IMG/VR virus record: IMGVR_UViG_3300047287_000420
Location: 1-64,000 of that record
Direction: 5' to 3' (one strand)
DNA length: 64,000 nt
From: a virus
Position numbers and translations under genes: made by a program. The notes beneath the pieces are model-generated. The model saw nothing but the letters and a program-made list of their open reading frames with translations. It ran no database searches and had not been told where the DNA came from. Of the stretch, positions 1-64,000 are shown piece after piece. Positions within the stretch are counted from its first letter, which is position 1. Each line of letters opens with the position of its first letter.

Positions 1-1154
1 CCACCGCCACCACCGCCACCGGCTTTAGCGCCTCCTCCGCCGCCGCCAATCACGCTGGCTACAGCTGCCGCAAAGGGCGCAGCCGCTCCTCCAGCCTTAG
101 CTCCGCCACCCTGTCCGCCGCCGGATAAAACACTCCGAGGAACAACAATCGGACTAGTGGTAGTTCTTGCAGGCTGACCTCCTTGACCTTTAATTGGAGA
201 AGTCGCGGGTTTAGTGGTAGTACTAAAACCAGCATAAGCGGAGCCTTGGTTGAGCTTCAGCCCTTGCATAGGGGCCAGCGCTTTTGCAGCTGCAGTTCCT
301 GGAGTTGTGGAGATTTTTCCACTAGTAAGAGCGTTAACTAAACCAGCCCCAATCGCAACGTTTTTATTCTGTGCACTAGCCATCACTTGCGCAACCGTGC
401 GTCCCTGAGCTTTGGCTATGCTCGAAGCTTCTTGTTTACTGAGCACAGGGCCAGCGCCAGCAAGTCCTTTGACCTTTTGACCCGCTAAACGAACTGTGGG
501 CTCGGTCGTACCGGGCACAGACGTAGTATCTGTAGTAGCAGTAGTCCCACTTTCCCCACCGGTGCTTGAAGAAGGTGGCGAAAGATAATCAGGGAGCCTA
601 ACGTTACCAGACATTATTTCATCGTAAAGACCACCTTTGCCGGGTTTGTGAGGCTCACCTAGTAATTGAGTATTTTGAGTGACCCATTCTTTTAGATATT
701 CTTTTGGCACCCCGGCTTCAAGATTTCTGAAATAATCCACATGGCCAAATAATGTAGGACTTTGGCCTTTGGATACATCAACGTTGTAAGTCTTTTCGGT
801 TTCCTGTGGGGGTTCAAAACGAGGCATATTGATTGTTATGTTCGAAACACCGCCGCCAAGAGGAGTTGGTTGAACAGCAGCAGGAGTGACAGGAGCAGGT
901 AATGTTTCTGTGGGAGCGGTCAAACTAAAAGTGGTTTCCTGTGCAGGAGTCTTTGGCGTTTGATACGTTAAAGTTCCAGGACTACGCCCTTTTAAATAGC
1001 TAGTAACTTCAAACGAAGGAATCAAATCACCAAAACCAGTGGCTTCGCCTCCTCCGTCTTCAAACAACCCACTAAGATCAAGCCCGAAGAGAGTACCGGC
1101 TTTACGCAGGACATCAAAACGTTGCTTATCGGACGCGCTAGGAGTTGCAGTCAT
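1..1154 (-). CDS. Gly/Pro/Thr-rich virion-type protein (partial, runs off window)
   Basis: Open frame without a stop from an ATG at 1154 (complement) to the window edge, 384 codons visible. The first ~60 residues are ordinary sequence (MTATPSASDKQRFDVLRKAG); then come Pro/Thr-rich linkers, an Ala/Gly-rich middle and a final stretch dominated by Gly runs. No catalytic motif is visible. It follows the terminase and glycosyltransferase genes on the same strand, so it was probably transcribed with them. Low-complexity proteins like this in the packaging/head region are usually virion components, but that role is inferred. The real C-terminus is outside the window. Confidence 0.75.
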   Translation of the reverse strand, partial: MTATPSASDKQRFDVLRKAGTLFGLDLSGLFEDGGGEATGFGDLIPSFEVTSYLKGRSPGTLTYQTPKTPAQETTFSLTAPTETLPAPVTPAAVQPTPLGGGVSNITINMPRFEPPQETEKTYNVDVSKGQSPTLFGHVDYFRNLEAGVPKEYLKEWVTQNTQLLGEPHKPGKGGLYDEIMSGNVRLPDYLSPPSSSTGGESGTTATTDTTSVPGTTEPTVRLAGQKVKGLAGAGPVLSKQEASSIAKAQGRTVAQVMASAQNKNVAIGAGLVNALTSGKISTTPGTAAAKALAPMQGLKLNQGSAYAGFSTTTKPATSPIKGQGGQPARTTTSPIVVPRSVLSGGGQGGGAKAGGAAAPFAAAVASVIGGGGGGAKAGGGGGG

Positions 1155-1249
1155 AGTAAAAAGCCGGATCGCTTAGCCGAAACCAGTCTCTATCACACCA
1201 GTATAACCGCAACTCTTAAGGAGCTTTAAGACTCGTCAGTTGAATAAAA

Positions 1250-2131
1250 CTAAGAAGCATCAAGCATCTCTGATAAATCTAAAACACAGCCTTCTTTCTC
1301 TAAACACTTACTGTACTTAGTATCACAGTGTTCGACTAAGCCACAAGGGGCTATGTGTACTCTATTGCCCGTTTTAACTATAGGTACTACACGACGATGC
1401 TCCCTTTCTGCAGGAGGGTTTTCAAAAGCAAGTCCCATAGAACTGCGATCAGCTATAGGCCAACAACGAAACTGCGTCAACTCAAAACTTCTTATAGGGT
1501 CGAAACTGGCTGAGGATACGTAACGTTCTGCCATATCTTGATCAAGTATCATCATCCCCATATAAGGATTTCCAAGTGATATAAAACCAATAAACCAATC
1601 GTCACGAGGAGCTAGATAAGCCCCAACTTTGTATGGCCGATCTCCCCAAACATTTTCAGTTAGCCCATTTAACTTCCAAACTCTATGGTTATCAAAAGGA
1701 ACCATTTTTGATTGATAAGACTCGTATCTACAGAAACCTGGTTCCAGATTTATTTTCTTGAGTCTGTCTTTGTACAAATACCAGTAAATAAAGTTTTCGC
1801 TATTAAATACCATATCGTTTTCTGTATAAACGTAGAAGTCATAGTATTTGTTTATAACGGCTTCCCGAAGCAAACCTTTATGAGCCCAAGTAAGAGCAAA
1901 ACCCTCCCACTCACTAGAAGCTACGACAACAGTTAATTTATTAAAACTTACATTAGGCGCTAGCAAATCCTCTAATTCTGCCTTATCGCCCTCATGGTCT
2001 GCGTCTATATAGATAAAAACATCCTTGACTCCGGGTATCTCTTCATAACCACGCAGGGTTTTTAGTAATGCGTCGAATCTCGAAAGAGGATCGTGGGCGG
2101 TGACAAGAATTAGAAATGTATGGTCGTGCAT
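1250..2131 (-). CDS. Glycosyltransferase-like protein
   Basis: 293 aa. The N-terminus reads FLILVTAHDPLSRFDALLKT, followed by a region with FIYIDADHEGDK and later FYVYTENDMVF, an acidic motif placed where GT-A glycosyltransferases carry their DXD-type metal site. The C-terminus has four clustered Cys residues (CGLVEHCDTKYSKCLEKEGC). The start overlaps the terminase stop by one base (TGATG at 2133-2129), implying translational coupling. Probable role: sugar transfer to virion protein or host glycan. The family (GT-A type, GT2-like) is inferred from fold-like motifs, and the acceptor is unknown. Confidence 0.6.
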   Translation of the reverse strand: MHDHTFLILVTAHDPLSRFDALLKTLRGYEEIPGVKDVFIYIDADHEGDKAELEDLLAPNVSFNKLTVVVASSEWEGFALTWAHKGLLREAVINKYYDFYVYTENDMVFNSENFIYWYLYKDRLKKINLEPGFCRYESYQSKMVPFDNHRVWKLNGLTENVWGDRPYKVGAYLAPRDDWFIGFISLGNPYMGMMILDQDMAERYVSSASFDPIRSFELTQFRCWPIADRSSMGLAFENPPAEREHRRVVPIVKTGNRVHIAPCGLVEHCDTKYSKCLEKEGCVLDLSEMLDAS

Positions 2132-3654
2132 CAGAACTCCATCTCGAAATTACCGCGTCTCTGCAAGTAACACACTAGGTGTGTATAAGCATCCAACAAG
2201 TCATCGTGAGAAGTAGCTCCAATATTTATCAGTTGATCAAACAAAGCGTCAAACTTACGGAAGCGATTGAATATAACTTTTTTATTTTCAAGCAAACCGA
2301 GCGTACCCCGGAAGCGAGCAATTTTATCTCCCCTAAACCCTTTCACTTCGTGGATGTGGAGGTTGCCCAGTCCCCATTCGTTCAGCATAACCCGTCTCAA
2401 GTCAGCAGCCAGTGAAGCTTGATACGCGACTGACTCAACAACCAAAGTACAAGTGGAGTAAGTAGGAAAGTACTTGCCGTCGTTGTCTTCCTGCAGAATT
2501 CCCCACTCAACCAACATTTTGCATAACAGATCTATCTTCTCAAGGTTTCCGATAGAGCGCACCTGATGCGCATCGATAATATAGTACTTATCTTTTAACC
2601 TACCTCCTAAAACAAAAGCCGTATAGTCTGACGTTTCGTTCTTGCTAGCAGATAAGTCGATGCCCACGGCCAGACTATCGAACTCAGTAACAACATCACC
2701 TTTTACTAAGAGGTCTGGCGAAAGGACCAGATCTGATGTCATCACAGGTTGTTGCTGATACTGGAACGCAAAAGCAACAGGATCGAGTTCTTTTTGACCT
2801 AATAAGTAGTCAACGCTCCACTGTTCAGGCCAATAGCTGACTGGTTCGCCGTCATCGTCATAAGTAAGAGCTTCCTGCTGTACCTGTTTCCAACCTTTAT
2901 CAGGAACAAACATCGTCTTATGGATATCTAACGGGTGGAATCGAGTACCCAGACAGATTGCTCGACCACCTTCAAAAATAATCGGAGCGATAACGGAGCT
3001 CCAGTTGTTGTTCATCTCCTCTCTAATAGTAGGGTTTTTAATATCCGTACTAGACTTGATAGGGTCATCTACAATCACAAGGTGCGCACGCTTAGAGGTA
3101 ATAGAGCCTCGAAGTCCTGCTGCCCTTAGAGTGAATTCTTCATCGCCCACACGGCTGATCCCGGCGTAATCAAAATCGATACTCCAGCCGATATCCGACT
3201 GCATACCCGACCGAAGCTGAACCTTCGGAAAGATCTTCTTGTAGGTAGACGAATCGATAATCTGTTTAATGATTCGGCTCTTGGGGATAGCCGTGGCGAT
3301 GTTGTAAGAACAGTAAATAATCTGAAGCGGTAAGCCTGCTGTCGTATGCCTACCTATGATCCAAGCGGTGAACATATTGAGCACAGTACTTTTAGCACTG
3401 CCTCGTGGAGCCAGAATATCAAGATTCGGTCCCGCGATATCGATCAAGTAACGATTGCTGTCTCCCGTTATCAGGTGCTTGTGCCACTCCAGCATATGAG
3501 CTGCTGGGGCTTTATCCATAATTGTACAGAACGTATGAAAATCATCAGCAGCTCTCATAAAGATATTATCTATAGTAGAGCTCTCAGAATCAACTGCTTT
3601 AGCAGCACGCAATTTAAGTGCACGGCGATATGCAAATGTCTCTCTACTTGGCAT
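2131..3654 (-). CDS. terL: Terminase large subunit (TerL)
   Basis: 507 aa, normal TerL length. ATPase domain: Walker A APRGSAKST at residues 82-90 and Walker B HLVIVDDPI at ~191-199, with DD in place of the common DE. Nuclease domain (RNase H fold): acidic residues in AVGIDLSASKN (D333), LVVESVAYQ (E407) and SHDDLLDAY (D484/D485/D488). It pumps DNA into proheads and makes the headful or site cut. No obvious small subunit is adjacent; the 176-aa protein at 6043-6573 is one possibility without motif support. Divergent from the glycosyltransferase at 3703 across a 48-bp gap. Confidence 0.96.
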   Translation of the reverse strand: MPSRETFAYRRALKLRAAKAVDSESSTIDNIFMRAADDFHTFCTIMDKAPAAHMLEWHKHLITGDSNRYLIDIAGPNLDILAPRGSAKSTVLNMFTAWIIGRHTTAGLPLQIIYCSYNIATAIPKSRIIKQIIDSSTYKKIFPKVQLRSGMQSDIGWSIDFDYAGISRVGDEEFTLRAAGLRGSITSKRAHLVIVDDPIKSSTDIKNPTIREEMNNNWSSVIAPIIFEGGRAICLGTRFHPLDIHKTMFVPDKGWKQVQQEALTYDDDGEPVSYWPEQWSVDYLLGQKELDPVAFAFQYQQQPVMTSDLVLSPDLLVKGDVVTEFDSLAVGIDLSASKNETSDYTAFVLGGRLKDKYYIIDAHQVRSIGNLEKIDLLCKMLVEWGILQEDNDGKYFPTYSTCTLVVESVAYQASLAADLRRVMLNEWGLGNLHIHEVKGFRGDKIARFRGTLGLLENKKVIFNRFRKFDALFDQLINIGATSHDDLLDAYTHLVCYLQRRGNFEMEF

Positions 3655-3702
3655 TTGTTTTAAAAAAGTGTCTGTATACTGTTAGCAAGATTCTACTGCC
3701 AA

Positions 3703-4875
3703 ATGGCAAAAATTCTTTGGTACGGCGACATTCTCTCTAACACCGGTTTTGCTAGAGTTACACACAGTATCTTAGAGCATCTGGGCCGTACGCACGAAAT
3801 AGTGGCTTACGGTATTAATTACACTGGTGATCCGCACGGGCTTCCGTTCAAGATCTACCCAGCAGGTACTCACAATCCCTCTGATCGTTTCGGGATCGGT
3901 CGACTGCCTCAGGTAGTTGAAGCAGAAAAACCGGATTTTATTATCTGTTTAAACGACATCTGGGTCGTTAACCAGGTGTGGGAACGGGTTCATCTTTTAA
4001 GAGATTCGCTGAAGTTTAAGTTCATAGCTTACTTTCCAGTTGACTCAGCTTATTATGTGAGCTCTATGCTCGCATATATCAAAGACTGGGATTTCGCCGT
4101 TACCTTCTCAGTCGAACAGGCTCACCGCCTAATGGCTCAGGGGGTGCAACCGAAGCTGTTAGGTGTAATTCCCCACGGCTTGGATCAAGGGAAGTTTTTC
4201 CCGATGGATCAAAACGAAGCGCGTCGGATGCTTCGTCTTCCTGAAGATAAGTTCATCGTTCTCAACGCGAACCGAAATCAACCTCGCAAACAGATCGATC
4301 TCACGATTAAAGCTTTCGTTGAGTTCGCTGTCGATAAGCCAGACACTCTCCTATATCTGCACATGAGCGAGAAAGATCTGGGGTGGGATGTGCGAGCCAT
4401 CTTCGATGCAGAAATGAGGCGAAAAAACCTAAAGTCAGATAACCGTATGATCATGACAACGAGCAATATCGACTACACGAACGCACCGCCAGATGAGCTG
4501 CTGAACAAGATCTATAACGCTTGCGACGTAGGTATTAACACTGCAAACGGCGAAGGCTGGGGTCTAGTTCCTTTCGAACACGCCTCCTGTAAAAAACCCC
4601 TAGTTCTTCCAAACCACACGTCCTTTATCGACATCTGGAAAGGCAGCGCTCTGCTAGCGGACGTTGCAGCTTGGATCTACGACAAAGACCTGAGCGTCGA
4701 ACGCGGCATCGTAGATATTCAGGATGTAGCCGTAAAACTAACAAAACTGTACTCAGATAAAACTTTTTATAACCAAGTAGCTGAGGACTGCTACAAAGTC
4801 ACCCAGAACCCCTCGTACAGGTGGGATCGCATCGCTGAAGGATTCAACAAAGCCATGGAGGAACTCAACAAATGA
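3703..4875 (+). CDS. GT4-family glycosyltransferase
   Basis: 390 aa with the two-Rossmann GT-B layout. N-terminal LWYGDILSNTGFARVTHSIL is typical of the acceptor domain. The C-terminal donor-binding domain has NANRNQPRKQIDLTIKAF and NTANGEGWGLVPFEHASC, the E-x7-E type motif of GT4 retaining enzymes. It should transfer a sugar from a nucleotide-sugar donor; donor and acceptor cannot be read. It overlaps the following GH130-like gene by four bases (ATGA), so the two form a small plus-strand operon inserted between minus-strand virion genes. Confidence 0.88.
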   Translation: MAKILWYGDILSNTGFARVTHSILEHLGRTHEIVAYGINYTGDPHGLPFKIYPAGTHNPSDRFGIGRLPQVVEAEKPDFIICLNDIWVVNQVWERVHLLRDSLKFKFIAYFPVDSAYYVSSMLAYIKDWDFAVTFSVEQAHRLMAQGVQPKLLGVIPHGLDQGKFFPMDQNEARRMLRLPEDKFIVLNANRNQPRKQIDLTIKAFVEFAVDKPDTLLYLHMSEKDLGWDVRAIFDAEMRRKNLKSDNRMIMTTSNIDYTNAPPDELLNKIYNACDVGINTANGEGWGLVPFEHASCKKPLVLPNHTSFIDIWKGSALLADVAAWIYDKDLSVERGIVDIQDVAVKLTKLYSDKTFYNQVAEDCYKVTQNPSYRWDRIAEGFNKAMEELNK

Positions 4876-5960
4876 GCACACAGTTTCACCGCTATCGCAC
4901 GTACCACAACAACGTAATCCAGAGAGCTTTCGCTCCTACTAAATCTGGATTCCCTTCTGTATTCGATCAGGCTTACGAAATCGGAGGAACGTTCACAAAG
5001 ATCTCCTCAGGGCTGCCCGAAAACAGCTTCGCTAACTTCAGCCCCTGTGTCATCAAACATCGCGGAGCGACTTTAATCGCGTGGCGATCTCAGCCTGAAC
5101 ATTTTGTGTTTAGGCACGATATGAAGTACTTCTACTACAACAACACACCCACAGACATTTGGGTCGGGCAGCTTCTTTCCGATGATACTATCGTCGCGCC
5201 GCGGAAGCTTATCAATAAAAAACACCGGTTGAGCTACGAAGACCCGCGAATCTTTATTTCGCCTGACGACAACCTCCTGTGTCAGTTCGTCACGAGCACC
5301 TACGCAACAAAGTGGGACTCGACAAAGCACAAAATGATCAAGACACCAAAAATTTGTACAGGTGTCATTAACGAATTCGGAGAACTTGTAGATCGTTTTT
5401 ATCCTCCTATCGGCGATAACTTCGAGGACGGCAAATCAGAAAAGAACTGGTGTTTCTTCTCTGATGACAATCACCTGCGTCTCCTTTATTCCACGCAGCC
5501 TATCGTCATCAAAACCCCGAGCGAAGCGGATAAAGTTATCGACTCAACTTGCTTGAAGCAAGTAACGAGCGAGCACCCAACATTCAACTCAACAGCTCCT
5601 GTCTTGGTAGATGATGAGTGGCTGGTGTTCTTCCACTGGAAATTTATGGCCAGGGAAACTGACCGCCGTCCGTATCTTCTTTATGCCTTAGGTGCTTACA
5701 CCTTAGATAAAGAACTGACAAAGGTCACACGAATGATGAAAGAACCTTTATTTGTGGGTTCGACAAACGACGATTTAGTGACGTGGACAGACCCCGTGGG
5801 TAACGACGTCTCGAATCAACCCGCTTGCATCCTACCTTTCGGTTGTTTTGTCGACGAGAATGACGAGCTAGTCATGTCACTAGGTGTAAATGACTATTAC
5901 ATGGGGATATTCAGGACTCCTGTGCTTAACGTGTTAAGCTTATTGGAGCCCGTCAAATAA
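4872..5960 (+). CDS. GH130-like beta-propeller protein (mannoside phosphorylase/hydrolase family)
   Basis: 362 aa. Motifs match the five-bladed GH130 family: SFANFSPCVIKHRGATLIAWR in blade one, the signature YEDPRIF (residues 122-128) holding the putative catalytic Asp, EKNWCFF (190-196), and SLGVNDYYMGIFRTPV in the last blade. GH130 enzymes are phosphorylases or hydrolases of beta-mannosides. Coupled to the GT4 gene upstream (ATGA overlap), so it may trim or recycle a glycan made by that enzyme. Divergence is high and activity is not certain; a sugar-binding role is an alternative. Confidence 0.72.
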   Translation: MSTQFHRYRTYHNNVIQRAFAPTKSGFPSVFDQAYEIGGTFTKISSGLPENSFANFSPCVIKHRGATLIAWRSQPEHFVFRHDMKYFYYNNTPTDIWVGQLLSDDTIVAPRKLINKKHRLSYEDPRIFISPDDNLLCQFVTSTYATKWDSTKHKMIKTPKICTGVINEFGELVDRFYPPIGDNFEDGKSEKNWCFFSDDNHLRLLYSTQPIVIKTPSEADKVIDSTCLKQVTSEHPTFNSTAPVLVDDEWLVFFHWKFMARETDRRPYLLYALGAYTLDKELTKVTRMMKEPLFVGSTNDDLVTWTDPVGNDVSNQPACILPFGCFVDENDELVMSLGVNDYYMGIFRTPVLNVLSLLEPVK

Positions 5961-6005
5961 GAGGTTCTCTAACACCTCTAATATTTGCTTAAGCCAAACG
6001 GGTCA

Positions 6006-6029
6006 GAGGGTAGGCTTTTGTCTACCTTC
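6006..6029. terminator. Hairpin between convergent genes, possible bidirectional terminator
   Basis: Stem of 8 bp: 6006-6013 pairs with 6022-6029 (one G-T pair), loop of 8 bases. It lies in the 82-bp gap between the plus gene ending at 5960 and the minus gene ending at 6043. It lacks a clear U-run on either side, so intrinsic termination would be weak. Confidence 0.35.
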
Positions 6030-6042
6030 GCAACCCGAGCTA

Positions 6043-6573
6043 TCAGGATTTCTCTTCTTTCTCGATCGTGCTCCACACGACGAGCGACGCATCTTCTAAG
6101 AGAGAGAACATAGTAGGTGCGTCTTCAAAACTATTGAGTAGCTCACGTAAGCAACGATCAGCGCCAGCGAGTAACAAGCCGCGTCGATCTAGACCATCCG
6201 TGAGCTGACGAACAGCTTGAATGTGTGAACGGATCTCCTTCTGTAGCACCGCAATCTTGGTAGCCGCAGTGGCGTAATCCAACATGCCCGTAAGGGTCAT
6301 CTGCCTTACGTTATGGAGATCGGTTTTTAACGAATCGATCTCAATCAGCAAGACCTTACGAAGATCTTCCTTCGGGTATTTCTCTTGTACCCACGCTGTT
6401 AAATCGGCGATTGAGCCTGTGTAGCTGGGTTTTAAAAACCGTGCATATAGATAAGCCTCGATGTCACTCGCGGCGTTCTTCGCATAATGCTTAAAAGCAT
6501 CCTGCTGAGACTTATCTAAAGAACTTAACCAGGTACCAACAGTTGTCGAATCACCAATTGTTGACTTAATCAC
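6043..6573 (-). CDS. Hypothetical helical protein of the virion operon
   Basis: 176 aa, almost entirely predicted helical, with a charged C-terminus (STIEKEEKS). No motif recognised. Its start overlaps the end of the gene at 6570-7325 by four bases, so it is the last gene of a tightly packed minus-strand operon (9208 to 6043). Its size and helical content would also fit a small terminase subunit, but no DNA-binding motif supports that. Confidence 0.75.
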   Translation of the reverse strand: MIKSTIGDSTTVGTWLSSLDKSQQDAFKHYAKNAASDIEAYLYARFLKPSYTGSIADLTAWVQEKYPKEDLRKVLLIEIDSLKTDLHNVRQMTLTGMLDYATAATKIAVLQKEIRSHIQAVRQLTDGLDRRGLLLAGADRCLRELLNSFEDAPTMFSLLEDASLVVWSTIEKEEKS

Positions 6574-7325
6574 GCAAACATCCGAGTACCAGCAAGCGCT
6601 TGGTTAGCTCCAAATTTCTTAAGAGCTAGTTGAGCTTTAGTCGCAGCTTGAGTGCGAGCAAGATCTCCAAGCGTACGCACTTTATCTAATTGAGCCGCAC
6701 TTTCAAACTGTTGAGTGCCGAGAGCCAGACGACCTTCATTTGAAGCGCGAGTCTCAAAGACATCGTTAAGAGTTGTAGCTTGATCTTTAGCTACATCGCC
6801 ACGGAGTTGTTCTTGGTAAGAACGAACGCCGATGTTCGTCATGCCGAGCTGATTAGCTAGTGCGTTCTCACCAGCTAATGCTGCAGACCCAGCTTGAGCG
6901 AGGAGCTGTGGAGCGGCTAACTCAGTCGATAACTTAGCTTGACCTAAGTTATACAGAGTATCTAAACCCTTCCCAGAGGCATAACCAGCCACGGATGCCT
7001 GGAGTGTGGCATCCTTTTGAGCTCGCTGCAGAGCTTCAGTCAACATACTGAGCTGAGCAGAGGCTTTTGTGGTCGCCTCTTGGCCAATAGCGCCAGCTAA
7101 AGCACCTTGAAGGAGGCTTAATCCCTGATAGGCAGCCGTTAAAGGATTATTTTGCGCAGCGATTTGAGCCGCAAACTGTTGATACGGACTAGTTTGAGAA
7201 CTACTGCTGCTACCCCCGCCAAACAAACTACCGATCCCGCCAATAGCGGCGCCTATACCGGTACCCCACGGACCGAAAGCTGAGCCCGCAGCAGCTCCCT
7301 GAGCAGCACCACCAAGGAAAGACAT
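6570..7325 (-). CDS. Putative internal virion protein, Gly/Ala/Gln-rich
   Basis: 251 aa. The N-terminus is a hydrophobic glycine-rich segment (GAAQGAAAGSAFGPWGTG, then a Gly/Ser run), followed by long Ala/Gln-rich helices. This resembles phage ejection or pilot proteins that insert into membranes during DNA delivery, although no family motif is certain. Overlaps the next gene by four bases and sits two bases after the previous one. Confidence 0.75.
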   Translation of the reverse strand: MSFLGGAAQGAAAGSAFGPWGTGIGAAIGGIGSLFGGGSSSSSQTSPYQQFAAQIAAQNNPLTAAYQGLSLLQGALAGAIGQEATTKASAQLSMLTEALQRAQKDATLQASVAGYASGKGLDTLYNLGQAKLSTELAAPQLLAQAGSAALAGENALANQLGMTNIGVRSYQEQLRGDVAKDQATTLNDVFETRASNEGRLALGTQQFESAAQLDKVRTLGDLARTQAATKAQLALKKFGANQALAGTRMFA

Positions 7326-7327
7326 GA

Positions 7328-7975
7328 TCAGCTAATAGTGGAGGAAGGGGCGGCAAAACCAGAGCGACCTTGGCCAGCCAAGGAAGCACCGGCTTGTAAA
7401 ACGTTCGGATTCGGAACGCCAGCCGAGTAAGCCAGGTTCATCATGCCAAGCCCAATTTGAGCATTGGCGTTAATTTGAGCTTGAGTGATACCTTGCCATG
7501 CGGCGATTGTGTCGCTTTCGATCTTGCGGCGGGAGAGTTCGCGGGTCTGCTCCATACCCGCTTGACGAGCTAATTCAGCTTGACGCTCGTAGTTAGCAAG
7601 ATCAATTGCTGCACGCTCAGCGTACAGACCAGGATCGATCAGTTTCTCGTAGAGCTTTGCCCGATCAGCTTGCTCAGTCTGAGACATCTCAGCACTCTGA
7701 GCAGCTAACTTTTCAAGCAGAGCAAGCAACGCAGCATTCTGATCAACAGTTGCTGCTTGCGCAGGAGTGCCAGGAGCACCAGGTACAGGGGTGCTGGCTG
7801 TACTCGGAGGAGGAGTAGCCGTGGGATCAGCCTCAGGCTGGCCAAAACCAGCAACAGATTGACTGATCTTGGCTAAGTGAGGCAAAGCACCAAGACCCAC
7901 GGCGCCAGCAATCGGAATACCGATATACTTACCGGCTAAACGAAGGCCGCCACTAGCAAGAGTTCCTAAGCTCAT
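7328..7975 (-). CDS. Putative virion protein with hydrophobic N-terminus
   Basis: 215 aa. Residues ~3-33 form a hydrophobic, glycine-rich segment (LASGGLRLAGKYIGIPIAGA), followed by a Pro/Thr/Ala linker and a helical region with charged heptads (YAERAAIDLANYERQAELAR). Architecture parallels the downstream neighbour at 6570-7325 (membrane-active head plus coiled tail), suggesting both are internal or ejected virion proteins. Four-base overlap with the upstream gene. Function is inferred. Confidence 0.72.
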   Translation of the reverse strand: MSLGTLASGGLRLAGKYIGIPIAGAVGLGALPHLAKISQSVAGFGQPEADPTATPPPSTASTPVPGAPGTPAQAATVDQNAALLALLEKLAAQSAEMSQTEQADRAKLYEKLIDPGLYAERAAIDLANYERQAELARQAGMEQTRELSRRKIESDTIAAWQGITQAQINANAQIGLGMMNLAYSAGVPNPNVLQAGASLAGQGRSGFAAPSSTIS

Positions 7976-8466
7976 CGTCCCGTTGCCATCGCTGCGACCG
8001 CTGGATCAATACTAGGACGATTTAACAACGATGCGATACCTTGCTGAGCTACACCGCCAGTTGTTTGTGCCTGAGTACCAGCTAATTGTGCAATAGCCGG
8101 AACAACAGCTTGCTGAACTTCTAACTGCTTGCGAGCAAAATCACGCTGGCCAGCTTGAGCAGCAGACTCCCGCAAAGCTGCTTCACGCTCGGCGAGAAAC
8201 TCACCCGCATCCAGGGGTTCCAGTCCGAGCATACTGCGACGGAAATTCTCACTAGCAAAAGCAAGCTCGAGTCGCTGGGCCTCAGGCAGAGTAATCATGT
8301 ACTTACTACCTTGGCCGCCACTCTCCGTCATAGGCTCAAGGCCCGAACGAGTAGCCCCAAACAATCCTGCGGCTCCTTGACCGATGAGCTCGGCAATAAT
8401 CGAGTTAAGCAATTGGCCGCCGCCAATAAACTCAGCCCCTTTACCAGCAACCGTTTGGATGGTCAT
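7972..8466 (-). CDS. Putative virion protein
   Basis: 164 aa, Ala/Gln/Gly-rich. The N-terminus TIQTVAGKGAEFIGGGQLLN is mildly hydrophobic, and the centre has an acidic helix (LAEREAALRESAAQAGQRDF). No recognised motif. Part of the packed operon 9208-6043, two bases after the upstream gene, and similar in composition to its two downstream neighbours. Confidence 0.72.
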   Translation of the reverse strand: MTIQTVAGKGAEFIGGGQLLNSIIAELIGQGAAGLFGATRSGLEPMTESGGQGSKYMITLPEAQRLELAFASENFRRSMLGLEPLDAGEFLAEREAALRESAAQAGQRDFARKQLEVQQAVVPAIAQLAGTQAQTTGGVAQQGIASLLNRPSIDPAVAAMATGR

Positions 8467-8468
8467 AA

Positions 8469-8711
8469 TCAGGAAAGACCAGGATTGTCGTAACCAGTGC
8501 CTGATTTAGGCTTAGTCTGTTTCAATTTTAAACTATCTGCTAACTGTTGGTTATCTAAACCACGCTGCATCTGCTGTGCTGAAGGGAACGCAGACGTCTG
8601 AGGAAAGTTGCTTTCCATATACATCTGCATAAACGTATCCGGATTTAACTCCGGGGAGAGCTTGCGTACGTCACGCTCTCGCAGTTGTTGTTGGCGAGCG
8701 TTGAGTGTCAT
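8469..8711 (-). CDS. Small hypothetical protein of the virion operon
   Basis: 80 aa, Gln-rich (MTLNARQQQLRERDVRKLSP) with a low-complexity C-terminus. The start overlaps the stop of the upstream gene by one base (TGATG at 8713-8709), so translation is probably coupled. No family recognised. Confidence 0.7.
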   Translation of the reverse strand: MTLNARQQQLRERDVRKLSPELNPDTFMQMYMESNFPQTSAFPSAQQMQRGLDNQQLADSLKLKQTKPKSGTGYDNPGLS

Positions 8712-9208
8712 TAGCCGAGAGGTTGATAAGCGCGAGAAGCTTCAATACCGTTGGAAGACGGTGCGTTCAAAACGCTGTAATTAGATCCCAGGTTCGGGGT
8801 GTCGTACTCTAAAGGACGCTGAGAAGACAGTCGATCAGACTCTTCATCTTCTTGATCAGCAAGACGCTCAAGAAGCGCCATGATGAGATTGAACTCCTCA
8901 GGATCGAGCATATTAATTAGCTCCATCAAGTAAGCATCCTCGTGGGGACGCTCAGGCTCAGTCCGCAGCCGAGAAGCCAGCTGAGCCTTCTGCATAGGCA
9001 TCGTGTTGTCGGGATACCCATTCAGCGAACGAGTAGCGCCGGTATAAAAACCGTCGCTTTCCTGACCGGGCATCGGGGGGAGACCTTGCCCAAAACGACG
9101 AATAACTTGAGCGGTGGCGGGCGTAGCCGCAGCCATTTCTGCCGGAGTCTGAGGTACCGGAAGCCCGAGAATCCGAGCAGCTAATTCGTAATCGGCTTTA
9201 GAAAACAC
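8711..9208 (-). CDS. Hypothetical protein of the virion operon
   Basis: 165 aa. Contains an acidic helix EEFNLIMALLERLADQEDEE and a disordered Pro/Thr-rich centre. No motif recognised. It overlaps the regulator gene at 9198-9470 by 11 bases. A structural or scaffold-like role is only a guess from context. Confidence 0.7.
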   Translation of the reverse strand: MFSKADYELAARILGLPVPQTPAEMAAATPATAQVIRRFGQGLPPMPGQESDGFYTGATRSLNGYPDNTMPMQKAQLASRLRTEPERPHEDAYLMELINMLDPEEFNLIMALLERLADQEDEESDRLSSQRPLEYDTPNLGSNYSVLNAPSSNGIEASRAYQPLG

Positions 9209-9470
9209 CGGATACCACCACAGCTGATTCTTCTATATTACCGCGAATATTTAAAATATCGCCAGGCAGACATTCTAAAGTCATACACAACTTCTCTAGC
9301 ACATCAGGCGATGGTATGTAGTCTGGATCGGTATAAATCTTTCTTGTCGTGGTTGGCGATAAGTTAGCTTGCTTACTTAAAGCAAACGAAGACAGCCTCT
9401 TGGTATCGAGCAGCGTCTTAAGTGTATTTACTAGCTTGCCCGAAGCTGTGTGCGATGAATAAAAAGGCAC
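9198..9470 (-). CDS. XRE-type helix-turn-helix regulator
   Basis: 90 aa. Contains a Cro/C1-type HTH: LDTKRLSSFALSKQANLSPT, then TTRKIYTDPDYIPSPDVLEK with the typical downstream helix LCMTLECLPGDILNI. This is the small XRE fold often annotated as HTH_26. It lies at the head of the virion operon 9208-6043, overlapping its first gene by 11 bases, so it could regulate that operon or its own transcript. It is not accompanied by an integrase, which argues against a classical lysogeny repressor. Confidence 0.82.
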   Translation of the reverse strand: MPFYSSHTASGKLVNTLKTLLDTKRLSSFALSKQANLSPTTTRKIYTDPDYIPSPDVLEKLCMTLECLPGDILNIRGNIEESAVVVSGVF

Positions 9471-9516
9471 GACTCATACACCCGATTTGCACATAATACT
9501 TCGAGATTTAATAAAG

Positions 9517-10290
9517 TTAAAATCCCAGGTGCTTACGACGGCAGAACCCGAGATCAAACGTCGTGAAGCTAGTCGGGAACTCAGGGTTATTAAACGGATG
9601 TTTGTGGGTAGGTTCGTCGATGTGAGCCTGCCAGCCCTCACCCCACTTCATATGCAAATACCTTTTATTTAACTCGTGGGCGATGTGGATCGGCTGAGCC
9701 AGGGACGGGTCAGACCTCCAGGTCTGCGAGCCATCCGAATAATCGTTTTTACTAGTCCCATGAAAATAACCGTGCTCAAGGGATAGAACACGCTTAACAT
9801 CATCGTGTATAAAACGCATACCGTAATCCATATCCTCTGTGTAAGCAGGATATAAATTCTCATCAAATAATCCGTATCGCTGAACCATCCAGTCTTTCAA
9901 AAGAAAGATATCCCAACCACCGCCACAGCCGTGGACAATCCCAACATCCTCAGCCTGTGCTTTCTCGTTCATCTCCTGAAGAAAGCCAGCTTCAAACATC
10001 ACGTCATGGTTTGATATAACCCAATATGGTGCTTGCATAAAGCACTTAATGATTAAGTTCCAAGCACCAGAACAACCAACGTTCGCAGGCATGTGGGTCA
10101 CATGCACTCGCTTTACGAACGGGTTAGCCAACTTACGGACACTTTCTACCGCGTCCGTAATCTGACCCCGACCGTTGTTATTAAATACGACAAAGTTATC
10201 GACCGGGTAGTCGATGCTCATAAAGAGCCTATGGAGCCAATAAGGGTTATTAACGATTGCTGTGCCGAGCACAGGAATAGAAGAACTCAT
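9517..10290 (-). CDS. GT2-like glycosyltransferase
   Basis: 257 aa. GT-A features: the start VLGTAIVNNPYWLHRLFMSI, NVGCSGAWNLIIK, the substrate-site segment YWVISNHDVMFEAGFLQEM with HDV in the DXD position, and the acidic YTEDMDYGMRF motif typical of GT2 enzymes. Probably modifies a virion or host surface glycan. Transcribed with the neighbouring minus-strand genes; 12 bp separate it from the zinc-ribbon gene upstream. Confidence 0.8.
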   Translation of the reverse strand: MSSSIPVLGTAIVNNPYWLHRLFMSIDYPVDNFVVFNNNGRGQITDAVESVRKLANPFVKRVHVTHMPANVGCSGAWNLIIKCFMQAPYWVISNHDVMFEAGFLQEMNEKAQAEDVGIVHGCGGGWDIFLLKDWMVQRYGLFDENLYPAYTEDMDYGMRFIHDDVKRVLSLEHGYFHGTSKNDYSDGSQTWRSDPSLAQPIHIAHELNKRYLHMKWGEGWQAHIDEPTHKHPFNNPEFPTSFTTFDLGFCRRKHLGF

Positions 10291-10302
10291 TAGACAGCTG
10301 AT

Positions 10303-10764
10303 CTATGTCAGCATGTTATCAGAAAATATCGATTGGAACAGGTTGCATCCTTTAGCATCTTCAGTCTGAGCTTCGGGTATATCGAAAGAACAACCGTAAG
10401 GTGTCAGGTGTGCACAATCAGAACAAGGAATCCCCTCAGGCGCCACGGAGATCGGCTCTAGTTGTACAAGTTGTTGTACAGGTTGTTGTACAGGTTGATG
10501 GAGACTATTAAAGACCTGCTCCAACTGATTGAACTTACTGCGAAGAGTGCGCAGTTCTTCATAAGCCTCAGACGTCAATTCATACGTTGTGTACTTGTGA
10601 TCACACCCAAAGCAGCTATACCGCCTTCTGGTGCCTTCAAATATCTTCCTGCTTTCTTTTACTTTAGCTTTGAGCTCACCGCATAAAGGACATTCTTTTG
10701 TTTTGTGGAATTCGTAGAGACCCTGAAGTTGATTGTTGTCGTGCTTTTTCTTTTGAGGCGCCAT
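10303..10764 (-). CDS. Zinc-ribbon protein with NrdR-like N-terminal domain
   Basis: 153 aa from the ATG at 10764; a longer reading would begin inside the tRNA-Leu gene and is rejected. Residues ~20-57 hold two CxxC knuckles (ECPLCGELK and SCFGCDHKYTTYE) arranged like the NrdR zinc ribbon, including the RRRYSC and TTYE landmarks, but the NrdR ATP-cone is absent. A Gln/Pro/Val repeat (QPVQQPVQQLVQ) joins it to a second Cys cluster (CSDCAHLTPYGC). Likely nucleic-acid binding. It begins 15 bp after the tRNA gene. Confidence 0.75.
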   Translation of the reverse strand: MAPQKKKHDNNQLQGLYEFHKTKECPLCGELKAKVKESRKIFEGTRRRYSCFGCDHKYTTYELTSEAYEELRTLRSKFNQLEQVFNSLHQPVQQPVQQLVQLEPISVAPEGIPCSDCAHLTPYGCSFDIPEAQTEDAKGCNLFQSIFSDNMLT

Positions 10765-10778
10765 TAGATGTTCGTTAG

Positions 10779-10860
10779 TGCTGCAGGTGGGACTCGAACC
10801 CACATGAGTGAAACTCAGCGCATTTTAAGTGCGCAGCGTATACCATTCCGCCACTGCAGC
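10779..10860 (-). tRNA. tRNA-Leu (UAA anticodon)
   Basis: 82 nt on the complement. The acceptor stem is a perfect 7 bp (10854-10860 with 10780-10786), the anticodon stem is GCGCA/TGCGC with loop CTTAAAA giving anticodon UAA, there is a long class II variable arm, and the T-loop is GTTCGAGTC. The 3' CCA is not encoded. Fits a leucine tRNA that reads UUA. Confidence 0.93.
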
Positions 10861-10880
10861 GGCATGAGGACTATAGCAAC

Positions 10881-11120
10881 TTACTGACTGTCCAAGGGAG
10901 GCTCATTAGAGTTTTTCCAGGTTTGATCGCCAGGCAGCGGCTCTGTGCCGTACTCAAACGTATCGTAGTCTTCGTCGTTACGAGGATCTTCTATAAACGC
11001 GTAGTGCGTGGTCTCCTCTTCGATAAAAGACTGCAAGTTCTTGATCGCACTATCGAGGAGCTCTTGCTCTTCCGGCGTGAGCTCAAGGGAATCTGACACA
11101 GACCGCAGGCGACTACTCAC
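10881..11120 (-). CDS. Small acidic hypothetical protein
   Basis: 79 aa, strongly acidic. The N-terminal helix ELTPEEQELLDSAIKNLQSF is followed by a disordered acidic tail. No motif recognised. It follows the membrane protein at 11124 by 3 bp and precedes the tRNA-Leu, downstream of the promoter at 11432-11460. Confidence 0.7.
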   Translation of the reverse strand: MSSRLRSVSDSLELTPEEQELLDSAIKNLQSFIEEETTHYAFIEDPRNDEDYDTFEYGTEPLPGDQTWKNSNEPPLDSQ

Positions 11121-11123
11121 AGG

Positions 11124-11417
11124 CTAACGGTGCTCATAAAAATTCAGGCGAGCATTAACGGCGGCTTTACAAGTCCGAACGTCACGCCGTCCGTAGATCT
11201 CGACCTGCCGGACAAGGCACTCCCCAACAGCTTGGTTGAACTGCCTCATGCGGGTTGCGTAGGAGCTCTGGTTGGTTACGAATTTTGGAAACAGCGTGGC
11301 GAAAGCGATCAGGGTACAGACCGAAACAGTCAGACCAAAAGCATGAGAGAAGATCGCGTACGCAACGGCGTCGCTGGAGTTGGCTCTGATTTGGATGTCG
11401 TTTGTCATGTGAGTCAC
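11124..11417 (-). CDS. Small membrane protein
   Basis: 97 aa (or 94 aa if the second ATG at 11408 is used). One hydrophobic segment, AYAIFSHAFGLTVSVCTLIA, followed by a basic C-terminal half. First gene after a strong minus-strand promoter. Function not recognised. Confidence 0.65.
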   Translation of the reverse strand: MTHMTNDIQIRANSSDAVAYAIFSHAFGLTVSVCTLIAFATLFPKFVTNQSSYATRMRQFNQAVGECLVRQVEIYGRRDVRTCKAAVNARLNFYEHR

Positions 11418-11431
11418 CTAGTGACACTGCA

Positions 11432-11460
11432 AGCATACAGCCCAAAGGGCAGCGTGTCAA
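11432..11460 (-). promoter_or_regulatory. Sigma70-type promoter reading the minus strand
   Basis: On the complement: -35 TTGACA (11455-11460), 17-bp spacer, -10 TATGCT (11432-11437). It lies 15 bp upstream of the gene starting at 11417. The spacer carries the inverted repeat GCCC-TTT-GGGC, which could be an operator. It would drive the small membrane protein, tRNA-Leu, zinc-ribbon and glycosyltransferase genes. Confidence 0.7.
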
Positions 11461-11499
11461 CAAAATGCTGCTACCATAACGACATTTAGAACCGGGCAG

Positions 11500-12213
11500 A
11501 TGACCACGGCTGGCAAGCAGAGCTTTAAAGATCTCATGGCTCAGCTCGGCAACGAAGCTGAAGAAGTTGTGCCGACTGTCCAGATCCAAGGAAAGAAGAA
11601 GCTGAACGAGCGCTATAGCCTCAATCAAACTTGGTACGACGCTCTGCTGAACACCGATATGGTGCTCTGCACTCGTGACGAAGCGGCTGAACTGCGTTTA
11701 GACCCTTCTGCAAAGCGTCAAATCGTCGAAATCGGTGTTTACGAGGGCGCTTCGAGCTGTTTCTGGTCTGATTTTTATCTTTCGCACCCCGAATCTTGTC
11801 TAATTTCCATCGATCCGTTCACCGGAAGCTCTGAGCATCACGAAAAGCCCGAAAACTACCCCGAATTAGCGAAAATCGAGCTCACAGCTCGCGGGAATAT
11901 TGCTAAATCCGATAACGCTGCCAAGATTGAAGTAATTAAAGGTTGCAGCTGGGACGTTTTTCCTGAACTCAACCGTCGTAGCGGCGGCGAACCTTGGATC
12001 GACGTCCTGTATATCGATGGTGCACACGATCCTGCTTCTGTCGCACGGGATACCACGCTGTTTGTCCCGATGGTTAAGTCTGGTGGAATCGTTATTTTTG
12101 ACGATTATGGCCACCCTGACGTTCAGCGCGGTGTCGATGGCGCCCTCAACGCCTTCGCTTCGATGAAGCTTGCAATCTTTACCGGCTGGCAACTCGTAAC
12201 TAAGGTCGCATGA
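11500..12213 (+). CDS. Class I SAM-dependent methyltransferase (Methyltransf_24-like)
   Basis: 237 aa. Motif I QIVEIGVYEGASSCFW (the E-x-G-x-x-x-G loop that binds SAM), motif II ISIDPFTGS, and the acidic strand DVLYIDGAHDPASVARD, which is the hallmark of the small-molecule/sugar methyltransferase group Methyltransf_24. C-terminal IVIFDDYGHPDVQRGVDGAL completes the fold. Given four glycosyltransferases in the window, a sugar or glycan substrate is plausible. Four-base overlap with the next gene. Confidence 0.85.
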   Translation: MTTAGKQSFKDLMAQLGNEAEEVVPTVQIQGKKKLNERYSLNQTWYDALLNTDMVLCTRDEAAELRLDPSAKRQIVEIGVYEGASSCFWSDFYLSHPESCLISIDPFTGSSEHHEKPENYPELAKIELTARGNIAKSDNAAKIEVIKGCSWDVFPELNRRSGGEPWIDVLYIDGAHDPASVARDTTLFVPMVKSGGIVIFDDYGHPDVQRGVDGALNAFASMKLAIFTGWQLVTKVA

Positions 12214-12425
12214 ACGCAGAAGATTCTTGCAGAACCTGTCGGTTTTTCCGACTGACACACGATGTTGAGGTGAACGCGACGGGTCAATGTCGTCGCTTCT
12301 CCCCTATTCCCGTCTATATTCAATCTGCACTACTACCACGGGCGCAGTGGCCTCAGGTCAACGCCGATAAAGATTGGTGCGGGCAGTTCAAACCAGTTAA
12401 ATCAAATCTCAAACGAGACACATGA
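12210..12425 (+). CDS. Small Cys-rich protein (CxxC...C...DWCGxF type)
   Basis: 71 aa. CRTCRFF, GQCRRFSP and KDWCGQFKP place four Cys residues as in a small metal-binding fold often seen in phage and bacterial hypothetical proteins. Coupled by ATGA to the methyltransferase; may assist it or act separately. No function is known to me. Confidence 0.72.
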   Translation: MNAEDSCRTCRFFRLTHDVEVNATGQCRRFSPIPVYIQSALLPRAQWPQVNADKDWCGQFKPVKSNLKRDT

Positions 12426-12478
12426 GATTGGCGCTTGGGGATTTTCGACGCGCCTCCCACACCTTTCCCCACTAGTAG

Positions 12479-12500
12479 CTGCGCACGCACGCAGTTTTTT
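12479..12500 (+). terminator. Rho-independent terminator
   Basis: Perfect 5-bp stem CTGCG/CGCAG (12479-12483 with 12490-12494), 6-base loop, followed directly by six T residues (12495-12500). Ends the plus-strand methyltransferase operon. Confidence 0.7.
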
Positions 12501-12501
12501 C

Positions 12502-12738
12502 TTACACCTGCTGCCCTTCGTCTTTTACGGCCTGCTTACGGGCCTCTTTTTTTGCGTCCCAGTCCGCTGGTTTCGTCCTTCGCGTTAGCTGGATCTTCCG
12601 CTCATCCACCAGGTGCCAGCTACTAACAAAACTCTGCTCACCCCACGCTGCCTTAACCAAGATCCCATAATCATCAACCCCAATCACTTCAAAATCATCT
12701 TCATCTACATGCACATAAGTCATGTACTTCACAGTCAA
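12502..12738 (-). CDS. Small hypothetical protein
   Basis: 78 aa. The beta-rich first half (DEDDFEVIGVDDYGILVKAA, then GEQSFVSSWHLVDERKIQL) resembles a small SH3-like barrel, and the tail is a basic/acidic helix ending in a Lys-rich stretch. A second ATG at 12723 is an alternative start. No family recognised. Confidence 0.65.
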   Translation of the reverse strand: MTVKYMTYVHVDEDDFEVIGVDDYGILVKAAWGEQSFVSSWHLVDERKIQLTRRTKPADWDAKKEARKQAVKDEGQQV

Positions 12739-12822
12739 CTTATTAGATCAGACCCAACTATAAACTACCTTCTGTTTTGTGCGTGTTAAAGTAACAATAG
12801 GTAGGCGTCTGCATCCTTAGAA

Positions 12823-13146
12823 ATGAACATAAACGATATCATCAGCATGTTCTCTCCTGAAAAATCTAATAACTTCTTAAATGATTTCATTCAATCTGTC
12901 CTCACCCGCAAACCTAAAATTTACGATTTTGACGAAAGCGCCTTAAGAAGCGAAGACAATAAAACAGGAATGATGGTGCCGCCCAACTGGACACCGCGCC
13001 CTAAACCTCGTATCGAAAACTTCGAAGACTTACAAAACACTCTGTACGGATCTGATGCGTGCGCTAAATGCCGCGCAGCTCAGGCAGCTTCAATGCGAAA
13101 CGGCGTAATGAATATCGCAGATCCTTGCCGTGGAGTTTGCGGTTAA
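12823..13146 (+). CDS. Hypothetical protein with C-terminal Cys cluster
   Basis: 107 aa. Helical N-terminus, central Pro-rich PPNWTPRPKPRIENFEDL, and a C-terminal CAKC...CRGVCG pair of CxxC-like motifs that could bind a metal. Seven bases before the next plus-strand gene, so probably co-transcribed with it. Function unknown. Confidence 0.7.
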   Translation: MNINDIISMFSPEKSNNFLNDFIQSVLTRKPKIYDFDESALRSEDNKTGMMVPPNWTPRPKPRIENFEDLQNTLYGSDACAKCRAAQAASMRNGVMNIADPCRGVCG

Positions 13147-13152
13147 TTAATC

Positions 13153-13989
13153 ATGGCTAACTCAATCGAGTACCTACCGACATACCGCTCCGGTTTCACT
13201 GGTCCTAGTGAACGGATCGGTGGTTCGTCGCCGTATCACATCGACCTCAAGATCCTTAGCGCCCTACCCCTACAAGAAAAGATCCGAGCCCTTGATTCAC
13301 TGGCCCAGCAATACAGCAGTATTGGCCGTGAGATTGAGTTCTCCAACCAAGCCGTCTCGAATCAACGTTGGAACCCAAACGCCAGCCCCGAAGAAAAGAA
13401 AGCATTATTCGAAGCTGCCACTAAGGCCCACGCAACTCGGCCCGGTTGGGATCCTTTAGATTTTTACGTTCCTTTCAAAGGTAAATCCCGCTTCGATACA
13501 GGTGCGGTCGAGGGCGCCTCGATTTATATCCCAGGTGTACCTGGCGGCAAAATCCGCCGTGGCTCAGGTGGTGGTTACGGCTACTTCAGTGAAGCCATGG
13601 ACCCTAGCGGCCGCGTGGTATTCCGTGTTGGCCACGGTGACATCAACCGCCCCGAGCAAGAAGGCGAGATTGTTGTTGCTGAACAAGCAGCGCCACAACC
13701 GGGCACAACAAAACCCGAAACCAAATCTGCCGAAGAGCTTTTACTCAAAAAGATCGAAGAACTCACAAAACCCAAGATCGAAATTGGCAGTAGCTACACA
13801 GGGCCTGGTCCCGAAACCTTCCGCAAGGCACGCGAAGAAATCGATCAAACCATGATGCAGCTCCTGCTAGAAAAAGCTGCTCAAAAGCCTGAAGAAAAGC
13901 AAACTCCCCAATACGTGCAAGGCGCAGGAAACGCTGCTGCGATCGCTTTAGCCCAAAAAGGCTTCGGAACTCCAAAATCCTTAATCTAA
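13153..13989 (+). CDS. Virion-type hypothetical protein
   Basis: 278 aa. Glycine-rich centre (SIYIPGVPGGKIRRGSGGGY) flanked by charged helical regions; the C-terminal third is Lys/Glu/Gln-rich. No catalytic motif. It converges with the zinc-ribbon gene and overlaps it by nine bases (13981-13989). Composition resembles the other virion-type proteins of this section. Confidence 0.72.
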   Translation: MANSIEYLPTYRSGFTGPSERIGGSSPYHIDLKILSALPLQEKIRALDSLAQQYSSIGREIEFSNQAVSNQRWNPNASPEEKKALFEAATKAHATRPGWDPLDFYVPFKGKSRFDTGAVEGASIYIPGVPGGKIRRGSGGGYGYFSEAMDPSGRVVFRVGHGDINRPEQEGEIVVAEQAAPQPGTTKPETKSAEELLLKKIEELTKPKIEIGSSYTGPGPETFRKAREEIDQTMMQLLLEKAAQKPEEKQTPQYVQGAGNAAAIALAQKGFGTPKSLI

Positions 13990-14211
13990 GGCCTCACCAC
14001 GGCTGAGTTTCCGAATACCCGTAATGAGGTACGCATAGTCACGTGCCTCAGTAACGGGCTTCGATTCCCCGCAAACATCGCAGTCGCCTTCCCAAACTGA
14101 GCTGCAACCGACCGAGTAAACGCCGTACTTGCTGCCACAGTCAGAACAGACGATATAGGCGTTCTCAAGCTTTTTCAGCAGCTCCTTCGTTGCTGAACTG
14201 AGTCGGGGCAT
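13981..14211 (-). CDS. Small zinc-ribbon protein
   Basis: 76 aa. CSDCGSKYG and CDVCGESKPVTEARDYAYL form a two-knuckle zinc ribbon of a type common in phage genomes of many families. Probably a DNA- or protein-binding accessory protein. Its 5' end overlaps the upstream gene by 47 bases, an unusually long overlap. Confidence 0.8.
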   Translation of the reverse strand: MPRLSSATKELLKKLENAYIVCSDCGSKYGVYSVGCSSVWEGDCDVCGESKPVTEARDYAYLITGIRKLSRGEALD

Positions 14212-14410
14212 AACCCTCGCCAGGGAAAAGAGAATTCATGATGGACTCTACCTGGTTCACCCGAGCGCGACGATCCGCGAGCTCCTGACATAAAGCTTTC
14301 TTTAGATGCGGAACCAGCTTGTTTACCATATCCTCATCCATATACTCACACACAGTTTCCTCAAGCCTTTTATACACACCTTCTTCGTAGGAGCACATTT
14401 CAAAGAGCAT
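14165..14410 (-). CDS. Small helical hypothetical protein
   Basis: 81 aa from the ATG at 14410; a GTG/ATG further upstream would give 90 aa. The N-terminal half is acidic (EEGVYKRLEETVCEYMDEDM) and the C-terminal half basic. No motif. Overlaps the membrane protein upstream by 11 bases and the zinc ribbon downstream by 47. Confidence 0.62.
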   Translation of the reverse strand: MLFEMCSYEEGVYKRLEETVCEYMDEDMVNKLVPHLKKALCQELADRRARVNQVESIMNSLFPGEGYAPTQFSNEGAAEKA

Positions 14411-14582
14411 CGTTCCAGTGACGGATGACACCCGCAACGATAAAGCAGTTCGTCACAAAGTAAGTCACGAATATGAAAGTCCTAACCCAAGCGACATGGT
14501 CTGCCGTTTGCTGGCAATCAGCACTCTTAGGACCTAAGGCATTGGCCCAGATCTTAAAGATCTTTTGACGGCGCCGGTTCAT
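14400..14582 (-). CDS. Small membrane protein
   Basis: 60 aa. One transmembrane segment, TFIFVTYFVTNCFIVAGVI, preceded by a basic N-terminus (NRRRQKIFKIWANA), which predicts an N-in orientation. Sits six bases after the methyltransferase gene. A holin-like role cannot be excluded, but nothing specific supports it. Confidence 0.6.
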   Translation of the reverse strand: MNRRRQKIFKIWANALGPKSADCQQTADHVAWVRTFIFVTYFVTNCFIVAGVIRHWNDAL

Positions 14583-14588
14583 CCGATA

Positions 14589-15173
14589 CTAGCTTTTTTG
14601 AAACTCACTGAGATTCCTGCGCTTATACACGTTGCCATAACCACGGCCAACGCAGCCCGATTCATTCAAATCAGCGACAAGACCCTCATTGCCGATCCAG
14701 GAGTCCAGTAAGTCTTTCGTCAAAGCAACCGGATGCCCCTCGTGGGCTGGGATATCAACCCATTCAAACAAACGGAGAACAGGGGCAGCAGCCAGCGCGT
14801 TCTTAATAATCCGCTCAGGGTCTTCAGTGTGCTGCAGGCAGTTATAAATCCAGACTTCATCCCAGCCCGCCTCATCGACATCCTCACCGCGACCGACCTT
14901 AACGCGTATGTTTTTGGTTGCGTAACGTGCAACAGTCCACTGTGGGTAGCTGATTGGATCGACAACAAGCCCTTCCAGCAAGCTTATGCACTTCAAAAGC
15001 ATCGAAGTGGGTCCACCTCCAATATCTAAGATCCGTTTCCCCGAAGCCTCAAAATGAAAACCACGCGGGATCAGTTCCATGAAACGCGCGTAGACGTAAT
15101 GCTTTTGATCTTCGCTAAAGGTATTGCAGCAATCACCCCAGAACTGACGCTCAAAAGCTAAATCGTCGTGCAC
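14589..15173 (-). CDS. Class I SAM-dependent methyltransferase
   Basis: 194 aa. Motif I KRILDIGGGPTSMLLK, acidic residue at the end of strand 2 in GLVVDPISY, motif IV-like DEVWIYNCLQHTEDPERIIK, then LRLFEWVDIPAHEGHP. This is the Methyltransf_11/23 layout used on small molecules or glycans. Unrelated to the other methyltransferase at 11500. Confidence 0.8.
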   Translation of the reverse strand: MHDDLAFERQFWGDCCNTFSEDQKHYVYARFMELIPRGFHFEASGKRILDIGGGPTSMLLKCISLLEGLVVDPISYPQWTVARYATKNIRVKVGRGEDVDEAGWDEVWIYNCLQHTEDPERIIKNALAAAPVLRLFEWVDIPAHEGHPVALTKDLLDSWIGNEGLVADLNESGCVGRGYGNVYKRRNLSEFQKS

Positions 15174-15222
15174 GTTAATCCTGCAATTCAGGACCCAGAC
15201 TACAGATTTGCAACGAGAAAAA

Positions 15223-15408
15223 TCAACGGATATCTAATTCTCCGTCCTCATCCCAAGTCATGCTGTGCATTAAATGGTACTGAGGACCTTCAGCCCGTCG
15301 AGTTGTAACCGAAACTGAAGCCCGACCGGGCTTTCGATCAGCAGATATTGCCAATAACTTTGCCAGCTGCGTTGAAATCCGATCGAATGCTTTGCAGGGA
15401 TCGCCCAC
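15223..15408 (-). CDS. Small hypothetical protein
   Basis: 61 aa. Basic middle (ADRKPGRASVSVTTRRAEGP) and acidic end. No motif; kept because orientation and spacing match the neighbouring minus-strand genes and no better gene lies on the other strand. Confidence 0.5.
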   Translation of the reverse strand: MGDPCKAFDRISTQLAKLLAISADRKPGRASVSVTTRRAEGPQYHLMHSMTWDEDGELDIR

Positions 15409-15481
15409 AACAGGCCTTGCGTGTTCTTAACTTTACGTAATCAATGTGGGCTCTGCACGTAGTCGTTGCAAAACGACGTAC

Positions 15482-16021
15482 TCAAGCTGCTTGATCCAAA
15501 CGTCTACGAGCTTTTTTTACCGCAGACTGCTTGGAAGCACCGGATCCAGCACCCTTTGGTACGGCAGCTTCCCTTGCAAAAAGCTTGAGGCCATCAGCAC
15601 CACTACCTAAAACCTCGGAAAACTCCGAACCAGCAGCCGTGGCAGAGGATGCAGGCTGTTCAGTAGAAGCCGGTTGAGCCGCTTTAAAAACAGGAGTACC
15701 TTGATAACTAAAGCCGCCGCGTCGGGGTTTCTTCGAAGAAAACAGTGCTGCAAATTTTGCAGTGTCCACAGCGGCTGGAGCTGGGGTCGCCGCAGGGACA
15801 GTCACTGTGTCACTAGGTGCTGTAGTAGCATCAGCGGCAGGTGCCGGCGCAGCAGGAGTAGGAGTCTTAGCTGCAGCTAAACCCTGCAAGAAGTTTTCTA
15901 AGAAATCTCGAGAGGGTACACCGAATTTCGAGCGGCCAGAGCCCTGTTTGCCAGAGATGGGGAACATAAAGTCCCCAAAGCCAATGGCAAACTCACGCGA
16001 AGGAGCTCGGCGACTAGTCAT
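15482..16021 (-). CDS. Ala/Pro-rich virion-type protein
   Basis: 179 aa. N-terminal SREFAIGFGDFMFPISGKQG, then SRDFLENFLQGLAAAKTP, which matches a DFLE-x-FL-x-G motif in the next gene, then long Ala/Pro/Thr linkers and a basic C-terminus. Disordered virion or tail protein is the likeliest role; no enzyme motif. Confidence 0.7.
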   Translation of the reverse strand: MTSRRAPSREFAIGFGDFMFPISGKQGSGRSKFGVPSRDFLENFLQGLAAAKTPTPAAPAPAADATTAPSDTVTVPAATPAPAAVDTAKFAALFSSKKPRRGGFSYQGTPVFKAAQPASTEQPASSATAAGSEFSEVLGSGADGLKLFAREAAVPKGAGSGASKQSAVKKARRRLDQAA

Positions 16022-16050
16022 ATCAGATGTACCCTTTAAATAACTTTAAT

Positions 16051-16428
16051 TCAAACCCCACCTAGGGGGTATCCCATCTTCCTGAGATTCTCCCGAGCGC
16101 GGTCAATGTGACCGCTTTCACGGCGAGTCCGCAACCAATCAGCCAAACGAGCGTAAGCTTCAGGCGATTCAGGGCCGCCGGGATCGACATCTGCAGGGGC
16201 TACGCCTTTAAAGGGAATATACCCAGCTACATCCTGTCCGCCGCCACGCAGAAAGGACTCGAGAAAATCTTCAGCAACCTCTCGAATAGCAGCTTCTCGG
16301 TTGGGAAAATAAGGAAGAACTTCTACAGCAGTGGAGTCCGCACCGGGACGGAACACAAGATCTCGTGTACCGTAAGAATCTTCGCCCGGTCGATACACAA
16401 GGTCCCGGTACATGCTTCTCTTTGGCAA
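16051..16428 (-). CDS. Hypothetical protein sharing the DFLExFLxG motif
   Basis: 125 aa. Starts with two near-copies of RDLVYRPGEDS / RDLVFRPGADS (an internal repeat), followed by VAEDFLESFLRGGGQDVAGY, close to the motif of the gene at 15482. The C-terminal half is basic and helical. Start could instead be the ATG at 16413. Function unknown. Confidence 0.68.
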   Translation of the reverse strand: MPKRSMYRDLVYRPGEDSYGTRDLVFRPGADSTAVEVLPYFPNREAAIREVAEDFLESFLRGGGQDVAGYIPFKGVAPADVDPGGPESPEAYARLADWLRTRRESGHIDRARENLRKMGYPLGGV

Positions 16429-16597
16429 TAAACCTCAGTCTATTTTAGAACCTCCTAAAGGAGTCAAACGCTCAATCGTCGTTATCCTTGCACTGTGGGC
16501 AGTAGGAAGCTGCTTAATGCTTCTATCGGAATTAAGTATTCGATTAAGAAACTCTCTAATGTCCGTTAGCGTCAAGAATTACAGCCGCAACGATTAA
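16412..16597 (+). CDS. Possible small membrane protein (low confidence)
   Basis: 61 aa with one hydrophobic segment, SIVVILALWAVGSCLMLLSE. It faces and overlaps minus-strand genes on both sides (16428 and 16556-16657), so only one of the opposing readings may be real. No clear ribosome-binding site. Confidence 0.35.
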   Translation: MLLFGNKPQSILEPPKGVKRSIVVILALWAVGSCLMLLSELSIRLRNSLMSVSVKNYSRND

Positions 16598-16657
16598 CGC
16601 TATAAGCACGAAACAGACACCCATCAAGCCAATGACGGGCCAAACGACGTGTGTCAC
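16556..16657 (-). CDS. 33-aa membrane peptide coupled to upstream gene
   Basis: Starts with GTG at 16657, overlapping the stop of the gene at 16654-17511 as GTGA, a classic translational-coupling arrangement. Nearly the whole peptide is hydrophobic (VIGLMGVCFVLIALIVAAVI). Too short to be sure, but the coupling favours it over the opposing plus-strand reading. Confidence 0.5.
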   Translation of the reverse strand: MTHVVWPVIGLMGVCFVLIALIVAAVILDANGH

Positions 16658-17511
16658 TGTGCGTAATCTGTAAAACCAGCAAATTCTTCAGCCAGTCTTT
16701 CCTTACGACCTAAACGATCCTTGATCAGGTTCTGCGCTAAGACGGGATTCTTAGAAACCCATTCACGCATATTGTCCCCAGTCATCCCTCCGGTGACGCC
16801 AAGCTCAATCATGCTGCGCATAAGCTCAGCGGTCCGTTCCTGGTTTGCGGCTTTTGCAAGCATCTCAGTTTCCACGGCCTTCCTGATTTGCTCTTGAGAT
16901 TGAGGAACAGGGCTGGCTGGGACAGGCCGACTAACAGGTGCATGAGATTCCTCGAGCGGACGTCGGGATGCGGGTGCGACAGCGTTGCGTTGGGGCTGAG
17001 GAGCAGCAGTTTCAGCTTCAGCTACGGTGGGCTTAAACCGATCAATACGGTAATCACCAACTAATACAGTCCCGTCGCTGTACATCACAGGACGCGGGGG
17101 GCCATAATCATCAGCAATATAAGTATTAGGAGGACGGCGAGCCAGAGACGCTTCAAAAGCTTTCTGCTTTTCGATACGAGAGATCATATCCTCTCGCGAC
17201 TTGTACCCTAAATTCCGCCAATTTCCATACTGATCATCACTCTGAGGCGTGCTTCCGGCTAAACCAGCCGTCATCATCAGAGGGCCAGACGTTAAATAGA
17301 GACCAACGTCAGCAAGTTTTTTAACAGGGTTCTCCTCAGGCAGAACAGCGCTGACGATAGCTCCACCGATCTCAGGCTTAAAACCAATCATCGGACGCAC
17401 GAAAGGCGCATCCATAGTTTTAAGGGCTTGCCCAGCTAAACGTTTCAGACCAGAGGTTCCCTGGGAAGCCGCTCGAGTAACAGTATTCCTGAGATCCTCG
17501 AACCAGCCCAT
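16654..17511 (-). CDS. Virion-type hypothetical protein
   Basis: 285 aa. Amphipathic N-terminus (WFEDLRNTVTRAASQGTSGL), hydrophobic patch IGGAIVSAVLPEENPV and LYLTSGPLMMTAGLAGS, Pro-rich central linker, helical C-terminus. Pattern (membrane-active head, linker, coiled tail) matches the internal-virion-like proteins at 6570 and 7328. No catalytic motif. Confidence 0.7.
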   Translation of the reverse strand: MGWFEDLRNTVTRAASQGTSGLKRLAGQALKTMDAPFVRPMIGFKPEIGGAIVSAVLPEENPVKKLADVGLYLTSGPLMMTAGLAGSTPQSDDQYGNWRNLGYKSREDMISRIEKQKAFEASLARRPPNTYIADDYGPPRPVMYSDGTVLVGDYRIDRFKPTVAEAETAAPQPQRNAVAPASRRPLEESHAPVSRPVPASPVPQSQEQIRKAVETEMLAKAANQERTAELMRSMIELGVTGGMTGDNMREWVSKNPVLAQNLIKDRLGRKERLAEEFAGFTDYAQ

Positions 17512-17630
17512 TTAACCTAATTATCCCTGAGAACTAATTATAAGCCAGCTATAAAACCAAATAAATAGGGGCCGTTAGGCCCCAGTAGTCCCCTTGTCCA
17601 ACGTCCCTAGGCAGGAACTCTGACATTCTA

Positions 17631-17704
17631 GTCGCGAGGGACGGATTTGAACCGCCCATTTCTGAGCTGTCTGCTCAGCGTTCTACCCCTTGAACTACTC
17701 ACGC
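17631..17704 (-). tRNA. Aberrant tRNA-like gene (anticodon position reads GAC)
   Basis: On the complement: D-arm TAGTTCAAGGGGTAGAAC, perfect 5-bp anticodon stem CTGAG/CTCAG, T-arm GGCGG-TTCAAAT-CCGTC. The loop CAGACAG has A where U33 should be and would give anticodon GAC (valine). The acceptor ends pair over only 6 bp (CGTGAG/CTCGCG) and only if one extra base is allowed after the T-stem. Either a decayed tRNA or one with a non-tRNA job. Confidence 0.55.
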
Positions 17705-17737
17705 AGCCCGATGCTAAGAGCAGAGCGGGAACACGAA

Positions 17738-17899
17738 TCACTTTAGCGTGGTGTTCTCGTGCGAATAACGAGGATCTATTACCACGCCTCGATAAACACA
17801 CCGAGGGCTTGCTTCACGGGTCGTTTTTTCCCACTCGAGCACCTCTTTCTGGTGCTCAATGGTGTCGTACTGTTTACCGCGATACGTTAAAACAGTCAT
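17738..17899 (-). CDS. DUF4278-like small protein
   Basis: 53 aa from the ATG at 17899. Begins MTVLTYRGKQYDTIEHQ and ends with CVYRGVVIDPRYSHENTT: the two YRG motifs, one at each end, match the DUF4278 family common in cyanobacteria and their phages. Function of the family is unknown. It lies 33 bp upstream of the tRNA-like gene on the same strand. Confidence 0.68.
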   Translation of the reverse strand: MTVLTYRGKQYDTIEHQKEVLEWEKTTREASPRCVYRGVVIDPRYSHENTTLK

Positions 17900-18031
17900 G
17901 GGTGTCCTGTAACTTCCAATATTGTAAAAATTGGTAGCGCTTGATACTGTATTACTGCTATACAAAACACATATTAAACTGTTAAACCCAGACTTCAGTC
18001 GTAGAATTTATGTGTACTCTGCACTCCTCCC

Positions 18032-18250
18032 GTGGCAAGGGAGTGGAACACACCTGTTCGCGAGCCCTGGAACGGGATGATTAAAGCATCACTGGATGCT
18101 ATAGACCGACATAACGACCACTACTTAAAAACAAACAACTATAAACACCTAGTAGCTGCACACTATTTAAGACAGTATGTGTCGTATGTAAAAGATATGA
18201 TAATAGAAATTGAAAAAAATGATTATTTAGATAACATCACTACCACCTAA
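18032..18250 (+). CDS. Small hypothetical protein
   Basis: 72 aa, GTG start. Sequence WNTPVREPWNGMIKASLDAI with later HLVAAHYLRQYVSYVKDMII is mostly helical. Overlaps the convergent gene at 18227 by 24 bases. No motif with known function. Confidence 0.6.
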   Translation: MAREWNTPVREPWNGMIKASLDAIDRHNDHYLKTNNYKHLVAAHYLRQYVSYVKDMIIEIEKNDYLDNITTT

Positions 18251-18790
18251 CGGAGATGGACCGTAATAAGGATTACCGCCGGGTAGCGGCGTTCCTTGAC
18301 GATCTCGATTAAATAAATTCAGAAAGCCTTCTCGATAGGAACGATTAAATCGGTTTGGAATTTCATCAACAACTTCGCCAGTACTTTCCAAAATTTCCTG
18401 CCATCGTGGTTTTTGATAAGCTCCTTGTGCAGGTCGTGGAGCAGCTTGAGCTAAAGGACTTTGAGGGCTTGTGAGTAAGAAACGATCTCGGTCTAAAAAT
18501 TCACCTGGATAAGCAGGACCTGGCTTACGAAACTCATCTAAGTTAAGTTTATTGGGGTCAACGCGAAAACCAGGCGTAGGGTTTTGCTGATTGATCATAT
18601 ATTCAAAAAATTCTTGCTCACGAGGATCACCTAACTGATTAGGAATATTCAACCCTTTGTTTAAATACTGCTCCAAGAAGGAGTACCGGTCTACTTGCCC
18701 TGAATAATCGGGAGTGACACCATACCCACGCGGTGCGTCAGTGTGCCCAAAGACATCAGGAGCGTAGTAAGACACCTTTATATAAGGCAC
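18227..18790 (-). CDS. Virion-type hypothetical protein
   Basis: 187 aa, rich in Pro, Tyr, Asn and Gly; ends GNPYYGPSPLGGSDVI. Contains SFLEQYLNKGLNIPNQLGDP and a central FRKPGPAYPGEFLDRDRFLL. Disordered, structural-type composition, no enzyme motif. Confidence 0.68.
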   Translation of the reverse strand: MPYIKVSYYAPDVFGHTDAPRGYGVTPDYSGQVDRYSFLEQYLNKGLNIPNQLGDPREQEFFEYMINQQNPTPGFRVDPNKLNLDEFRKPGPAYPGEFLDRDRFLLTSPQSPLAQAAPRPAQGAYQKPRWQEILESTGEVVDEIPNRFNRSYREGFLNLFNRDRQGTPLPGGNPYYGPSPLGGSDVI

Positions 18791-18837
18791 AAAGTACTGT
18801 ATACCAAGCTTAGAACAAAATCTCAGTCAAAAAATAA

Positions 18838-19158
18838 CTAATCTTCGCCTGTACCTCTGAACCATTTCCGTTTTTCAGCGAACCACTCAGCCAAAGTGAC
18901 GGGATCCTGGGCTCCACTAAGGTAAGTAGCCGGATCAGGATCCCCCAAATCCATTTTTTGCATGAAATCATCTAAAGTCCCATCCTGAAAAGCACCGTGG
19001 ATACCTTCACGACGTGCTTTACGAAGCATAGCGTCTACAGAATGGTTACATTTAGCCCATTTTTGTATCCACTCCATATCCTTGAACTGAACTTCCTCTC
19101 CCTTCGCTATCCGTTGGCAGATAAATTCAACTTTTTGACGCACTTCTGTAGAAAGCAT
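18838..19158 (-). CDS. Small hypothetical phage protein
   Basis: 106 aa, helical. Core KDMEWIQKWAKCNHSVDAML followed by ARREGIHGAF and a C-terminal PATYLSGAQDPVTLAEWFAE. I recognise the general pattern from cyanophage hypothetical proteins but no function. Confidence 0.7.
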   Translation of the reverse strand: MLSTEVRQKVEFICQRIAKGEEVQFKDMEWIQKWAKCNHSVDAMLRKARREGIHGAFQDGTLDDFMQKMDLGDPDPATYLSGAQDPVTLAEWFAEKRKWFRGTGED

Positions 19159-19240
19159 TCGATTGCACGAACCTTTCTACCAGCTTAGGTGTCTTTAAAA
19201 GGTTTAAACCGCGTCCACGTGGCGCCGAAAATTTTTTTGA

Positions 19241-19313
19241 TGGGGGTCGCGAGGATCGAACTCGCCTGAAATCGATTATGAGTCGACCGCTTTCACCAGA
19301 TAGCTAGACCCCC
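19241..19313 (-). tRNA. tRNA-Met or tRNA-Ile2 (CAU anticodon)
   Basis: 73 nt on the complement. Perfect acceptor stem GGGGGTC/GACCCCC, anticodon stem GTCGA/TCGAT with loop CTCATAA (anticodon CAU), T-arm GCGAG-TTCGATC-CTCGC. The G1-C72 pair excludes an initiator tRNA. CAU can be elongator Met or, after lysidine modification, Ile reading AUA; identity cannot be settled by eye. No encoded CCA. Confidence 0.93.
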
Positions 19314-19322
19314 AGCCCTGCC

Positions 19323-19353
19323 ACTATACTGACAATGGACCTTTTGGGGTCAA
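19323..19353 (-). promoter_or_regulatory. Promoter candidate for the CAU tRNA
   Basis: On the complement: -35 TTGACC (19348-19353) and -10 TATAGT (19323-19328), spacer 19 bp, ten bases upstream of the tRNA. The spacer is longer than ideal. Confidence 0.45.
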
Positions 19354-19472
19354 TTTACCCCGCCGAAAACCATAGGTATCTCGCCCGCGTCGTCGCGTAA
19401 GCTCTCTATTTAAAAAAAAGAGCGGAAATTGCGGGCAGCATGATGCCATGATGGCACAGTATAACACTGCCG

Positions 19473-19501
19473 TTGTTGTATCTTACTCTATTGTTTATTG
19501 T
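19473..19501 (+). promoter_or_regulatory. Weak promoter candidate for the structured RNA
   Basis: TTGTTG (19473-19478), 17-bp spacer, TATTGT (19496-19501). Weak match, but it is the best arrangement in the AT-rich 19470-19560 stretch before the structured region and would start RNA near 19508. Confidence 0.25.
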
Positions 19502-19521
19502 TTACATACAGCACTGTTTAA

Positions 19522-19538
19522 TTCTTTCTACGGTCATC
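19522..19538 (+). repeat. Direct repeat copy 1 (TTCTTTCTACGGTCATC)
   Basis: 17-base sequence, repeated exactly at 20429-20445; its last 13 bases recur at 23871-23883. Copy 1 sits just before the structured RNA, in what would be its 5' leader. Confidence 0.85.
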
Positions 19539-19559
19539 AGGGGGTAGTTCTTTATTCTT

Positions 19560-20610
19560 ATTAAGATCTGCTCACCGTGTGCTACCATCGCGCGCGTCGC
19601 GGGCGCGGTTCCATCTCTTGCGCACTGAGCGCACACAGTGTGCCAATCCGCAATCCGGTTGCAAGGGGTTGACCTAGTGGCCTCGGCGTGGTGATGATGG
19701 GCACAAGCCGATCGGGAAGCCGAGAGGCGGAACCTGGACAATCCGACAGCACCACGCCAGCCCCGGCGCGATCCGGCGGTTGATCAGCCAAGGCCTGCGA
19801 ACCTACGCGTTCCCCCTTGTGCCGATCGCCAACCCGTCACACCATCGTTCCGACAGGCTCCGCATCATGCTGTAGGATTCCAGCAACGGCCCGAGAGGGT
19901 CGACGACATAGGACAGCCGTCCGTCAAGACTGACGCCCACCAGGGTGAGAGCAGACCCATAAGGGATCGCACCTGGTAGTAGTGGCTGGCAGTTAGGCGG
20001 GCGGGGACCGATACCCTCAGATGCTAGTAATCAGAGGCGGGGTGTGCCCACAAGCTCTCGCGAGCCTAAGCCCCTTGCCCCCACTAGAATCTCCCGCTCA
20101 CCCGACGATGGCCTGCGAGTCACGTTAAGGGAGGCCTGGAGCTAGTGGCTTGCCCGAGAGGCCCTTGGTCCCATGCTCAAAGTATTTATCTTTGGCAGGT
20201 TGTCGATAGTTAAGTCCCCAGACTTGCGAGCTTGTGACTAACGCAGTAGCCCAGTGAGAATCAGATTCCCGGCTATTTGTATCGTTGCAACCTTTATAGA
20301 TCTGGTGTGGCCTGACGCAATAGCCCGTCCTACCCAGCTCGGGCACAATTTAACTTTCTCAAACGCAGGGATGCTGTGTCCAGAGTATCTGTCCCTCACA
20401 CAGGTACGCTGGACAAAGCCCGTAGGAGTTCTTTCTACGGTCATCGTCTCTGCAGCCAAGCCCGCAAGCCTTTAATTTTGCAGGTTTGGCACAATTTAAT
20501 AGCTTTTGTGCGCATAATGTGCGCCATAACTGACTTTAATTTGAGGTCAGTTTCCCGATTTCACTCTTTAGTGGGGCCTGGTATTACCTACCGGGCTCTA
20601 CTTAAAGGTG
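19560..20610 (+). ncRNA. Candidate giant structured noncoding RNA (GOLLD/ROOL-like in size and context)
   Basis: About 1.05 kb with no convincing gene on either strand, GC-richer than its flanks, next to a tRNA. Complementary pairs: 19587-19593/19603-19609; 19685-19693/19750-19758 (9 bp); 19700-19707/19815-19822 (8 bp, crossing the previous stem: a pseudoknot); 19887-19892/19897-19902 closed by a GAGA tetraloop; 20081-20087/20142-20148; 20177-20182/20190-20195; 20212-20216/20221-20225; 20245-20251/20271-20277; 20377-20383/20409-20415 enclosing 20385-20392/20400-20407; 20420-20425/20435-20440; 20528-20534/20546-20552; 20576-20582/20590-20596. Six of these stems contain a G-T pair in the plus sense, which would be A-C mismatches in the complement, so the RNA is read from the plus strand. 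GOLLD and ROOL RNAs are large phage-associated RNAs, GOLLD often beside tRNAs. Membership is inference; ends are approximate. Confidence 0.72.
20429..20445 (+). repeat. Direct repeat copy 2 (TTCTTTCTACGGTCATC)
   Basis: Exact 17-base copy of 19522-19538, 907 bp downstream. Here CTACGG (20435-20440) can pair with CCGTAG (20420-20425) to make a 6-bp hairpin; CCGTAG could pair equally with copy 1. Confidence 0.85.
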
Positions 20611-20692
20611 GGATTCTTTGTATTCGTGATCACATTTGATCATGGTGCAAAGTTTCGTTTCTGCGTTTGTGTGTGACGCTCTCACTGTGTGT

Positions 20693-20722
20693 TACGATGC
20701 ACACTGAGGGCCTCTACCCTCA
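20693..20722 (+). promoter_or_regulatory. Weak -10 element followed by a perfect 6-bp hairpin
   Basis: TACGAT (20693-20698) could be a -10 element with only a poor -35 upstream. Six bases later TGAGGG/CCCTCA (20705-20710 with 20717-20722, loop CCTCTA) forms a hairpin followed by CCTTTTAG. It may be the 5' hairpin of the early transcript or an attenuator or terminator for RNA coming from upstream. Confidence 0.4.
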
Positions 20723-20752
20723 CCTTTTAGTACAGTTTCACAGGTACATCGT

Positions 20753-21058
20753 ATGACTGAACTGACAATTAAGACCAACAATCAGCCACGCCCGCTGTTC
20801 AATCCCTGCGAACTTTCGCAGTCTCAGCGTGCCAAACTGCGCCACCAATTTGATTGGATGAGCGATGAAGAGTTTGACCACAACTGTTCATTCTTTCTCT
20901 ATCGCGGTTGGTATTACAACCTCTCTGACTTCCTGACTAACACTAACCCTGACGGTCCGTTTAAGGGTTGGCACGGTATCGCTAGCGATTCTTACTTCAG
21001 CGGAACGCTAGTCAAACTGTGCGGCAACGATGTTGTCGTCGGTCGCTATTGCTGCTGA
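20753..21058 (+). CDS. Conserved-type cyanophage hypothetical protein
   Basis: 101 aa. Sequence SQRAKLRHQFDWMSDEEFDH, FFLYRGWYYNLSDFL and GWHGIASDSYFSGTLVKLCG resembles a small phage family of unknown function that I recall with the same RGWYYNLSDF and SDSYFSG landmarks. First gene of the early plus-strand cluster. Confidence 0.72.
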   Translation: MTELTIKTNNQPRPLFNPCELSQSQRAKLRHQFDWMSDEEFDHNCSFFLYRGWYYNLSDFLTNTNPDGPFKGWHGIASDSYFSGTLVKLCGNDVVVGRYCC

Positions 21059-21089
21059 TAACTGTAACTAACACCATCGCAATCTGATC

Positions 21090-21488
21090 ATGACAACCAC
21101 ATTCACACAATCCAAACTCGAATGGAGTGCTTATTGGCAGTGGGATGGTGAGCCTGAGATCGGTGGAATCTACACTCAGGACGTTAGTTTTTACACAGAC
21201 GATAATTATAAGTTCACTGTGTCATTCCGTATCGGTGAGGGTAGGACTCTTGGCCTACTGTTCGCCGAGGTTATAACTGTTAATCCACAGTTTGAAACAC
21301 AGACAATGCACTATTGTTTCGGTCAGTTCTACAGAAACTCTGGAGCTAAGGTGTTCACACAGTTTGCACTTGATCACTTTATGCAAACTGAAACGTGGTC
21401 TGCGTGCCCGTCGTTTAACTGCGTTGATTACATCAACGGCGACCCATACACCCTCTCGGGTGATGAAATTGTTAGCGACATTGATTGA
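21090..21488 (+). CDS. Hypothetical protein
   Basis: 132 aa, rich in aromatic residues and beta-prone (SAYWQWDGEPEIGGIYTQDV, then KFTVSFRIGEGRTLGLLFAE). No motif known to me. The start is in a TGATCATG context without a Shine-Dalgarno sequence. Confidence 0.7.
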   Translation: MTTTFTQSKLEWSAYWQWDGEPEIGGIYTQDVSFYTDDNYKFTVSFRIGEGRTLGLLFAEVITVNPQFETQTMHYCFGQFYRNSGAKVFTQFALDHFMQTETWSACPSFNCVDYINGDPYTLSGDEIVSDID

Positions 21489-21490
21489 TC

Positions 21491-21652
21491 ATGCAACCGA
21501 TCCCGCACTTTAACTTCGTTAGTCGTCGCGAGGTTGAGTTTACTCTCGCTGCGCTTAATCGACTCGCACAATCTGGCGAGATTGATCCTATTGAGCAAGA
21601 CGAGTTTTACAACTTCTTAGACGCTTTTCAAACATTCGCCCTGCAAGTCTGA
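21491..21652 (+). CDS. 53-aa hypothetical protein
   Basis: ATG at 21491, three bases after the previous stop, TGA at 21650-21652, six bases before the next start. Helical, acidic: FVSRREVEFTLAALNRLAQS, then IDPIEQDEFYNFLDAFQTFA. Perfect fit in an otherwise empty gap of a tightly packed operon supports it being real. Confidence 0.65.
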   Translation: MQPIPHFNFVSRREVEFTLAALNRLAQSGEIDPIEQDEFYNFLDAFQTFALQV

Positions 21653-21657
21653 TCACA

Positions 21658-21969
21658 ATGGCTTACACAATCGACACAGTTGCTGCACGCGAACTAGAAG
21701 TGTACGCAGTCAACTTCTCATCTGCTCACTACAACACAGTGGGCAAGACTCTATCTAAGTTCTACAAGCAAGGTACATTCAGTCTCGACCGGGCTATTGC
21801 TTACATTGAGCGTTATTTACTTGTGCCAGCTGCTAAAGATTACAAACTCTGCTACGGCTCTATGTCTACATCGTGGAACTCTATGTTTCCCAAACCTGAG
21901 CGCCTTGTGGCTGCAGAATCTATCGCCCACAGCTTCGTTTCTGAGTTTCGTTTAGGTAACTTCTGGTGA
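21658..21969 (+). CDS. Hypothetical protein
   Basis: 103 aa. AYTIDTVAARELEVYAVNFS, KTLSKFYKQGTFSLDRAIAY, then a C-terminal PERLVAAESIAHSFVSEFRL. Helical; pattern seen in other phage small proteins but without known function. TGATG overlap with the next gene. Confidence 0.7.
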   Translation: MAYTIDTVAARELEVYAVNFSSAHYNTVGKTLSKFYKQGTFSLDRAIAYIERYLLVPAAKDYKLCYGSMSTSWNSMFPKPERLVAAESIAHSFVSEFRLGNFW

Positions 21970-22193
21970 TGACTAACAACATCGACGACACTTACATCAT
22001 CATGGACGATCTCATCAACAAGCAATTCACCATACAGCGTGATGTTCTGGCTAGCTGGAATGAACTACACAAGATGAAGCTCAAGCACGAGGCTTTGTTA
22101 TCCGAACTGCGCAACGTTCGTGAGCAGATTAAGTATGAATCAGAGCCTTCTCTGTTTGATCAAATGTTCGGCGAAGTAGAACCTAACCGCTAA
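21969..22193 (+). CDS. Small coiled-coil protein
   Basis: 74 aa from the ATG at 21969 (overlaps the previous TGA). Long helix with heptad-like spacing, SWNELHKMKLKHEALLSELR. Acidic C-terminus. Function unknown. Confidence 0.65.
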   Translation: MTNNIDDTYIIMDDLINKQFTIQRDVLASWNELHKMKLKHEALLSELRNVREQIKYESEPSLFDQMFGEVEPNR

Positions 22194-22228
22194 CGCGGGC
22201 CAACTCACACAATACCAACAACATCACC
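22187..22228 (+). repeat. Hairpin plus repeated leader, copy 1
   Basis: CCGC-TAAC-GCGG hairpin (22187-22198) at the end of one gene, followed by CCAACTCACACAAT and a CAACATCACC leader directly before the ATG at 22229. The same arrangement recurs at 23447-23489. Confidence 0.6.
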
Positions 22229-22510
22229 ATGAAACTTTCCGTCTTTGATCTTCATCGTGGCTGCACAGAATACGTACAACTACCGTCAGGTAGGTGCGTT
22301 AATGTCCACGTTGCTCGCTTAGCTAACACCACAGAGGTTCACGTTCAAGCTAACAACGAACAGTGGCCGCAAGAATACAGCGACACGTTTCTACATTGCA
22401 AGCGTTGTGTGAATGTGTTTCACAGTGCATCGAAGTCACTAACTCACGAAGACATTGAGTATCTACAGGATCGCTACTTCCGTCCCTACGAAGAACTTAC
22501 CTTCGCCTGA
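22229..22510 (+). CDS. Hypothetical protein
   Basis: 93 aa. SVFDLHRGCTEYVQLPSGRC, later HCKRCVNVFHSASKSLTHED. Cys residues at both ends of the centre could form a metal site, but there is no recognised family. Preceded by the repeated leader, so it may be regulated like the RlpA-like gene at 23490. Confidence 0.68.
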   Translation: MKLSVFDLHRGCTEYVQLPSGRCVNVHVARLANTTEVHVQANNEQWPQEYSDTFLHCKRCVNVFHSASKSLTHEDIEYLQDRYFRPYEELTFA

Positions 22511-22512
22511 CT

Positions 22513-22713
22513 ATGTTTAAGCAACTCAAAGTAAATCTCACAATCTCCGCTGAACAACTCGAACTCTTGCACTTTCTTCTATGTAACGACCGCATGAGAA
22601 TCATGCGTGACAATCCAGACTCATTCAACAATCCTGGCTCTTATGCGGAACAGATCGAACAACTGTGGGCTTTAGTTACCCACACTCGTGACAACAACCT
22701 AACCGCTGACTAA
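22513..22713 (+). CDS. Small hypothetical protein
   Basis: 66 aa, helical: FKQLKVNLTISAEQLELLHF followed by a short basic stretch and SYAEQIEQLWALVTHTR. Two bases after the upstream gene. Function unknown. Confidence 0.65.
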   Translation: MFKQLKVNLTISAEQLELLHFLLCNDRMRIMRDNPDSFNNPGSYAEQIEQLWALVTHTRDNNLTAD

Positions 22714-22715
22714 TC

Positions 22716-22913
22716 ATGCAACTTCAAGTAACTGAGATCGAGTTCGACTTCGATGATGAGGATCCTGTGACTGCTGAGTATGCACAGTTTATGCACACTG
22801 AAACTATCGGCCAGATCTGGGAAGTCGACGACGAAGATGATCTCATCGAAGAGATAACTTGCGCTACAGGTTGGTGTATCAAGTCAATCAACTACCGTCA
22901 CATTCTCACCTGA
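22716..22913 (+). CDS. Small acidic hypothetical protein
   Basis: 65 aa, very acidic: EIEFDFDDEDPVTAEYAQF and WEVDDEDDLIEEITCATGWC. Acidic small early proteins in phages often bind host nucleic-acid enzymes, but that is speculation here. Confidence 0.65.
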   Translation: MQLQVTEIEFDFDDEDPVTAEYAQFMHTETIGQIWEVDDEDDLIEEITCATGWCIKSINYRHILT

Positions 22914-22915
22914 TC

Positions 22916-23083
22916 ATGTACTACATCCAACGCCGTTCAATCAACCACAACTACCTAGAAACTGTTGACGAGTTCGAGTCTCACAAAGAGGCTAAAGCCA
23001 CGCTGCATGAGTATCAAATCTGTGATTACTCAGCCGACTACTACATCAGTTCACGTTGCTGTAAAGCATGGAGGGAATCGTGA
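22916..23083 (+). CDS. Small hypothetical protein
   Basis: 55 aa from the ATG at 22916, in the TGATCATG context right after the previous stop; a longer upstream reading overlaps the previous gene and is rejected. YYIQRRSINHNYLETVDEFE, ends with RCCKAWRES. Function unknown. Confidence 0.65.
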   Translation: MYYIQRRSINHNYLETVDEFESHKEAKATLHEYQICDYSADYYISSRCCKAWRES

Positions 23084-23259
23084 CACAGACACAGTTTGAC
23101 AAACTCTACACAGCTATCTACGAAGCTTATGAGTTTGCAGCACTTAAAGATGAGTACATTCGGTCGACTTTAGGTGACGCGCTTGATCACATGATCTTGC
23201 TCAAACAGCAGAAACTTATCTACCCAGACAATGAAACAATCAGCCAACCTAGTCCGTGA
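23080..23259 (+). CDS. Small hypothetical protein with a true Shine-Dalgarno site
   Basis: 59 aa from GTG at 23080, overlapping the previous stop (GTGA) and preceded by GGAGG at 23070-23074, one of the few clear ribosome-binding sites in this cluster. Helical: TQFDKLYTAIYEAYEFAALK. Function unknown. Confidence 0.62.
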   Translation: MTQTQFDKLYTAIYEAYEFAALKDEYIRSTLGDALDHMILLKQQKLIYPDNETISQPSP

Positions 23260-23446
23260 ACAAACTAGAGCAATAGATCTGTGGACACTACTGCACGATG
23301 CTGAGCAACTTGTAGTTAATCACGAGTATCTCCACGCTCGTATGCACCAACGTCTACAAGATCTTATGAATGTCGTTGAGTCTTATCAAGAAGCGATTGA
23401 GCTAAAGCTTGAGCAAGACAACATCGACAGCGACTACTTAGCTTAA
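23231..23446 (+). CDS. Small helical hypothetical protein
   Basis: 71 aa: IDLWTLLHDAEQLVVNHEYL, then HQRLQDLMNVVESYQEAIEL. Overlaps the previous gene by 29 bases. Coiled-coil-like. Function unknown. Confidence 0.62.
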   Translation: MKQSANLVREQTRAIDLWTLLHDAEQLVVNHEYLHARMHQRLQDLMNVVESYQEAIELKLEQDNIDSDYLA

Positions 23447-23489
23447 CCCGCTAGCGCGGGGCCAACTCACACAATCACTTCAACATCAC
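23447..23489 (+). repeat. Hairpin plus repeated leader, copy 2
   Basis: CCCGC-TAGC-GCGGG hairpin (23447-23460), then GCCAACTCACACAATCACTT and CAACATCAC before the ATG at 23490. Matches the arrangement at 22187-22228 almost base for base, suggesting a shared translational or processing signal. Confidence 0.65.
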
Positions 23490-23807
23490 ATGAAACGATT
23501 GCTTTTGTTGTTCCCTATGATGTTCATCAACCCAGTTAGTGCTCGCCCAGTTACTGCAACTGTTTACCACGAGTGGTATCACGCGAGAGAAACTTACTGC
23601 GGTCAAACTTACCAGCATTGGGGTATTTCAGCTGCTCACCCTTGGCTACCTTGCGGCACAAAGGTTCGCGTTCAGCACAAAGGCCGAAGCCTAACTGTAC
23701 CGATCACAGATCGCTGTGAATGTAACTCGATCGACTTGTCGGCTGGCGCAGCCTATCGCCTAGGTGTACCGATTAATGGTATCGCAACAGTATCCATACA
23801 CTACTAG
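23490..23807 (+). CDS. Secreted RlpA-like double-psi beta-barrel protein
   Basis: 105 aa. Signal peptide RLLLLFPMMFINPVSA, then the RlpA/DPBB core: GISAAHPWLPCGTKVRVQHK, LTVPITDRCECNSIDLSAGA and YRLGVPINGIATVSI. The T-D-R-x-C and D-L-S motifs match RlpA-type lytic transglycosylases and 3D-domain proteins. It would act on periplasmic peptidoglycan. An early phage gene of this type may weaken or remodel the wall; lytic activity itself is unproven. Confidence 0.85.
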   Translation: MKRLLLLFPMMFINPVSARPVTATVYHEWYHARETYCGQTYQHWGISAAHPWLPCGTKVRVQHKGRSLTVPITDRCECNSIDLSAGAAYRLGVPINGIATVSIHY

Positions 23808-23816
23808 CACAGTGCC

Positions 23817-23844
23817 TTGACTGTTCCGACAGGCATGGTATAGT
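23817..23844 (+). promoter_or_regulatory. Sigma70-type promoter
   Basis: TTGACT (23817-23822), 16-bp spacer, TATAGT (23839-23844). Directly downstream is a 6-bp inverted repeat GTAGCG/CGCTGC (23845-23850 with 23857-23862). Drives the gene set from 23894 on. Confidence 0.78.
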
Positions 23845-23870
23845 GTAGCGGCCTCTCGCTGCATCACATC

Positions 23871-23883
23871 TTCTACGGTCATC
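23871..23883 (+). repeat. Partial third copy of the TTCTACGGTCATC repeat
   Basis: 13-base match to the last part of the 17-base repeats at 19522 and 20429. It lies in the 5' leader made from the promoter at 23817, about 20 bases after the likely RNA start. Confidence 0.75.
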
Positions 23884-23893
23884 ATTTTTGATC

Positions 23894-24118
23894 ATGACAA
23901 ATCACATTCCTTACGATCTTTACAACTTGAGCTGGCACTCTCTCGCGTATCACTCTCTCGCTCGCTTCAAGCAAATCGTGCGGAACGATTGCACGATTCC
24001 TCCAGATGTAGTCGAGCAGATCGAAGACAACATCATCCCTGCCCTTGAGTATCTCGAAGGGTGGGAACCTACAGATGACATGATTCAAACCTACATCGAC
24101 TCTCACGGGATGATCTGA
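23894..24118 (+). CDS. Small hypothetical protein
   Basis: 74 aa from the ATG at 23894 (TGATCATG context). HIPYDLYNLSWHSLAYHSLA, then PALEYLEGWEPTDDMIQTY. Helical. First gene behind the promoter at 23817; TGATG overlap with the next gene. Confidence 0.68.
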   Translation: MTNHIPYDLYNLSWHSLAYHSLARFKQIVRNDCTIPPDVVEQIEDNIIPALEYLEGWEPTDDMIQTYIDSHGMI

Positions 24119-24321
24119 TGATTCAAATTGTCGTTGACGATGAGTATGGCGCACCGTTCGCCATTGATACCTTCCTAACCATTGAGGATGCTCGTCACGC
24201 TCTAAATGAGCTGGAGTGCTCTCTTGAAGACTGCATGACACCAGCGCGTGCGCATCGCCTTATACAGGCAATAGATCAACTTAAGACATCCATTGCAGAC
24301 CATGAAGATGGTGACGATTAA
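24118..24321 (+). CDS. Small hypothetical protein
   Basis: 67 aa, mixed alpha/beta: IQIVVDDEYGAPFAIDTFLT, then AHRLIQAIDQLKTSIADHED. Function unknown. Overlaps the following gene by 20 bases. Confidence 0.65.
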   Translation: MIQIVVDDEYGAPFAIDTFLTIEDARHALNELECSLEDCMTPARAHRLIQAIDQLKTSIADHEDGDD

Positions 24322-24673
24322 CACGAACGAAGGCGCTTTCAAGATCCCTACTAAGTGGATGGGAGAAGCCTTGGCTGTCCACCGCCCAGTTGTCGGTTTC
24401 GGTGGCAAACTCAGCAAAGAGAAATGCACCTGGACAATCACTCACATTGAGTCAGGAATGACGGCCGGTAGGTATAACGGCCCTATGAACGAAGCAATCA
24501 AGCTAGCTAAGGCATGGGATCTCACGTTCAGAGATGAACTACCTGGCCCCGAACCTGATGCGAAAGCTTGGGTACGCAAAGATCAATGGCTAAACCAAAT
24601 CCGGCAGTTCAGCCCAATCGCAGCACCCGATTCCTTTGAAGCTGTAGTCAACCATTACAACACTGAATCATGA
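24302..24673 (+). CDS. Hypothetical protein
   Basis: 123 aa from the ATG at 24302. Contains FKIPTKWMGEALAVHRPVVG and TWTITHIESGMTAGRYNGPM, a beta-rich core that could bind a ligand, and a helical C-terminus. No known family recognised. Confidence 0.68.
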   Translation: MKMVTINTNEGAFKIPTKWMGEALAVHRPVVGFGGKLSKEKCTWTITHIESGMTAGRYNGPMNEAIKLAKAWDLTFRDELPGPEPDAKAWVRKDQWLNQIRQFSPIAAPDSFEAVVNHYNTES

Positions 24674-25035
24674 GAACCATCGAAAAGAAGATGCTCAGCG
24701 CAATCATCGAGCGCAAGAACTTCAGCCTGGATAACACTCGCGTTGAGTGTATTAACTTTCCACATCCTGTGGATTCTGAAGATCGCATCATCGACCGCTG
24801 CAATGTCTACCTGCACAACAACCTCATCGCCACGGTGACTCCTGACGATGTAACAGTCAACAACTGTGGGTGGAGGACAAACACAACTAAGTCTCGCCTG
24901 CACGTTATCTTGCGTGAGTTCTGCGGTGCTTGTGTGTCACAAACTAATTTCGAGTGGTTTCTGACTACACAGAACGAAGTGATCCCCATGGTCGACAAGC
25001 AGGATTACACTGTTAGCCGAGTTCCAATGCACTAA
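24670..25035 (+). CDS. Conserved-type phage hypothetical protein
   Basis: 121 aa. RTIEKKMLSAIIERKNFSLD, VYLHNNLIATVTPDDVTVNN, GWRTNTTKSRLHVILREF: the VYLHxNxIA and TNTTKSRLNAIL landmarks recur in a widespread phage early-gene family of unknown function. Overlaps the previous gene by four bases (ATGA) and the next by one. Confidence 0.75.
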   Translation: MRTIEKKMLSAIIERKNFSLDNTRVECINFPHPVDSEDRIIDRCNVYLHNNLIATVTPDDVTVNNCGWRTNTTKSRLHVILREFCGACVSQTNFEWFLTTQNEVIPMVDKQDYTVSRVPMH

Positions 25036-25289
25036 TGCCTCTGCCTAACCTGCGAACCAACCAACGTAATCTCATACGTTTGGTAGCACAACACGAACAC
25101 CGTTACCCCGATGAACCCTGCTACCTCGGCAAAGTCACAGCAAGTAGGCAAAACGTCTTTCTAAAAGCTGTTGCTTCACTGGAAGAACGGAAACTTGTAG
25201 AAATCGACCGCACAAGTAACAACTTCAGGGCCTGGACAATTAAGCTTCTAGTTCCTCTCGAAGATGTAATCCCTCAGTCCCTCAACTAA
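25035..25289 (+). CDS. Possible winged-helix DNA-binding protein
   Basis: 84 aa. RTNQRNLIRLVAQHEHRYPD followed by KAVASLEERKLVEIDRTSNN and FRAWTIKLL gives a helix-helix-wing pattern like small wHTH proteins. Weak evidence, no cofactor site. Confidence 0.55.
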   Translation: MPLPNLRTNQRNLIRLVAQHEHRYPDEPCYLGKVTASRQNVFLKAVASLEERKLVEIDRTSNNFRAWTIKLLVPLEDVIPQSLN

Positions 25290-25291
25290 CC

Positions 25292-25570
25292 ATGAAACTC
25301 CTTACTTCCTTACTCCTTTCTTCTTTCGCTTCGTTCCTCATCGCCACGCCGGCTAAAGCTCAATGGGCGATGACTTGCACTCGTGACTACAACAGCTCAG
25401 TAAATCTGCGGACACAACCATCAACACGAGCAACAGTTATTGCTTCGATCCCGAACGAAAGTTATCTCCGTGCACTGACTTGGGTATGGGGCGGAGACAA
25501 ACTGCGCTGGTGGAAGGTTGAGTACAACGGCCTCGTGGGTTGGATGCGTTCTGATTACCTATGCAGATAA
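25292..25570 (+). CDS. Secreted SH3-like (SH3b) protein
   Basis: 92 aa. Signal peptide LLTSLLLSSFASFLIATPAKA followed by a single bacterial SH3 domain: SVNLRTQPSTRATVIASIP, WWKVEYNGLVGWMRSDYL. SH3b domains bind peptidoglycan or other wall polymers. Likely exported during infection together with the RlpA-like and L,D-transpeptidase proteins. Confidence 0.8.
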   Translation: MKLLTSLLLSSFASFLIATPAKAQWAMTCTRDYNSSVNLRTQPSTRATVIASIPNESYLRALTWVWGGDKLRWWKVEYNGLVGWMRSDYLCR

Positions 25571-25595
25571 TTTCTACACACTACAAGGTTTAACA

Positions 25596-25931
25596 ATGAC
25601 TCAAGAACACCCGATTACTCCGCCGCCTAAGCTGATACGCAAGTGGAACGAAGAAGCTGCCAACACGCCAATGGCAGATCAGCGGTACATCGCCACCCAA
25701 GCAGCTCGCTGGGGTGCTGATCAGGAGCTGGAGGCGTGCTGTGCAGACCTGCGAATGGTTCTTGGACCCGACCAAGCTGATTGGCTGCGCTCCGTGCGCC
25801 GCCCCAAGCCGCCGAGCTTGAAAGAGCAGGCGCTACTTCAGTTAGACACACTCAACGCAGATTTGTCTATGCACGGGATGGGTTGTGACCTATCTCAGAT
25901 CCGCCGCGCTCTTGAATCTCTGCCTGAGTAA
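25596..25931 (+). CDS. Hypothetical protein
   Basis: 111 aa from the ATG at 25596. N-terminal PITPPPKLIRKWNEEAANTP is a pattern seen in many phage small proteins; then a Cys pair (LEACCADLRMVL) and a basic helix with RRPKPPSLKEQALLQLDTL. Function unknown. Confidence 0.7.
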   Translation: MTQEHPITPPPKLIRKWNEEAANTPMADQRYIATQAARWGADQELEACCADLRMVLGPDQADWLRSVRRPKPPSLKEQALLQLDTLNADLSMHGMGCDLSQIRRALESLPE

Positions 25932-25936
25932 TTACC

Positions 25937-26152
25937 ATGGCCCATCAGATTGAACCCGTTGAATTTATCAAACCTGATTTTGCTTACATTTATGCAAAAG
26001 TTGCTCGTCACGTGGCTGCGGCTTATGCCGTGTGCGGCTATGACGAAGATGTGGTGGCAAAAGAACTCGGGTTAGCGATGAAAGCCATTGAAACATTTGA
26101 GCACGCAAGCATGACTATTTACTCCGTTGTTCCAAGTTCTGAAGGCCAGTAG
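25937..26152 (+). CDS. Small hypothetical protein
   Basis: 71 aa, helical: HQIEPVEFIKPDFAYIYAKV and VVAKELGLAMKAIETFEHAS. Six bases after the previous gene. Function unknown. Confidence 0.65.
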   Translation: MAHQIEPVEFIKPDFAYIYAKVARHVAAAYAVCGYDEDVVAKELGLAMKAIETFEHASMTIYSVVPSSEGQ

Positions 26153-26175
26153 TCAACTCCCCTAACGAGATCACT

Positions 26176-26574
26176 ATGTTTCGCAAATTAGGTTGGGTAG
26201 CAGTAGGCGTTGGTGCCTTCTTCGTGGCTTCGATCTGCGTAAGTCTCGGGGGCATGGTTGTATCAGCTTTGATACCTGGCCCTTCTAAAGACAAACCAGG
26301 GAAACTCGAAGCTGACCCACAGCAGGCGGCAAAATCTGAGTGGCTGCAGCAGCTCGAAGGTGGTGGCCCGACCGCTTCGAAAGAAGCTAAGGAAACACCA
26401 GAGGCAGAGGCACCGAAGGAACAACAACCAGCGCCCGAAACTGCTGTGTTTCAACAAGCTGACCCAACACCTGCTGCTGCCCCGCCAGCGCCTACAGTGG
26501 GTCCGGGCAACTTCGAATCACCTACCCCTTACCTACCTCCTCCGGCTACACAATCAGGCCCTGGGAACATGTAA
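26176..26574 (+). CDS. Membrane-anchored Pro/Ala-rich protein
   Basis: 132 aa. N-terminal transmembrane segment WVAVGVGAFFVASICVSLGG, then a long disordered Ala/Pro/Glu/Gln-rich region presumably outside the membrane. Immediately precedes the L,D-transpeptidase gene (3 bp gap), so it may be its partner or a wall-spanning anchor. Confidence 0.68.
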   Translation: MFRKLGWVAVGVGAFFVASICVSLGGMVVSALIPGPSKDKPGKLEADPQQAAKSEWLQQLEGGGPTASKEAKETPEAEAPKEQQPAPETAVFQQADPTPAAAPPAPTVGPGNFESPTPYLPPPATQSGPGNM

Positions 26575-26577
26575 CTA

Positions 26578-27321
26578 ATGAAACTCAAGATGTACGCTTT
26601 AGTTGGATCACTTAGTGGCGTTGTTCTAGCGCTCGGCTTTCACCAAGGGCAACAGTTTTTCAAATCAAGAGAAGAAGTTAGCGAGTATCACCAGCAGATG
26701 CTGCTCGCAATGGAACAACCTTTAGAGTTGGGCAGCGATCCGGCTCGAACTTATCCCGATGGTGGGCTACCTCTGGACGCTACACCTGAACCAGGTTACC
26801 CAGACGAACCAGGATCTCTACGCCCGTCCATACAGTTCACACATCAACCTCCACCACTTCCTCCGCTATCTAACACACCGTTCCTCGTACTTAAAAAATC
26901 ATCGCAGTCGATCAAGTCAACTAAGGATCCTATTTGGACACTCCAGCTGATCAGTAAGGATGGAACTGTCCTAGATAGCCTGCAGGCTGTGACGGGTAGA
27001 GCGTCCCGACAAGCAGTTAATCGTCACATCGCTGGCACAAAGGCCCCTCTGCCTGTCGGAACTTACCGGATTGATCGAGCAGGAATCGAACGCGGACCCT
27101 TCAGCGATCCCGAATTAGGTCGCGGCTATTGGGTGCCGATCACTCCTCTGTTCGCCACAGGGCGATCCGAGCTTGGCTTTCACGTTGATCCTTCCTGGGG
27201 CAAACTCAACGGAGAGTCAGGCACTAGCGGTTGTATCGGTCTTGAGAACGTCGACGCAACTGTAAAGCTCGTGACGTGGATCAAGCACTTCAACGTATCC
27301 AAACTCATTGTTCAATCGTGA
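26578..27321 (+). CDS. L,D-transpeptidase-like (YkuD) protein
   Basis: 247 aa. N-terminal membrane anchor YALVGSLSGVVLALGFHQG, Pro-rich spacer, then a YkuD-type fold: GTKAPLPVGTYRIDRAGIE, LGFHVDPSWGKLNGESGTSG and the Cys motif TSGCIGLENVDA. The expected His and the catalytic Cys (SGCIG) are present, but the canonical S-H-G-C-I-R is changed to T-S-G-C-I-G, so activity may differ. L,D-transpeptidases make 3-3 crosslinks or attach proteins to peptidoglycan. Rare in phages; TGATG overlap with the next gene. Confidence 0.78.
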   Translation: MKLKMYALVGSLSGVVLALGFHQGQQFFKSREEVSEYHQQMLLAMEQPLELGSDPARTYPDGGLPLDATPEPGYPDEPGSLRPSIQFTHQPPPLPPLSNTPFLVLKKSSQSIKSTKDPIWTLQLISKDGTVLDSLQAVTGRASRQAVNRHIAGTKAPLPVGTYRIDRAGIERGPFSDPELGRGYWVPITPLFATGRSELGFHVDPSWGKLNGESGTSGCIGLENVDATVKLVTWIKHFNVSKLIVQS

Positions 27322-27479
27322 TGCGCACCACTTACCAGAAACTGCAGATCCTCGCCCTGATCTTCTCTGCTTCAATTCTGTTGAGTGCTGTGATGCGAGG
27401 AGGGACAGTGGCGAAAACGGATTCGATGCAATGCCCAGTTGCCCCCAACGGCAAACTCTATTACGGACCTGGTTGCTGA
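27321..27479 (+). CDS. Small membrane or secreted peptide
   Basis: 52 aa from the ATG at 27321 that overlaps the previous stop. Hydrophobic segment LQILALIFSASILLSAVMRGG then a short external tail with two Cys residues. Function unknown. Confidence 0.6.
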   Translation: MRTTYQKLQILALIFSASILLSAVMRGGTVAKTDSMQCPVAPNGKLYYGPGC

Positions 27480-27522
27480 TGAAGATTCAACCTTAAACTC
27501 AACCCGAAACCTCCGGCTGCTT

Positions 27523-27693
27523 GTGACTTCCCCAATCACCATCGTTCTTCATTCTCAGATCAGCAGCAAACACATCACCTACACAAACATCAGCCCTCAA
27601 ACATTGCTCTCTGTGATCAAGGGCAGCAAGAGCAAGCCGGCTCGTGAGTTAGCAAACCGACTCATCCCAATCTTGGAAGACCTATCCAAGTAG
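27523..27693 (+). CDS. Small hypothetical protein, start uncertain
   Basis: 56 aa from GTG at 27523; a TTG at 27439 would overlap the previous gene. C-terminal half NISPQTLLSVIKGSKSKPAR then ELANRLIPILEDL is a basic then amphipathic helix. No clear ribosome-binding site. Confidence 0.4.
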   Translation: MTSPITIVLHSQISSKHITYTNISPQTLLSVIKGSKSKPARELANRLIPILEDLSK

Positions 27694-27716
27694 ACTTCTG
27701 ACGCACATCCCTCAGC

Positions 27717-27839
27717 ATGAAGCTCCTCACTAACCTCATCCTGATCTCAATCAGTCTTGTTTCTTTTAGCTCTGTGGCTGCCCACGCGCATCACACCGGG
27801 CAACACACCGAAGTCAACCAAGAACAATGTCAGAAGTAA
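27717..27839 (+). CDS. 40-aa secreted peptide
   Basis: ATG at 27717, TAA at 27837-27839. Signal peptide KLLTNLILISISLVSFSSVA, then a His-rich mature part (AHAHHTGQHTEVNQ). May bind metal or act in the periplasm. Overlaps the next start by 13 bases. Confidence 0.58.
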   Translation: MKLLTNLILISISLVSFSSVAAHAHHTGQHTEVNQEQCQK

Positions 27840-28024
27840 GCTTCACGCTCAAGGACATTCTCACCCTCCGGCGTGCTCTGAATGCTTTGGTTGTAAGGCA
27901 GGAACTTAACTTGCTGTCTGCCTCTGAGTCGATGAAAGAAGAGATCACAGCGACCTTGCTGGATCTGCACAACTTGGACATCAAATTACTACAGTTAAAA
28001 CCTGAATGCTCTCGCTCGCAATAG
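27827..28024 (+). CDS. Small helical hypothetical protein
   Basis: 65 aa: SFTLKDILTLRRALNALVVR, MKEEITATLLDLHNLDIKLL. Coiled-coil-like. Overlaps the next gene by 19 bases. Function unknown. Confidence 0.6.
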   Translation: MSEVSFTLKDILTLRRALNALVVRQELNLLSASESMKEEITATLLDLHNLDIKLLQLKPECSRSQ

Positions 28025-28320
28025 AACCCTTTGCTCGGTACAATCCGCGTGAAGTATCCTGTACAACACTACTTATCTTTCTTGCCGTAGGGGAGTCTCA
28101 AGAGGGGCTCCTTCAGACGGACATAGCCCGGAAGCTGGACATCCCAAAGTCAAGCGTTAGTAGAAATTGCAGCATCCTGGATTCACAAACTCAAAAGGGT
28201 GAACCTGGTATGGGCCTCATCAGCAGGGAGCCCTGGCACGCAGATCAAAGAATCAAGTTTGTGAAACTAACAGAGAAGGGTCGCGCACTCTTTGATGAAA
28301 TTCACAGCAAACTGAGTTAG
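28006..28320 (+). CDS. MarR-like winged-helix regulator
   Basis: 104 aa. LIFLAVGESQEGLLQTDIAR, KLDIPKSSVSRNCSILD (recognition helix), GMGLISREPWHADQRIKFVK (wing) and LTEKGRALFDEIHS. This is the MarR/HTH_20-like layout, including the conserved L-T-x-K-G-R. Likely regulates phage or host transcription during early infection. Confidence 0.8.
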   Translation: MLSLAIEPFARYNPREVSCTTLLIFLAVGESQEGLLQTDIARKLDIPKSSVSRNCSILDSQTQKGEPGMGLISREPWHADQRIKFVKLTEKGRALFDEIHSKLS

Positions 28321-28345
28321 TCTCTCTGTCAGCTTATTGCTTCTT

Positions 28346-28861
28346 ATGGTGCTTCCGGACTGGCGGATCACAGCTCTCTGCCAAGGTGGAATGATCGAAC
28401 CGTTCGATCCCACGATGGTCAACCCGGCCAGTCTGGACATAACTCTCGGAACAAACATCTTCGTAGAGGTTGAAGACGGAGGTCTGCTACCTAAAGACAT
28501 TTCAGATCACACAAGATCTAATCCGTACCTACTGCTTCCTAACGAGTTCATCCTGGCTCAAAGCGCGGAAGTCTTCAACATCCCAGACTTTATCTGTGCT
28601 CAGTTTGCGCTTAAGTCATCCCTCGCCCGTGCAGGATTAGAGCACCTGATGGCGGGCTACATCGACCCAGGCTTCAACAACTCTGTGCTAACGCTCGAGT
28701 TCAAGAACGCTAAAAGGTTTAGTGCTTTCCCTCTGTGGCCTGGTATGCGGTGCGGTCAGATCATCTTTACTGAAATGTCTGACACGCCTCAGGTTAGCTA
28801 CAGATACACAGGCAGATACAATCACGATGCCAAGGTAGCCAGATCGAAGGGTCTCCTCTGA
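28346..28861 (+). CDS. dcd: dCTP deaminase
   Basis: 171 aa from the ATG at 28346. Family motifs: NPASLDITLGTNIFVEV, FALKSSLARAGLEHLMAGYI (the S-S-x-A-R active-site stretch), DPGFNNSVLTLEFKNAK with the catalytic-type Glu, MRCGQIIFTEM and YNHDAKVARSKGLL. Converts dCTP to dUTP, feeding dUMP to ThyX (46615-47313) for dTMP synthesis. Whether it is mono- or bifunctional (also dUTPase) cannot be read with certainty. Confidence 0.9.
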   Translation: MVLPDWRITALCQGGMIEPFDPTMVNPASLDITLGTNIFVEVEDGGLLPKDISDHTRSNPYLLLPNEFILAQSAEVFNIPDFICAQFALKSSLARAGLEHLMAGYIDPGFNNSVLTLEFKNAKRFSAFPLWPGMRCGQIIFTEMSDTPQVSYRYTGRYNHDAKVARSKGLL

Positions 28862-28868
28862 TCTAAAC

Positions 28869-28888
28869 GGATCTCTGCAGGGAGATCC
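28869..28888 (+). terminator. Hairpin after the early gene cluster, possible terminator
   Basis: Perfect 7-bp stem GGATCTC/GAGATCC (28869-28875 with 28882-28888), loop TGCAGG, eight bases after the dCTP deaminase stop. No T-run follows, so termination may need a factor. Confidence 0.45.
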
Positions 28889-29030
28889 CGTAAGACTCAG
28901 ATGAGAAAGATAAAAGTATTTAAGTATGTCCAGGTTTGTTGATAATCTTTTTATAGAAAAAGAAATTTAACTATGAAAAGTTACACATAGTACCCCGCCA
29001 AGCGTGTACAGATAAATTTCTGCGCAAGGG

Positions 29031-29059
29031 TTGACACGGTAAGCTGAGTGATGTACATT
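29031..29059 (+). promoter_or_regulatory. Sigma70-type promoter
   Basis: TTGACA (29031-29036), 17-bp spacer, TACATT (29054-29059). Ten bases on, a strong stem-loop with one bulge (29070-29078 with 29091-29098) marks the start of the leader. Drives the MoxR/VWA operon starting at 29117. Confidence 0.8.
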
Positions 29060-29116
29060 GCTCTGCATGGGCGGCACCGGCCCTAAACGTGGTGCGCCTC
29101 CTTCGAATCACATCAA

Positions 29117-29542
29117 ATGACTAAGGTCACTACACAATCCCTGGTCGAACAGGGGCGCATCAGTGCAGAGCGTTACGATGCGTGCGACAACGCCCTGGCC
29201 GAGCTGAACGGAAGTTTCGGGACAGAGTACGAAGCTGCTCGGAGCAACCTCACAACCATGCTCTGCCACGCAGATCACTTCGGGTTGGATCTGTCCGTCT
29301 TCAAGGGCGACGACTCTCTGTTTAAGTTTCCTGAGTTCCGTACGAACATCGTTGTACGTATCGACCGGAGCCCCTCGCCTCACATCAAACTCGACAAGAT
29401 CAACGACAAGATCGCAGACCTGGAGCGCAAGCTGAAGCTGGCGAAGATCGAACGCGACAGCTTGATTAAACAACTCAACTTGACCGGGGCAGTCGATCTG
29501 GTCACTGACAAAATCACCGCAGTCTTCCGTCGTCTTAAGTGA
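29117..29542 (+). CDS. Coiled-coil protein of the MoxR/VWA operon
   Basis: 141 aa. Helical N-terminus and a clear C-terminal coiled coil (LDKINDKIADLERKLKLAKI). Unknown family. First gene after the promoter at 29031. Confidence 0.7.
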   Translation: MTKVTTQSLVEQGRISAERYDACDNALAELNGSFGTEYEAARSNLTTMLCHADHFGLDLSVFKGDDSLFKFPEFRTNIVVRIDRSPSPHIKLDKINDKIADLERKLKLAKIERDSLIKQLNLTGAVDLVTDKITAVFRRLK

Positions 29543-29544
29543 TC

Positions 29545-30756
29545 ATGAATAACGAAAAGATCTTCCTGATTCACTGCTCTGTAAGTGCCTCTGTTCGACA
29601 GAGCACTCAGATAAAGATGGCAGACCTGCAACTGCCTGGTGCTGTTATCGACGTACTCGAGAAACAACAATCAGTCTCGGTGCGTCCTACGCTCTCTGGG
29701 AGATTGAAGGAGTTCCTTAATCTTCTGAGGATCGAACAACGTAAGTTGTACGACGAGTGCACAATCCACAATGGTGACGTTCACTTCCTTCACGAGGACT
29801 ACTTTGAAGAAGCTATGGAGCGGATCGCCAAGATTCGTTCTGACGCTGCGAAGTACAACGAACAGCTGAACGAACTTTGGCTGGAAGAATACACTCGCTG
29901 GTCGAACACAGTCGAAGGCTTTCTCGAGCCGTTGTTCCGTGATGACCCCGAAGGTTTCAAGCTAGCTAAAGAAGCTTACTTAACTATCTTTCCTACCAAG
30001 CAGGAGTTCGAGAATCCAATCAGAGTCTTTGTGGTCGGACCAAACCCGATCAGCATGGTTGTCGCCGAAAACAAAGAGGAGCACGCCATTGCCACAGCGA
30101 TTCAGGAAGCCGCTCTGTTCAACACAAACGAAGTTCTTGAAGCTGCCCGTGAGGGTGCTGCTGATCGGGCACTGGCTAAAGCAGCCGAACTTCTCGATGA
30201 CTTAGACGTTCGAGTCTCTTCTAAGGTTGGTGAGCGCCAAACCGGCGGAGCTCGGCGGCGCGGTTCGTGGCAGATCACAGCGGAAACTCTGCAGCTGATC
30301 ACTAGACACTGCCCAGGTTTCGAAGATCTATTCAAACTTTCGGAGGATTTACTCGATGTAGGTGTAAGGCTTCAGAGTGATTCTGCAAAGGTAAAGAACC
30401 AAGCCTTTAAAGATTATGCGGATCTGAAGGGCAAGATTCGTAATGAACTCGAAGCAATCGTCAGCTCTCGAAACTCCAGCGACGGACTTGAGTCCTTGAA
30501 GAAATCGCTGGCTCTTTCTAATACCTATCGTGACCTACTCACGAAGATAAACACAGCAGAAACACAAGAGCAATTAGATGAGCTCCACCAGGAACTCCAA
30601 GTAGAAAAAGATGTCTATCAACAGCGAGCTAAGCATCTACAAACTCTGTTCGACCAACGAACTGAGCTAGTGAAAGCTCAATCAGCAAACCTGGATGATC
30701 TGATCAACGAGGTAAAAACCATTGAAGCAGAAACCACCGATGAACTTGACTTCTAA
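29545..30756 (+). CDS. Large helical protein of the MoxR/VWA operon
   Basis: 403 aa from the ATG at 29545 (TGATCATG context). Mostly long helices: a central domain with FVVGPNPISMVVAENKEEHA, acidic/Ala-rich EAAREGAADRALAKAAELLD, and a long C-terminal coiled coil (LQVEKDVYQQRAKHLQTLFD). No enzymatic motif. Its place just upstream of a MoxR ATPase and a VWA protein suggests it is a substrate, adaptor or scaffold of that machine. Confidence 0.7.
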   Translation: MNNEKIFLIHCSVSASVRQSTQIKMADLQLPGAVIDVLEKQQSVSVRPTLSGRLKEFLNLLRIEQRKLYDECTIHNGDVHFLHEDYFEEAMERIAKIRSDAAKYNEQLNELWLEEYTRWSNTVEGFLEPLFRDDPEGFKLAKEAYLTIFPTKQEFENPIRVFVVGPNPISMVVAENKEEHAIATAIQEAALFNTNEVLEAAREGAADRALAKAAELLDDLDVRVSSKVGERQTGGARRRGSWQITAETLQLITRHCPGFEDLFKLSEDLLDVGVRLQSDSAKVKNQAFKDYADLKGKIRNELEAIVSSRNSSDGLESLKKSLALSNTYRDLLTKINTAETQEQLDELHQELQVEKDVYQQRAKHLQTLFDQRTELVKAQSANLDDLINEVKTIEAETTDELDF

Positions 30757-30880
30757 TCTGGATCAAAAAGCAATCGTTCTGCTGCTAGCAACGAAAAGCC
30801 TGAGTGGACCTTACCGCGACACGCGTAAGAAAAACTTCTTCAAGACTCTCGCCAAGACCCTTTACAAAATCTTCGACTGA
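30740..30880 (+). CDS. 46-aa basic peptide
   Basis: ATG at 30740 overlaps the end of the previous gene by 17 bases; TGA at 30878-30880 overlaps the MoxR start (TGATG). Basic: DQKAIVLLLATKSLSGPYRD, then a Lys/Phe-rich tail. The tight coupling on both sides supports it. Confidence 0.58.
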   Translation: MNLTSNLDQKAIVLLLATKSLSGPYRDTRKKNFFKTLAKTLYKIFD

Positions 30881-32064
30881 TGAACGACACTCTCTTTGCA
30901 AACCTCCAAGGCTTCCGCTCTTCGCTTAACACCAGCTTCCTGGAACGCGAAGACATTGTTGACGGACTTCTGGCTTCGCTTATCACTAAACAAAATTGCT
31001 TCTTGTTTGGATTGCCTGGTACGGGTAAATCCGAATTGGTGCGAGCTGTTTCGAACGGATTCAAAGGATCTCAGTTCTTTGGTTACCTGCTCTCGCCCAC
31101 AACGGACCCGAGTGAACTGTTCGGCCCGGTGGCAGTTTCGAAGCTCCTAAAAGACGAGTATGTACGTGATGTCTCTGGATACTTACCCAGTGCCAACATT
31201 GCATTCTTAGATGAGCTGTTCCGTGGCAGCTCTGCTGTACTTAACTCTCTCCTGACTATCCTCAACGAGCGTATCTTCAACAACGGTCGCGAAGTAATCG
31301 AAACTCCGATTCAATCAATCGTTGCTGCTACGAACAGTTTCCCTCAAGAGGAATCTCTTCAAGCCTTCTGTGATCGATTCTTGTTTAGACCGACAGTAGA
31401 TCTTCTCAAAAAACCCACATCGAAGCGCACGCTTGACGCATGGGCCCTCGGTCTCAAGGACAGACCGACCGTTAAGTCAGATCTAACTTTCGAAGATCTT
31501 CAACAGTTACAACAGGAGGTTGTATCAATCAAAGCTAGCGATGAGTTTCTTGATTCCTTCTCGCAAGTAATTGACCTTCTGGCCACGCGGGGAATCACGA
31601 TCAGCGACCGCCGCCGAGTTCAGATTCTTAAGTTCTTGCGTGGTTGGGCACTTGTGCAGGGAGATGAAGAACTCTATCCAGAGCACCTGCACAGATCCTT
31701 AGTGCACATTGTGTACCAAACACAAGACGATGTACAAGTAATTAAGGAAGTTCTAGAGCAAGCAGTACCTACAGCAGAACGTCTCCTGGAAAGCATTAAG
31801 CGTGCTCACAGCGGGATCCTGACGGAATACCACGCGGTTCATTCGCAGGAATCTAAAAGCGTAGAGGATCTGAATCGGCTGGTAGGGAAGCTGCGAAAGA
31901 TGCACCGTGATCTGGATACACTCTCTAACAAACTAGACAACATCTTAGAATCAGGTCAGTATCGAATCAGTGCAGGTGCTAGACAAACTGCTACCAAGCT
32001 CGCTCAAGCAATCGAATCCTCCTCTCAATCTGTAGCTACATCCATTTCGAACCTCTCCTCATGA
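30880..32064 (+). CDS. MoxR-family AAA+ ATPase (RavA-like)
   Basis: 394 aa. Walker A LFGLPGTGKSELV (residues 44-51 core), the MoxR signature SPTTDPSELFGPVAVSKLL, Walker B NIAFLDELFRGSSAVLNSLL (D111/E112), sensor 1 SIVAATNSFPQ, then an ISDRRRVQILKFLRGWALVQ sensor 2-like segment and a long helical C-terminus. MoxR ATPases act as chaperones with VWA partners, here the next gene. Four-base overlap (ATGA) with it. Confidence 0.9.
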   Translation: MNDTLFANLQGFRSSLNTSFLEREDIVDGLLASLITKQNCFLFGLPGTGKSELVRAVSNGFKGSQFFGYLLSPTTDPSELFGPVAVSKLLKDEYVRDVSGYLPSANIAFLDELFRGSSAVLNSLLTILNERIFNNGREVIETPIQSIVAATNSFPQEESLQAFCDRFLFRPTVDLLKKPTSKRTLDAWALGLKDRPTVKSDLTFEDLQQLQQEVVSIKASDEFLDSFSQVIDLLATRGITISDRRRVQILKFLRGWALVQGDEELYPEHLHRSLVHIVYQTQDDVQVIKEVLEQAVPTAERLLESIKRAHSGILTEYHAVHSQESKSVEDLNRLVGKLRKMHRDLDTLSNKLDNILESGQYRISAGARQTATKLAQAIESSSQSVATSISNLSS

Positions 32065-33602
32065 AAACAAACACCGAGTTCCTCCGCCTGATAAACAACG
32101 AACCTTTGGTTCTTGCTGTTTCTCCGCTGTCGGACTTTCTGTGGGATGACTTTGTTCGGGACACTCGGCCAATCGTTAAGTATCTGGAGGATCGGTACAA
32201 CATCAAACAGCTCTCTCGTTTCGGGAAAGAGTTATTCGACTTCCTGTACAACGGCGGTCAATGCACTACGGTCATCACTCTGGATGAAGCTGAAACGTAC
32301 TTTCGTGCGAAACAGAACGGCCAGAACCCAGAGTTCCCAAAGGGCTACAAGCCTGAATCAGCTTTTTGGGTGAACCTGTTCATTCAAGTGTGTGAGTCAC
32401 CGGCATGGCCACGGCTGATGGGTCTTTCGGTCGGCGACCAGTTCACTGCAGGAAACAATGCTGTTAATGTACTCAATGAGCTGAGTGAAGTAATCGAATC
32501 TCAAATCGAACAGGGGATTCTTGACGTCGCATTACTGGCAGACGCAGGCAAAGAGCTGCAGGATATCCGTGAGCAGTTCATGGCCGCTAAAAAAGAAGGG
32601 GACAACGCAAAGGCAGCTCAACTTCGCCAGAAAGGAAAGGAGCTAGGTCAGCAGCTCGAAGAGTCTGTCCAACGAGCAGGTGAAGCTCTCCAGCCACAAG
32701 TGGATAAAGCGATTGATAAAGCGCACCAAAGCGCTAAGGACACTCAGGAAGCAATGAGCCAGCTTGCTGGTTCCGAAGCAGGGAAGGGCGTGGCGCTGAA
32801 CGACCTGGAGCAGAAGCGCAAGCTTGCACGGAGGCTTAGTGCAAACCCCGGCCTCAAGCAACTAGTTCGGAAGTTAGGTGCTCTGCGTCAAGCTTGGGCG
32901 GATCGGAAGCGTGCACGTAAAGCACAGACAAAATACAGTGACATCGTTGGAGCGAAATTCTCTGATGAAGTCATCAAAGCGTACCCAGCTGAGATTGCGC
33001 TGGCTGCCACAGAGCAAGGGCGGGCCTTGTTTGCTCTCAAGTACAGCCAAAAGACTCTGCTCACTAAGGACTACGAAGCAAAGATCAAAGAGCTCGATAA
33101 AGGTCCTGTTGTTATGTACATCGACATCAGCGGATCGATGGCAGGTGAGTCAGAGCTCTGGTCGAAAGCTATGGCTTACGTCATCGCAGAGGAATGCTTG
33201 AAGCAAAACAGGGCAACACACATTCACCTATTCGACACGGTGGTTCAGAAAAGTATTCATCTGGAGAAAGACAGAGCCGACAACGAAAAACTTCTGAACT
33301 TTGTTCTTAGTTGGACAACGAAAGGCGGAACTTCGTTCTGCTCGGTGATCGACCACGCGCTGACAAAGATCAATTTCGTTGAGAAAGCAGACATTTTGAT
33401 GATTACAGATGGGAACGCCGAGGTATCTGATTCCTTCGTGCGGCGCCTAAATGCGTTCAAACAAGAGCACGGTGTTCAGTGGAACAGCTTCTGCATAGGC
33501 AGACAAGCCCGTGTGCTCAAAGAGTTCAGTGATAATGTGCACACTGTAGATCCTCTAGATGACCCAAGCAGTGCCGAACTGTTTCAAGACGCGATGCGAT
33601 AA
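32061..33602 (+). CDS. VWA-domain protein (ViaA-like) partner of the MoxR ATPase
   Basis: 513 aa. Helical N-terminal and middle regions (long Gln/Lys-rich coiled coil at ~150-260) and a C-terminal von Willebrand A domain with an intact MIDAS: VVMYIDISGSMAGES (D355, S357, S359), TTKGGTSF (T424) and LMITDGNAEV (D450). The pairing and order match RavA-ViaA, where the VWA protein links the ATPase to its target. Target here unknown. Confidence 0.9.
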   Translation: MKTNTEFLRLINNEPLVLAVSPLSDFLWDDFVRDTRPIVKYLEDRYNIKQLSRFGKELFDFLYNGGQCTTVITLDEAETYFRAKQNGQNPEFPKGYKPESAFWVNLFIQVCESPAWPRLMGLSVGDQFTAGNNAVNVLNELSEVIESQIEQGILDVALLADAGKELQDIREQFMAAKKEGDNAKAAQLRQKGKELGQQLEESVQRAGEALQPQVDKAIDKAHQSAKDTQEAMSQLAGSEAGKGVALNDLEQKRKLARRLSANPGLKQLVRKLGALRQAWADRKRARKAQTKYSDIVGAKFSDEVIKAYPAEIALAATEQGRALFALKYSQKTLLTKDYEAKIKELDKGPVVMYIDISGSMAGESELWSKAMAYVIAEECLKQNRATHIHLFDTVVQKSIHLEKDRADNEKLLNFVLSWTTKGGTSFCSVIDHALTKINFVEKADILMITDGNAEVSDSFVRRLNAFKQEHGVQWNSFCIGRQARVLKEFSDNVHTVDPLDDPSSAELFQDAMR

Positions 33603-33632
33603 AACACAGCCCAGATAAACCAGGTTTAAATT

Positions 33633-33653
33633 AGGGGACAAGCGCTGTCTCCT
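33633..33653 (+). promoter_or_regulatory. Hairpin directly before a GTG start
   Basis: 8-bp stem AGGGGACA/TGTCTCCT (33633-33640 with 33646-33653, one G-T pair), loop AGCGC, ending two bases before the GTG at 33656. It traps the only purine-rich stretch (AGGGG) near the start and may control translation or end upstream transcripts. Confidence 0.4.
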
Positions 33654-33655
33654 AA

Positions 33656-34084
33656 GTGAACCGACAAGCTGAAGCAGCCGCTATTAAAAGATTAGAAGCA
33701 GAGTATTCTCCTGCCACGGAGAGATTTGAGCTCGAGGATTGGGTAGCTCAACAATTATTCGATACGTACCATAACTTAACTGAGAACCAGTCGGCATTAT
33801 TTAGGTTCCGAGAAGCAGTTATTATCTATGTCCCAACAACAGAACTATTCAACATAACGAGATTGGTAGATAAAGATATAACAGAACACTGTATTCTGCT
33901 GAGCAGCTTTTTACATAAGAATTACGGTGTACGCAAACTTAGCAACAAAGCAGAGGTAGAGATGGCTCTGATGCTGAGCGAGCATGACTTTGAGTTGATG
34001 TCGATGCAGATAGTGACGGATATGCTGCACTGGTACGACCTTATGACACTAGCGAACGAAGTGCTGACGAGTAAACCGCATTAA
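33656..34084 (+). CDS. Hypothetical helical protein
   Basis: 142 aa, GTG start after the hairpin. Helical: EAEYSPATERFELEDWVAQQ, AVIIYVPTTELFNITRLVDK, ELMSMQIVTDMLHWYDLMTL. No motif recognised. Acidic overall. Confidence 0.65.
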   Translation: MNRQAEAAAIKRLEAEYSPATERFELEDWVAQQLFDTYHNLTENQSALFRFREAVIIYVPTTELFNITRLVDKDITEHCILLSSFLHKNYGVRKLSNKAEVEMALMLSEHDFELMSMQIVTDMLHWYDLMTLANEVLTSKPH

Positions 34085-34165
34085 CTAAAACCTTAAGATA
34101 ATCTGAAGTATTCGGCTGGGTGTGCATTGGAAAGATAGGCTTCTCTCGTTCCATTTTTTCATTAC

Positions 34166-34978
34166 ATGAACTTCAAGTTCAAAATCGGTGAAACCAGCCT
34201 GGACAACAGCGAAGCTCGTGCTCTCTTGAGTGCAGCAGGCCGTGATAGCGCAATTGTCGTAGACATTGCCGAGCACATCGATCCAACAATGATCGACGCC
34301 AAAAAGCTGTTCTCGATCAGCGTGGAAACCAAAAACCCCACGCTTGCTTCCTTGGCAGCACGCTTTGCTATTGAAGGCGTCGAGACTCCTAAGAAGCGTA
34401 CGTATACGCGTACGGACGCAAACCGGATCTCAAGGATTGAAGTTAAAGAGACCTTCAGCCAGCCGGCTCAAGCAATCGACGCTCTTTGTCAGATGAAGAG
34501 CTTGAAAGCAATCGGAGCTGCCATGATTCTCGATGGTGTTTCGGATGGCAACAGCCGCACCCTGCGGCAAATCGCCACCAGCTGCGTTAACGGGATGGCC
34601 TACCGGGGATCTGTGAGCCCGGACTCGCAGTGCTTCATGGGCTTCGTAAAGGATGGAGACGGACACTACCGCACTCTGAACCAGGGACCGAACATCCCTC
34701 GGTCTGCCTGCTACCACGCCTCTCCGATGTATAACGCGGTCCGTGACGGGGCAGCTCTGCTGAAGGAGTGGGGGCTCATCGAAATGAGCGAACACATTGA
34801 GTTCGGCAGCAAGGATAAAGATCTGGATGAAAACAGCCGTCAGCTGCGCCGGACTGTTTATGCTGTGACTCCAACGGCGATGGGGCAGAAGGTGGCGCAC
34901 GAATGGGGCGACATCTCAGATTTCATCAGCCACCAGTGGAGCAGCCGCATCCGCGAAAGAAGGGTCTACGCTGCTTAA
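34166..34978 (+). CDS. Hypothetical protein, possibly winged-helix C-terminus
   Basis: 270 aa. Two parts: an alpha/beta N-terminus (FKIGETSLDNSEARALLSAA, then IDAKKLFSISVETKNPTLAS) and a C-terminal half with YNAVRDGAALLKEWGLIEMS and RRTVYAVTPTAMGQKVAHEW, which resembles an HTH-wing pattern (T-P-x-x-M-G-x-K). Isolated between a gap and a strong terminator, so a single-gene unit. Function unknown. Confidence 0.68.
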   Translation: MNFKFKIGETSLDNSEARALLSAAGRDSAIVVDIAEHIDPTMIDAKKLFSISVETKNPTLASLAARFAIEGVETPKKRTYTRTDANRISRIEVKETFSQPAQAIDALCQMKSLKAIGAAMILDGVSDGNSRTLRQIATSCVNGMAYRGSVSPDSQCFMGFVKDGDGHYRTLNQGPNIPRSACYHASPMYNAVRDGAALLKEWGLIEMSEHIEFGSKDKDLDENSRQLRRTVYAVTPTAMGQKVAHEWGDISDFISHQWSSRIRERRVYAA

Positions 34979-35004
34979 AGCTTCATCCAACAACCACAAA
35001 AACG

Positions 35005-35027
35005 GGGCGTCGAAAGGCGCCCTTTTT
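35005..35027 (+). terminator. Rho-independent terminator
   Basis: 7-bp stem GGGCGTC/GGCGCCC (35005-35011 with 35016-35022, one G-T pair) closed by a GAAA tetraloop and followed by TTTTT (35023-35027). Sits seven bases before the DNA polymerase start. Confidence 0.88.
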
Positions 35028-35034
35028 AAGTCAC

Positions 35035-36924
35035 ATGCAGATCCGTTACATCACAAGCAACAGCGAGTACCAGAAAGCTCTTGGGGAACTGCAGCTGATC
35101 CCCAAGGTATGCCTGGATTTGGAAACAACCGGCTTGGACTCACACGTGGCTAAAGCTCGGTTGCTTCAGCTGTGTACGACAGAGAATATCGAAAGAACGG
35201 TGTACGTTCTTGATCTCTTCAAAATCACTGATACCAGTGGGCTGAAGGAATTTATTGAAAGCCGGGAGATGATTCTCGGCCACAACTTAAATTTCGATTT
35301 TCAGTTTCTGCTGTCTCTCGGCATCGACTATCAAGGAAAGGTATTCGATACTTATGTAGCTGAGCGTTGTTTGCGGGCTGGTTTTAAGGAAAAGAAAGTT
35401 AGCCCGAAACTTCAGAAGCCATATTTCGATGACGTTAGCTGCTCACTGAAGGCTGTTGTTGAGAGACGACTCGAGATTGAAATTAGTAAAGAACAACAGG
35501 TTTCTGACTGGAGCAAACCTGATTTAGACATAGAGCAACTCGAATACGCAGCAAAGGACGTTGATCTCCTCCCCACGATCGCTGCGGATCAACTTAAAGA
35601 GCTAGCAGAAGAAGCTCTGCTCGATGTCTACTCGCTGGAATCTAAGTGCGTACGCCCCGTGGCACTGATGTGTCACAAAGGATTCAACGTAGATGTTACT
35701 AAGTTAGTAGCCCTAAAGCATACGATTGAGAAAAAGCTAGATGAAGTTACTCTAGAATTCTGCACTAAGCTTGACGACGCACTACCAGAGGATCTAAAGC
35801 TACCCAGGAGAACCGATGGATCACTGGCAATTGGAAAAAACCTACGCAAAGAGTTCAACCCCGGATCCGGTGTCCAATGCACAAAGTGTTTCGAAGCACT
35901 TGGCATTGCACTTCCAACAAATCCAGGAACAGGAAAGAGCACTCTTAATCAGATCCAGCTCGCGGAATTTGATTCGGATGACCCGCTCCTAAACCTCTAC
36001 CGAAAGCGCACAAAAATCGAAACTCAACTCGAACACGCAGAAAAACTAATCGCAAATATCAACCCTATAACACACAGAATTCACTCAGGTTATAACCAGT
36101 ACGGAGCAAACTCCGGAAGATTCACTTCAAGCGGAGCTAAGAAAACAGCGGCCAAGAAAGTTAAAAGTCAGTTTGCGATCAACGCTCAACAGATTCCGAG
36201 AGACAAAGAGTTTCGGGAATGTTTCGTAGCCACGCCTGGTTACAAGCTGATCATCTGTGACTTCAGTCAGATTGAGTTACGCCTCGGTGCGGAGCTGATC
36301 GGAATCCCTCAGATGATTGAGGCATTTAAACAAGGTCATGATCTCCATACAGTTACCGCTAGTTTGATCTACAACATACCTCTAGAAGAAGTTCAGAAGA
36401 ACCAGCGACAAGAAGGTAAAACGCTTAACTTTGCGTTGCTATACGGTATGGGCTTCCGTAAGTACAAAACATACGCAGCTCAAAGCGGGAAGATCATTTC
36501 CCTGTCTGAGGCAAAAGTAGCTCACACAGCGTTCCACAACGCATACCCACGCCTAAGGCAGTGGCACCGAGAGCGTGCTGCCATGGTCGAAGATGGGTGG
36601 ACTTTCGTAAGAACTCCGTTAGGTCGCAGGCGTCTGCTTTCTTACTCAGATGCAACCATGACTGCCTGTGCCAATACGCTTATACAAGGTGCCGGTGCTG
36701 ATATCCTTAAGCTGTCGTTAGCCAAGCTCAACCCTTATCTGTGCGATGAAGCTTACTTAGTTGCCTGTGTCCACGATGAAATCGTTCTAGAGGCTGCAGA
36801 AACAAAAGTTGAGTACTACAAGGAAGTACTTGAGCGCTGTATGAAAGAAGCCGCTGAAACGATTTTAAAAGAGGTACCAGCTAAAGCAGACGCTAGCTAC
36901 GGAGACACCTGGTCTGAAAAATGA
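35035..36924 (+). CDS. polA: Family A DNA polymerase with 3'-5' exonuclease (Pol I-like)
   Basis: 629 aa from the ATG at 35035; a longer upstream reading overlaps the previous gene and terminator and is rejected. Proofreading domain DEDDy: VCLDLETTGLD (D28, E30), GHNLNFDFQFL (N84, D88), YAAKDVDLL (Y171, D175). Polymerase domain: motif A LIICDFSQIELRL (D409), motif B RQEGKTLNFALLYGMG (R458, K462, F466, Y470), motif C CVHDEIVLEA (H580, D581). F466 matches E. coli Phe762. No 5'-nuclease domain. Replicates the phage genome. ATGA overlap with the next gene. Confidence 0.95.
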   Translation: MQIRYITSNSEYQKALGELQLIPKVCLDLETTGLDSHVAKARLLQLCTTENIERTVYVLDLFKITDTSGLKEFIESREMILGHNLNFDFQFLLSLGIDYQGKVFDTYVAERCLRAGFKEKKVSPKLQKPYFDDVSCSLKAVVERRLEIEISKEQQVSDWSKPDLDIEQLEYAAKDVDLLPTIAADQLKELAEEALLDVYSLESKCVRPVALMCHKGFNVDVTKLVALKHTIEKKLDEVTLEFCTKLDDALPEDLKLPRRTDGSLAIGKNLRKEFNPGSGVQCTKCFEALGIALPTNPGTGKSTLNQIQLAEFDSDDPLLNLYRKRTKIETQLEHAEKLIANINPITHRIHSGYNQYGANSGRFTSSGAKKTAAKKVKSQFAINAQQIPRDKEFRECFVATPGYKLIICDFSQIELRLGAELIGIPQMIEAFKQGHDLHTVTASLIYNIPLEEVQKNQRQEGKTLNFALLYGMGFRKYKTYAAQSGKIISLSEAKVAHTAFHNAYPRLRQWHRERAAMVEDGWTFVRTPLGRRRLLSYSDATMTACANTLIQGAGADILKLSLAKLNPYLCDEAYLVACVHDEIVLEAAETKVEYYKEVLERCMKEAAETILKEVPAKADASYGDTWSEK

Positions 36925-37817
36925 GTAACACCAAAAAGCGCGAACGTCCCCTCTCACCAAGCAAGCTCAAAATTGGTGATCGAGTCACATTAGGTATCAA
37001 GAACATCACTTGCTACAGTGAGTTCTCTGATCAAAAGCTTAAGGACAAGATCGCTGGCTACGTGAACAACACGCGGCTAGGAACAGTGAAAGAAGTATTT
37101 GTCAAAACAAACAAAAGAGGAGACAGGAGGCATTTCGCTTCGATCCTATGGGATGGAATGAAATCGACCACTGAACACGAACAGAATCGCTTGAAAGTCC
37201 ACGAGGCTTCTGTCGTCGCACAAGAACTAGAGAAGCCAATCAAAGTAGATGTAGCCCCCAAGCAAAGTACAAAGAAGTCGACAACTTCTGTGACTATCTT
37301 TAACTTGCAAGTGGTTGAGGATAAAGAAGTATTCACCGCAAAAACGGAAAACGGTTACGTCGGTTGTGCCCGTACAACTAACGGAATCTGCTTCACGTCT
37401 GATGTTTTTTCGAGTGCACTAGAGGCAGCTAACAAAGCACGAAACCTCAAGAGGCTACTGGAAAACCCGACAGAGCAAGATTGTAAAGAAACCAAAAAAA
37501 AGACAAAAGAAACTACAAAATGTGTAGTCAAGAAAACTAATAAAAAGGTAACCTTAAGGTCGAGACTGTACACACTCGACGAGACCAAGGCGATGCCGCT
37601 CCTGCGTTTCCAAGAAGTGTGGGTAATTATTAAAGACTCGATGTATGTAAGTGAGTGCTTAGATAAGGAAAGGCGCAATTTAGTAAGTTACACATCAAAT
37701 AAAGAGAAAGCTATGTACTTCACATGTCACGAAAAAGCTAAAATGACTATGCGTGTTCTGAAGGGTACGGTAGGTCCAGGGTTTGACCTCAAGAGGTTCT
37801 TTATAGAAAATAAGTAG
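36921..37817 (+). CDS. Hypothetical basic protein behind DNA polymerase
   Basis: 298 aa, Lys-rich. N-terminal KLKIGDRVTLGIKNITCYSE resembles a KOW/SH3-like beta barrel (with GTVKEVFVKTNKRGD), followed by Lys/Thr-rich linkers and a C-terminal DUF-like alpha/beta part. Coupled to the polymerase by ATGA, so a replication accessory or DNA-binding role is plausible but unproven. Confidence 0.68.
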   Translation: MSNTKKRERPLSPSKLKIGDRVTLGIKNITCYSEFSDQKLKDKIAGYVNNTRLGTVKEVFVKTNKRGDRRHFASILWDGMKSTTEHEQNRLKVHEASVVAQELEKPIKVDVAPKQSTKKSTTSVTIFNLQVVEDKEVFTAKTENGYVGCARTTNGICFTSDVFSSALEAANKARNLKRLLENPTEQDCKETKKKTKETTKCVVKKTNKKVTLRSRLYTLDETKAMPLLRFQEVWVIIKDSMYVSECLDKERRNLVSYTSNKEKAMYFTCHEKAKMTMRVLKGTVGPGFDLKRFFIENK

Positions 37818-37824
37818 AATCTAA

Positions 37825-37912
37825 GGACTGAGGACTCCGTAGATGGCAACCAGATACGCAGGTGATTACTTCGGAATTTCCCTGGGTAATTCCGGAGGTG
37901 CCTCCTCAGTCC
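37825..37912 (+). promoter_or_regulatory. Long-range mRNA stem enclosing the start of the 87-aa gene
   Basis: GGACTGAGGA (37825-37834) is a perfect 10-bp complement of TCCTCAGTCC (37903-37912). Inside lies a 7-bp hairpin CGGAATT/AATTCCG (37872-37878 with 37888-37894) and a GGAGG-TG-CCTCC repeat. The outer stem encloses the ATG at 37843 and about 20 codons and is followed by TTTT, so it could block initiation or act as an attenuator. Confidence 0.6.
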
Positions 37913-38106
37913 TTTTGGATTACTACCCAGAGCTTCGAAACCCAGCAAAGAAGACTGAGGTGACTCCCACGGCGCCTAGGTCTGTGGGTGGGACAGAGGC
38001 CGCAAAGGTATTTACTGGTTTTAAAACCTTTGAAGAGAAGCAGGGACCCAAGGCAGCAGCCCCTGTATTTACAGGTTTCAAAACGATCGAGAAGCCAAAG
38101 CGGTGA
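37843..38106 (+). CDS. Small protein with repeated VFTGFKTxE motif
   Basis: 87 aa. N-terminal YAGDYFGISLGNSGGASSVL then two copies of the motif KVFTGFKTFEE and PVFTGFKTIEK. The repeated motif may be a binding peptide for one partner. Translation start lies inside the mRNA stem at 37825-37912. Confidence 0.65.
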   Translation: MATRYAGDYFGISLGNSGGASSVLLDYYPELRNPAKKTEVTPTAPRSVGGTEAAKVFTGFKTFEEKQGPKAAAPVFTGFKTIEKPKR

Positions 38107-38155
38107 CGCCGAGCGTCTGAACGCTTACGCTTGAGTAGTTATCGGAAAGAGGATA

Positions 38156-38290
38156 GTGAAACTTTTTAAAAAGCTGTTGGAAGGTCGGTTCGGCAGATGG
38201 CTGAATCTTTATCCGATCTTCGCAGCTAACGAGGAGGACCGCAGGCGTATCTTAGAGGCGGCCGACTTCCAGCCAAACGATGTCTACTAG
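38156..38290 (+). CDS. 44-aa hypothetical protein
   Basis: GTG at 38156 preceded by GGAAAGAGG, TAG at 38288-38290; overlaps the next ATG (38280) by 11 bases. KLFKKLLEGRFGRWLNLYPI, then an acidic end. Short but supported by the ribosome-binding site and overlap. Confidence 0.55.
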   Translation: MKLFKKLLEGRFGRWLNLYPIFAANEEDRRRILEAADFQPNDVY

Positions 38291-38837
38291 CTATTGCTTG
38301 GTACTAGGTAAGGCAGATAGCACTTTAGAGATAGCTTTAGCTGCGAACGACGCTGGCCACGCGCAGGCACAATCCTCCGATATAGCCAGAGCTCTGCAGG
38401 CAGATACATTTGCCCTGACATACAAGAGCGTAAAAGAAAGCAAGTTGTCCTATTTATTCAGGCGGCTGGCTACGAGCGATTTCAAGCACGAGGAGTGCGA
38501 TGAGTGGTGGGGCAAGTTTTGCAACAAGTCTCCAGTCATCTATGCCCTGAAACAGAAATATTACGTGCGTCCACTGATCTTAGATTACTTGGAAATAAAT
38601 AAAGATGGTTGTGTAAAACCGTCATGCTCAAACTCATTGTGTGTAAACCCTTACCACAATTCTTACAAAAAAATGAAGGCCTCAAAACTGGGGGACGCGG
38701 ACGTGAATTTGGTACTAGCCTTCTCCAGCCAGGGCGTCCCTGCTAGGGAAATCGCCAAGGCGCTCAACGTACATCGCTCAACGATTTACCGGACGTTAAA
38801 CCGTGAACATCTTCACACTCGGGCTCCGCGTCACTGA
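38280..38837 (+). CDS. HNH-like/HTH DNA-binding protein
   Basis: 185 aa. Central zinc-type motif CVKPSCSNSLCVNPYHNSY, the treble-clef pattern of HNH-related proteins, then a C-terminal HTH: VNLVLAFSSQGVPAREIAKA and LNVHRSTIYRTLNREH, Hin-recombinase-like. A relative lies at 63238-63927 (CSNPFCINPYH). May be a site-specific regulator or nuclease; the catalytic His of a true HNH is not certain. Confidence 0.75.
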   Translation: MSTSYCLVLGKADSTLEIALAANDAGHAQAQSSDIARALQADTFALTYKSVKESKLSYLFRRLATSDFKHEECDEWWGKFCNKSPVIYALKQKYYVRPLILDYLEINKDGCVKPSCSNSLCVNPYHNSYKKMKASKLGDADVNLVLAFSSQGVPAREIAKALNVHRSTIYRTLNREHLHTRAPRH

Positions 38838-39450
38838 TGGCGCCGACACCGACGAAAACAAAATCACACACGTACTCGCCGAGTCCCTTCCTTCCAGCGA
38901 CAAGCGGGTAGCCACAAAGGTCCAGCTTTCAATGAAAGAGGACCATTACGTCGGCAAGATCCTCAAAACTCTCGAAGAAAATCAAACGATTCTTGCAATC
39001 GGGCCAACCAAGACAACACCGGATGGGGTGCTGCAGATGCAGCCCATGCTGGTTGTCACAGATAAAAACTGGGATGACCTGCTGGCAGTGAACCTGTTCA
39101 TCTCCACAGGTGGTCTCGGTCCTGCGACTGAAGAAACTCAGCTCGGGGACAACACAGTTACTAACCGTTCGCTGGCCTGGCAAGACGAAAAAGGTGAAAC
39201 CGCTTGGTTCAAGCTGACAGCTTGGGACAGCCTCTCAACTCAACTTGCCGAACTTGCGCCGGGCACACCGACTATTGCTGTGGGTCGCGTAAGTACTTCC
39301 GAAAAGGAAGATCGCAAGTATCTTAATTACGGTGTAGAGAAAATTCTCTACCTGCCTCGCAGCAAGAAAGCTGCTCCCGCCAAAGCGGCAGACCCTGATA
39401 AAGGTCGCGTCTCTACGGCTGCTCTCGGATCACTGGACTTCTCTCTCTGA
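38803..39450 (+). CDS. ssb: Single-stranded DNA-binding protein-like (OB fold)
   Basis: 215 aa, GTG start overlapping the previous gene by 35 bases. The centre, NTVTNRSLAWQDEKGETAWF then KLTAWDSLSTQLAELAPGTP and TIAVGRVSTSEKEDRKYLNY, follows the OB-fold SSB pattern (W-F-x-L-T-A-W, then a glycine/hydrophobic strand). An N-terminal extension of ~100 aa is unusual. The C-terminus ends LGSLDFSL, like the acidic/hydrophobic tip SSBs use to recruit partners. Confidence 0.75.
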   Translation: MNIFTLGLRVTDGADTDENKITHVLAESLPSSDKRVATKVQLSMKEDHYVGKILKTLEENQTILAIGPTKTTPDGVLQMQPMLVVTDKNWDDLLAVNLFISTGGLGPATEETQLGDNTVTNRSLAWQDEKGETAWFKLTAWDSLSTQLAELAPGTPTIAVGRVSTSEKEDRKYLNYGVEKILYLPRSKKAAPAKAADPDKGRVSTAALGSLDFSL

Positions 39451-39459
39451 TTAACAATC

Positions 39460-40290
39460 ATGGTTTTTATTGCTGGCAAATTTTCGGCTGATGAAATTCT
39501 CTGCCAAATTCCGCCCCACACGCTCCGAATCGATCTTCAAGCACGCCGTTGGAAATCCGATACTGACCCTGATGCGGCCATCACGGACTCCAACGACAAC
39601 GGTATACCGATTGAATTCATCCTTCTTGGGTTCACGCCGTATTTCGGCAACCTCGGTATGCGGTCGCACGAAGAGTTTATTCGTATTAGTTACATTGGTG
39701 TCACACCTTCTCATCGTCTGCTTCCTCCACGCTGCGTATGCACTAGCATCGTCAGCGGTAAATCGAGTCAAAAGAACTTTATCTCCTACTTCCAGACGCT
39801 CTATAACAATCGGATTAACGTTGGTGAGGTAATCACATCGACTAAATTCGTTCAGAAGTCCTTCAATGAGAGGGACCCAATGACGGGGGCCGATGGAGCC
39901 AAGATCAACTACAACGCACTGGAATTCAAAGATCGGCCTGCGCAAACCGACGAAGAGCGCAAGCTCATCGAGGATATTGCAGCGTGGCTTGATGCTGGCT
40001 CAGGAGATCTGGTGGCATCTGCACTACGTTCTTCTATCCCCGGTTCGAATCTGGTTGAGCTTCCTCTGGGAGAAGACCACGCGGCGATTAAGGAAGCCTT
40101 CATAGAGGCGAACCCCAAACGTCTCGAGGGAACAGCGCCTGCGGGTCTTGCGGCTCTGCCAGCTGGTGCAGGTACACCAGGAGCCAAGCCTGAAGCCGCC
40201 GAACCACCGGCTCCCAAAAAGGCAACCGCCAAAAAGGAGCTGACAGAAGAGCAGAAAGCAGCTCTCCAAGCAGCAGGTCTGGACTTCTAA
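39460..40290 (+). CDS. Hypothetical protein with SSB-type C-terminal tip
   Basis: 276 aa. Beta-rich N-terminal domain (FIAGKFSADEILCQIPPHTL, then IPIEFILLGFTPYFGNLGMR), then a Pro/Ala-rich linker and a Lys-rich C-terminus ending LQAAGLDF. The LDF ending parallels the LDFSL ending of the neighbouring SSB-like protein. A role in ssDNA handling is inferred from place and tip only. Confidence 0.65.
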   Translation: MVFIAGKFSADEILCQIPPHTLRIDLQARRWKSDTDPDAAITDSNDNGIPIEFILLGFTPYFGNLGMRSHEEFIRISYIGVTPSHRLLPPRCVCTSIVSGKSSQKNFISYFQTLYNNRINVGEVITSTKFVQKSFNERDPMTGADGAKINYNALEFKDRPAQTDEERKLIEDIAAWLDAGSGDLVASALRSSIPGSNLVELPLGEDHAAIKEAFIEANPKRLEGTAPAGLAALPAGAGTPGAKPEAAEPPAPKKATAKKELTEEQKAALQAAGLDF

Positions 40291-40319
40291 TGAATTAGTC
40301 GTCAAAAGACACCACAAAG

Positions 40320-40346
40320 GGACGCTGCAATAGCGTCCTTTTTTTT
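40320..40346 (+). terminator. Rho-independent terminator
   Basis: Perfect 7-bp stem GGACGCT/AGCGTCC (40320-40326 with 40332-40338), loop GCAAT, followed by eight T residues (40339-40346). Ends the polymerase/SSB operon. Confidence 0.93.
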
Positions 40347-40350
40347 GTGA

Positions 40351-40584
40351 TCACATGTCTATGAGGTCGCCAAACGATGGTAAATAAACACCGTACGCAA
40401 CACAGTAATCTATGATCTTCTCGAGCAGCTTGCCGCGAATTAGGTAGTTTGCATATACAATCTCAAGAACCTCGCGAGCTTCCTGCGGGTTCAGCTTTTC
40501 AAACCCATCTAGAAACGCACGGTGCGTAAAACTCTGCTCAAGAGTCAAGTGTGATTTAAGTTTATCCAGCAACCCTTTCGACAT
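40351..40584 (-). CDS. nblA: NblA-like phycobilisome degradation protein
   Basis: 77 aa from the ATG at 40584. The core HLTLEQSFTHRAFLDGFEKL then NPQEAREVLEIVYANYLIRG, KLLEKII follows the NblA pattern (LTLEQ-x-F, R-x-F, QA-x-E-x-L, Y, R-x-x-L). NblA binds phycobiliproteins and directs the Clp protease to phycobilisomes; freshwater cyanophages carry it as an auxiliary gene. It is longer than typical NblA (~60 aa) at the C-terminus. It starts on the same CATG as the plus-strand gene at 40583. Confidence 0.75.
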   Translation of the reverse strand: MSKGLLDKLKSHLTLEQSFTHRAFLDGFEKLNPQEAREVLEIVYANYLIRGKLLEKIIDYCVAYGVYLPSFGDLIDM

Positions 40585-41119
40585 GTCCAACTTCTACACC
40601 GTTCCTCGTTATATCTTTGATCCTATCGGGAACAGCAATCTGATCGAAGGTGTGGTTTTACTGCCTTGCGACTTCAGTGGGCAGCTCGAAAAGCAGATCA
40701 GAAAGAAAGGAATAACAGATATCAAGTCAAACGATAACGAAGAGAACCTAGTCGATCTCGACTGGTGGGCTACACACAAAAACAGTGTGGACTGGACGAT
40801 AGCAATTACGCAAGGTATGAAAGACTACACAAAGTGGATAACAGAGTGTGGACTTCAGATCTCTAGAAAAGGTGTGTGCATCTTAGATCGTTTAACGTTC
40901 TTGGAGCCCACACGGGCACGAGAAGATTTCTTACAAGATTCATCTCTCACAAACATTAAGATCTTGAGTCCCCGGCCTTCATTTCGTGCCGATGGTACAA
41001 CTGCAAAAGATCCTGTGACTTCTGCGTGGTTTGTTTTTCAGAAAGCAGGAGCAGCTGCTGTCAATACACAAATAGATTTCGAAGTAGGCTGGCACCGCCC
41101 TCAAGATTTAAAGCTGTGA
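40583..41119 (+). CDS. Methyltransferase-like protein, probably degenerate
   Basis: 178 aa. FYTVPRYIFDPIGNSNLIEG, DWTIAITQGMKDYTKWITEC, GVCILDRLTFLEPTRARED and LSPRPSFRADGTTAKDPVTS then AWFVFQKAG follow a phage family related to DNA methyltransferases, but the usual D/N-P-P-Y catalytic loop is not seen. ATG overlaps the NblA start; GTGA overlap with the next gene. Confidence 0.6.
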   Translation: MSNFYTVPRYIFDPIGNSNLIEGVVLLPCDFSGQLEKQIRKKGITDIKSNDNEENLVDLDWWATHKNSVDWTIAITQGMKDYTKWITECGLQISRKGVCILDRLTFLEPTRAREDFLQDSSLTNIKILSPRPSFRADGTTAKDPVTSAWFVFQKAGAAAVNTQIDFEVGWHRPQDLKL

Positions 41120-41436
41120 GCAAGCGTCTGTACAAGCAGCTCGATCATTTAATTGAACTTCAAAAAGAACAGAACATCTTATTAGATAAGATCAGTGCGT
41201 TGCTTGTGGGTCAGCAGCTTTTAACCGAGTGTGTTGATTACCAGGGCAATGCACGCACCGCAGAAGAGTGTGCAGACATCACTATAGAAAGTTTCTCTGC
41301 GGCACTTTGCTTAATGTCTGAGCTCGAGCAGCGCAATAGGGACTATCAGTATCAAAAACAAGAATTCTTCCTCGGTGGTGACGACGAGGACGATGAAGAT
41401 GAAGACGAAGGAACTATGATCTCAAGTTCATTCTAA
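41116..41436 (+). CDS. Small coiled-coil protein with acidic tail
   Basis: 106 aa from GTG at 41116, overlapping the previous stop (GTGA). Coiled coil RLYKQLDHLIELQKEQNILL, then a helical middle and a strongly acidic end (GGDDEDDEDEDEGT). An interaction protein for the replication machinery is plausible only. Confidence 0.68.
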   Translation: MSKRLYKQLDHLIELQKEQNILLDKISALLVGQQLLTECVDYQGNARTAEECADITIESFSAALCLMSELEQRNRDYQYQKQEFFLGGDDEDDEDEDEGTMISSSF

Positions 41437-41462
41437 GCTGAGAAAGAATTGACACCTTTATT

Positions 41463-42242
41463 GTGTCCGATACACGCGTAACGGTTAATGGTTTAAGGCA
41501 CTACGTTTGTAACGGCGTTCCCAAACCTCTACCTTCAGTCACTTCTATTCTCAGCGCTACTCAGACAGAAGCCACGCGGGCAAAGCTGGCTCACTGGAAT
41601 GCGTTAAATCCAGGAGCTGCTGATGCAGCTGCTACTAGAGGAACTTGGATTCACAACAGCGTAGAAGATTATTTGAGGGGTCTCCGAGTAATACCGTCAG
41701 AGCAATACAAACCATATTGGGACGGAGTACCAGAACTCTTAGATGACCTTTTAGAAGGTGGTCGAGTGCTGTGGTCTGAGAAACCTTTTAATCAGCCACG
41801 CTGGGCTAGATATGTTGGTGACGACGGTGTCGGTCGTATCCACTATTACGATGAAAAAACAGGGCACGGGTATGCCGGCTGTTGCGACTTGATCTACATG
41901 AACGCAAACGCTGAGATTGTCCTCGCCGACTTCAAGACGAGTAACGGACCTTACTCAGCTAGATTCCCGAACAAAAATCAGAACATCGACGAGAGAACTC
42001 GAAAGGCTTTGATCTCTGGAGTATTTAAAACAAAGAAGACCAGACTGCAGCTAGCAGCTTATAAAGCAGCCGCAGAAGCTTGCTTAGGAATTAAAATAAG
42101 TAAAACACAAATTATTGTCACTACGGCGATCAAAGAATTCAACACTCAGATATTTACATTTGGAGGCGAAGAAATAGAAAAAGACGAAGAAAGTTGGTTC
42201 CAAGTTGTCAAACAATACTACGAACTAAACCCGGCAGCGTAG
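41463..42242 (+). CDS. PD-(D/E)XK nuclease (PDDEXK_1-like exonuclease)
   Basis: 259 aa, GTG start. The fold's landmarks: RGTWIHNSVEDYL (motif I region), YAGCCDLIYMN (D), IVLADFKTSNG (D-x-K), and TRLQLAAYKAAAEACLG (Q-x-x-x-Y). Cas4/RecB-like phage exonucleases of this kind process DNA ends for recombination or replication. Followed after ~100 bp by the primase-helicase gene. Confidence 0.85.
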   Translation: MSDTRVTVNGLRHYVCNGVPKPLPSVTSILSATQTEATRAKLAHWNALNPGAADAAATRGTWIHNSVEDYLRGLRVIPSEQYKPYWDGVPELLDDLLEGGRVLWSEKPFNQPRWARYVGDDGVGRIHYYDEKTGHGYAGCCDLIYMNANAEIVLADFKTSNGPYSARFPNKNQNIDERTRKALISGVFKTKKTRLQLAAYKAAAEACLGIKISKTQIIVTTAIKEFNTQIFTFGGEEIEKDEESWFQVVKQYYELNPAA

Positions 42243-42344
42243 AATCAATCGCACCGGAAGGCAGGCGGGCTCTGGGTTCTTCAGCATTTCTTCGGTTCCA
42301 AAAGCCCCAAACCAGGTCATACTAGAAGCGCTCAGCGACAACCC

Positions 42345-45116
42345 ATGAAGTTCATTTGCTCTGTAAACCTCGGGGTGGTCCCTCACCTCCATCCCGAGCT
42401 GGGCAAGATCGCTGATGGTGGCAACTTCTCTGCGTTCAACTCGAACTGGGATGCCTGCGAGCTCACCACGGATGAGCTGGCTTCTGTCTTGGGTCAGCAA
42501 GCGGGCCTGTGTGCCTGGCATTTGCAGGACGGTAAACGACAGAGAAACTCAACTGGCGTTATAAAAGCTGGACTGATCATTGTCGATATTGATAACCAAG
42601 CAGACCATAAAGATCAGGACGGTAACAAAGTACAAAAGCAAGAGCTAACTGTTGAGCAAGCTCTTGAACTTGATATCTGTAAAAAATATCTAACGCTCGG
42701 GTATTATTCGCCGTCCACGCGGGAAGACTGGCCTCGCTTCCGATTGGTTTTTGGGTTAGAAACTACGGTCATCAATCCAAGTTTCTACCAGTGGTTCTGT
42801 AAGCAGATATATTCTCAGATTCCTGGTTCCGACGTTCGAGCAACAACGGTACCGAATCTTTTTTACGGACCAAAAAATAAAGAAGCTATCTTTGCAACGC
42901 CTGGTAAATACATTCCCAAGGAAAAAATCTCGGAAGCCATCAGGGCATTTGCGGCACTGCCTCCAGATGAAACTGATCTAGGTGGGGATCCCTCTGAGTT
43001 TTTAAATAAGGTAACCATCCGAGAAAACGGGATGGATCTGGAGAGGCTCGTGTCAAACACGGTCCGGTCCGTGCTGGAAGGAGAGGAGGTCGGAGATCGC
43101 AGCTCCACCATGGCTGCTGTTTTCAAGGAACTTTTAGGGTGGTCGAACTGGTGTGAGTCAAATAAAATCGCTTTATGCGTTTCACCCTTGACAGTGGCGC
43201 ATCGTGCGTTCTATAACATATATGGTTACCCGCACGACATCGATGGCAAGTTCGATCGAATCCTCAACTCCATCCGGAATCCAGAGGAATTACTACCTGC
43301 CGTAGCCCTGGCGTCGGAGCTTGGAGAGCTCGGCACTTGGAAAAAGATCAGGCGTATCAGCCGATCTGTTTTTGATACACACGCTTCTGATGAAGTCAAA
43401 GAAGCACTAGCTCAAGCAAAACGAGAAGCAGCTGTAAACGCTGTGCTCGATATGTCTGAGTTTGATCTCAGTACACCTGAGGTAACAACATCAAAATCAA
43501 CAACAAAAACTAAACAGAAAACTGAAGACATGAACACTCCTTCCACGCCCACGCAGCTTGTAAACCTTCAAGGTGGGACTAAAAACAGAGAATTCTCTGA
43601 GAACGATGTTGCTGACATCATCGTCACCAACCAGGGAGATCAATTTATATACGACAGCTATTTAGATCAGTTCTATCATTACGATGAAGATCAAGACATC
43701 TGGTATCACCAGGATGAGCAGCACATTAAGCGCAGAATCGTAAAAGCTCTTGATTCGTTCGTGACTGCTGGTGTGCTCTCAAAGTACAACGCGGCCATGA
43801 TCAACAGCGTGTTCTCGATCCTGAAAGCCAAGCTGCTCCGTTCAGCTGATGGAGGTCGTCGCAGTATCTGGACAAAAGCCCGTGGCTACATTCCTTTCCG
43901 AAACGGTGTACTAGATACAACGACTCTGGAGTTTGAAGAAGGTCGGCATAAAGAGCTTTATCTGCGTCACAAACTACCCTATGAGTACGATGCTAAAGCT
44001 CAGTGTCCTGAGTTTATGCGCTGGATCACTTCTGCGCTGGATAAAGGGCAAGAAGTTTTAATCCAGGCTTTCGCGCGAGCACTCCTGACTGGCTACACAG
44101 CTGGTGAGAGATTCCTGCATTTGGTTGGCCCTGGCGGTACAGGCAAGTCAACGATGCAGCAGCTCATGGTGGCTCTCGCTGGTTTCCACGGCACTCACAC
44201 GTCGAGCTTGGAGGTCATTGAAACTAATAAATTTGAAAGCTACAACCTGATCGGAAAGAAGCTTCTGCTCCTGACTGATGAATCCAACTACAACCGGCGG
44301 ATGGACGTCCTCAAGAAGCTGACGTCAGCTTCGGACACACTGCGTGCAGAAAGAAAGTATGGAAAAGAAATCATCAGCTTTAAACCTGAATGTTTAGTCT
44401 GTATCGCAAGTAACGAGCACATCACATCAAACGATTCGAGTAGCGGCCTGGAGCGTCGGCGCTTAACAATCGTTATGGATAAGGTCGTAGATCCCAGTCT
44501 GCGTAAAGAACTTATCAGCGTCTTCGACGATCGCATCGAAGGGGCCTTTGTTCCGGAGATGAGCGGCATTGTCACGTGGGCTTTATCAATGCCTTACGCA
44601 ACGATGAAGGATGTTCTGGCGAATCCCACGAAGCACGTTCCGTCGCTCAATAAAACAAACATCGAAGCACTCCTCTTCAACAATCAGTTTGTTGCGTGGC
44701 TGCACGATTGCTGCCTGTACGCACCCAACAGCATCGCCCCTGTGGGACAAGGTGCACGGAAGCCAAACACTGATGAAGCGGAAAAGGGTATGTATGTAGC
44801 TAATGCTTACGGTGCTCTCTATCCGAGCTATGCCAACTTCTGCAAATCATGTGGCTACAAGCCCGCCGCAAAACATCGTTTTGTTGAACGGACTAAAGAA
44901 GCTATGACGAACATTCTGAAAATACCAAACGTAAAAGTAGTGTTAAATGACGGCATTCCTGGTATAAAGGGGCTTCGGATCAAAGCTTTTGACTTACAAT
45001 CCGATCGCGCAGCTAAAGGACCTGATCGACTGCCCTCACCCGTGGAGTTCGCTCAGGACATGAACAGCACTCGTTGGGACACAGCTTTCCAAAAACATGA
45101 CCCGGTCAAACCCTAA
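42345..45116 (+). CDS. Primase-helicase: AEP-like primase plus D5/SF3-type helicase
   Basis: 923 aa. N-terminus resembles an archaeo-eukaryotic-type primase: AGLIIVDIDNQADHKDQDG (D-x-D, ~79) and YYSPSTREDWPRFRLVFGL in the position of the S-x-H motif, whose His appears replaced. Residues ~440-900: D5_N-like region, Walker A LVGPGGTGKSTMQQLMVALA (~592-604), Walker B KLLLLTDESNYN, SF3 C-motif CLVCIASNEHITSNDSSSGL. Such proteins open the fork and prime synthesis for the PolA enzyme. Confidence 0.88.
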   Translation: MKFICSVNLGVVPHLHPELGKIADGGNFSAFNSNWDACELTTDELASVLGQQAGLCAWHLQDGKRQRNSTGVIKAGLIIVDIDNQADHKDQDGNKVQKQELTVEQALELDICKKYLTLGYYSPSTREDWPRFRLVFGLETTVINPSFYQWFCKQIYSQIPGSDVRATTVPNLFYGPKNKEAIFATPGKYIPKEKISEAIRAFAALPPDETDLGGDPSEFLNKVTIRENGMDLERLVSNTVRSVLEGEEVGDRSSTMAAVFKELLGWSNWCESNKIALCVSPLTVAHRAFYNIYGYPHDIDGKFDRILNSIRNPEELLPAVALASELGELGTWKKIRRISRSVFDTHASDEVKEALAQAKREAAVNAVLDMSEFDLSTPEVTTSKSTTKTKQKTEDMNTPSTPTQLVNLQGGTKNREFSENDVADIIVTNQGDQFIYDSYLDQFYHYDEDQDIWYHQDEQHIKRRIVKALDSFVTAGVLSKYNAAMINSVFSILKAKLLRSADGGRRSIWTKARGYIPFRNGVLDTTTLEFEEGRHKELYLRHKLPYEYDAKAQCPEFMRWITSALDKGQEVLIQAFARALLTGYTAGERFLHLVGPGGTGKSTMQQLMVALAGFHGTHTSSLEVIETNKFESYNLIGKKLLLLTDESNYNRRMDVLKKLTSASDTLRAERKYGKEIISFKPECLVCIASNEHITSNDSSSGLERRRLTIVMDKVVDPSLRKELISVFDDRIEGAFVPEMSGIVTWALSMPYATMKDVLANPTKHVPSLNKTNIEALLFNNQFVAWLHDCCLYAPNSIAPVGQGARKPNTDEAEKGMYVANAYGALYPSYANFCKSCGYKPAAKHRFVERTKEAMTNILKIPNVKVVLNDGIPGIKGLRIKAFDLQSDRAAKGPDRLPSPVEFAQDMNSTRWDTAFQKHDPVKP

Positions 45117-45666
45117 TCTGGCGATCGCCCTGGCTGCTACTGCTGCAGTTGGGATTACCACAGCGATCACGGCTCCTCAGTTTGTCGGAGCTTCTCTGGC
45201 TTTTGCTGGTGGTTTAATCGGCGGTGCTGGGCTGGGGCGCGAACGTGTGCTCCGCAAGCAACGTACTGACGAAGTTGCAACACGAGTGACGTCTTGCTTC
45301 ACTGCCTTGTACGAAGCAAATCGAGGGGTCGTTGATCCTGCTCAGCTTGGACTTCTCGCAAACATCCCTGGAGATCGAGCTCACGCATTCTTGAACGATC
45401 TGGCTGAAACCACGAACGGTCAAAAAATTACAGTACGGCAGGGTGGCGGCGTTATCTTTGCTTTCCCGCATTCCCAATCAGCACTCGATGAGCTGACTGC
45501 GAATGCCCGGAAGTGGGCAGAGGCACAAACACAACAGCTGGCTGCGGAGTTAAACCAACACAAACAAGCTCTGCAGTACATGCAACTTCAACAGGCAGCG
45601 GCAACAGCTCCTAAGTCTCCAGCTCCCATTAGTGAAATAAGTCCTTGGGAGAATGTAAATCCTTAA
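45097..45666 (+). CDS. Membrane protein with cytoplasmic helical domain
   Basis: 189 aa. Two short hydrophobic segments near the N-terminus (LAIALAATAAVGITTAIT, SLAFAGGLIGGAGLG), then a soluble part with YEANRGVVDPAQLGLLANIP and a Gln/Ala-rich coiled coil. Overlaps the primase gene by 20 bases. A membrane anchor for replication is conceivable. Function unknown. Confidence 0.65.
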   Translation: MTRSNPNLAIALAATAAVGITTAITAPQFVGASLAFAGGLIGGAGLGRERVLRKQRTDEVATRVTSCFTALYEANRGVVDPAQLGLLANIPGDRAHAFLNDLAETTNGQKITVRQGGGVIFAFPHSQSALDELTANARKWAEAQTQQLAAELNQHKQALQYMQLQQAAATAPKSPAPISEISPWENVNP

Positions 45667-45712
45667 AACCACTAACATTTTTGTGCAGAGCGGATCTGAC
45701 AAACACATTTTT

Positions 45713-45741
45713 TTGAAAACAAACTTGTTTTTAGACATACC
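45713..45741 (+). promoter_or_regulatory. Weak promoter candidate
   Basis: TTGAAA (45713-45718), 17-bp spacer, CATACC (45736-45741), in the 101-bp gap before the gene at 45768. The spacer holds a near-perfect AAAACAA/TTGTTTT inverted repeat. Confidence 0.35.
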
Positions 45742-45767
45742 CTTAGCTCTACACACTTCTCTTTCTC

Positions 45768-46022
45768 ATGACTGACTCTCGCTACCCGTACACATACTCT
45801 TGCGATTTCATCAGAAGCCTTGGCCCCGTCTCAACTGGCGGAGTTGTCTTGAGCCGCTCCGACGCTTCGCAGATCCGCCAAGGCATTGCCAAGGCTTTGG
45901 GCATTGAAGACGACGAGTTAGCACGCAAACTGGCTGATGCGCAGCTTGAGAACCAATCCGACCCTGCAGAAGCGAAGCGCCAGGCAGAGCGTCTTCTTCT
46001 TGCTTGCGGGTACACCCAGTAG
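45768..46022 (+). CDS. Small hypothetical protein
   Basis: 84 aa. SCDFIRSLGPVSTGGVVLSR, then SQIRQGIAKALGIEDDELAR and a helical C-terminus (AKRQAERLLLACGYTQ). No known family. Precedes two related small genes. Confidence 0.65.
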   Translation: MTDSRYPYTYSCDFIRSLGPVSTGGVVLSRSDASQIRQGIAKALGIEDDELARKLADAQLENQSDPAEAKRQAERLLLACGYTQ

Positions 46023-46036
46023 TCAACATCACTTCT

Positions 46037-46234
46037 ATGACCGAACTTTCACCCGCCGCTGAAGCCGTCCTCGATGCGGCGTTGCCTCACGTGGTTCACC
46101 GCTACTCCGTCGCCGCCGCCCTGCGTGCTGCTGCGGATCAAGGAGAGATTTTATTTGATGCGTATGACAGCCCGGTCCAGGCTGTGACTGTCGATGATCT
46201 CCTGGCCATCGCTGACGAGCTTGAAGCCCAGTAG
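46037..46234 (+). CDS. Small cyanobacteria/cyanophage family protein
   Basis: 65 aa from the ATG at 46037. LSPAAEAVLDAALPHVVHRY, SVAAALRAAADQGEILFD, VDDLLAIADELEAQ: an LSPAA...AAALRAAADQ...LLAIADELE pattern I recall from picocyanobacterial and cyanophage hypothetical proteins. Related to the protein at 46389. Function unknown. Confidence 0.68.
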   Translation: MTELSPAAEAVLDAALPHVVHRYSVAAALRAAADQGEILFDAYDSPVQAVTVDDLLAIADELEAQ

Positions 46235-46255
46235 TCCGATCAACTAACCATTTTG

Positions 46256-46345
46256 TTGGTGTCACCAAAAAGGTCCCCTGCTACACTCAATCTCGATAGA
46301 GCCTGAGCCCCTGTTCCGTCCTTATGAGGCGGTTCACGCTCAGGC
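46256..46345 (+). promoter_or_regulatory. Extended -10 promoter with a nested RNA hairpin
   Basis: TGC-TACACT extended -10 (46279-46287) with a distant TTGGTG (46256-46261, 20-bp spacer). Thirteen bases downstream GCCTGAGC/GCTCAGGC (46301-46308 with 46338-46345) forms a perfect 8-bp stem enclosing a second stem CCGTC/GGCGG (one G-T pair). A structured leader or small RNA before the gene at 46389. Confidence 0.55.
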
Positions 46346-46359
46346 CATCAACAATCTCA

Positions 46360-46389
46360 ATGTTTACCGTTTATAAAGAACTCAACTAA
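46360..46389 (+). CDS. Possible 9-codon leader peptide
   Basis: ATG at 46360 encoding MFTVYKELN with its TAA overlapping the next start (TAATG at 46387-46391). Very short, but placed exactly between the leader hairpin and the gene at 46389, so it may couple or tune its translation. Confidence 0.35.
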   Translation: MFTVYKELN

Positions 46390-46634
46390 TGGCAAAAGGA
46401 CTTTCAGCTGACGCATACGCTGTAATCAAAAAAGCTCATGAAGTTGATTGGTGCAATAAAAAGGCTATAGCTGCTGTCCTCCGAGAAGTGGCTTACAGGC
46501 TGAGCTTCGGCCACGCCACAGGTGACGGAATCATCTGCGAAGACGATCTGCGAGCCTTGGCTAATGAACTTGATTCTTACGAAGAGCTAATTGACGTAAC
46601 CCCAGTAAACAAAGCTACTGAGGAAGATACCTAA
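46389..46634 (+). CDS. Small cyanobacteria/cyanophage family protein
   Basis: 81 aa. GLSADAYAVIKKAHEVDWCN, KAIAAVLREVAYRLSFGHAT, EDDLRALANELDSYEEL: same LSxxAxAV ... AAxLRxxA ... DDLxALAxEL pattern as the gene at 46037. Overlaps the convergent thyX by 20 bases. Confidence 0.68.
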   Translation: MAKGLSADAYAVIKKAHEVDWCNKKAIAAVLREVAYRLSFGHATGDGIICEDDLRALANELDSYEELIDVTPVNKATEEDT

Positions 46635-47313
46635 GGAAATCCCAACCCTTAAGGGATGGATCTTCGGACGCCCTAACTGCTTTCACAACAGTAGGAAGCT
46701 CGCGGGCAAGGCGGTAACCAATCGATCTAGCAATCTGGCGGTGCTCAGCCTGAGTATCATCCTTGCCGCGTAAACCAACATAATGCAGGAAACTACGCAC
46801 AGTGCCACTCATGTGCATACGAGTGGGTGTGTACAAGGGCAAAACATTCCTTGCGCACTCACGGGCCACGCCGGCATCGAGCATCTCCTTATACAGCCCC
46901 TGGATCTGATTATCGACGATCTCAAGTCGCTCCCAGAACGACTCGCACATATAAACCGGCAGCCGGTCCACGCTGCTCTGACGGTTCTTAGAAGCTTGGA
47001 ACCTCAGCTCAAACTGAAAGGGTTTCTCTTCTAAATCGAGTGTTTCGTTAGGCTCACAGTAACGCTGAGACAGTTCTTGAAATACAAAGCTCCTGTGCCT
47101 CAAGACTTGAGGTGAGATAGCTCGAGTTGTACTGATCTCAAAGCTGGCCGAAGCTTGCTCGAATACACTATGATGTCCATGTTTGATACAGTATACTAAA
47201 AGTTTTTCATACTCTTCACGATCAGGGTTTTTTGTGGAAACTCTAGCGTGTCGCGCAATTACTCGTTCTGCTTCTGGAGTTATCCAATCTAATTGAGCAG
47301 TATGGAGTTGCAT
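46615..47313 (-). CDS. thyX: Flavin-dependent thymidylate synthase ThyX
   Basis: 232 aa. ThyX motif RHRSFVFQELSQRY (residues 72-85, the RHRx7-8S family signature), GHHSVFEQASASFEI, the flavin/folate region and MHMSGTVRSFLHYVGLRG near the C-terminus. Makes dTMP from dUMP using folate and FAD; dUMP comes in part via the dCTP deaminase at 28346. Opens the minus-strand late section. Confidence 0.95.
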   Translation of the reverse strand: MQLHTAQLDWITPEAERVIARHARVSTKNPDREEYEKLLVYCIKHGHHSVFEQASASFEISTTRAISPQVLRHRSFVFQELSQRYCEPNETLDLEEKPFQFELRFQASKNRQSSVDRLPVYMCESFWERLEIVDNQIQGLYKEMLDAGVARECARNVLPLYTPTRMHMSGTVRSFLHYVGLRGKDDTQAEHRQIARSIGYRLARELPTVVKAVRASEDPSLKGWDFLRYLPQ

Positions 47314-47338
47314 GAGTTGTTTGTACAGATGTGTGGGT

Positions 47339-47914
47339 CTATTGTAGTGCGTCTATATCGATCCAGTTAGCATCCCAAGCGTCTTCGGAAAAATATTGAA
47401 GCACACCTGCCCACCGGGCTTCGGCCGCTTCCCGAAGAGTCAAATATGTCCCTAAATGATATGTAATACGATTTACTTTTATAGTAACTTTGTACCTCTT
47501 CTCTCTTTTATTCCAATACACACCGCGCACACCAGTCTTATTATTTTTATTGTGTTTTCTATTTTGCATTTGTATACCTTTTGTAGAAACTCTTAAATTG
47601 TCTAGCGCGTTATATAACGAGTTAACGTTTATGTGATCTATCTCAAGAGGGTATGAATCAATTTTATTAGACATAAAATAAATAACTCGTGCGACATTTA
47701 ATCTTTTATTGTCTGCGGTTACGTACCACTTAGCATGTCCGTGGGCGTTAGTACTTATAGACCCAGCCCAATCCCCTGCTTTTATTCGATTACTTGTACT
47801 AACTCTCCATTTCAAGCCTGATTCTTTATCAACTTTCAAAAGGCAAGGTCGAGAAACTTTAAAAAGCTCGTGACATCTCTCGTAACTAATGCCTAGAGGC
47901 TTGATACCTGCCAT
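47339..47914 (-). CDS. HNH homing endonuclease with AP2 DNA-binding domain
   Basis: 191 aa. Centre: RVIYFMSNKIDSYPLEIDHI, NVNSLYNALDNLRVSTKGIQ (HNH_3 core D-H-x-N ... N-x-x-x-N-L-R). C-terminal AP2-like part: KTGVRGVYWNKREKRYKVTI, HLGTYLTLREAAEARWAGVL. A free-standing mobile gene next to thyX, 25 bp upstream of it on the same strand. Confidence 0.88.
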   Translation of the reverse strand: MAGIKPLGISYERCHELFKVSRPCLLKVDKESGLKWRVSTSNRIKAGDWAGSISTNAHGHAKWYVTADNKRLNVARVIYFMSNKIDSYPLEIDHINVNSLYNALDNLRVSTKGIQMQNRKHNKNNKTGVRGVYWNKREKRYKVTIKVNRITYHLGTYLTLREAAEARWAGVLQYFSEDAWDANWIDIDALQ

Positions 47915-47944
47915 CTAAAGCCTGCAAGAAGCAGTTCGACTATA

Positions 47945-48085
47945 TCAGCTCTTAGGAAAAGCCTGTTGATACCTGAGACGAGCAGTAATCTCGCTCGGGT
48001 TCGATACCATTCGAGCGAGGTCAGCAGGTCCCAAACCGAGACGCATCCCAGCCATGCGAACCTTATCAGCATCCTGGTGCATCAT
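47945..48085 (-). CDS. 46-aa hypothetical protein
   Basis: ATG at 48085 overlaps the upstream stop (ATGA); TGA at 47945-47947. HQDADKVRMAGMRLGLGPAD, then RMVSNPSEITARLRYQQAF. Helical, basic. Coupling supports it. Confidence 0.6.
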   Translation of the reverse strand: MMHQDADKVRMAGMRLGLGPADLARMVSNPSEITARLRYQQAFPKS

Positions 48086-48597
48086 TTTTTAATTTTGACA
48101 GGGAGCTGAAGAGGTAAGGTTCCTGCTGTGTTGAGATTCTGCGGGATCATCGCCATCGTCGGATCCATCGCATTCAGGAAGTTCTGCTGCGGAACCGTCG
48201 TCAGAATCTTCAACTTATTACGCATCTCAGGGTTCAAGGTGTTCTGGGTTTTCACCAGGTATTCACCCTTGCTCATATCAGCAGGCCGCTCCGGGATCAC
48301 TAAGTTATCCCTGTGGTTGTAACCAGCAGGCCCTGTCAACTGCTGGCTAGGAACGATATTGCTGGCCTGGACATCTGTAGGTCCCACGGGCTCCCGTGCG
48401 TACTCTCCAATATCGTGCTGATACTGAGAATATACTCGGTTGATGTTGTCTAAACCGGTTGCCCGGTTCAGCTCAATCATCTCAGGAGTGTTCTGATACA
48501 GCGAGGGGTTACCTGTAGCCAAGCTACCGAGTGGTTTCACTCGAGCAGCCATAGGGCCTAAGCCACCGGGGCGCTGTAAGAAGTTTTGGCCGTTCAT
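48082..48597 (-). CDS. Virion-type hypothetical protein
   Basis: 171 aa, rich in Asn, Pro and Gln; MNGQNFLQRPGGLGPMAARV, then ADMSKGEYLVKTQNTLNPEM and a hydrophobic end. No motif. ATGA overlap with the 46-aa gene downstream. Confidence 0.65.
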   Translation of the reverse strand: MNGQNFLQRPGGLGPMAARVKPLGSLATGNPSLYQNTPEMIELNRATGLDNINRVYSQYQHDIGEYAREPVGPTDVQASNIVPSQQLTGPAGYNHRDNLVIPERPADMSKGEYLVKTQNTLNPEMRNKLKILTTVPQQNFLNAMDPTMAMIPQNLNTAGTLPLQLPVKIKK

Positions 48598-48611
48598 AGT
48601 TTTATCTTAGC

Positions 48612-48845
48612 TCAATCAGGTTTCCTAGATCTATTTCTCGAAGCGTCCATTACCCTTAAGTTAGAGGGCGAATTGTTGTGCGGGTTCCGATCTTTATGGT
48701 CGACATCTTTACCATCACCTTTATGGACCCGACCTTCGCGTTCCATAAAGCGCCGCGCTTTATTTCTAGCTGCACGGCGCTTCTTTACTTTCTCGGTACC
48801 ATCGTAGTTACGGTACTCTTCCTTATAGTCTCTCTTATACGCCAT
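48612..48845 (-). CDS. Small HNH-type protein
   Basis: 77 aa, very basic N-terminus (KKRRAARNKARRFMEREGRV) then GDGKDVDHKDRNPHNNSPSN and LRVMDASRNRSRKPD. The D-H-x4-P-x-N-N-S-P-S-N-L-R core marks a minimal HNH family widespread in phages and often near packaging or tail genes. Could be a nicking enzyme or morphogenesis factor. Confidence 0.78.
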   Translation of the reverse strand: MAYKRDYKEEYRNYDGTEKVKKRRAARNKARRFMEREGRVHKGDGKDVDHKDRNPHNNSPSNLRVMDASRNRSRKPD

Positions 48846-48860
48846 CAGCTGACTAAGTTT

Positions 48861-49100
48861 TTACAATTCTAAGCCAGCACGGAACAACTCAGCTACTTCC
48901 ATGCCCCGCATGGTAACCAGGTGCCGAGCAAACTCAGCCAAATCGGACTGAAAACGCTGGAAGAGCCCGGAGTACAGACCGTTATTACAGCCATAGAACT
49001 CATAAAGCGCATCTAAGAAATCTGCCTTGCTTTGCTCATCAGTAACACTCCAGTTATCCAGAATCTTCTGATAATCGAACTCAGCGCCGACAGAAACCAT
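48861..49100 (-). CDS. Small helical hypothetical protein
   Basis: 79 aa. FDYQKILDNWSVTDEQSKAD, FLDALYEFYGCNNGLYSGLF, HLVTMRGMEVAELFRAGLEL. No motif. Same strand as the endolysin, 29 bp downstream of it. Confidence 0.65.
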   Translation of the reverse strand: MVSVGAEFDYQKILDNWSVTDEQSKADFLDALYEFYGCNNGLYSGLFQRFQSDLAEFARHLVTMRGMEVAELFRAGLEL

Positions 49101-49129
49101 GGCTCGAGGGAGAGAGTACGAAGTCTACC

Positions 49130-50365
49130 TCAGCTAGCCAGGATTACCCAGCCACTCTTAGGCCCTTCGACAAGGAATCGAGGTCCCAAGTTTTTCTTGG
49201 AATACAAGCGGTACTTCCCATCAGTAGAAACGTAAGACCCACCAATCAGATCGAGATCGCCGAAAGGATCATGCACCCAGAGTTTCTGGCGGTCTGCGGT
49301 GATGCCCACGCAGCAGATCCAGTGGCCGCCTCCAACAGGATTGGAGACCGGACCTTTGTGGAGGATGCCCATCGGAACAGGGATGCCTCGCTTGAGTTGT
49401 TGCTCGACGGTATCCCAGCTCGCATTCTGGACAAACTTAGCGTCGACACCAAAGTGCTTCAGAGTGTCCAGCTGAGCTGTAGCCGATGTGGTATCACCGT
49501 ACTTATACACCTCATTAATGTACTCATCGTCAGTCTCAATTGCGTCAGGATCGAGAGCCGCCAGGAGCATCGCACAACTGCTAGAGAAGCAGGTGCGCAT
49601 GGGATCTTTCTTGTTATCTCGTTGAGAGAAGTAGGGAACAACTAGTTTGATCTCACCGTCTGTCTTAGGTGGTGTCTCCTGCGTCTCTAAGTCGTTAATA
49701 ATCTTCCAGTGATCCGGGAAGAACCACCATTCAACTTCCGGTTGCTTTTCTAAAAGCACTCGTTGGTGGGCCTCGCCGGCATACATCCTGATTTCAGTCC
49801 ACTGCCACGCGCTGCCCTTAGGGACAAAAAGCTTCTCCTCAGCCTTCAGGGTGCTGGAGTCAACAGGGTGACGCTTGAGCCAAGTATCACGCTTCGCAAG
49901 GAGAGACTTAGCCAAGAGAGGATGCTTCACCTTCTCTAAGAATAACTTTTTCTCCTCTTCCCGGCGCCTAACCAGGCCAGGGACAGCTTCATCACTGCCG
50001 GCTTTGACCCATCTGGCGAATTCACCTGCTACGACCTTGCGATCAGCTCCATGATTAAGCAGACGCAGCATTGTGCTGTTGACGAACGCTGTCGGCCCGA
50101 CATTAAACGTAAAAGAAACTAGTGCATCATATTCATTCTGATTAAGTTTTACGCTTACAAAACTACTGACTGTCTGCTGCGCACTCTCGGTGTCGGCCCA
50201 CAGCAGACGCTCAGCTTCCTCTTCGGTGATGCGCATTCCTGGTTGCACATCAGAACCAGTATGCCCATAGCCGATAGTCAATACACCGGCAGGACAGACA
50301 TAGGCTGTCAGCCGAATACCTTCAAACTTTTTGATTAAATCTATCCCCTTCTGCGAAATACGCAT
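49130..50365 (-). CDS. Bifunctional endolysin: GH24 lysozyme plus C39-like peptidase
   Basis: 411 aa. N-terminal GH24 muramidase with the triad E15-x8-C24-x5-T30 (FEGIRLTAYVCPAGVLTIGY) and GYG; the centre is a linker region; residues ~250-400 resemble a C39_2/papain-like peptidase: Cys in TCFSSSCAMLLAALD, His in GGGHWICCVGITAD, Asp in LWVHDPFGDLDL. It would cut both glycan and peptide parts of peptidoglycan for lysis. Its start codon is directly abutted by the hairpin at 50366-50407. Confidence 0.9.
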   Translation of the reverse strand: MRISQKGIDLIKKFEGIRLTAYVCPAGVLTIGYGHTGSDVQPGMRITEEEAERLLWADTESAQQTVSSFVSVKLNQNEYDALVSFTFNVGPTAFVNSTMLRLLNHGADRKVVAGEFARWVKAGSDEAVPGLVRRREEEKKLFLEKVKHPLLAKSLLAKRDTWLKRHPVDSSTLKAEEKLFVPKGSAWQWTEIRMYAGEAHQRVLLEKQPEVEWWFFPDHWKIINDLETQETPPKTDGEIKLVVPYFSQRDNKKDPMRTCFSSSCAMLLAALDPDAIETDDEYINEVYKYGDTTSATAQLDTLKHFGVDAKFVQNASWDTVEQQLKRGIPVPMGILHKGPVSNPVGGGHWICCVGITADRQKLWVHDPFGDLDLIGGSYVSTDGKYRLYSKKNLGPRFLVEGPKSGWVILAS

Positions 50366-50407
50366 TTGTCAAAATCTGCCTGTATTTACTCTGGCAGAGT
50401 TTGACAA
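50366..50407 (-). promoter_or_regulatory. mRNA hairpin ending at the endolysin start codon
   Basis: On the complement, two 15-base arms (50407-50393 and 50380-50366) pair at 14 of 15 positions with a 12-base loop; the single mismatch is C-T at 50399/50374. The 3' arm ends directly before the ATG at 50365, so the stem covers the whole ribosome-binding region (including AGGCAG). Phage T4 uses a similar hairpin to hold back lysozyme translation from early transcripts. The arms also contain TTGTCA, N17, TACAGG, a possible weak promoter. Confidence 0.75.
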
Positions 50408-50427
50408 TATGCGGCGTGAAATTTTAA

Positions 50428-50826
50428 TTAAGCGGCTGTAATTGTAACCCGGTACTCAGTCTCACTACGACCGGTACGGAACACATAGAGAGTAGCGGTG
50501 TCGCCGTTGGTGACGCTATAAGTGAAGCTAGAGCTGCTGCGACGGGTGATCTTAGGGGCCTCAGCTGTGCCTGCCACGGTGCCGTCAGCTTTATAGACTT
50601 CCACTTTTTTCACAGCAAAAGCTTCAGCATCTAAGGTGATAGTCGCGGTGCCAGAGGTACCGAAAGTCAGGCTAAAAACGTCTGCCAGACCTAAGCCGCC
50701 ATCACCAGCAAAAGAGCGGTAGTTGCCGATGGTGACGTTATTACCGTTCAGAGTGCGAAACTGGCCAAAACGAGTAATCCCTTCAGGGGCGACTCCCGTC
50801 TCACGATTGAAGGTAACTTCGGCCAT
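50428..50826 (-). CDS. Beta-rich virion or decoration protein
   Basis: 132 aa, Thr/Gly/Val-rich: EVTFNRETGVAPEGITRFGQ, then VTIGNYRSFAGDGGLGLADV and TATLYVFRTGRSETEYRVTI. Looks like an Ig/beta-sandwich surface protein. No motif. Upstream of the endolysin on the same strand. Confidence 0.65.
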   Translation of the reverse strand: MAEVTFNRETGVAPEGITRFGQFRTLNGNNVTIGNYRSFAGDGGLGLADVFSLTFGTSGTATITLDAEAFAVKKVEVYKADGTVAGTAEAPKITRRSSSSFTYSVTNGDTATLYVFRTGRSETEYRVTITAA

Positions 50827-50865
50827 GGCTAAATTGGAGACACCTCGATATAAAGATTCTAAGGT

Positions 50866-51213
50866 ATGTATAACAAAGTAAACGCACTTATCTACGAGCT
50901 GATTACCTTCTTATGTAGGTTTTATCCACTAAAACAAAAACCTTGGATCAGACGAATACTGGATTACTGCCGCCCAGATTGGGCTGCTTTTAGAGCTGAA
51001 GTTGCGATTAAAGAAGTCGACAAGCAAGTAGAAGCGCTCCACGAAGCGTGGGATAAGGAAGAAAAAGAAAAACAGAAGCCTATCTACACCGAACTTCCGC
51101 CAGACGGAACTAAGGCGCAAGAGCTCTTAGGTGGTGAGATGCGACTCAGCGCCCCTTGGACTGTTGAGACTTCTGATAAGACTGAGCCTTCTTCTTCGCA
51201 CGAACGCAATTAG
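50866..51213 (+). CDS. Hypothetical protein
   Basis: 115 aa. LIYELITFLCRFYPLKQKPW then a charged helix (KEVDKQVEALHEAWDKEEKE). No motif. It converges with the 46-aa minus gene and overlaps it by 68 bases, an unusual antisense overlap. Confidence 0.55.
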   Translation: MYNKVNALIYELITFLCRFYPLKQKPWIRRILDYCRPDWAAFRAEVAIKEVDKQVEALHEAWDKEEKEKQKPIYTELPPDGTKAQELLGGEMRLSAPWTVETSDKTEPSSSHERN

Positions 51214-51286
51214 GTACGTTCCGGCCGTCCTTCTTTTTGTAGCCTTCCTGAACGTAACCGTCCCAACAGGGTCCTTGCTTAACCAT
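51146..51286 (-). CDS. Small basic CWDGY-type phage protein
   Basis: 46 aa. KQGPCWDGYVQEGYKKKDGR, NVPNCVRAKKKAQSYQ: a small family with GPCWDGY and VPNC landmarks common in phages, often near packaging or virion genes. Role unknown. Eight-base overlap with the upstream gene. Confidence 0.7.
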   Translation of the reverse strand: MVKQGPCWDGYVQEGYKKKDGRNVPNCVRAKKKAQSYQKSQQSKGR

Positions 51287-51494
51287 TGTTCTTAGATTGC
51301 TTGTAGGCACGAGCTTTTCGACCAGCCCGCTTGGCCGCTTCCGTGTTTGCGACCTGAGTGTTCACGGGCTTGCCACGGGTGGCTTGTTTTTTCTTCTCGT
51401 CGGTCGCACGACGCTCTTCCGGGGACAGCGACGCCCAAGCTGCCCGAGGTAAATACCGCTCAGTACGGCCTTTTTCGCGTGCTAGGTCAGCCAT
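51279..51494 (-). CDS. Small basic protein
   Basis: 71 aa, Lys/Arg/Ala-rich: RTERYLPRAAWASLSPEERR, ATDEKKKQATRGKPVNTQVA. Similar to small basic proteins clustered with DUF5872-like genes in phages and giant viruses. One-base overlap with the next gene upstream. Confidence 0.68.
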   Translation of the reverse strand: MADLAREKGRTERYLPRAAWASLSPEERRATDEKKKQATRGKPVNTQVANTEAAKRAGRKARAYKQSKNNG

Positions 51495-51922
51495 TACTGG
51501 ATCGGGCCTCCATAAAGCCAGGCGTCACAGCTTCGTTTAGCTGCGCACTTGAACTTGAAAAGCTGGCAGTAACCTAAGTCGGCTAACTCCAGAACATCAC
51601 GCGGATCCGCTGCGTTTGTTTCGTTTATACCTTTAAGTATGCACTGTTGGATTTGTGGCGACTGATCAAACGCCGCGCAGTTACCGCAGAGGGCCGACTT
51701 TGCGTGCTCGATATCTGTATTCCACAGGTCAGCTTTGTGCTCCCAGAAACCAGGATCCGGATAATCTGGGTTCAGAGGCCCGTAAGCAAACTTATCAATA
51801 GTCCAGTTACGATTTTCTGTGTTCTCCTCAACGTCTAACGTTGCCGTAGGGCAGCTGGGAGACTTTGAAGTAATTTCTTTTTCAAGAAATACCTGAGAGC
51901 GAATAGGAGTACTTGGTTCCAT
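51494..51922 (-). CDS. Cys-rich hypothetical protein
   Basis: 142 aa. CGNCAAFDQSPQIQQC, DLGYCQLFKFKCAAKRSCDA then WLYGG: six Cys in a pattern suggesting a metal or iron-sulfur site. Unknown function, part of the packed minus-strand cluster 52412-51146. Confidence 0.7.
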   Translation of the reverse strand: MEPSTPIRSQVFLEKEITSKSPSCPTATLDVEENTENRNWTIDKFAYGPLNPDYPDPGFWEHKADLWNTDIEHAKSALCGNCAAFDQSPQIQQCILKGINETNAADPRDVLELADLGYCQLFKFKCAAKRSCDAWLYGGPIQ

Positions 51923-52152
51923 CAGGACTCACCGCCTTTTTCGTACTCTTCCCGAGTCTGCCAATCTTCCTTAGACCATTTGCTCAGGCGGTTTTCAGAA
52001 GACTTTTTGCCCTCGTAACGCCCACCGGACTCCTTGTAGTACTTCGTTGCCAATTGCATGGCACGTGCAGAATGGCCGCCAAGCTTTTTCCGTGCTTTAG
52101 CTTTGGCTCTGGCCCACTTTTCGGGATCTTTTTTCTGAGCTACTTCAGCCAT
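51922..52152 (-). CDS. DUF5872-like small basic protein
   Basis: 76 aa. KWARAKAKARKKLGGHSARA, MQLATKYYKESGGRYEGKKS, NRLSKWSKEDWQTREEYEK. The GGHSARAMQLA and KW-x-x-E-D-W landmarks fit the DUF5872 type found in phages and large viruses. Possibly DNA- or capsid-associated. One-base overlaps on both sides. Confidence 0.75.
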   Translation of the reverse strand: MAEVAQKKDPEKWARAKAKARKKLGGHSARAMQLATKYYKESGGRYEGKKSSENRLSKWSKEDWQTREEYEKGGES

Positions 52153-52412
52153 CAGTCCCGACCTTCCGTATTACGTTCAAACTTACGGCCGGCTTTACGC
52201 TCTTCTTTATATTTTTTGGCCCGCGTTTTGGCACGCGTAGCTTTAGACATCTCGCCGCGCCGATCACCTTTTTTAGTCGCCTCCTGGGTGCCTTCTTTCA
52301 GGTCGCCGGAGCGCTGAAGTTGCTTGGTTGCGATTGCATAAGCCGAAGATTCCGACATCTTCGGATTTTCTTTCATAATCGACTTGACTGCGTCGTCGAG
52401 TATGGCGGGCAT
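52152..52412 (-). CDS. Small basic protein with KSSAYAI-type motif
   Basis: 86 aa. AILDDAVKSIMKENPKMSES, SAYAIATKQLQRSGDLKEGT, then a basic tail. The pattern DxxVKxIM...SESSAYAIATxxL is typical of small phage proteins grouped with the two above. Function unknown. Confidence 0.7.
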   Translation of the reverse strand: MPAILDDAVKSIMKENPKMSESSAYAIATKQLQRSGDLKEGTQEATKKGDRRGEMSKATRAKTRAKKYKEERKAGRKFERNTEGRD

Positions 52413-52456
52413 AGATATATAAATGCTCTTAGAATTCTACTAGCTGGATTAGAACC

Positions 52457-52636
52457 ATGATTAATCATCTTACGGAAAACTGGACCGAAATCGTAGGTGT
52501 TTTGGCCGCTCTGCACATGCTGGCGCTAGCCATCGTCAACGTCACTCCGACGCCAAAAGACGATGAACTCTATGGCAAACTGTATAAGGTTATCGAAGTA
52601 ATTGCTGGTATCATTACCAAGCTGGCTAAAAAATAA
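52457..52636 (+). CDS. 59-aa membrane protein
   Basis: ATG at 52457, TAA at 52634-52636, abutting the HNH gene's stop on the other strand. Hydrophobic segment EIVGVLAALHMLALAIVNVT followed by PTPKDDELYGKLYKVIEVIA and a basic end. Holin-like size and topology, and it lies in the same late section as the endolysin, but no holin motif is decisive. Confidence 0.62.
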   Translation: MINHLTENWTEIVGVLAALHMLALAIVNVTPTPKDDELYGKLYKVIEVIAGIITKLAKK

Positions 52637-53002
52637 TTAGGCGGCCACGGGGCTCGGTTCCCAGTAAACAGGCACTAACGAAAAAGGAGCGTCTTCTTGT
52701 TGGTTGACCCAACACAGAATACGCTCCTCTCTTTCTGGTGTCCAGAAGTACTGAGACCTGTACCAGGTGCACCAGTCTTCTGAACTTTTAAGGATGTTGC
52801 AATCGCCGCAGGCTGCGATGAGGTTTTTTCTAGTGGTAGCTCCCCCACGGGCTTTTGGCACAACGTGATCTAACGTTGTCGGATTTTCTTTACCGCAATA
52901 AGCGCAACAGCCCCAATCCTCAAATATTTGCTTTCGAAATCTCTTTTTGGCAAACCGCTTCTGTAAACAAGAAAGGTCAAAAAGAAGATCCCGTTCGCTC
53001 AC
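52637..53002 (-). CDS. HNH endonuclease
   Basis: 121 aa. CCAYCGKENPTTLDHVVPKA, RGGATTRKNLIAACGDCNIL: CxxC, D-H, N-L, CxxCN define a standard HNH zinc fold. Probably a free-standing or packaging-linked nuclease. Located between virion genes. Confidence 0.88.
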   Translation of the reverse strand: MSERDLLFDLSCLQKRFAKKRFRKQIFEDWGCCAYCGKENPTTLDHVVPKARGGATTRKNLIAACGDCNILKSSEDWCTWYRSQYFWTPEREERILCWVNQQEDAPFSLVPVYWEPSPVAA

Positions 53003-53113
53003 AAGTGTGAGTGCGGCTACACTTATTCTACCGAAATAATCGTAATTTACAGCTCGGCACTATCCACATCTATTAAAAAACAATCTGTGAGTTTGTAGTG
53101 CTTCCTTTAAAGT

Positions 53114-53641
53114 TTAAATAATCAAGTTTGTACCGGTCTCGCCAGAAGGAGCTGGTTGCGCGGGAGGCCATTGGGGCCAGTAGCTGTAGTCTGTTGTAGA
53201 TCCACCGGATGGAGTTGCGTAAGTTATGTAATTAGCAAGTTGGTCCGTGGTTTGAGTATTTCGAATTTCTAAAACTTTTGTTTCGCAGTAAACACGGATC
53301 TCCTGGCGCCAACTTTTAAGTCCACTCGGTACTGGAGTTCCGTTATCTGTTTCCCGGATAACAGTCCAATCGGACGGAACTAAAATAGTATTAGCAGTAT
53401 AACGAGTTTGATCAACCCAACCAGATACTAAAACTCCATGATCTTTGGGGATTAGAGTACCGCTTGCGGTATAACCCCAATAAAACCGTTGATCGTAATA
53501 CGGAGGATCTGGTACTTCAGTAATTCCAATCGCTTCGCGCTCCTCGACAGAGGAAAGACGCAGCCAGTTAGCTGGGTACTGAATACCGTTATGAGTAAAA
53601 GCCTGATCAGGAGACAGAGGCTTACCGTCTAACAGAAACAT
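53114..53641 (-). CDS. Tail-fibre-associated hypothetical protein
   Basis: 175 aa. GKPLSPDQAFTHNGIQYPAN, WLRLSSVEEREAIGITEVPD, DQRFYWGYTASGTLIPKDHG: pattern of cyanophage proteins next to tail fibre genes (prediction only). Pro/Ser-rich C-terminus. Downstream of the LamG-type fibre on the same strand. Confidence 0.65.
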   Translation of the reverse strand: MFLLDGKPLSPDQAFTHNGIQYPANWLRLSSVEEREAIGITEVPDPPYYDQRFYWGYTASGTLIPKDHGVLVSGWVDQTRYTANTILVPSDWTVIRETDNGTPVPSGLKSWRQEIRVYCETKVLEIRNTQTTDQLANYITYATPSGGSTTDYSYWPQWPPAQPAPSGETGTNLII

Positions 53642-53724
53642 AACTCAGCCTTTTTTGTAATTATAGCCTACAACAATAAGTTGACTGGTGCTAACCTCTG
53701 CCCACGCTGTAATCGTGTTAACTA

Positions 53725-56046
53725 CTAGCGGGCGCGGGCGTATTGGAAGGGGTTTTCTGCGAAGGCAGCGTATAAATACGTATTGGACGCCCCATTGACC
53801 AAAATATTACTGGATCTGATCTTAAATCCATTCGAAAGAATATCAGTGCCATACGCTGCGTTGTCATCTTCGCCCAGATTTAAGTTGGGGAACAACGCAC
53901 GAGAAGCAACATTGAAAGAAGAGCGTTGCGTATCCAAAACTAGCCAGTTGTTTGTGTTACTGGCGGTGTAGTTTTTGATCATTATCCATCTTGGCCTGAA
54001 TCCTGTATAAACAAACGCGCCATCGGTGGTGCCAGTGCCAGTGTAACTGCCAAATGCGCTGTACCCAGCTACTGGGGCAAAGCAGTAGGCGACAAAAGTT
54101 CCGCCCGAGCCATTCACGTCTCCTTCAGAACCAAGGGTAAAAACTGTTGAACTCGGTGCTGTATCGTTAAACTGGCCCGCAGACCTAAAAGCTGCAGTAG
54201 CTGTAAAGAAAATTCCATTAAGCCACGTTAGGCTGGTGTGTCCTATGTACCAGTTTGTTGATGTGCTTCTCCGTTTGATAATGATCATGCCATTGCTGAG
54301 GCCGACTAAGCCGCCGTGCCCCACAGTTGCTCCAGCGGAACCTGTCCCCGTATAAGTAACAATCGAAAAGCCTGCACTAGTATTAGCCCTCACTTGCGAG
54401 CTGATCGTGCCGCTAGTGTTGGTGACTGTTGATGAGCCGGCGTCCCAGCACCATCCTGCAAAGGTGCCGTTGTTTACATTGTAAGATGAGTTACCTCCTA
54501 ATGAAAATCCATCACTCGTAAAGGCGGTCAATCCGTTGACCTCGGTAGTCTCTAGATCAAGTTTGTTGGGTCTGAGTTCTTTTGTGGCACCGCGAACTAC
54601 ATCAGTCATTAAGTGGTCGTAGGTGCTGCTGCGCGATTTAATCCAAACTAGATCCGGCGAGAATCCCAGTCCAGAAATCGTCCTCGCTGCACCGGTGCCG
54701 GTGTAGAGCGTCACATCCATCACCGTGTTACCTTTGGCAATCGTCGGCGTTGGCAGGTTGGTGTCGCACAGAGCCTTGAAGCCGCTGGGGGCGGTGTAGG
54801 CGAAGGGGCGTTGGCCGAAGTTGACCCAAGCCGAGCTGCCGCCAGAACTCAGCGCGGGGAAGTAATCATTAGCTGGAATGCCAGAGAAGGTATAAACAGA
54901 CGCACCGTTTTTGTATATGGTTGCTGTACCAGAGTCCGCGTTAAAAGCAACGCCAACAACATCGCCAGCAGCGTATGTAACGGTAGAGCCCGACGCAGTA
55001 ATACCCGCGCTAGAACGACGCCCTCCTGTGGTGTCTAAGCCAAAATAGGCAGTGCCGCCTGATCCGATGTAGTCTTTACCCCAATCGCTTGTAACAAAGC
55101 CAGTGGTTATCCCGTAAGAGATAAATGAGTCTATTGACGCTTCAAAATACCATTTGCCTGTCCGTACTCCGAACGTGGCAAAAGTTCCGTAGTTGGTACC
55201 GGCACTTGCTAGCGATAAGTTGAGATTGCCATTGCTAAGGTTTGCGTTCGAGTCTCTGTTTAGTGGATTAAGCGTGCAGTAGTTCCCCCTCACCTCCCCA
55301 CCAGCGCCTGAATCACCGCCATAAGAAGTTGGGCTATCTACCAGGGAATCGTTGCCTACACCAGCGGTGACGCTGAGGTTATTGGGCGTCCAGTTATTGC
55401 CGTTACCACTGGTGTCTTTACCTAGCGTGGTGGCGGTGTTGCTGCTGTTATCCGCAAACTTGAGCTGGAAGCCGTTGTTGCCGTAGCTGCCGTTGTATGC
55501 CTTGGGCACCCACTGGCCGGTGGTGGCGTTGGTTTCAGCGAAGCTCGACGGGGTTAGGGCTTGGCCATCGATGAAGTGGATGTCAGCAAGATAGCCATTG
55601 AAGAACTGAGCAGAATTGCCGCCAATGCGATGCACGGCCGCCGAATTGATTGAAGTATTTGTAAAAGTACCACTAGCGACGCTTACATTGTTGACGTAAA
55701 TTGTATGCAATGTGCCGCTTTGCGTAAAAACAATATGATACCAAGCGCTAAAATCGCGAAAAACAGCATCTGTAAGCAACTGCTGAGTCCCTGAAACAGT
55801 CATGCTCAGGAACTCGCTATTGAAGCGCCAGCAGTTAGAAGAATCGACGCCAAATATGTGCTGTGCTCCAGAAGCAGATGTTCGCTTGCACCAGAATGAA
55901 AAGGTGTAAGTGCCTTGGGATGTCGGGGTGCTGAACGTGCGACTTAAGCTAGTCGAATCCGCCGAGTTAAACCGCAACGACCGGCTGATCTGATACCCTG
56001 TATCTGCCGCAGAACCTAAAAGAAGCTCAGAACCAATAATACTCAT
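53725..56046 (-). CDS. Large tail fibre with LamG and SPRY-like domains
   Basis: 773 aa. N-terminal LamG/concanavalin-type fold (YQISRSLRFNSADSTSLSRT, YTFSFWCKRTSASGAQHIFG, FFNGYLADIHFIDGQALTPS), then a SPRY-like part (GKWYFEASIDSFISYGITTG, AGDVVGVAFNADSGTATIYK) and further beta repeats ending AENPFQYARAR. Such fibres bind host surface polysaccharides. Four-base overlap with the upstream fibre gene. Confidence 0.82.
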   Translation of the reverse strand: MSIIGSELLLGSAADTGYQISRSLRFNSADSTSLSRTFSTPTSQGTYTFSFWCKRTSASGAQHIFGVDSSNCWRFNSEFLSMTVSGTQQLLTDAVFRDFSAWYHIVFTQSGTLHTIYVNNVSVASGTFTNTSINSAAVHRIGGNSAQFFNGYLADIHFIDGQALTPSSFAETNATTGQWVPKAYNGSYGNNGFQLKFADNSSNTATTLGKDTSGNGNNWTPNNLSVTAGVGNDSLVDSPTSYGGDSGAGGEVRGNYCTLNPLNRDSNANLSNGNLNLSLASAGTNYGTFATFGVRTGKWYFEASIDSFISYGITTGFVTSDWGKDYIGSGGTAYFGLDTTGGRRSSAGITASGSTVTYAAGDVVGVAFNADSGTATIYKNGASVYTFSGIPANDYFPALSSGGSSAWVNFGQRPFAYTAPSGFKALCDTNLPTPTIAKGNTVMDVTLYTGTGAARTISGLGFSPDLVWIKSRSSTYDHLMTDVVRGATKELRPNKLDLETTEVNGLTAFTSDGFSLGGNSSYNVNNGTFAGWCWDAGSSTVTNTSGTISSQVRANTSAGFSIVTYTGTGSAGATVGHGGLVGLSNGMIIIKRRSTSTNWYIGHTSLTWLNGIFFTATAAFRSAGQFNDTAPSSTVFTLGSEGDVNGSGGTFVAYCFAPVAGYSAFGSYTGTGTTDGAFVYTGFRPRWIMIKNYTASNTNNWLVLDTQRSSFNVASRALFPNLNLGEDDNAAYGTDILSNGFKIRSSNILVNGASNTYLYAAFAENPFQYARAR

Positions 56047-57140
56047 GATAAGTTACTAATAAAGGCAGCAGCAATATTAGACGAGGTGCGAGTTGCGTAT
56101 GCAATTACGTCAACACCAGAAACAGTGGTGGTTAAAGTTGGGGGTGTTCCGTCTTTAAAGTCCCACTCAGATGCGTAGCTGGCTGTGCGGCTACCAACGG
56201 AATCTTGTTGAATATAGATTACACCAGACTGACCCTCTTTTAAATCAGAGGGAGTATTTAAAGTCGAAGTTCCTCCAAGAATCATCGAAAAGTTATTGGC
56301 TGCCGAGAAATCAAGGGTTACCGTCCCACTAACGAGACCCAGACCACTAACCACGCCGCGCTGGGCTCGCTGGAAAAGCTGTACTTTTTCTAATGTTGCT
56401 TCGGTTTGCCAATTGATCGGATGGTTTGTATAAACCTCTACCCCAGATGTAACAGTGTTATATCGAAGGATGCCTAAATTTCCAGCAGGTCGTTGACTAT
56501 TGTCTCCCTGAGGTATGTCAACCCCTCTAGATGATGTAAAACTGGCGACACCGCTAGCGTCGACTTTAAAGACTTGAACACCGCCAGCTGTAAGTGCTAG
56601 TTCATCAGTAGCACTAAGATATAGACCTGTATTAGTGTCGCCCACGCCGATGCCTGGCGACGCGGCAGAACCAGCAACAAATACAATCTGTCCAGTTGCC
56701 GTATCTCCGCTTCGAATTAAACGAGTATCGGCCGAAGATAAAGCTGCATTACCGGAAGATAAAGCAGTCGAAGCAAGCGATAAAGCTGAATTACCACTTG
56801 CAAGTGCGGTTTGTGCAGTTGTCTGAGCAGACGCCGCATTAGTAAGAGCTGCGTTCCCCGAAGCCAACGCCGCCGTACCGACAGTTAAAGCAGCATTACC
56901 CGATGCCTGAGCTCTCCCGTCTATACCAAGTTGGGCAGAATCTCCAGTTTGAACCCAAATTAAACCGCTGGGATTAACAGCTAACTCAACATCTAAACGA
57001 ATATTTGTACTTACATCACCGCCGCCGGCTAAACCGCTTCCTGCAGTTACAACACCAGCCGAGACTCCAATAACGGAATCACCATCAGGTAACTCAGAAG
57101 TTAAACCACTGACTAAAACTAGCGGCCGACGCTGAGCCAT
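56043..57140 (-). CDS. Tail fibre with ASGNAAL repeats
   Basis: 365 aa. N-terminal virion-type region (VIGVSAGVVTAGSGLAGGGD), a helical repeat block ASGNAALTVGTAALASGNAA and onwards (~75-140), then a beta C-terminal domain whose last ~80 residues (SGVIYIQQDSVGS, ASYASEWDFKDGTPPTLTTT, VDVIAYATRTSSNIA) match the end of the collagen-like fibre at 60234. Likely host-contact fibre. Confidence 0.75.
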   Translation of the reverse strand: MAQRRPLVLVSGLTSELPDGDSVIGVSAGVVTAGSGLAGGGDVSTNIRLDVELAVNPSGLIWVQTGDSAQLGIDGRAQASGNAALTVGTAALASGNAALTNAASAQTTAQTALASGNSALSLASTALSSGNAALSSADTRLIRSGDTATGQIVFVAGSAASPGIGVGDTNTGLYLSATDELALTAGGVQVFKVDASGVASFTSSRGVDIPQGDNSQRPAGNLGILRYNTVTSGVEVYTNHPINWQTEATLEKVQLFQRAQRGVVSGLGLVSGTVTLDFSAANNFSMILGGTSTLNTPSDLKEGQSGVIYIQQDSVGSRTASYASEWDFKDGTPPTLTTTVSGVDVIAYATRTSSNIAAAFISNLS

Positions 57141-57168
57141 GATTTAAAACCTCTTTAGTAAGTATAAC

Positions 57169-57672
57169 TCAGGGTACGAGAATGACGGGCGCTGATATTT
57201 CAATTTGAAGTTCAGTCGCACTTACAGCTGTACCTAGAATTACAAGTGCACCATACCCACTTGCTGCAACAACTGTACCAGAGCTAGTGGCGTAACGAGT
57301 TAACTTACCTTTGTACTTCGAAAGATAATAAGTATCGCCAGGTACTAAAGAAGATTCGCCAATAATATTTGCTGACGACACCGTAGCAGTATCATCAAGA
57401 ATTATACCGACAGTTGCGTTCTGCGAGGCAGAAGTAGCAGTAAGTCCCACTGCATTATATTCAGCGGCAGAAGCACCAGAAGCAGCAGTCGCGGGTACAG
57501 CCCACGTGCCGCTCACAAAAACAACGTCACCCTGCGCCAGATCTTGCGCAGCCAACAAGTTCTGTGTGCTACTTAAAGTGGTCGAAACACTAGACCCATT
57601 AAGCAACCAAACTTCAGTACCGTTCGGGGTATACGAGGTGTAGCGCCGATTAAATAACGATCTGTCCGTCAT
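57169..57672 (-). CDS. Beta-rich virion/fibre protein A
   Basis: 167 aa. QDLAQGDVVFVSGTWAVPAT, AEYNAVGLTATSASQNATVG, GESSLVPGDTYYLSKYKGKL, GYGALVILGTAVSATELQIE. Related in pattern to the next protein at 57722 (G-D/N-x-V-Y-V-S ... Y-Y-L-S ... V-G-x-A-V-S-x-x-x-L-x-I/V-E). Probable head fibre or decoration protein. Confidence 0.65.
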   Translation of the reverse strand: MTDRSLFNRRYTSYTPNGTEVWLLNGSSVSTTLSSTQNLLAAQDLAQGDVVFVSGTWAVPATAASGASAAEYNAVGLTATSASQNATVGIILDDTATVSSANIIGESSLVPGDTYYLSKYKGKLTRYATSSGTVVAASGYGALVILGTAVSATELQIEISAPVILVP

Positions 57673-57721
57673 GCGCCGACACGAACTAATACTGCTCTAA
57701 CAATATTAGACGATTAAATTA

Positions 57722-58111
57722 CTACAGACCGGAGGCGCTGACAAAAAGAGGATTACTTACTTCAACTTCAAGCCCCGAGCTGCTAACAGCGCGGCCGACG
57801 CGTGTTAAGTAAGCACCGACAAGCGAGCTACCAGCTAAAGAAGTAATCCAGCTGGGATACTGAGTGATCGAACCGGACGTTAAAGAGAGATATTGGTACT
57901 CACCAGGAGTAAACCCGCTAAATGTTGTAGAAACACTATCGGGGTTTACTCGAATAAGGGAGCCGACAGAGCCTGAATCAAGAGCGATGCCGGCCACAGT
58001 GGCCTGAGGTGCAGTTAAAGCACTTGCTTTATAAACCAAACCATTAGAGCTGACGTAGACAGCGTTATTAGCAGAGATTGTTTCTCCAGCTACAAAAGAA
58101 AGAAGCGCCAC
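57722..58111 (-). CDS. Beta-rich virion/fibre protein B, relative of A
   Basis: 129 aa. FVAGETISANNAVYVSSNGL, VYKASALTAPQATVAGIALD, SGFTPGEYQYLSLTSGSITQ, YLTRVGRAVSSSGLEVEVSN. Shares the layout of the gene at 57169 in a shorter form; resembles DUF2190-type capsid-associated proteins, without certainty. Confidence 0.65.
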   Translation of the reverse strand: MALLSFVAGETISANNAVYVSSNGLVYKASALTAPQATVAGIALDSGSVGSLIRVNPDSVSTTFSGFTPGEYQYLSLTSGSITQYPSWITSLAGSSLVGAYLTRVGRAVSSSGLEVEVSNPLFVSASGL

Positions 58112-58137
58112 TACGCACCTTAACAGTTAGTGTAATT

Positions 58138-58263
58138 TTACTTCCCTTGGCCTCTGTAGCGTTTCTTCCCCCGTCGTTCTGGACGGGAGTTAATTCCGTG
58201 TCCAATCGATGTTGTCTTAGGCTTGGACTCAATTTTGTTAAGTACGCCTTTTGGTTTAGCCAT
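58138..58263 (-). CDS. 41-aa basic phage protein (KPKTTSIG type)
   Basis: ATG at 58263, TAA at 58138-58140. AKPKGVLNKIESKPKTTSIG then HGINSRPERRGKKRYRGQGK: the KxKPKTTSIGxxxxSRP and KRYRGQGK landmarks occur in a small phage family often near virion genes. Function unknown. Confidence 0.68.
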   Translation of the reverse strand: MAKPKGVLNKIESKPKTTSIGHGINSRPERRGKKRYRGQGK

Positions 58264-58310
58264 AAAAAAGAATTTGATCAGGCACGACTATAGGAGATAA
58301 AACCCTCAAG

Positions 58311-59111
58311 TCAAGAAACGTTGTTCATTGTCACAATAACAGAAGGAATACCAGGAATTGAAGGCGATACAGAACCACTAGCAGCCACTAACTTTACATT
58401 AGTATCAGAAGAGTACCAGTATATTTGGGCGTATTCATTTGTGTTCATGCTTAAGAAAAAGTTCCACGCGGCAACTTGGCGCTCAGAAGAACCCTCTACA
58501 ACAACTGTTGTGTTACTCCAAGGCACATCAGTTCCATTCTTGCGTAACCAAATATCAACAGTTGCTTTATTAGCACTAGATTTTTCTAATTGCGTAGAGA
58601 ACTGTATGTCATATACCCCTGAGTTGGCGACACGGAGCATCGAGCCAGAAACAACTGTGATTCCACGCGAATCGGCGATGTTGTTATACGTAAAAGCGTT
58701 GCCACTCACAGAGGCATTCGTCTGAGTTGTGGTGTCAAAAGCATTAAGTAGATAGGTTTGATAAACAGCGCCGCTAGGACCAGTGGCTCCTGTCGAACCT
58801 ATAACTCCGGTGGGACCTGTAACCCCTAATGGGCCGGTAGGGCCGATTGGACCGGTCGCACCAACAAAACCAGAAGCAACAATGTTTGACGCTATACCGC
58901 TGACAGCAACAGTAAAACCTGGAAGTTTTTCAAGAGAATTCTGAATTCCGCTAAGTGAGATTTGTTTGGGTTGTGCAAGTGCTTGAACTTCTTCAAGATC
59001 AAGCACAAGGAATACATCATCAGTTGTTACTTCACGAGTCTCATTAAGATCTACGAGCGACTGAGACAGACGATTAAAGTCCAGAGCTTTATTAAGATTC
59101 TTCCTAACCAT
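58311..59111 (-). CDS. Short collagen-like fibre with C1q/TNF-like head
   Basis: 266 aa. Helical N-terminus, a short Gly-x-y block ([17 protein letters not shown], ~80-120), then a beta jelly-roll-like C-terminus ([60 protein letters not shown]). Stalk plus globular head suits a fibre or head-decoration role. Confidence 0.75.
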
Positions 59112-59118
59112 TTTTCGG

Positions 59119-60204
59119 TTAACTATTACTTCTAAGTGTATACCAACCCTGTTCGTGAAGATTAGTTAAATCAGTAAACACACGGTTGTACTTATCGCCG
59201 CAGGCTTCAAGACTGTACTTTTCTCTAGCAGTCTCGGAAATAACCTTGCGATCTAGCGAGTCTGCTTTATCAACAGCATCAAGCCAATCTTGAAGAGTCC
59301 GGCACCTAAATCCTGTAACACCATCAATAACCGTTTCAGTAAAAGCCCCGTAATCAACCGAGATTAAAGGAGTACCGCAAAGCATAGCTTCGACTCCACT
59401 GCCCCCAAACGGCTCCGTGAAGACAGTTGGCATTAAAGCAGCCCGAGCGTTCTTTAAAAACTCAGATCGTTTCTTACCGCTTATAGGGCCACCATAATGA
59501 ATATTCGGATGAGTCCAAGGTGTCGGATCGCCTTGTCCGTGAAGGATTATCGGCCACGGGGATCTCTGAGCGATTTCGTAAATGGTGTCCAAGCCTTTTA
59601 AGGAAGTTATACGACCTAGAAAAGCTAAATAACTACCCGGTTCATAAGATGCTTCCCAGTCATCTACATCAAAATAGTTTGGAATAACCCACTCATAATT
59701 CTTTCCTCCTCGGTTTTCCTTACCTTGATGGACGTGCATCCAAGCGTAAGATTCATAGATATGAAAAGCATCAGACATCGTTGTTGGGTACCCGATGCCA
59801 GTTTCTACATGTTGATGATTAGGGAAAATCTCTAACAAACGACTATGGGCGTGACCAAAGGGATGGCAAATAATATCCTTTGGTTTTAAACGACTCTGTA
59901 ATCGAGGTATTAGCTTACTTTCAAACAACTGATGGCCTTCACTACCAACCACGGCGACATCGCCGTAAAACTCTGATTTTCGACGGGAACCGTAAAGAGA
60001 TTCAAACTCAGACTCATCTAAAATTTGAACATGCTCACAGGCTTCAGATTCACTACCGTAATTACTATATTCGATGACATCATATCCTTGCGCTTTAAGC
60101 ATTTTAGAAAAGCGCAAGACTTTTCCAGTAAAAGCACAATGTGAAAACTCTTGAGTAACTTTAGTGTGAAATAAACCTATTAAATGAAGTGTAGGTTTGT
60201 TCAA
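59119..60204 (-). CDS. GT4-family glycosyltransferase
   Basis: 361 aa, GT-B fold. N-terminal LIGLFHTKVTQEFSHCAFTG; C-terminal nucleotide-sugar site SYLAFLGRITSLKGLDTIYE, ALMPTVFTEPFGGSGVEAML (the E-x7-E type motif) and GTPLISVDYGAFTETVIDGV. Located among fibre genes, so it may glycosylate the collagen-like fibres rather than host glycans. Confidence 0.88.
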   Translation of the reverse strand: MNKPTLHLIGLFHTKVTQEFSHCAFTGKVLRFSKMLKAQGYDVIEYSNYGSESEACEHVQILDESEFESLYGSRRKSEFYGDVAVVGSEGHQLFESKLIPRLQSRLKPKDIICHPFGHAHSRLLEIFPNHQHVETGIGYPTTMSDAFHIYESYAWMHVHQGKENRGGKNYEWVIPNYFDVDDWEASYEPGSYLAFLGRITSLKGLDTIYEIAQRSPWPIILHGQGDPTPWTHPNIHYGGPISGKKRSEFLKNARAALMPTVFTEPFGGSGVEAMLCGTPLISVDYGAFTETVIDGVTGFRCRTLQDWLDAVDKADSLDRKVISETAREKYSLEACGDKYNRVFTDLTNLHEQGWYTLRSNS

Positions 60205-60233
60205 CGGTAGGACTAAGGCACTATGTTGAGATC

Positions 60234-61751
60234 TTACTGCATGTCATTCAACATTCGGCAAGCAAGCCTTGTCGATGACTGAACGTAGTAACAAAGAACA
60301 TCAACTTTTCCGACGCCGACAGACAGAGTTGGTGCGGTTCCTCCGGGGAAATCGTAATAAGAAGCGTAAGCAAGCGTGCCACCAGTCGAGCCCTGGGTAA
60401 TAACAATCACCCCAGCTTGACCTTCTACAACGTTTGTCGGATTTCCTAAAGTTCTATTGCCGTTGATAGTGAGAGTAAAATTATTCCGAGTATTTAAATC
60501 TACTGAAACCGTTGCAGCGTCAGTAAGTGCTGTTGGCGTAATTCTATTAGCGCCTGTAAAACTCTGTGTGTTAGCAAGAATAGCTGCACCGGAAGGCTGA
60601 GGTCCTGTTGGGCCTGTTGCGCCTTGTGTACCCGTTACGCCTTGGGGTCCAGTAGCGCCGGTCGTACCTACTCCCGTAGCGCCAGTGACTCCCACGGCGC
60701 CTTGAACGCCGGTAGCTCCTGTTACACCAACAACACCAGTAGCGCCAGTTACGCCAACAACACCTGTTGCTCCAGTAACCCCCACAGCGCCTTGAGGACC
60801 AGTGGCACCTGTTACACCGACAACACCTTGGACACCTGTTGCTCCGGTAACTCCCACGGCGCCTTGAGGACCAGTGGCACCTGTTTCACCTACGGCTCCT
60901 GTGGCACCAGATACACCAACAATTCCCTGAGGACCGGTTGGTCCCGTAATGCCTTGCGGGCCAGTAGCTCCTGTTTCCCCGACAGCACCTTGAACACCGG
61001 TAGCTCCCGTTACACCGACAACGCCGGTGGCCCCGCTAATCCCAACAACGCCGGTCGCGCCTGTGTCCCCGGTTGGTCCTTGAGCGCCAGTGGCACCAGT
61101 TACTCCAATTGGGCCGGTTTCTCCAATAGGTCCAGTAGCTCCAGTAACGCCTACAACACCAGTTGCTCCACTAACACCAACAACACCAGTAGCTCCCGTG
61201 ACACCAACTGGGCCGGTAACGCCAGTAGACCCAACCGGACCCGTAGCTCCAGTGGCCCCTCCAGGATCACCTTGAGGTCCCGTAGCTCCGGTAGTACCTG
61301 CAGGCCCTGTGGCTCCTGTTATGCCACGGGGGCCTGTGGCTCCAATGTTTCCTTGCGGTCCTGTAGCTCCTGAGATACCAATAGGACCCGTCGCTCCGGT
61401 GGGTCCCTCTACACCTGTCGGGCCGGTCGCACCGCCGGGGCTACCCTGAGGACCGGTTGCGCCGGTTGTACCTACTCCAGTTGCTCCGGTAGCGCCAACA
61501 GAACCAGAGGCACCTGTAGCACCAGTCGCGCCGGCGGCGCCTGTCGCACCGGAGGGGCCGCCAGAAGGACCAGTAGGTCCCTGAGGACCTGTAGCACCGG
61601 TTGCCCCAGACCCTGCAATTGTTACAACAGAGCCAGAAAGATTTTTAGTCTGTAAACCACCTGTTGAGGTGTTGATAACTATCTGACCTACTTCTATTTC
61701 GCTAGCGTCTACACCAGAGGGACTTGTGTTGAAATAAACTTTATTTGCCAT
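60234..61751 (-). CDS. Collagen-like fibre protein
   Basis: 505 aa. After a short N-terminal region ([20 protein letters not shown]) come roughly 110 Gly-x-y triplets (~52-385), dominated by GATG, GPQG and GVTG units, without imperfect breaks long enough to end the helix. The C-terminal ~100 residues form a beta domain ([40 protein letters not shown]) matching the fibre at 56043. Forms trimeric stalks on the virion. Confidence 0.88.
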
Positions 61752-61754
61752 TGC

Positions 61755-62585
61755 TTAAATAGCCCCTCCACTAATTGTAATGTCTGCCCAAGAAGTTCCG
61801 TTCCATACTTTAATTTGCTCAGAAGTTGAATTAAACCAACCTGCACCAGGAACTGAAGGCGCAGGAGCTGAAGGTCCGTAAGCAAAACTTCTCGTGCTTC
61901 CTGTTTCGTACCAACCACTAGAAGTGGCATCGTAAACAAACAAATTACCCATAAGGGTATTGAACCAAAGAGAACCATCGCGAGGTGGGGCATTAAGCCC
62001 AGTTCCAGAAGGAGGAACTTCGCCTTTAACGGCAATTGCTTCGCTATTGGTTTGCAGCCAGCCTGAGGCTTCTGCATAAACAAGTAATCTTCCTTCAGCT
62101 GTATCGAACCACAAGGCTCCGTTAGTTTCAACAGGAGCGTTGTCTTGTACGTATACAGCTGATTGAACACCACTAATTGTGGCGGTTGAGTTTATTTCTA
62201 AACGACCATTTGATAAGTAATCAAAGTTGATATTAGATCCGGCTACAAGCGCACCAGATACAATAGCACCGTAGTTAGCATTTACAATACTATAAATGCC
62301 ACTTGACGTAAGGTATATACCAGACCCACCTACAACATTAGAACCTCCGCCTCCACCTTGGATTCCGCTCATCGAAGCGTTGAGATCCTCGAGTGCTCGG
62401 ACAACACCCTCAAAGTTATAAGGATATCCGTAAGGGCATCGAGTGTATGTAGAGGTTCCCACGACGCCGCTTACAGTTAAAAGGATCTCATCAATGACGG
62501 TGACGATACCCTCGAAGTTCTCGCTATGAAGAGCACGAGGGAGCGTACCGTGAAGTGGACAGGCGGGTACGTTAGTTTCAGTCAT
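61755..62585 (-). CDS. Fibre or baseplate protein with FEG-type N-terminus
   Basis: 276 aa. Two related segments near the N-terminus, ENFEGIVTVIDEILL and YNFEGVVRALEDLNASMSGI, are followed by a Gly-rich linker and beta repeats containing WFDTAEGRLLVYAEASGWLQ, LWFNTLMGNLFVYDATSSGW and KVWNGTSWADIT. Repeats of this type are usual in cyanophage tail and baseplate fibres. Possibly an attachment base for the collagen-like stalk. Confidence 0.72.
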   Translation of the reverse strand: MTETNVPACPLHGTLPRALHSENFEGIVTVIDEILLTVSGVVGTSTYTRCPYGYPYNFEGVVRALEDLNASMSGIQGGGGGSNVVGGSGIYLTSSGIYSIVNANYGAIVSGALVAGSNINFDYLSNGRLEINSTATISGVQSAVYVQDNAPVETNGALWFDTAEGRLLVYAEASGWLQTNSEAIAVKGEVPPSGTGLNAPPRDGSLWFNTLMGNLFVYDATSSGWYETGSTRSFAYGPSAPAPSVPGAGWFNSTSEQIKVWNGTSWADITISGGAI

Positions 62586-62638
62586 CTAAAAACGTAATCC
62601 CTCCCGTATTCTCCAGTTTAACCGAGAGAGATTAAATT

Positions 62639-62806
62639 CTACGTCTTTGTGCTACTGCGAGAAACTTTAAATACGAGCTCGCCGTTTCGCTCATGCACAG
62701 CAAAACTCTCCGCAAGTTTCCAGGCGGGAATACCGAGCACAGTAGCTCTATGGCGCAGGCCTTCCCAAGTAATCTCTTCTACGGGCTGGACGGTAGTTTT
62801 CGACAC
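62639..62806 (-). CDS. Possible 55-aa protein, low confidence
   Basis: GTG at 62806, TAG at 62639-62641. SKTTVQPVEEITWEGLRHRA, TVLGIPAWKLAESFAVHERN. Same strand as the fibre genes. Its first codons recur in decayed form about 80 bp upstream (see finding at 62781), hinting at a duplicated gene start. Confidence 0.4.
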   Translation of the reverse strand: MSKTTVQPVEEITWEGLRHRATVLGIPAWKLAESFAVHERNGELVFKVSRSSTKT

Positions 62807-63237
62807 AAAGCACCTCTACGTTTCACAAAGTCTATATCTTTTTAAAGATATATCAAACCCACGGGCTGGCCGGTTGTTTTTGAACGCTGTCCTAAAAAAA
62901 ATTCTCCTCAAAACTTTTTGTGGAAGTCGGCGTTCTCAACGAAACTGGATCGTTACTGTAGGAGATAAATTATTTGAATTAAATTTAGATAAACGTACTT
63001 AGTTAGTTTCTTGTAAAACTACTCAGGAAACATTAAGGAGACGTCTCAATAAAGATAAAAAGCTGTGTCTCAGCCCAGTCTCGTATTGGAATACCTTAAA
63101 AAAGAAAGTATTAATCCTATGGGGTTCTGCACTAGCTATCCTTCTGTGCGCTCTATGGGTTCTGTAAGCTCCATAGTCTTTTAACAGTCCCTGAAGCACC
63201 CTCGGTGCTACGATGCGCCCAAGATGCGACCCTTGGC
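62807..63237. other. Gene-free gap with a decayed repeat and a hairpin
   Basis: 431 bp without a convincing gene. It holds a copy of the start of the 55-aa reading frame (62861-62883), AT-rich sequence around 62960-63000, and CTATGG/CCATAG (63153-63158 with 63171-63176, 12-base loop) followed by TCTTTT, which could be a weak plus-strand terminator or regulatory hairpin before the gene at 63238. Confidence 0.55.
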
Positions 63238-63927
63238 ATGGCTTTAAACCTGCGGGCAGTTGCGTTACTAGGTCTTTTAGATCTGGACGACACGGACTCG
63301 CCAACCCCCACCGGGGCTCCTGAGACAATCGAGAGACTCGGTCACTGGCACATCGAGCACTACGCAAACGTCTCGGCCTGGCGCTGTCTCTGCGGTAGAT
63401 CTGAGCCCTTGCTGGTCCCTGCGGCGTTCCGTAAGCGCGTCCGTCTACCTCATGACCTTGTTCAGGCTTGCGAGGTGTGCAGGCTTGAGCTGGCCAGTAC
63501 CTCTAGTCGAGCTGGTCGCCTTCACGCTTGGCTCGAGCGGCACCGCCCGCTGATCGACAGAGTCGAGCACTTGGAGTATCCGGAGGATCGGGGCTTCACT
63601 TACAGTGAGGATGACGGCCAGTGCACGCGTACTAGGCGGTTTATCTACGAAGCATTCTTTAAGACAAAACTAAGATCAAGTGACTACGTGCGCTCCAGGT
63701 GCTCTAATCCATTCTGTATAAACCCATACCACCTATGTACCACACCGAGCCCGAATCAAAAAGCTACCCCTCAGATCGAAAAGCTGATTCACCACCTTCA
63801 AGAGCTGGGTATTTCGGCGAAGATCACGCAAAAGGTTTTACAAGAGAAGCACGGAACGAAATTATCGCTTTCCACAATCCAAGGCATCAGGGCCGCGTCC
63901 AAGCAATTACTCGCCACAGCGGCTTGA
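63238..63927 (+). CDS. HNH-like/HTH protein, relative of the gene at 38280
   Basis: 229 aa from the ATG at 63238 (a GTG at 63205 is less likely). Contains a Cys pair early (WRCLCGRSEPLL), the treble-clef motif YVRSRCSNPFCINPYHLC that parallels CSNSLCVNPYH in the gene at 38280, and a C-terminal HTH (LIHHLQELGISAKITQKVLQ, SLSTIQGIRAASKQL). Likely a site-specific DNA-binding or nicking protein. Confidence 0.72.
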   Translation: MALNLRAVALLGLLDLDDTDSPTPTGAPETIERLGHWHIEHYANVSAWRCLCGRSEPLLVPAAFRKRVRLPHDLVQACEVCRLELASTSSRAGRLHAWLERHRPLIDRVEHLEYPEDRGFTYSEDDGQCTRTRRFIYEAFFKTKLRSSDYVRSRCSNPFCINPYHLCTTPSPNQKATPQIEKLIHHLQELGISAKITQKVLQEKHGTKLSLSTIQGIRAASKQLLATAA

Positions 63928-64000
63928 TTCTCGATTTACAGCAGATTATGCCTGCTAGTATTTCGGAGATTGCCGAAGTAGTCGGTCAATCGACGAGCAC
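63924..64000 (+). CDS. Start of an HTH protein (cut by window end)
   Basis: TTG at 63924 overlaps the previous stop (TTGA); an ATG at 63948 is an alternative. The visible residues ILDLQQIMPASISEIAEVVG then QSTS fit the start of a helix-turn-helix. Only 25 codons can be read. Confidence 0.5.
   Translation, partial: MILDLQQIMPASISEIAEVVGQSTS

Follow-up and report, generated by a model that had tools for sequence, protein, structure and literature searches.

Does a tRNA-shaped gene with A instead of U at position 33 of its anticodon loop encode a tRNA, the remains of one, or an RNA with a different task? The question is raised by a minus-strand element in the 64,000-nucleotide stretch of viral DNA analysed here (the window; positions 1 to 64,000 of the 84,285-base IMG/VR record IMGVR_UViG_3300047287_000420), for which the earlier note, made from the letters alone, offered two possibilities: that the gene has recently decayed, or that it is selected for a role outside translation such as tRNA mimicry or the decoying of a nuclease.

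Fold and surroundings of the window element

ARAGORN returns three tRNA predictions in the window, all on the minus strand, including (i) Leu(UAA) at 10778-10860, (ii) Met(CAU) at 19239-19314, and (iii) Val(GAC), which corresponds to the element under study (Table 1). The Rfam tRNA family RF00005 recognizes the latter at 17632-17703 with 35.9 bits, above the gathering score of 29, and the other two with 60.5 and 52.8 bits. The loop CAGACAG with A at position 33, as first read from the letters, is confirmed by the sequence and by the ARAGORN cloverleaf call; the loops of the other two window tRNAs read CUUAAAA and CUCAUAA. When the element strand is folded alone, its minimum-energy structure is the complete cloverleaf (-28.9 kcal/mol, z -3.2), a stability equalled by 2/200 shuffles, and model R1, which counts the window among its building sequences, assigns it 97.4 bits.

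The architecture comprises a 6-bp acceptor stem stacked on a 6-bp T-stem; the RF00005 alignment requires a gap in the acceptor. The one-base shift of the acceptor stem described in the earlier note is indeed observed, but it reflects a 6 + 6 bp layout kept in relatives and not a slip. Positions C32 and G38 are able to form a Watson-Crick pair, formed in the predicted fold and leaving a 5-nt loop, and CCA is not encoded at the 3' end.

Table 1. Coordinates of the window element, its arms and neighbours, and of the matches adjacent to stop codons in T7-like cyanophage genomes
Feature	Position	Strand	Basis or remark
tRNA-like element, four-arm cloverleaf without U33	17631..17705	(-)	ARAGORN, RF00005, MFE fold, model R1, covariation
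Acceptor 5' strand CGUGAG	17698..17703	(-)	pairs with 17633-17638 (CUCGCG)
D-arm GUUC/GAAC, GG in D-loop	17680..17695	(-)	sequence and alignment
Anticodon-like arm CUGAG-CAGACAG-CUCAG, A33 at 17672	17662..17678	(-)	sequence, alignment, fold
6-bp T-arm GGGCGG-UUCAAAU-CCGUCC	17639..17657	(-)	alignment, covariation, fold
Acceptor 3' strand CUCGCG, then unpaired A 17632 (discriminator position)	17633..17638	(-)	sequence, alignment
Intrinsic-terminator-like hairpin GGGGCCUAACGGCCCC + UAUUUAUUU	17568..17583	(-)	47 nt downstream of the element
Small ORF upstream of the element	17738..17965	(-)	weak DUF4278 match, E 0.006, below curated cut-off
Stop-codon-adjacent matches	S-SBP1 929, 1325; S-TIP37 986, 1441, 20516; P-GSP1 12661; Syn5 2699		

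The 851-base region around the element contains 3 terminator-like sites, with 0.7 expected from shuffles, and the sequence of the terminator-like hairpin is identical in two related loci (L003 and L010) and altered in two others (L019 and L020). On the 3' side of the element, the segment 17568-17625 (-) combines a conserved stretch, GUUCCUGCCUAGGGACGUUGGACAAGGGGAC, with this hairpin; a stretch similar to GUUCCUGCCUAGGGACGUUGGACAAGGGGAC also occurs in L031 and L032, both devoid of the element. Upstream of the small ORF, the segment 18000-18070 (-) contains a hairpin, CUCCCUUGCCACGGGAG, found as well in L003 and partly in L024, for which Rfam gives no match above the cut-off in window positions 17500-18300; the assignment of the small-ORF leader as a Glutamine-II riboswitch was dropped, the Rfam match being absent. 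A long stretch at 19500-20400, with small ORFs only on both strands, lies upstream of the tRNA-Met gene.

A window protein matches 45 phage records, all from Synechococcus phages, at 60-80% identity, and from such phage protein matches we infer a Synechococcus-type host. A distant blastn comparison of window positions 17000-18300 with named phages found no match. A tmRNA was recognized neither by Rfam, in the window (at gathering; positions 17500-18300 at E up to 5) or in L043 and L090-L095 (E up to 0.1), nor by ARAGORN in the window or L090-L095.

Conservation of the element in two groups of phages

Pattern and protein scans disclose the element in 8 further contigs, corresponding to 7 further distinct sequences, so that the window family comprises 8 distinct sequences in nine contigs, the window counted in. 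The earlier note had looked to close relatives for intact U33 versions of a gene degraded here; all 8 sequences carry A33, none carries U33, and no U33 form was seen in the relatives found. The loops read CAGACAG, CAAATAG, CAGATAG, or CAAACAG, with C32, A33, A35, A37, and G38 constant and positions 34 and 36 changing by transitions, which gives the nominal anticodons GAC, GAU, AAU, and AAC. All 8 preserve a cloverleaf with GG in the D-loop and a UUC-type T-loop. ARAGORN, applied to 188 sequence sources, reports 21 distinct tRNAs, 11 with U33 and 10 without it; the latter are the 8 window-family sequences and two odd tRNA-likes, L030 and L120. These two (L030:1950-2022, in a relative of the window phage, and L120:1302-1374, in a T7-like cyanophage contig) represent a second tRNA-like kind, with GACAA in the anticodon-like region and no U33. 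Among 15 loci reached through relatives of the small upstream ORF, 7 display the A33 element, 1 the odd tRNA-like of L030, and 7 no tRNA prediction at that place; in L031 and L032, the ORF and the post-element stretch are recognizable and the element is absent.

Three more loci matched by the pattern scan, L040, L041, and L043, are without blastn similarity to the window. The gene content of L043 is that of a T7-like phage (gene names by inspection); its capsid protein is 82% identical to that of S-TIP37, and the element lies between a psbA-like ORF (9252-10310) and the capsid ORF (10538). Compared to the window, 3/6 acceptor pairs differ, every one of them compensated, and three T-stem pairs are altered, two of them on both strands and the third on one strand only, while the D-stem, the U.G third acceptor pair (invariant in 10/10 aligned sequences), and most of the anticodon arm are unchanged. 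Both distinct sequences of these T7-like full elements have A33; the loop of L040 reads CACAUAG and those of the other relatives CARAYAG, and in L040 and L043 the D-loop GG is absent and the T-loop is of the UGC type. Model R2, built from the 8 window-family sequences only and run on 52 loci, retrieves L043 with 67.4 bits (E 9e-18), L040, L041, and L108 with 62.1 bits (E 4e-16), and L162 with 38.2 bits (E 1e-8), followed by the odd tRNA-likes L030, L120, and L121 (24 bits) and a true tRNA in L054 (20 bits, E 0.005). The anticodon-like arm is nearly the same in two groups of phages without blastn similarity, with acceptor and T-stems altered.

Alignment of the 10 diverged sequences (8 window-family and 2 T7-like) shows stem pairing in 210/210 cells, with 8/21 stem pairs changed on both sides at the same time and 24 doubly changed cells, compared to a shuffle mean of 7.8; sliding the partner columns by 1-3 lowers pairing to 41-55%. 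Within the window family alone, 168/168 cells are paired and 9 are doubly changed, compared to 3.3 in shuffles, whereas the 3/21 pairs changed on both sides do not exceed the shuffles, 261/500 of which reach that number. The element also outlasts its surroundings: between L028 and the window, 68/75 of its bases are kept, compared to 28/58 aligned bases of the 60-base 3' flank.

A working tRNA for valine or isoleucine with an unusual anticodon loop would agree with the cloverleaf, the elbow GG, the canonical T-loop, the discriminator A, and the scores of the window and L003 above the Rfam tRNA cut-off; nevertheless, these two are the only ones of the eight to pass it, L010, L019, and L020 failing at gathering and L024, L028, L033, and L034 remaining unlisted at E up to 1. 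In addition, U33 is found in 0/10 distinct full elements, C32 and G38 are able to pair in 10/10, five nominal anticodons occur within one orthologous scaffold (GAC, GAU, AAU, AAC, and CAU), and the 7-bp acceptor and 5-bp T-stem of a tRNA are replaced by 6 + 6 bp, with standard pairs in 10/10, all of which makes this reading very unlikely. Judged from the sequences, the anticodon loop is not suited to ordinary decoding, in view of the missing U33, the pairable C32-G38, and the drift of the anticodon. Recent decay, which the departure of acceptor stem and loop from a normal tRNA had suggested, is scarcely credible, as the deviations are common to 8 distinct sequences, the stems are fully paired and compensated, and the element is kept where the L028 flank has diverged: the element is no tRNA in decay.

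The alternative of a chance hairpin was likewise discarded: 54 viral stretches match GTTCN{5,11}GAACGNNNNGCANAYAGC, and 4/4 anticodon-stem pairs are formed in 11, all of them homologues, compared to 0-3 pairs in the other 43. As to a host origin, a first pattern scan of bacterial and archaeal genomes gave 0 stretches, and a second gave 31, none from a cyanobacterium by title and none with all five stem pairs. It is nearly certain that the element is a conserved non-decoding tRNA-like RNA.

Short acceptor and T-arm elements before capsid genes and at gene junctions

The pre-capsid set comprises the best 80 of 579 capsid loci, 18 named stretches, and L043, altogether 99 regions, of which 91 were scanned after removal of 6 too short and 2 duplicates. 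By script, an acceptor + T-arm tRNA-like element is present in 48/91 of these regions, compared to 10/1820 shuffled regions, and an alternative hairpin with apical CACCUCAGAGUCGGA in 40/91, including L093, L094, and L095; since the loci share phylogeny, these counts, as well as those from whole genomes, are not independent events. The script never found the two together, the element occurring in 0/40 regions with the CACCUCAGAGUCGGA hairpin, and only L143, L144, and L162 contain neither by script; by eye, L143 and L162 carry elements outside the script limits and L144 one further upstream.

In 42/48 pre-capsid elements the T-stem has 6 bp and the acceptor 5 or 6, a stack of 11-12 bp comparable to the 6 and 6 of the window and the full elements, likewise with a T-loop; in 43/48, the spacing from acceptor to T-stem is 22 nt or less, too short for a D-arm and an anticodon arm. 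After removal of identical copies, 40 of the 48 elements remain, and the first five bases of their acceptors occur in 20 versions; A follows the acceptor in 28/40 and a purine stands at +1 in 39/40, which counts in favour of the processing model discussed below. Two features count against that model: (i) the acceptor of the window family begins with C, not with the purine of 39/40 distinct pre-capsid elements, and (ii) the class with a UGC T-loop lacks a clear elbow partner. A rule linking the UUC T-loop to an elbow GG was only partly clean, D-side GG[UC] occurring in 16/16 UUC elements and in 13/32 UGC elements, among related sequences. L120 and L121 contain a complete but different pre-capsid tRNA-like that resembles L030, with GACAA in the anticodon-like region and U33 absent according to ARAGORN.

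Model R1 scores the short elements mostly at 11-24 bits, and 51/52 of its matches share the strand of the capsid gene; as bacterial genomes yield chance scores of up to 18 bits, the claim is carried by architecture and position and not by score. Two further R1 matches lie upstream of psbA in L091 (E 0.0003) and close to where L150 begins (E 0.0001), and R2 found few of the short elements, mostly as partial T-arm matches. The short elements are tied to the window kind by architecture and may descend from it.

A conserved leader, discerned by eye, precedes the capsid gene and follows the tRNA-like element or the hairpin that replaces it (L043:10413-10470 and matching pre-capsid places; approximately AUUGGCNUUGGCCC-hairpin-GGAUACC...GCCGUCUAGACGGUGGGAUAGACCAC). 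It occurs in many regions among the 66 of 80 capsid loci viewed, with L104, L105, and L144 differing, and has no Rfam match in seven T7-like sources. Between psbA and the capsid gene, L091, L092, L093, and L095 display a Glutamine-II riboswitch (RF01704; Rfam for L091, L093, and L095, by eye for L092), upstream of a small ORF that contains a YRG motif.

A strict scan of six T7-like cyanophage genomes detects 15 sense matches and 0 antisense, with 0.95 expected from shuffles on both strands, distributed as P-SSP7 3, S-SBP1 3, S-TIP37 5, P-GSP1 2, Syn5 2, and S-B28 0; T7 and the Pelagibacter phage HTVC019P give 0. By annotation, 13/15 matches are located in gene gaps, 4 of which overlap the upstream gene end by 6-16 nt; the remaining 2/15, inside S-TIP37 genes, count against the processing model. 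The 13 comprise 5 pre-capsid elements and 8 that lie amid small early genes or ahead of the first gene annotated, the P-GSP1 element being assigned by its place after talC. Five of the six genomes thus display transcribed-strand, intergenic elements, also among the early genes, and none of their five records annotates an RNA feature at the 13 gap places. With looser settings, applied to four of these genomes, two antisense matches appeared in S-SBP1, and in the window the strict scan returns, besides the element, one other match, terminator-hairpin-like, at 40303-40347 (+); both observations likewise count against the model.

Putative function and comparison with known systems

The preferred reading, to which a probability of about 0.5 is given, is that of a putative processing signal that mimics tRNA for host RNase P and/or RNase Z. 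The element would be cut out of, or would trim, polycistronic phage mRNA through RNase P on its 5' side and/or RNase Z on its 3' side. Before the capsid gene, such tRNA punctuation would result in a capsid mRNA whose 5' end is both defined and structured. The element of the window phage lies downstream of the small ORF and upstream of a terminator-like hairpin, so that its product may be a small RNA set free or a 3' end; there, the punctuation would fix where the small-ORF mRNA ends in 3' direction and free a short tRNA-like RNA.

All forms share the acceptor/T-arm half, the decoding half being variable or absent, and what is kept is the half read by tRNA-maturation enzymes, namely the 12-bp acceptor/T-stem stack and the T-loop and, in the window family, also the D-loop GG. 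According to passages of PMC11143913, RNase P cuts acceptor-stem/T-stem/T-loop model substrates at the canonical site and also acts on several RNAs and mRNAs of phages, and a passage of PMC10989914 describes both RNase P and RNase Z as encoded by cyanobacteria. Transcribed-strand elements between genes, together with an RNase P that needs little beyond the acceptor/T-arm half, therefore look like processing signals. Against this, the terminator-like hairpin 3' of the window element leaves no downstream gene to separate. The element is also dispensable, because 40/91 regions use the other hairpin, S-B28 gives 0 matches, and L031 and L032 lack it. In addition, a pure processing signal needs no CARAYAG loop, which is kept in very different phages and may provide a second contact.

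A free trans-acting tRNA mimic would persist as a stable small RNA, its CARAYAG loop being the contact through which it occupies a tRNA-binding protein of the host (a nuclease, toxin, synthetase, or EF-Tu). The near identity of the anticodon-like arm across blastn-dissimilar groups, while acceptor and T-stems changed, and the position of the window element ahead of a terminator-like hairpin are consistent with such a role, which is nonetheless unlikely: 43/48 pre-capsid elements have no room for an anticodon arm, the variation at positions 34 and 36 means that the elements do not mimic one particular anticodon of the host, and the matches in T7-like genomes lie at gene junctions. The selected non-translational role suggested in the earlier note is thus upheld by conservation and covariation, but its decoy variant, by way of the anticodon or a nuclease, conflicts with the short pre-capsid elements, and a nuclease decoy is considered unlikely. 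Alternatively, an uncut cis control element, in which the fold at a gene end recruits a tRNA-binding factor of the host or stops exonucleases and so acts on translation or stability, would account for the 7/13 gap matches that start 17 nt or less from, or overlap, an annotated stop codon (Table 1) and for the second conserved leader seen by eye after the pre-capsid elements; a mere roadblock, however, needs neither a tRNA-type T-loop nor an 11-12 bp stack, and this reading too seems improbable.

Extended to cyanophages at large, the processing reading becomes a tentative proposal, with the odds slightly against it: these phages may punctuate polycistronic mRNA with a family of tRNA-mimicking RNAs, some with an anticodon arm and some lacking it, the host tRNA-maturation enzymes taking the part that RNase III plays in T7 and the CARAYAG form having spread between dissimilar phage groups. 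If true, it would explain how T7-like cyanophages cut their long transcripts and the role of the conserved RNA before the capsid gene. It would also place in P-SSP7, Syn5, S-TIP37, S-SBP1, and P-GSP1 an RNA family absent from the records checked, because tRNA finders miss the elements or call them tRNA; phage 'tRNA genes' without U33 should accordingly not count as tRNAs in codon-usage arguments. Rfam 15, applied to seven T7-like sources (E up to 0.1), matched the Glutamine-II riboswitch alone, in 3/7; therefore, the cyanophage motifs manA, wcaG, and PhotoRC-II, listed in a passage of Weinberg et al. 2010 (PMC2864571), did not match there. No Rfam family for the elements was found, nor a description of them in the open-access literature, subscription papers lying outside this scope.

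Several known systems resemble the elements in part. Compared to the tRNAs of RF00005, the window element preserves the cloverleaf, T-loop, D-loop GG, and a score above the cut-off, but differs in the lack of U33, the 5-nt loop, the 6/6 stack, the drift of the anticodon, and the absence of 6/7 other family sequences from the matches. In mitochondrial tRNA punctuation, working tRNAs lie between the genes of polycistronic RNA; the cyanophage elements are likewise tRNA-shaped, intergenic, and on the transcribed strand, but lack decoding features and reside in phage genomes. In phage T7, intergenic RNA structures, early genes included, are cut by RNase III into separate mRNAs; T7 relies on other structures and another enzyme, and its genome gave no match in the strict scan. 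RNase P model substrates, in the passages of PMC11143913 concerned, display a half-tRNA architecture like that of the short pre-capsid elements and of the half kept in the window element, whereas the cyanophage elements are phage-encoded and intergenic, with a 6-bp T-stem, no CCA, and a cleavage that is predicted. Finally, the C4 antisense RNA of P1 and P7, an antisense regulator and thus a different RNA from different phages, offers the parallel of a non-tRNA phage RNA processed by host RNase P (likewise from a passage of PMC11143913).

Follow-up and report, generated by a model that had tools for sequence, protein, structure and literature searches.

The window analysed here comprises 64 kb of a virus record of 84,285 bases. 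According to the ORF list, genes to the left of the region of interest run mostly leftward and those to its right rightward, and at this boundary ~1.4 kb without a credible gene separate a tRNA-Met (19239–19314, minus strand) from a gene of 101 amino acids at 20753. The region is GC-rich, at 54–60% across 19501–20500 versus ~46% in the flanks. The terminase (2134–3654, minus strand) shares 53% identity with its counterpart in S-EIV1 (KJ410740), a Synechococcus phage from fresh water and, by this protein, the nearest isolated phage, with every other match far behind; on this basis the host is probably a cyanobacterium. Genes that we take, by eye, to encode DNA polymerase A, dCTP deaminase and ThyX have counterparts in the S-EIV1 annotation, and because of the S-EIV1-like terminase together with these shared counterparts the host is probably a picocyanobacterium. 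The boundary contains the following features (positions are those of the window).

19239–19314, minus strand: tRNA-Met (CAT), adjoining the region only in the window's own subfamily.
19379–19438, no strand assigned: conserved island at the divergent gene boundary, TCTCGCC..GTCG..TA(T)nTAAAAAAAARG..ATTGCGGGCAG, from blastn and a 31-member consensus.
19590–20670, plus strand: putative extent of the large structured noncoding RNA, from conserved blocks, group folds, compensatory changes and strand asymmetry.
19636–19674, plus strand: 5′ hairpin GTGTGCCAATC-[GCAAT/GTTGC]-GGGTTGACC, with 3 compensatory pairs in 19650–19654/19658–19662.
19666–19744, plus strand: helix of GGGTTGACC (19666–19674) with GGACAATCC (19736–19744), with the recurrent motif ACCTnGACAATC.
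19917–20004, plus strand: central domain, CCGTCCGTC (19917–19925) with GGCGGGCGG (19996–20004).
19928–19932/19990–19994 and 19934–19938/19943–19947, plus strand: inner stems of the central domain.
20036–20148, plus strand: central-domain stems 20036–20047/20070–20079, 20054–20057/20062–20065, 20081–20087/20142–20148 and 20104–20112/20119–20126.
20366–20454, plus strand: three-way junction of closing stem GCAGGGATG/CATCGTCTCTGC and hairpins H1 and H2 (20421–20441).
20377–20415, plus strand: hairpin H1, TGTCCAG A GTATCTGT ... ACAGGTAC G CTGGACA, the best conserved element.
20503–20651, plus strand: 3′ domain with hairpins 20508–20524 and 20528–20552 and a long hairpin 20556–20616, showing double changes.
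20617–20651, plus strand: GTGATCA/TGATCAT hairpin of the 3′ domain.
20676–20722, plus strand: terminal hairpin element GCTCTC..GAGGGC, whose 3′ arm can alternatively pair with CCCTCA downstream.
20753–21058, plus strand: first downstream gene, 101 aa with no assigned function, the anchor in the search for homologous loci.

Each of the six mechanical ORFs of the region (69–87 aa) is interrupted by stops or frameshifts in two or more of three relatives (L045, L003, L042), and when a conserved reading frame through the region was sought among the relatives, none survived. A protein-coding reading was therefore rejected, and the earlier statement that 19560–20610 holds no plausible gene stands. 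Homologues, whose collection the original prediction had proposed, were found in at least 40 IMG/VR contigs, the relatives being dozens of other uncultured viruses; these contigs have a noncoding region of 0.8–1.3 kb at the equivalent position, between leftward genes and the rightward block, with identity ranging from 94% to short islands only. Nineteen loci came to light when the 101-aa protein encoded downstream was used as the query, and conserved RNA islands were found in those holding sufficient upstream DNA; further contigs were obtained through three unrelated exact patterns (H1, the A-tract island and the terminal hairpin). The whole region was matched at 93% in L004 and L006 and at ~73–86% in L003, and the others had only islands in common with it: the A-tract island lying upstream, H1, the 3′ end and, in the 5′ part, the GTGTGCCAATC block. 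The gene following the region differs in some relatives from the window's 101-aa gene. A DNA search of an annotated phage genome collection with the RNA of the window, L008 and L055 gave no meaningful match, and therefore no isolate there carries the RNA at that search sensitivity.

The family divides into the window's subfamily (L003, L004, L037, L042, L045), a second large group (L008, L010–L016, L026, L027, L030, L035, L036, L038–L040, L043, L053, L071, L072, L090, L093, L094 and others) and outliers (L009, L046, L049, L055–L058, L061–L064). Pairwise similarity is patchy, with one half of the region 95% identical and the other barely alignable (e.g., window versus L037), and domains have therefore been exchanged between members. 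Across the family the 3′ portion tends to be conserved and the 5′ portion variable. The A-tract island marks nearly all members; it was matched by blastn in L003, L004, L008, L010–L012, L015 and L016, its consensus was drawn over 31 members and its pattern was used in finding more. It is possibly a promoter or upstream control DNA. Around 35–110 nt after the island, alternating purine-pyrimidine tracts of 34–90 nt, CG/TG-rich and Z-DNA-like, occur in L003, L010, L016, L037, L042, L045, L050 and L062, and other members have a shorter GCGCGTGCGC block there.

Conserved sequence starts upstream of the structured region, at 19379, and we infer the 5′ end of the RNA at ~19590–19611, at a GC-rich GnGnnCGnTTC block. 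Its 3′ limit is uncertain, and the RNA may share a transcript with the downstream gene. The compound hairpin lies exactly at 20377–20415, as originally described (TGTCCAG, one A/G mismatch and GTATCTGT paired with ACAGGTAC..CTGGACA). The structured region extends 3′ to ~20720, beyond the original limit of 20610, and probably starts at ~19590. The sequence of the 5′ hairpin at 19636–19674 is common to the other subfamily, with the stem altered in several members, and this local hairpin competes with the helix 19666–19674/19736–19744, which has no broken cells in 5 subfamily-A members and whose motif ACCTnGACAATC is conserved over 31 members. The two inner stems of the central domain have 3 compensatory pairs each among 5 members (unpaired cells 5/25 for 19928–19932/19990–19994 and 3/25 for 19934–19938/19943–19947), and the stems within 20036–20148 have 2–3 each with 0–3 unpaired cells. 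The other subfamily closes the junction with GTTAGTTACAG/CTGTAACTAAC. An exact 17-nt direct repeat, TTCTTTCTACGGTCATC, lies at 19522–19538 and again 907 bases further on, at 20429–20445, where it makes up the 3′ arm of H2; similar (C)CTATCATC words occur in relatives. Paired att sites were rejected as an explanation of the repeat, one copy being the H2 arm and the upstream copy being absent from L045, L003 and L042.

The dense short complementary segments on which the original prediction leaned fall within chance: seven-mer inverted repeats number 7 versus 4.2 ± 2.7 in shuffles, and 57 of 300 shuffles have as many or more. Counting of inverted repeats was dropped as evidence of structure. Taken by itself this chance-level count would suit decayed coding or functionless chance sequence, a reading to which we give almost no credence, since place, motifs and pairing are conserved across diverged phages and the compensatory changes described below refute it. 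Folding energy was compared with dinucleotide shuffles. On the plus strand the 3′ two thirds of the region have a folding energy far below that of shuffles (z ~ −5 to −7), with z of −5.2 (plus) and −2.1 (minus) for 19850–20610 and of −7.1 and −2.5 for the final 760 nt, up to the terminal hairpin; eleven control segments of the window, on both strands, average −1.2 ± 1.3 with a minimum of −3.6. The 5′ part alone (19620–20380) is no better than shuffles (z −1.2). A further comparison of the two strands gives z of −4.2 on the plus versus −2.3 on the minus strand. In 16 of 18 members the plus strand gives the better fold (mean z −6.9 versus −4.8; the minus strand scores better in L016 and L053), and consensus energies favour it in all four groups (e.g., −588 versus −498). 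G-U cells in the window's group stand at 324 versus 164, and in the junction helices G-U exceed A-C by 63 to 22. The assignment to the plus strand in the original prediction is borne out by the energies and by this excess of G-U over A-C.

Sequence-based alignments gave group consensus folds with many compensatory pairs. In the junction domain (17 members), 94.4% of cells are paired, both sides have changed in 14 of 41 pairs, and double-change cells number 70, as against 23 ± 4 in shuffles and 2–12 with the partner slid. The window's 3′ domain (55 pairs, 9 members) has 89.4% of cells paired and double changes in 18 of the 55 pairs, versus 10.8 ± 2.0 in shuffles, none of 500 of which reach this number, and 3–8 in slid controls. 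The clearest single case is the tip of H2, where L010 and L011, ~98% identical, differ by four simultaneous compensatory pair changes. A covariance model of the junction domain, R1, recovers L050, L054, L138, L065, L122 and L095 at 45–81 bits, none of which served to train it and several of which lack the H1 consensus; on the window it scores 35.3 bits (E 8e-5), mostly via H1, itself the element used in finding relatives. The expected covariation is therefore present as double changes well above shuffles, and it is weaker under a phylogeny-aware null: in a test of our own, run on two alignments, only a single pair per alignment reaches E<0.05, the power being too low with so few sequences that group into clades.

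H1 behaves differently from these helices. It is near-invariant in sequence with no compensatory change, and therefore its sequence, besides its fold, seems to matter; it looks sequence-recognised. Of 201 Cyanobiaceae genomes, 27 (L168–L194) contain a stricter H1 pattern, GTACCTGTSTYTANNGCAGGTAC, exactly once each, with 0 control matches, the host hairpin being GCGTACCTGTGTCTACAGCAGGTACGC. In the eight genomes inspected, the hairpin is intergenic and lies near one or more of the following, as identified by eye: an apcF-like gene, a gene for a J-domain protein and one for a RumA-like methyltransferase. A TGTCCA/TGGACA pair commonly comes after it, and GAGAC/GTCTC words surround it. In four of six single-contig genomes it sits at 0.44–0.51 of the contig. 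An Rfam scan of ten of these host loci returned no match, and R1 gave no strong match in the 201 genomes (best 31 bits). This single-copy occurrence in host-family genomes suggests that the phage RNA displays a host-like recognition hairpin. As further observations, viral contigs that otherwise differ and lack the large RNA (L073–L091) also have the H1 core, often followed by TGGACAC words, and the L008 phage record has a second H1-like hairpin (L159, G002:C1:59643-59721) ~10 kb from the large RNA.

These properties of H1 raise the question of whether the region acts as DNA, as a replication origin or recombination region whose hairpins work as DNA and in which H1 is a recombination or protein-binding palindrome. 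The divergent gene boundary, the A-tract island and GATC palindromes would fit such an element, as would the invariant H1 arms that lack compensatory change and the H1-like palindromes that are single-copy in host-family genomes and stand alone in other phage contigs. Neither the plus-strand bias in folding energy and in G-U over A-C nor the compensatory changes in H2, the closing stem and the 3′ hairpins would be expected of it, and we regard it as quite improbable for the region as a whole. It could be true of H1 alone, which could be a DNA palindrome merely located in the region.

Another alternative is that the region serves in cis as a giant leader (5′ UTR) of the rightward block, with multiple domains for attenuation or translational control of the downstream mRNA alone. 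The region always precedes the first rightward gene on the same strand, no strong terminator was found between it and the downstream gene, and the terminal hairpin has two mutually exclusive pairings, its GAGGGA arm pairing either upstream or downstream with a compensatory triple in L061/L063, which can form a terminator-like alternative. However, the terminal hairpin, which has the form GATTCTCTCC-[variable stem]-TGAGGGATTC with TCCCTC after it, recurs in 71 viral contigs, most of which lack the large RNA, and precedes many other cyanophage-type genes, often 45–75 nt before an ORF and sometimes twice per contig (window; L094–L141); hairpin and RNA are therefore separable. The downstream gene varies between relatives, and leaders known to us need far less than ~1 kb of swapped domains. 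We consider a purely cis-acting leader unlikely, although by no means negligible. The terminal hairpin itself is a separate and widespread element, a candidate cyanophage attenuator or leader, and probably belongs to the downstream mRNA leader rather than to the large RNA.

GOLLD RNAs are often near tRNAs in phage genomes, and the adjacent tRNA-Met had been counted among the signs of a GOLLD or ROOL RNA. The tRNA is present where stated, but it adjoins the region only in the window, L003 and L004 and lies 4–8 kb off in L008, L012, L013, L015 and L016; confined to the window's subfamily, the adjacency lends no clear support to a GOLLD link, and the tRNA neighbour appears from this comparison to be incidental. 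Against all 4227 Rfam models, cmscan reported only tRNAs above cutoff in the window. No match of the region to GOLLD, ROOL, OLE, HEARO or any other Rfam family was found in the window at E≤5, GOLLD, ROOL, OLE and HEARO were absent from four homologues (L010, L012, L014, L016) at E≤10, and eight homologues gave no Rfam match to the large RNA at the gathering cutoff. Candidate families at permissive thresholds were discarded, these yielding tRNAs and chance matches only. The RNA is absent from Rfam, and no description of it was found in open-access publications.

GOLLD, from phages and prophages, forms a 14-mer nanocage, ROOL is likewise a phage and prophage nanocage RNA, and both form cages in vitro and have no known function; GOLLD has a conserved 3′ part and a variable 5′ part (PMC12286853). 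The present RNA resembles GOLLD in size class, phage origin, elaborate fold, 3′ conservation with a variable 5′ part and, in the window's subfamily, a nearby tRNA-Met, and it resembles ROOL as a large ornate phage RNA of unknown function. The conserved-3′/variable-5′ likeness is a general similarity, not homology. In contrast to GOLLD, it has no sequence or covariance-model match, its tRNA adjacency is not family-wide and it heads a rightward block, and it has no covariance-model match to ROOL either. The model searches lower the likelihood of a divergent GOLLD or ROOL RNA, which we now hold to be very improbable; by these comparisons the RNA is like both in kind (large, ornate, phage-borne) and assignable to neither. 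Membership, divergent relative and new class had all been proposed, and the last fits best, given the lack of an Rfam match. The cyanophage RNAs manA, wcaG and PhotoRC-II are much smaller. They too are structured RNAs reported in cyanophages, manA and wcaG as 5′-UTR elements of metabolic genes and PhotoRC-II in association with psbA-type genes (PMC2864571), and the large RNA has no Rfam match. In S-EIV1, the boundary that looks equivalent spans only 517 bp, and its genome has no match to R1; a copy of the RNA was not detected there.

By comparison, then, the element occupies the same genomic place in many phages, folds on the plus strand, has helices with compensatory changes, and lacks both a reading frame and an Rfam match. 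We are highly confident, on these comparative grounds, that it is a real structured noncoding RNA family of the plus strand, and the central claim of the original prediction, a giant structured noncoding RNA on that strand, is strongly supported by the homologues and their compensatory changes. We propose that in S-EIV1-like cyanophages a large modular RNA of ~0.8–1.2 kb stands first in the rightward block (probably early genes) and is transcribed in that direction, with transcription starting near 19590 and the transcript either entering the downstream genes or ending, or being processed, at the terminal hairpin. Peripheral domains would be swapped between phages while the H1 junction stays constant. 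Less surely, and by analogy with GOLLD and ROOL, the RNA might act in trans as a folded scaffold during infection, and H1 might dock, or act as a decoy for, a factor that recognises the similar single-copy picocyanobacterial hairpin as well. A trans-acting folded RNA that presents H1 to a host factor, much as has been proposed for GOLLD/ROOL scaffolds, is in our judgement the leading reading, though a tentative one. More speculative, and in our view rather doubtful, is a new giant phage RNA class with exchangeable domains around a junction and a hairpin taken from a single-copy host element, or common to both, serving as a takeover decoy.

To our knowledge, very few giant structured phage RNAs are known, namely GOLLD and ROOL, both of unknown function. 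Another, apparently unrelated family in aquatic phages suggests that such RNAs have originated repeatedly. Its many diverged, domain-swapped members make a good covariation data set, and the H1 hairpin, common to host-family genomes, provides a testable handle on function that is lacking for GOLLD and ROOL.
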